A DNA stretch of 6,478 nucleotides, taken from positions 1-6,478 of the forward strand of contig DOUV01000292.1 in the NCBI GenBank assembly GCA_003520455.1, written 5' to 3'. Shown here piece by piece: positions 1-6,478 of the stretch (positions within the stretch are counted from its first letter, which is position 1; each line of letters opens with the position of its first letter). A model generated the notes under the pieces. That model made no database searches. It had not been told where the DNA came from and saw only the letters and a program-made list of their open reading frames with translations. A program made the position numbers and the translations under genes. This DNA comes from Chloroflexota bacterium (GTDB lineage: Bacteria; Chloroflexota; Anaerolineae; Ardenticatenales; Ardenticatenaceae).

Positions 1-191
1 ATTTGGGAGATGGCGCCCCGGGTTCGGTGGCAACTCATGCAATCGGCCGCTGCGGCGGCTGTGGTGGGCGCTCCCCTGGCCGGCGGGGGCATGCCGTGTT
101 CGGCGCCGGCCGACTTGGTCGCGCTGAGGGCGAGGACCGCCGCCACGCCAACCACCAGCAGGCTCATGTATGTGAATCGCAACTTGGTCAA
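1..191 (-). CDS. Secreted c-type cytochrome, N-terminal part (runs off left edge)
   Basis: The minus frame from a TTG at 191-189 reads 63 codons to the window edge without a stop. Residues 1-8 are basic (MTKLRFTY). Residues 9-24 are a hydrophobic stretch, and a small-residue region near residues 28-30 (AGA before EH) suits signal peptidase I cleavage. After a Pro/Ala-rich linker comes CMSCH (C51, C54, H55; bases 41-27), the covalent haem c attachment motif with the proximal His ligand. The protein is therefore expected in the periplasm, or anchored to the outer face of the membrane, as an electron carrier. The TTG start is chosen because AAGGAG (199-204) lies 7 bases upstream; an ATG at 195 is out of frame and too close to that site, and an in-frame ATG at 167 would cut into the signal peptide. 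It follows the M20-like gene by 21 bases, so the two are probably cotranscribed. The distal axial ligand and the cytochrome class lie outside the window. Confidence 0.82.
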   Translation of the reverse strand, partial: MTKLRFTYMSLLVVGVAAVLALSATKSAGAEHGMPPPARGAPTTAAAAADCMSCHRTRGAISQ

Positions 192-198
192 CCATCGG

Positions 199-204
199 CT
201 CCTT
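199..204 (-). promoter_or_regulatory. Ribosome-binding site of the cytochrome c gene
   Basis: The minus strand reads AAGGAG here, 7 bases before the TTG at 191. This spacing is what decides the non-ATG start. The nearby out-of-frame ATG at 195 is only 3 bases from the purine core. Confidence 0.7.
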
Positions 205-212
205 TTGGTTCT

Positions 213-1742
213 TCAGGCAGAATGTGCATGGCGTGCCGAACTCGGCTCATGACCGAGGAGGTCTCTCACCGTAAGGGCGATGGTGCCGGCTGCCACGCTC
301 ATGTCCTCGATCCAGATCCGCTCATTCGGCGTCGGCCATTGCTCAAAGATGCTGCGGTCTCCAGGACCGTAGAGCACTGTGGGGATGCGCGCCTGCGCCG
401 CCAGATGGCCATCCCCCACCTCTCCCAGAAAGGCCCCGGCGCCGATGATTGGCCGGCGCCGGACGAGGCGTTTGTGCCATTTTCTGAGCGTTCGGACGAG
501 CGCCGTATCCTCGCGTCCAACCAGCGGGGGAATGGTCAGGCCGTCCGGCGAAGGAACCTGCGCTGTCACGTTGAGGCCGGGCTCGACCGCTCCCACCTGG
601 TTGAGAAGGCGCTCCAGGTCGTTCAGCATTGTCTCCTCATCCTGGCCGGGCACTGTCCGAACGTGAAAGTCCAACCAGCACCGACGACTGTCGCCCTCGA
701 TCGCATCGATGTTCAGTTGAGGGAACCCGGGCAGAGCCGCGTGGGGCGCAAAGTTCAGCCAGCCACCCGGCTTGATGGGCACGCGGCTCGGTCCCAACGC
801 CTGGACGATCTGGGCCATCTGCGCGACGGGATCAGGTGGCCGGGAATCAGCGCCCTGAGTGCTGCGGAAAGGGCGCGGGTGAGCGGTTGTCGAGATTCGA
901 ACTGGGAGGGCGCCCACCGCCAGGTTGACGATATTGAGATCGGTATTCTGGACGTCGACGGTCCAATCCGGACGTAAGCCGCTCTCTAAGAGCGTCTGCA
1001 TCCCTCGGCTCGCTCGCTTGTGACCGACGAGCGGGGCCAGCACGACGTTTCCTTGCAGCGAAAGCCCTGCATTCTTGAGCGCCAGGATCGCCGCGATCAT
1101 GGTGGCGATGCCGCCCTTTCCATCCTGGACGCCACACCCATACACCCATCCCCGCCCGGCGTGGCCCTGGAATGGAGGGCGGTCCCATCCCTCTGCCGGC
1201 GGCTCATGGTCCATGTGGCTGACGAGCAGGATCGTAGGTCCGTCTTCACGCCCCGGCCACCGTCCGACGGGTTGTTGACTTCTGCGTCCCGACCCGGGAG
1301 CGTCTTCCACCGGTTGGAGTTCCACCTGGAGATCCATGGCGGCCATGACGCCGGCCAGATAGGTCGCCAGGGGACTCTCGTCAAACGTAGGGCTGGGGAT
1401 GGCAACCATGTCGAAGAGGAGATCGATCAGACGCTTTCGATCCACGTAGAGGAGAACCCGCTGATCGTCCGGCTCGATGATGTTGTTGTCGTAGTCGGGC
1501 AGCTGTACACACACCGGGCAGGGGTTATAGGATGGATTGTTGTCCAGCCAGGCAACCAGGGCATCGAGCGTATTCTCGATCCGCACGTAGCGGAGGTTTC
1601 CTAATCTGAAATCTTCATCAAGCTCGCACTCGCTTCGCTCGTGGTCAAGGTCGTGGACCTCACGACGATTGCGCGTGGTCCACGGCCGTGGCCGGATGTT
1701 CAGCATGAACCTCCACTCGGTCTCAGGAGGTCGTCTCGCCAT
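213..1742 (-). CDS. M20-family metallopeptidase-like protein, probably catalytically altered
   Basis: The 509-residue product has the M20/M28 (ArgE, DapE, carboxypeptidase G2-like) layout from about residue 100. It shows SHMDHEPP (H176, D178), GVQDGKGG (D207), a dimerisation-domain stretch after TDLNIVN (268-273), and the C-terminal LYGPGD...PNERIWIED (457-480). Active relatives hydrolyse peptides or amides with two zinc ions. Here the usual DEE is GHK (240-242), so the catalytic Glu is H241 and a ligand Glu is K242. The Glu of the usual EPTDLN is Q265, and the C-terminal ligand His is W469. Only H176, D178 and D207 remain, which suggests loss or change of catalysis. The frame is intact. Residues 1-95 are an extension I do not recognise, with NPCPVC at 73-78. 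No signal peptide is seen, so it is probably cytosolic. The ATG at 1742 is chosen over one at 1706, whose GGAGG is only 3 bases away; the frame remains open to 1829, but that would enter the terminator hairpin. The cytochrome c gene follows by 21 bases. Confidence 0.85.
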   Translation of the reverse strand: MARRPPETEWRFMLNIRPRPWTTRNRREVHDLDHERSECELDEDFRLGNLRYVRIENTLDALVAWLDNNPSYNPCPVCVQLPDYDNNIIEPDDQRVLLYVDRKRLIDLLFDMVAIPSPTFDESPLATYLAGVMAAMDLQVELQPVEDAPGSGRRSQQPVGRWPGREDGPTILLVSHMDHEPPAEGWDRPPFQGHAGRGWVYGCGVQDGKGGIATMIAAILALKNAGLSLQGNVVLAPLVGHKRASRGMQTLLESGLRPDWTVDVQNTDLNIVNLAVGALPVRISTTAHPRPFRSTQGADSRPPDPVAQMAQIVQALGPSRVPIKPGGWLNFAPHAALPGFPQLNIDAIEGDSRRCWLDFHVRTVPGQDEETMLNDLERLLNQVGAVEPGLNVTAQVPSPDGLTIPPLVGREDTALVRTLRKWHKRLVRRRPIIGAGAFLGEVGDGHLAAQARIPTVLYGPGDRSIFEQWPTPNERIWIEDMSVAAGTIALTVRDLLGHEPSSARHAHSA

Positions 1743-1781
1743 AGTGTAGCACCACCCTCTCTGTCTGCGAGATGCCAGCTC

Positions 1782-1810
1782 ATTATAGTCGATCGTGCCG
1801 CAGAAATCGA
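1782..1810 (-). promoter_or_regulatory. Predicted sigma70-type promoter of the M20-like/cytochrome unit
   Basis: The minus strand has a perfect TATAAT (-10) at 1787-1782. Seventeen bases upstream is TCGATT at 1810-1805, a weak -35 matching three of six consensus bases. Transcription would begin near 1775, giving a leader of about 33 bases before the ATG at 1742, with GAGAGGG/GGTGG purines inside it. The site lies just after the predicted terminator of the preceding operon, which is where an independent promoter would be expected. The -10 is clear; the -35 is weak. Confidence 0.55.
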
Positions 1811-1821
1811 GCCGGCACACC

Positions 1822-1857
1822 CAAAACACGGGCCCCCCGAGGGCGCCGAGGGGCCCG
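1822..1857 (-). terminator. Rho-independent terminator after the molybdo-flavoenzyme operon
   Basis: A perfect 8-bp stem pairs CGGGCCCC (minus strand, 1857-1850) with GGGGCCCG (1836-1829) around a 13-base loop. TGTTTTG follows on the minus strand (1828-1822). It begins 25 bases after the TAG of the FAD-subunit gene. The T-run is short and interrupted, so termination may be partial, but the position fits the end of a transcription unit. Confidence 0.65.
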
Positions 1858-1882
1858 AGTTCTGGCCTCGATCGAGCTGGGT

Positions 1883-2884
1883 CTACGCCAGTTTGAGTAC
1901 CGCCTGCCGCATCATGCCTTTGATGAGATCCACCTTATAGCCGTTCTTACTCATTGGCCGGGCACCCAGCGACACCGTGTTCGCTACCGCCTGGGCGGTC
2001 TCATCGTTCAACGGCTTCCCCACGATCGCCTTCTCAGCCTCCTTGGCCCGGTAGGGCACCGGGGCCACGCCACTGAAGACGATTCCGGCCTTGCTCACGA
2101 CGCCATCCTGGAGACTGACGACCATGGCCAGACTGGCAATCGCAAAATCCCAGGCGCCGCGCTCGCGGTACTTCAAGAAGATGCTCTTGGTGCCAGCTGG
2201 CCATGTGGGGATTTGGACCCCTGTCATGATCTCGTTGGGACCCAGGATGGTTTCCCGCAAGACGTCCACGCGCGGGCCGACGAAGTACTCATCCAGGGAC
2301 ACGGTTTTCTCGCCGCTGGGCGAGGCCACTTTGGCGCTGGCGTCCAGGGCCATCAGCGCCGGGGCCGTGTCGGACGGGTGGACAATGTAGCAGAGCTCGC
2401 CCTGGAAGATAGCGTGGTACTGGTTGTCCCCGGTGACCGAGAAGCAGAAATCGCCGCCTTTCTTGTAGCAGTCGAAGGCGCCGCGATAGTACCAGCAGCG
2501 CGGGCGCTGGTTGATGTTGCCGCCCAGCGTCCCGATCTGGCGGATCTGGGGTGTCGCGACGTTGTGGGCGGCCTGAGCCAGGACCGGGAAACTCTCCTGG
2601 ATGAGGCCGGACTCGTGAATGTCCCAGAGTGTGGTCAGGGCGCCGATGCTTACCCCCCCGTCAACTTCCTTCATCTCGTTCAGGCCGGAAATAGAGCGGA
2701 GATTGACCACGACCTTCGGAGCCATGATCTCGTCCTTGAGTTCGCCCAGCATATCGGTGCCGCCGGCAACGACGGCGGCCGTGCGCTTGACGCCGATACC
2801 GCCTGGGTATTTGTCGAGGACGGAGATGGCGTGCTCTACGCTTTTGGCATCCACGTATTGAAACCGCGGCATGTAGTCAGACAT
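1883..2884 (-). CDS. FAD-binding subunit of a molybdenum hydroxylase, with a probable [4Fe-4S] loop
   Basis: This 333-residue protein is the flavin (medium) subunit of the xanthine dehydrogenase/CO dehydrogenase superfamily, which accepts electrons from the [2Fe-2S] subunit. FAD-binding signatures are AGGTDML (40-46) and IGTLGGN (117-123), followed by HPSDTAPALMALDA (169-182); the C-terminal half matches the CO dehydrogenase flavoprotein C-terminal domain. Between the second FAD motif and HPSD lies an insert with C130, C139, C147 and C165. The layout RPRCWYYR...C-x7-C...YHAI...C...HPSD is that of PaoB of E. coli, and the C139/C147 spacing equals that in the beta subunit of 4-hydroxybenzoyl-CoA reductase; both carry a [4Fe-4S] cluster there. 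The ATG at 2884 is preferred because AGGAG (2897-2893) sits 8 bases upstream; the frame could open at a TTG at 2902, but that overlaps the upstream stop and has no better site. It is the last gene of the operon, 14 bases after the catalytic subunit. Confidence 0.93.
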   Translation of the reverse strand: MSDYMPRFQYVDAKSVEHAISVLDKYPGGIGVKRTAAVVAGGTDMLGELKDEIMAPKVVVNLRSISGLNEMKEVDGGVSIGALTTLWDIHESGLIQESFPVLAQAAHNVATPQIRQIGTLGGNINQRPRCWYYRGAFDCYKKGGDFCFSVTGDNQYHAIFQGELCYIVHPSDTAPALMALDASAKVASPSGEKTVSLDEYFVGPRVDVLRETILGPNEIMTGVQIPTWPAGTKSIFLKYRERGAWDFAIASLAMVVSLQDGVVSKAGIVFSGVAPVPYRAKEAEKAIVGKPLNDETAQAVANTVSLGARPMSKNGYKVDLIKGMMRQAVLKLA

Positions 2885-2892
2885 TTCTCCAT

Positions 2893-2897
2893 CTCCT
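2893..2897 (-). promoter_or_regulatory. Ribosome-binding site of the FAD-subunit gene
   Basis: AGGAG on the minus strand lies 8 bases before the ATG at 2884 and immediately after the TGA of the catalytic-subunit gene (2901-2899). This fits reinitiation by ribosomes finishing the upstream gene, and it fixes the start at 2884 rather than the TTG at 2902. Confidence 0.7.
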
Positions 2898-2898
2898 C

Positions 2899-5259
2899 TC
2901 AAACCGATCCAAGCCCGGCAAGAATCTTGTCGGGAGTGATCGGCAGGTCCTTGATACGTACCCCAATGGCATTGCGGATGGCGTTGGCGATGGCCGGCGC
3001 CGGTGCGAGGGTCGTCGCCTCGCCCACGGCTGTCAGGCCGAAGGCACCCTGCGGGTTCGGCTTCTCGACCAGGAGCACCTCGAAGAGATCCGGAATCTCC
3101 TTGGCGGTGAGGATCTTGTAGTCGAGCCAGTAGCTCGCGTTGGTGGGGATACCGGTCCCCTCGTCAACGATTACTCCTTCCATCAGGGCCCAAGCCATCT
3201 GCTGGAGGAAGCCACCTTCCAGTTGTCCTTCCACCACCGTGGGATGGATGGCCTTGCCTATATCCGCAGCGATCACGACATGGGGGAATCGCACGGCGCC
3301 CGTCTCGATGTCTACCTCCGCTTCCACGAACATGGCACCCGTACTCACCGAACGGGCCTTCTGACCCTTCTCGGGGATATTATCCCACACCTTCTTCGGG
3401 AAGGTTGAGGGATCCATGCCCTGGCGCGGGTCAAAGTCGTTCATCGACCAATGGCCGAGGCCGACAATCTCCGGCGTGCTCCGCAAGACATCCTTGAGTG
3501 GCACCTTCTTGCTCGCATCGGCCTTCACGAAGACCTGGCGATCCTTGATATCCAGCTCCTGGGGCTTGACCTCACCCAGTTGTTCCGTCGCGGTCCGGGC
3601 TGCGATGGCCAGGATCTTGGCCTTGGCATCCTCCGCCGCGAGCTTGAAGGCGTTCCCGCCGACCATGGCCACACGGCTGGCCGAGGTGCTCGAATCCCAG
3701 GCGTCTACGTCGGTATCGCCCCAGTGCGGGCGCACATCCTCCCACGGCACGCCCAGCACCTCGGCGACGATCTGGCCGAGCGCGGTGTGCATGCCCTGGC
3801 CGATATTGGCAGCCCCGATGAAGAGGTGGACGCTGCCGTCACCGTATACCTTCACCATGCCGTAGGTGTCTCCGAGGCCGCCGCCCTTGACCCACAGCGC
3901 CATGCCGACGCCTCGCTTCTTGGTGCCATCGATGAGGGGACCCTCGCCCGGCTTGTGGAACTTCTCTTTCCAGCCAAAGCGTTCCGAGCCCTGTTGGATG
4001 ACTTCGGGCAGGGCCATCTGGGTCACGACCAGGGGCCCGGTGCCGTACCAGGTTGGCGCGGATTCGACGTTTTTGAGCCGGAACTCCAGCGGGTCCAGGC
4101 CCAGTTTGTAGGCAATCTCGTCCACCAGGGATTCCAGGCAGAAGTTGTTCTCGGGACCGCCGAACCCGCGGAACTCCGAGCCGCTCGGCTTGTTGGTGAG
4201 CACAATGGTAATGTCATTGCGCGCCGGGGTCCGATAGAGCCCGCCGTAGGCGTAGGCGAACCCTGCGCTGGGGGTGTTGGCCCCGTGCTGGGCTGTTGAT
4301 CCGGTGTTGAAGATTGCTTTGACATCGATAGCAGTGATGCGCCCCTCTTTGGTCACGCCGATGCGCAGCGTTTGCTTGCTCGAGTTGCGACCCTGCCCGA
4401 TGATAAACTCTTCCGGACGGGTGAACTCGAGCTTGACCGGCCGATTGGTCATTTTGGCCAACAGCGCGGTGATGGTACGGCCATCGCCCTGTCCATGGCT
4501 GGCGTTGGCCGCTCCGTAGCCACCGCCGCGGTAAGGGGCGATGGAGCGCACGTCGTTGAGGCGGATACCGAGCGAGCGGGCCATATCATCGCGGGATGGG
4601 AAGACCTGCTGCGAGGTGTTCCACATGATCAGCTTGCCCCCCTCCCAAAGAGCGACGACGGCGCGCTGCTCCGGCGAGGCGTTCAGTTGCATGTGGGTAG
4701 TGAAGGTCTCCTCGAAAACTTCGTCTGCCCGGGCCATGCCTTGCTCCGCATTCTCGGCCTCGTCGTCCCGCACCCCAGGTCGTTCCAGGGTAAAGGGATT
4801 GCCTCCGGAGCGTTCAACTAAGTTCCCCTTCTCAGTGAGCTTAGGAGCATTTGGCTTCATCGCCTCCTCGGCCTCGTACACCGCCGGCAAGAGCTCATAC
4901 TCGACGTCGATGAGCTTCAACGCCTCGTGGGCAGTGTAGACATCCCTGGCGGCAACGGCGGCAATGGCTTCTCCCACCATGCGCGGGTGTTTGGTGAAAA
5001 TGGGTACGCCAAAGGTTTCGGGAATATTCTCCAGTGGGAGATTATCCGGGGTGAGTACGGCCACGACCCCTTCGAGGGCCTCGGCTTTACCTGTATCGAT
5101 TTTGAGGACGTTGGCGTGGGGATGCGGGCTGCGCAGAATTTTGGCATGGAGCATCCCGGGCAGGTGAATGTCGCCGGCATACCTGGCCTGTCCCGTCACT
5201 TTCTCGAAGCCGTCCGCAACGGGGACGCGCTTCCCAATGACCGAAAATTCTTCAGCCAT
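2899..5259 (-). CDS. Molybdopterin-binding catalytic subunit, xanthine dehydrogenase/aldehyde oxidase family
   Basis: This 786-residue protein is the large subunit that hydroxylates an aldehyde or N-heterocycle at the Mo centre using water oxygen. The N-terminal a/b-hammerhead domain is clear (GQARYAGDIHLPGMLHAKI, 23-41). Cofactor loops follow: GGGYG (245-249), FRGFGG (363-368), IGQGMHTALGQ (486-496) and SASRVAMVGG (526-535). The catalytic glutamate is E747 in TAVGEATT, matching bovine XDH Glu1261. At two XDH substrate positions, R364 matches Arg880, but the place of Glu802 (after GGFGGK) is N252, so a purine substrate is unlikely and a PaoC-like aldehyde oxidoreductase is more plausible. It has no signal peptide of its own; export would be by hitch-hiking on the Tat-bearing small subunit. 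Its ATG is one base after that gene's TGA, and the Shine-Dalgarno (AAGGGGG) lies inside that gene's last codons, implying translational coupling. Length is normal for the family. The exact substrate is unknown. Confidence 0.95.
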   Translation of the reverse strand: MAEEFSVIGKRVPVADGFEKVTGQARYAGDIHLPGMLHAKILRSPHPHANVLKIDTGKAEALEGVVAVLTPDNLPLENIPETFGVPIFTKHPRMVGEAIAAVAARDVYTAHEALKLIDVEYELLPAVYEAEEAMKPNAPKLTEKGNLVERSGGNPFTLERPGVRDDEAENAEQGMARADEVFEETFTTHMQLNASPEQRAVVALWEGGKLIMWNTSQQVFPSRDDMARSLGIRLNDVRSIAPYRGGGYGAANASHGQGDGRTITALLAKMTNRPVKLEFTRPEEFIIGQGRNSSKQTLRIGVTKEGRITAIDVKAIFNTGSTAQHGANTPSAGFAYAYGGLYRTPARNDITIVLTNKPSGSEFRGFGGPENNFCLESLVDEIAYKLGLDPLEFRLKNVESAPTWYGTGPLVVTQMALPEVIQQGSERFGWKEKFHKPGEGPLIDGTKKRGVGMALWVKGGGLGDTYGMVKVYGDGSVHLFIGAANIGQGMHTALGQIVAEVLGVPWEDVRPHWGDTDVDAWDSSTSASRVAMVGGNAFKLAAEDAKAKILAIAARTATEQLGEVKPQELDIKDRQVFVKADASKKVPLKDVLRSTPEIVGLGHWSMNDFDPRQGMDPSTFPKKVWDNIPEKGQKARSVSTGAMFVEAEVDIETGAVRFPHVVIAADIGKAIHPTVVEGQLEGGFLQQMAWALMEGVIVDEGTGIPTNASYWLDYKILTAKEIPDLFEVLLVEKPNPQGAFGLTAVGEATTLAPAPAIANAIRNAIGVRIKDLPITPDKILAGLGSV

Positions 5260-5260
5260 A

Positions 5261-6001
5261 TCAGGCCCCCTTCATCATCTTGGCCGCAGCCAGGACGGAG
5301 TTGAATACCTTGGGGTAGCTGCCACATCGGCAAAGATTGCCCGATACACCGTCCCGAACCTCTTCTACCGTCGGGTTGGGATTGCGGTTGAGGAGCGCAA
5401 CGCTCGACATAATGAATCCGGGGGTGCACATGGCGCACTGGAAGCCCATCTCGTCCCAGAAGGCCCGCTGGACCGGGTGCAGCTCGGCCCCGTTGGCCAG
5501 GCCCTCAACCGTGACTACATTGGCACCATCCAACGAGGCGGCAAGGACGGCGCAGGAGTAGATGTTGCGATCATTGACGATGACGGTGCAGAAACCACAG
5601 GTACCATCATTGCAGCCGGTCTTGGTGCCCGTCAACTGGAGATGCTCCCGCAAGAGATCCTTGAGTGTCCAACGCACATCAACATTGATGGTCTGTTGCT
5701 GGCCGTTGATCGTGATGTTGATGGGCTTGACCGACATGAGCCCGTCTTCGCTGGCGGCGGCCGCTACAGGTGCTTCCCCGGATGATGCTGGCCCCGCTTG
5801 TTGGGGAACCTCCTTGACGACTTCCTTGACGACTTCTACCGTCTTCGGCGGGGTCAGCGCGATGTAGCCTGCGGCGACGGCGCCCGTCGCGATGACGCCC
5901 GCCCCAGTCCCGATGAGGAAGTCGCGGCGCGAGACCTTCAGTGGTGCGACCTCCTCTTCTTCGGATGATGGCTGGGGGGGGATCTTTTCTTCGTCTGGCA
6001 T
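5261..6001 (-). CDS. Tat-exported [2Fe-2S] subunit of the molybdenum hydroxylase
   Basis: This 246-residue protein is the electron-transfer subunit linking the Mo site to FAD. Residues 24-29 are SRRDFL, a twin-arginine motif, followed by a hydrophobic stretch at 29-50; a sequence of 23 residues precedes the motif. A charged linker (51-90, containing VVKEVVKEV) leads to the ferredoxin-like domain. C130, C135, C138 and C150 (GCNDGTCGFC...C) bind the first [2Fe-2S] cluster. C189-x2-C192 and C224-R-C226 bind the second in the helical domain. All eight ligands are present. A Tat signal on this subunit is known from PaoA of E. coli, where the folded heterotrimer is exported. Cleavage after VAA (42-44) is possible; otherwise the segment may stay as an anchor. 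The ATG at 6001 has a strong AGGAGGT 6 bases upstream. It is the first gene of the operon. The linker makes it longer than cytosolic homologues (about 150-170 residues). Confidence 0.95.
   Translation of the reverse strand: MPDEEKIPPQPSSEEEEVAPLKVSRRDFLIGTGAGVIATGAVAAGYIALTPPKTVEVVKEVVKEVPQQAGPASSGEAPVAAAASEDGLMSVKPINITINGQQQTINVDVRWTLKDLLREHLQLTGTKTGCNDGTCGFCTVIVNDRNIYSCAVLAASLDGANVVTVEGLANGAELHPVQRAFWDEMGFQCAMCTPGFIMSSVALLNRNPNPTVEEVRDGVSGNLCRCGSYPKVFNSVLAAAKMMKGA
5811..5834. repeat. Two tandem 12-bp repeats in the small-subunit linker
   Basis: TCCTTGACGACT occurs twice without mismatch (plus strand 5811-5822 and 5823-5834). On the coding minus strand the repeat encodes the VVKE-type repeat in VEVVKEVVKEV, residues 55-65. 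It lies between the Tat segment and the ferredoxin domain, and because the unit is 12 bp, slippage would keep the frame. Confidence 0.8.
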
Positions 6002-6007
6002 GGTCTT

Positions 6008-6014
6008 ACCTCCT
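6008..6014 (-). promoter_or_regulatory. Strong ribosome-binding site of the operon's first gene
   Basis: AGGAGGT on the minus strand lies 6 bases before the ATG at 6001. It is a near-perfect anti-16S match and the strongest such site in the window, supporting the chosen start and high translation of the small subunit. Confidence 0.85.
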
Positions 6015-6175
6015 GGCGAGTGTATGCCAACACAGCAGTTGAAGAAATCTGAGCCCGGCGTAGCCCTACATTGGTTGGTCAGGTCGGAGAGTTTCCGGCC
6101 AGGTCACCCTATTGTTGCTGCTCGCCGCCTGCCACAATCGGGAGTGATCCTGTTAATGGGCAAGCTGGCATCCTA
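6015..6175. other. Leader/intergenic region upstream of the molybdo-flavoenzyme operon
   Basis: I find no supported gene here. It should hold the operon's promoter, but no minus-strand -10/-35 pair is convincing: TACACT near 6026 would put the start site inside the ribosome-binding site, and the other candidates match poorly. CAGGTC is present twice on the plus strand (6080-6085 and 6100-6105), exactly 20 bp apart, a possible operator. No terminator hairpin for an upstream gene is evident. Confidence 0.4.
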
Positions 6176-6478
6176 TCAGATGTCCGGTTCGGCCAAGGCG
6201 GTAGCGGTCTCGGAGGTACGCCCATTCGTGGGGCAGTTCATCGGTGTGAGTTTTTGGTCGGTTTCAAGTAATTGCTCAAAGCTGACAAGGCAGCTGGTAA
6301 GATCGAAGGAGTGGAGGCATGGAATCTGCGATTCGGGGAGCTGCAAGGCACAGAAACCCGGCAGCACAATAGCACGCCCATCATCAAAATGATTGGTGAA
6401 GAATTCAAGAGGCATTCGGGCCACGAAGTTGGCCCAAATGTGCCAGGTCGGCGACATCCCTTGGACGCGGCGGGCGGT
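6176..6478 (-). CDS. Hypothetical protein, C-terminal part (right edge), doubtful
   Basis: A minus-strand frame is open from the window edge to a TGA at 6178-6176, giving 100 residues with an internal ATG at 6457. I recognise no family, membrane segment or catalytic motif; the segment has four cysteines and a few aromatic residues (for example WHIWANF). If real, it would precede the molybdo-flavoenzyme operon in the same direction, 174 bases upstream. Third-position GC looks similar to that of the confirmed genes. Against it, the opposite strand is also open in exact codon register from 6272 to the edge and has the more coding-like first-position composition, so this may be an antisense shadow. 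Confidence 0.3.
   Translation of the reverse strand, partial: TARRVQGMSPTWHIWANFVARMPLEFFTNHFDDGRAIVLPGFCALQLPESQIPCLHSFDLTSCLVSFEQLLETDQKLTPMNCPTNGRTSETATALAEPDI
6272..6478 (+). CDS. Alternative plus-strand open frame at right edge, doubtful
   Basis: The plus frame after a TAA at 6269-6271 stays open for 69 codons to the edge. By hand count, first codon positions are 28/69 G and 46/69 purine, typical of coding DNA; read on the minus strand the same triplets give 18/69 G in first position. The product is Lys/Glu/Gly-rich (for example KIEGVEAWNLRFGELQG) and is not a family I recognise. The weakness is the start: candidates are TTG at 6272, GTG near 6311 and ATG at 6389, and none has a well-spaced Shine-Dalgarno. 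It would be divergent from the operon. Only one of this frame and the opposite-strand frame is likely to be real. Confidence 0.22.
   Translation, partial: MLKADKAAGKIEGVEAWNLRFGELQGTETRQHNSTPIIKMIGEEFKRHSGHEVGPNVPGRRHPLDAAGG

Follow-up and report, generated by a model that had tools for sequence, protein, structure and literature searches.

The window, the whole 6,478-nucleotide stretch of DNA analysed here, encodes an M20-fold protein, P0001, that belongs to a group which we name the HK clade. The sequences compared support well the view that this clade is an uncharacterised group of M20-fold proteins with a rebuilt catalytic centre, a pattern seen at the level of the clade, and the centre was probably rebuilt around one metal at most. 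P0001 is best interpreted as the product of a further alteration to an M20 site that had been rebuilt before, rather than as a peptidase whose residues were lost stepwise, and its function is probably not peptide cleavage. The sequence pattern, its conservation, the fold and the clade membership are shown by the analysis. The gene and its lid domain are located as follows.

213..1742, minus strand: gene of the M20-fold protein of the HK clade, 509 amino acids, with ATG at 1742 and stop at 215-213
621..917, minus strand: lid (dimerisation) domain, residues about 276-374, from the model and the subclade alignment

The reading frame of P0001 is intact, with 509 translated codons from the ATG at 1742 and zero internal stops, and the GC content at codon positions 1, 2 and 3 (0.70/0.47/0.73) is close to that of the adjacent genes. 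Pfam Peptidase_M20 (PF01546) matches residues 172-493 (E 1.6e-16, 61.3 bits against a gathering score of 24.6) and is the sole Pfam family at E 0.001 or better, and the predicted model has the bilobal fold with a lid domain that characterises Peptidase family M20. The M20 fold and the long undamaged frame claimed in a preliminary description of this DNA are thus both borne out. Among 25 of the 42 matched NCBIfam models none reached its cut-off, and the ArgE/DapE model TIGR01910 gave 105.9 bits, under its cut-off of 217.6. Rfam gave nothing at gathering score in the window, and a repeat search of the window found none relevant to the M20 protein.

For DapE, passages of a published study (PMC4012986) give the Zn1 ligands as H68, D101 and E164 and the Zn2 ligands as H239 (in the truncated enzyme), D101 and E136, and describe the metal ligands as strictly conserved across the M20 and M28 families; its title states that the dimerisation (lid) domain is required for catalysis. 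According to another study (PMC11511702), M20A aminoacylases have a matching ligand set, and the Glu preceding the site-2 Glu and a further His are catalytic. The PDB entries 3isz and 4o23 are titled mono-zinc DapE. The corresponding positions of P0001 are listed below.

1209..1217, minus strand: H176-M-D178, the metal-site-1 His and its Asp partner, kept (translation, alignment)
1122..1124, minus strand: D207, the canonical M20 bridging Asp, kept (translation, alignment)
1017..1025, minus strand: G240-H241-K242, replacing Asp, Glu (base) and Glu (site-2 ligand) (alignment)
948..956, minus strand: D263-V-Q265, replacing the Asn-x-Glu of the clade, whose Glu is the site-1 ligand (alignment, 86 rows)
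429..431, minus strand: F438 at a clade Arg position (alignment; Arg in 40/40 clade representatives)
321..338, minus strand: W469-P-T-P-N-E474, replacing the stretch with the site-2 His (alignment)

Two of the five M20 metal ligands (H, D, E, E, H) are kept in P0001, namely H176 and D207; the other positions have K242, Q265 and no C-terminal His. The general-base Glu of Peptidase family M20 is absent, with H241 instead, and the canonical dimer-domain His, present in 9/9 canonical rows examined, is missing from P0001 and from its relative P0003. The preliminary description had the identities and numbering of H176, D178, D207, G240-H241-K242, Q265 and W469 right. It had also matched the lost C-terminal His to W469; the stretch indeed contains no His, but the match to W469 is rough, as MAFFT places the canonical His column at residue 467, and the alternative position, four residues back from the conserved Glu, is P470.

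The HK clade is defined by H241-K242 in place of Glu-Glu together with a single branch in a tree free of the motif columns. A profile search for relatives yielded 112 proteins, and the alignment used for counting (A4) holds 106 of 116 proteins, with P0009, P0065, P0098, P0102, P0105, P0106, P0108 and P0114-P0116 outside it; the HK clade makes up 86 of its rows. H176, D178, D207 and K209 occur in all 86, His241 in 85/85 filled rows and Lys242 in 84/85, the exception being Gln in P0085, and the fragment P0065, outside these counts, has His241 but Asn242. E265 is found in 81/85 and W469 in 68/84 filled rows. We selected 40 clade representatives, each of 380 residues or more and with <70% identity to one another, from the 82 non-window rows, and in this set, with a mean identity of 42%, H241 is present in 40/40 and K242 in 39/40. 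The 79 HK rows used in trees have His at 241 and Lys at 242 without exception; their canonical C-terminal His column has no His among its eight commonest letters, and their dimer-domain His column has His in 52 and Phe in 20, P0001 and P0003 having neither. Glu occupies 241, 242 and 265 in each of the 13 canonical rows, which represent ten proteins and three PDB chains.

For the trees, the A4 rows P0002, P0004, P0074, P0079, P0085, P0089 and P0090 were omitted as duplicate, short or gappy. A quick tree united the 79 HK rows in one clade (SH-aLRT 100). A more careful tree of 59 rows, picked by hand out of 103, was built with the columns of residues 207, 240-242, 265 and 469-474 excluded (rechecked), and its 37 HK rows again formed one clade with support of 100/100. 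Since this was recovered without the motif columns, the clade is independent of its motif. The conservation, the tree and the canonical rows together indicate that GHK and the missing C-terminal His are clade-wide features and not accidents of P0001. As far as the aligned residues tell, in DapE terms, metal site 2 is lost in the clade, the base Glu is changed to His241, and site 1 (His176, Asp207, Glu265) is retained.

These results modify the preliminary description, which had proposed several independent active-site losses in P0001: both GHK and the lack of a C-terminal His are shared by the whole clade. Of the homologues sharing GHK, Q and W that it had suggested looking for, the His-Lys pair proved clade-wide and W469 frequent (68/84), but Q265 is confined to the window's subclade. 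Its default of a binding or chaperone role is not upheld, because other clade members keep the complete His-Asp-Glu metal-1 triad, which makes a rebuilt one-metal enzyme more likely for the clade. The idea of selection for a non-canonical role, which it had preferred to decay, is the better fit, since the replacement residues are themselves conserved.

It is very improbable that P0001 is a normal M20 peptidase or deacylase and that its active-site residues were simply misaligned. Its 99% identical relative is named M20/M25/M40 family metallo-hydrolase, and TIGR01910 was matched by 22/22 sampled clade members with E 1e-10 or better; however, P0001 scores less than half of the cut-off of that model, the His-Lys pair is present in all 79 tree rows, and the C-terminal column lacks His among its commonest letters. 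The database names given to clade proteins (acetylornithine deacetylase, desuccinylase-like, M20 metallo-hydrolase/metallopeptidase) are doubtful because of the lost active-site residues. Our searches found no assayed member of the clade, and the literature on inactive, pseudo- or mononuclear M20 proteins and on 5NAA-A (see below), taken as titles, abstract starts and some passages with few subscription papers covered, yielded no His-Lys variant. Scans of genome and viral contigs with a few short patterns gave no confirmed relative, from which absence does not follow. The plasmid search gave no record at 60% identity or more, and the three plasmid matches inspected comprised one canonical protein (S. 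meliloti), two of the P0092 type and zero HK members.

Two further observations concern the clade at large. In one subgroup (P0073, P0075-P0078, P0080-P0088) a longer, variable segment that ends in PDER or something similar takes the place of the WPT motif. In five cases, two different HK-clade proteins come from contigs of equal size (P0005/P0021, 27866 bases; P0006/P0025, 4196; P0014/P0029, 20647; P0016/P0035, 5286; P0036/P0063, 8678), and in the quick tree 4/5 pairs come from the same two sister subclades, GHK and AHK. The equal contig sizes, the sole basis for this, suggest tandem paralogues, perhaps forming a heterodimer.

Within the clade, the window's subclade consists of P0001, P0002 (99% identical), P0003 (76%), P0004 (67%) and the fragment P0065 (66%), and a search with the subclade alignment found no further members. 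P0002, which bears the metallo-hydrolase name given above, is encoded on a 10.4 Mb contig of an assembly from the Ardenticatenaceae (Chloroflexota). Among 21 columns invariant in the 40 representatives, P0001-P0003 keep 18 and break three (N263D, E265Q, R438F); P0004 has D, K and F at 263/265/438, and three more invariant columns are gone with its lid. At positions 263/265, 81 of the 86 rows have N,E; three have D,Q, one has D,K and one is gapped. The Asp-x-Gln/Lys rows are exactly the four of the window subclade, in which an acid is gained at 263 and lost at 265. H176, D178, D207, K209 and H241 are kept in 5/5 subclade rows. P0004 is without residues 275-373, nearly the entire lid, and P0065 stops before the 263/265 stretch; the contig of P0004 measures 2.2 kb and none is listed for P0065, and either protein may be an artefact. 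The subclade also has an additional N-terminal region.

1443..1742, minus strand: N-terminal extension, residues 1-100, conserved in the subclade and mostly of low model confidence

H30, C39, C75 and C78 of this extension are invariant in 5/5 subclade rows. Between P0001 and P0003, residues 15-100 are identical at 77/86 positions and residues 171-256 at 67/86, and in other subclade pairs extension and core are about equally conserved. The extension matched no Pfam family (best, DUF7068, E 0.13). None of the 20 remaining clade rows in alignment A3 shows it; one of these rows, P0084, carries an extension that looks different. Judged from the alignments, N263D, E265Q/K, R438F and the N-terminal extension are what is particular to the window lineage. 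A decaying gene or a sequencing artefact could account for the three broken clade-invariant residues and for the shortness of P0004 and P0065, but the 509-codon frame is intact with coding-like GC at each codon position, and D263 and F438 are common to the 99%, 76% and 67% identical relatives, and we consider this explanation very improbable.

The best explanation, in which our confidence is about even, is that P0001 is an offshoot of the clade with the rebuilt centre, that the clade uses a one-metal mechanism on small molecules, and that the site was changed again in the subclade. By analogy, a one-metal small-molecule enzyme is the likeliest function for the clade, because 5-nitroanthranilate aminohydrolase (5NAA-A; PDB 5k8m-5k8p, Bradyrhizobium), a non-peptidase sharing the M20 fold, is also without site 2. 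Passages on 5NAA-A describe an enzyme-bound divalent metal that binds the aromatic substrate, with conversion of the amino group to hydroxyl (PMC9814641), and count it among hydrolytic enzymes thought to use SNAr-type pathways (PMC11903332). With 5NAA-A as the nearest worked example, a single metal at site 1 of the clade would bind and polarise a small substrate (the metal number and substrate class being our inference), His241 could act as the base in place of the general-base Glu, and the ammonium group of Lys242 could take the electrostatic place of the second metal. In the window subclade, the second site change (the acid at 265 gone, a new one at 263, Arg438 replaced by Phe, and a Cys-containing N-terminal module) would most likely serve a changed ligand or substrate, and not peptide cleavage.

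Counter to this explanation, the Gln or Lys at the site-1 Glu position in the subclade and the Asn242 of P0065 argue against an intact one-metal site there, and the dimer-domain His, found in 52/79 clade rows, is absent from P0001. The subclade might instead have lost its metal altogether, leaving a metal-free pseudoenzyme that binds a ligand or partner through the M20 fold and the N-terminal extension, in a clade that may otherwise be catalytic. Among the four subclade rows that extend over the site-1 Glu, three have Q there and one has K, and in the P0001 and P0003 comparison conservation of the extension is no lower than that of the core. We also lean towards relaxed catalytic constraint as the meaning of the Asn242 of P0065 and of the state of P0004, which lacks nearly all of the domain that the title of the DapE study (PMC4012986) names as needed for catalysis. 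Against this stand the five residues kept throughout the subclade, the 18/21 clade-invariant residues retained by P0001, and the acid gained at 263 where that at 265 was lost; a metal-free protein is a serious possibility that on balance we doubt.

The same gain and loss fit a special case of the best explanation, in which Asp263 replaces Glu265 in a working one-metal site of shifted geometry. The 81/86 rows with Asn-x-Glu set against the four with Asp-x-Gln/Lys (and one gap) speak for such a relocated carboxylate, and in the model residue 263 is at a strand end, so that 263 and 265, being two residues apart, might point to one side. However, one clade represents one event, so that no statistics apply, and Lys265 of P0004 would place a positive charge beside the metal; we regard the relocation as tentative and rather improbable. 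Going by the sequences, the metal site of P0001 may either have had its carboxylate relocated or have lost its metal.

The genes and signals surrounding the M20 gene in the window are the following.

5261-6001, minus strand: 2Fe-2S subunit gene of xanthine-dehydrogenase type, with an SRRDFL twin-arginine motif read by eye
2899-5259, minus strand: molybdopterin subunit gene of xanthine-dehydrogenase type, upstream of the M20 gene
1883-2902, minus strand: FAD subunit gene of xanthine-dehydrogenase type, upstream of the M20 gene
1829..1857, minus strand: terminator-like hairpin of 12 pairs (10 G-C), then TGTTTTGGGT, between the FAD-subunit and M20 genes
3..191, minus strand: start of a cytochrome-c-like gene, with TTG at 191, a signal-like segment and CMSCH, running off the window

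The three-gene molybdo-flavoenzyme is probably periplasmic, because of the twin-arginine leader on its 2Fe-2S subunit; among the NCBIfam matches listed for these genes, no equivalog reached its cut-off. The window has seven terminator-like sites against 4.6 (sd 2.5) in shuffles, a count that itself says little, and the hairpin at 1829..1857 has the longest stem among them and a T-containing tail. The intergenic RNA before the M20 gene folds better than 198/200 shuffles (z -3.09). On the minus strand, a TATAAT seen by eye at 1782-1787 lies between the hairpin and the M20 gene, about 40 nt before the ATG; it is not listed by the promoter scan, and no good -35 was noted. The M20 gene is probably on its own transcript, given the hairpin in between and the TATAAT after it. 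On the other side, the cytochrome-c-like frame begins 21 nt downstream of the M20 stop, and its fragment has no Pfam match; as the sequence stands, spacing is all that ties it to the M20 gene. The linkage put forward in the preliminary description accordingly amounts to adjacency for the cytochrome c and is weak for the molybdo-flavoenzyme, with the 12-pair hairpin between. A bolder proposal, which we think unlikely as a whole, is that the HK clade is a new M20-fold catalytic type, with a Lys ammonium for metal 2 and His for the base Glu, and that the window lineage moved a carboxylate by two residues and coupled a Cys module and a c-type cytochrome, for a chemistry not known for the fold.

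Compared with known systems, 5NAA-A is like the HK clade in that, on our reading of the 5k8m sequence, the site-2 Glu and the C-terminal His are gone and the site-1 His and Glu are present. It differs from the clade in having Asn at 207, Glu kept at 241 (GEI for DEE), an insertion after the motif and no WPT, and P0001 differs from it in Q265, D263 and the N-terminal extension; the presence of the site-1 Glu is shared by the 81/85 HK rows with E265 and not by P0001. These differences in the active site count against the best explanation, as do the better matches of other proteins to the clade profile (E 3.3e-41 for canonical 3pfo and 1.4e-30 for DapE 7uoi, against 1.2e-28 for 5NAA-A). P0096, P0097 and P0104-P0109 have most of the sequence features of 5NAA-A, and P0104 is clear kin (E 3.3e-52 to 5k8m). 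In the careful tree, 5NAA-A, P0096, P0097, P0104, P0107, P0109, P0091, P0092 and P0094 are united with the HK clade across one branch (98/91), where 5NAA-A forms a long branch (1.54). In AU tests, whose groups were in both cases chosen once the tree had been viewed, uniting the 3pfo group with the HK clade, P0091, P0092 and P0094 without 5NAA-A was not rejected (p 0.237), whereas the HK clade with the 3pfo group alone was disfavoured (p 0.020). The superclade with 5NAA-A is therefore unsettled, a further point counter to the best explanation, and a single loss of site 2 for a superclade including 5NAA-A and the HK clade is favoured, not proved.

The P0092-P0095 group (GEL, SNMK; e.g. WP_020952256 of Paracoccus aminophilus plasmid pAMI4), which with P0091 adjoins the HK clade in the careful tree (97/83), has likewise lost the site-2 Glu, but has Glu at 241 and Asn at 207. 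On pAMI4, the P0092-type gene (L005 6995-8233; SNMK, GELQGG, YNTMPDER) comes after ABC transporter genes and another M20 gene (P0121, DEE), and racemase and D-cysteine desulfhydrase genes adjoin it, which hints at uptake and breakdown of amino-acid-like compounds. The M20A deacylases DapE and ArgE (7uoi, 5vo3, 8uw6) share with P0001 the bilobal fold with lid and the HxD and D.K[GS] motifs. They have two metal sites and a base Glu, whereas P0001 retains 2/5 ligands, and the putative acetylornithine deacetylase RPA2325 (PDB 3pfo), unlike P0001, has both residues of the Glu pair, the Glu of site 1 and the His. The HK clade is part of a natural series that starts with a two-metal site, passes through a conserved His-Lys site with one possible metal and ends with a lineage minus another ligand. 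With few proteins, this series allows tests of how metal centres are rebuilt or abandoned, and the clade would join 5NAA-A as evidence for non-peptidase chemistry on the M20 fold.
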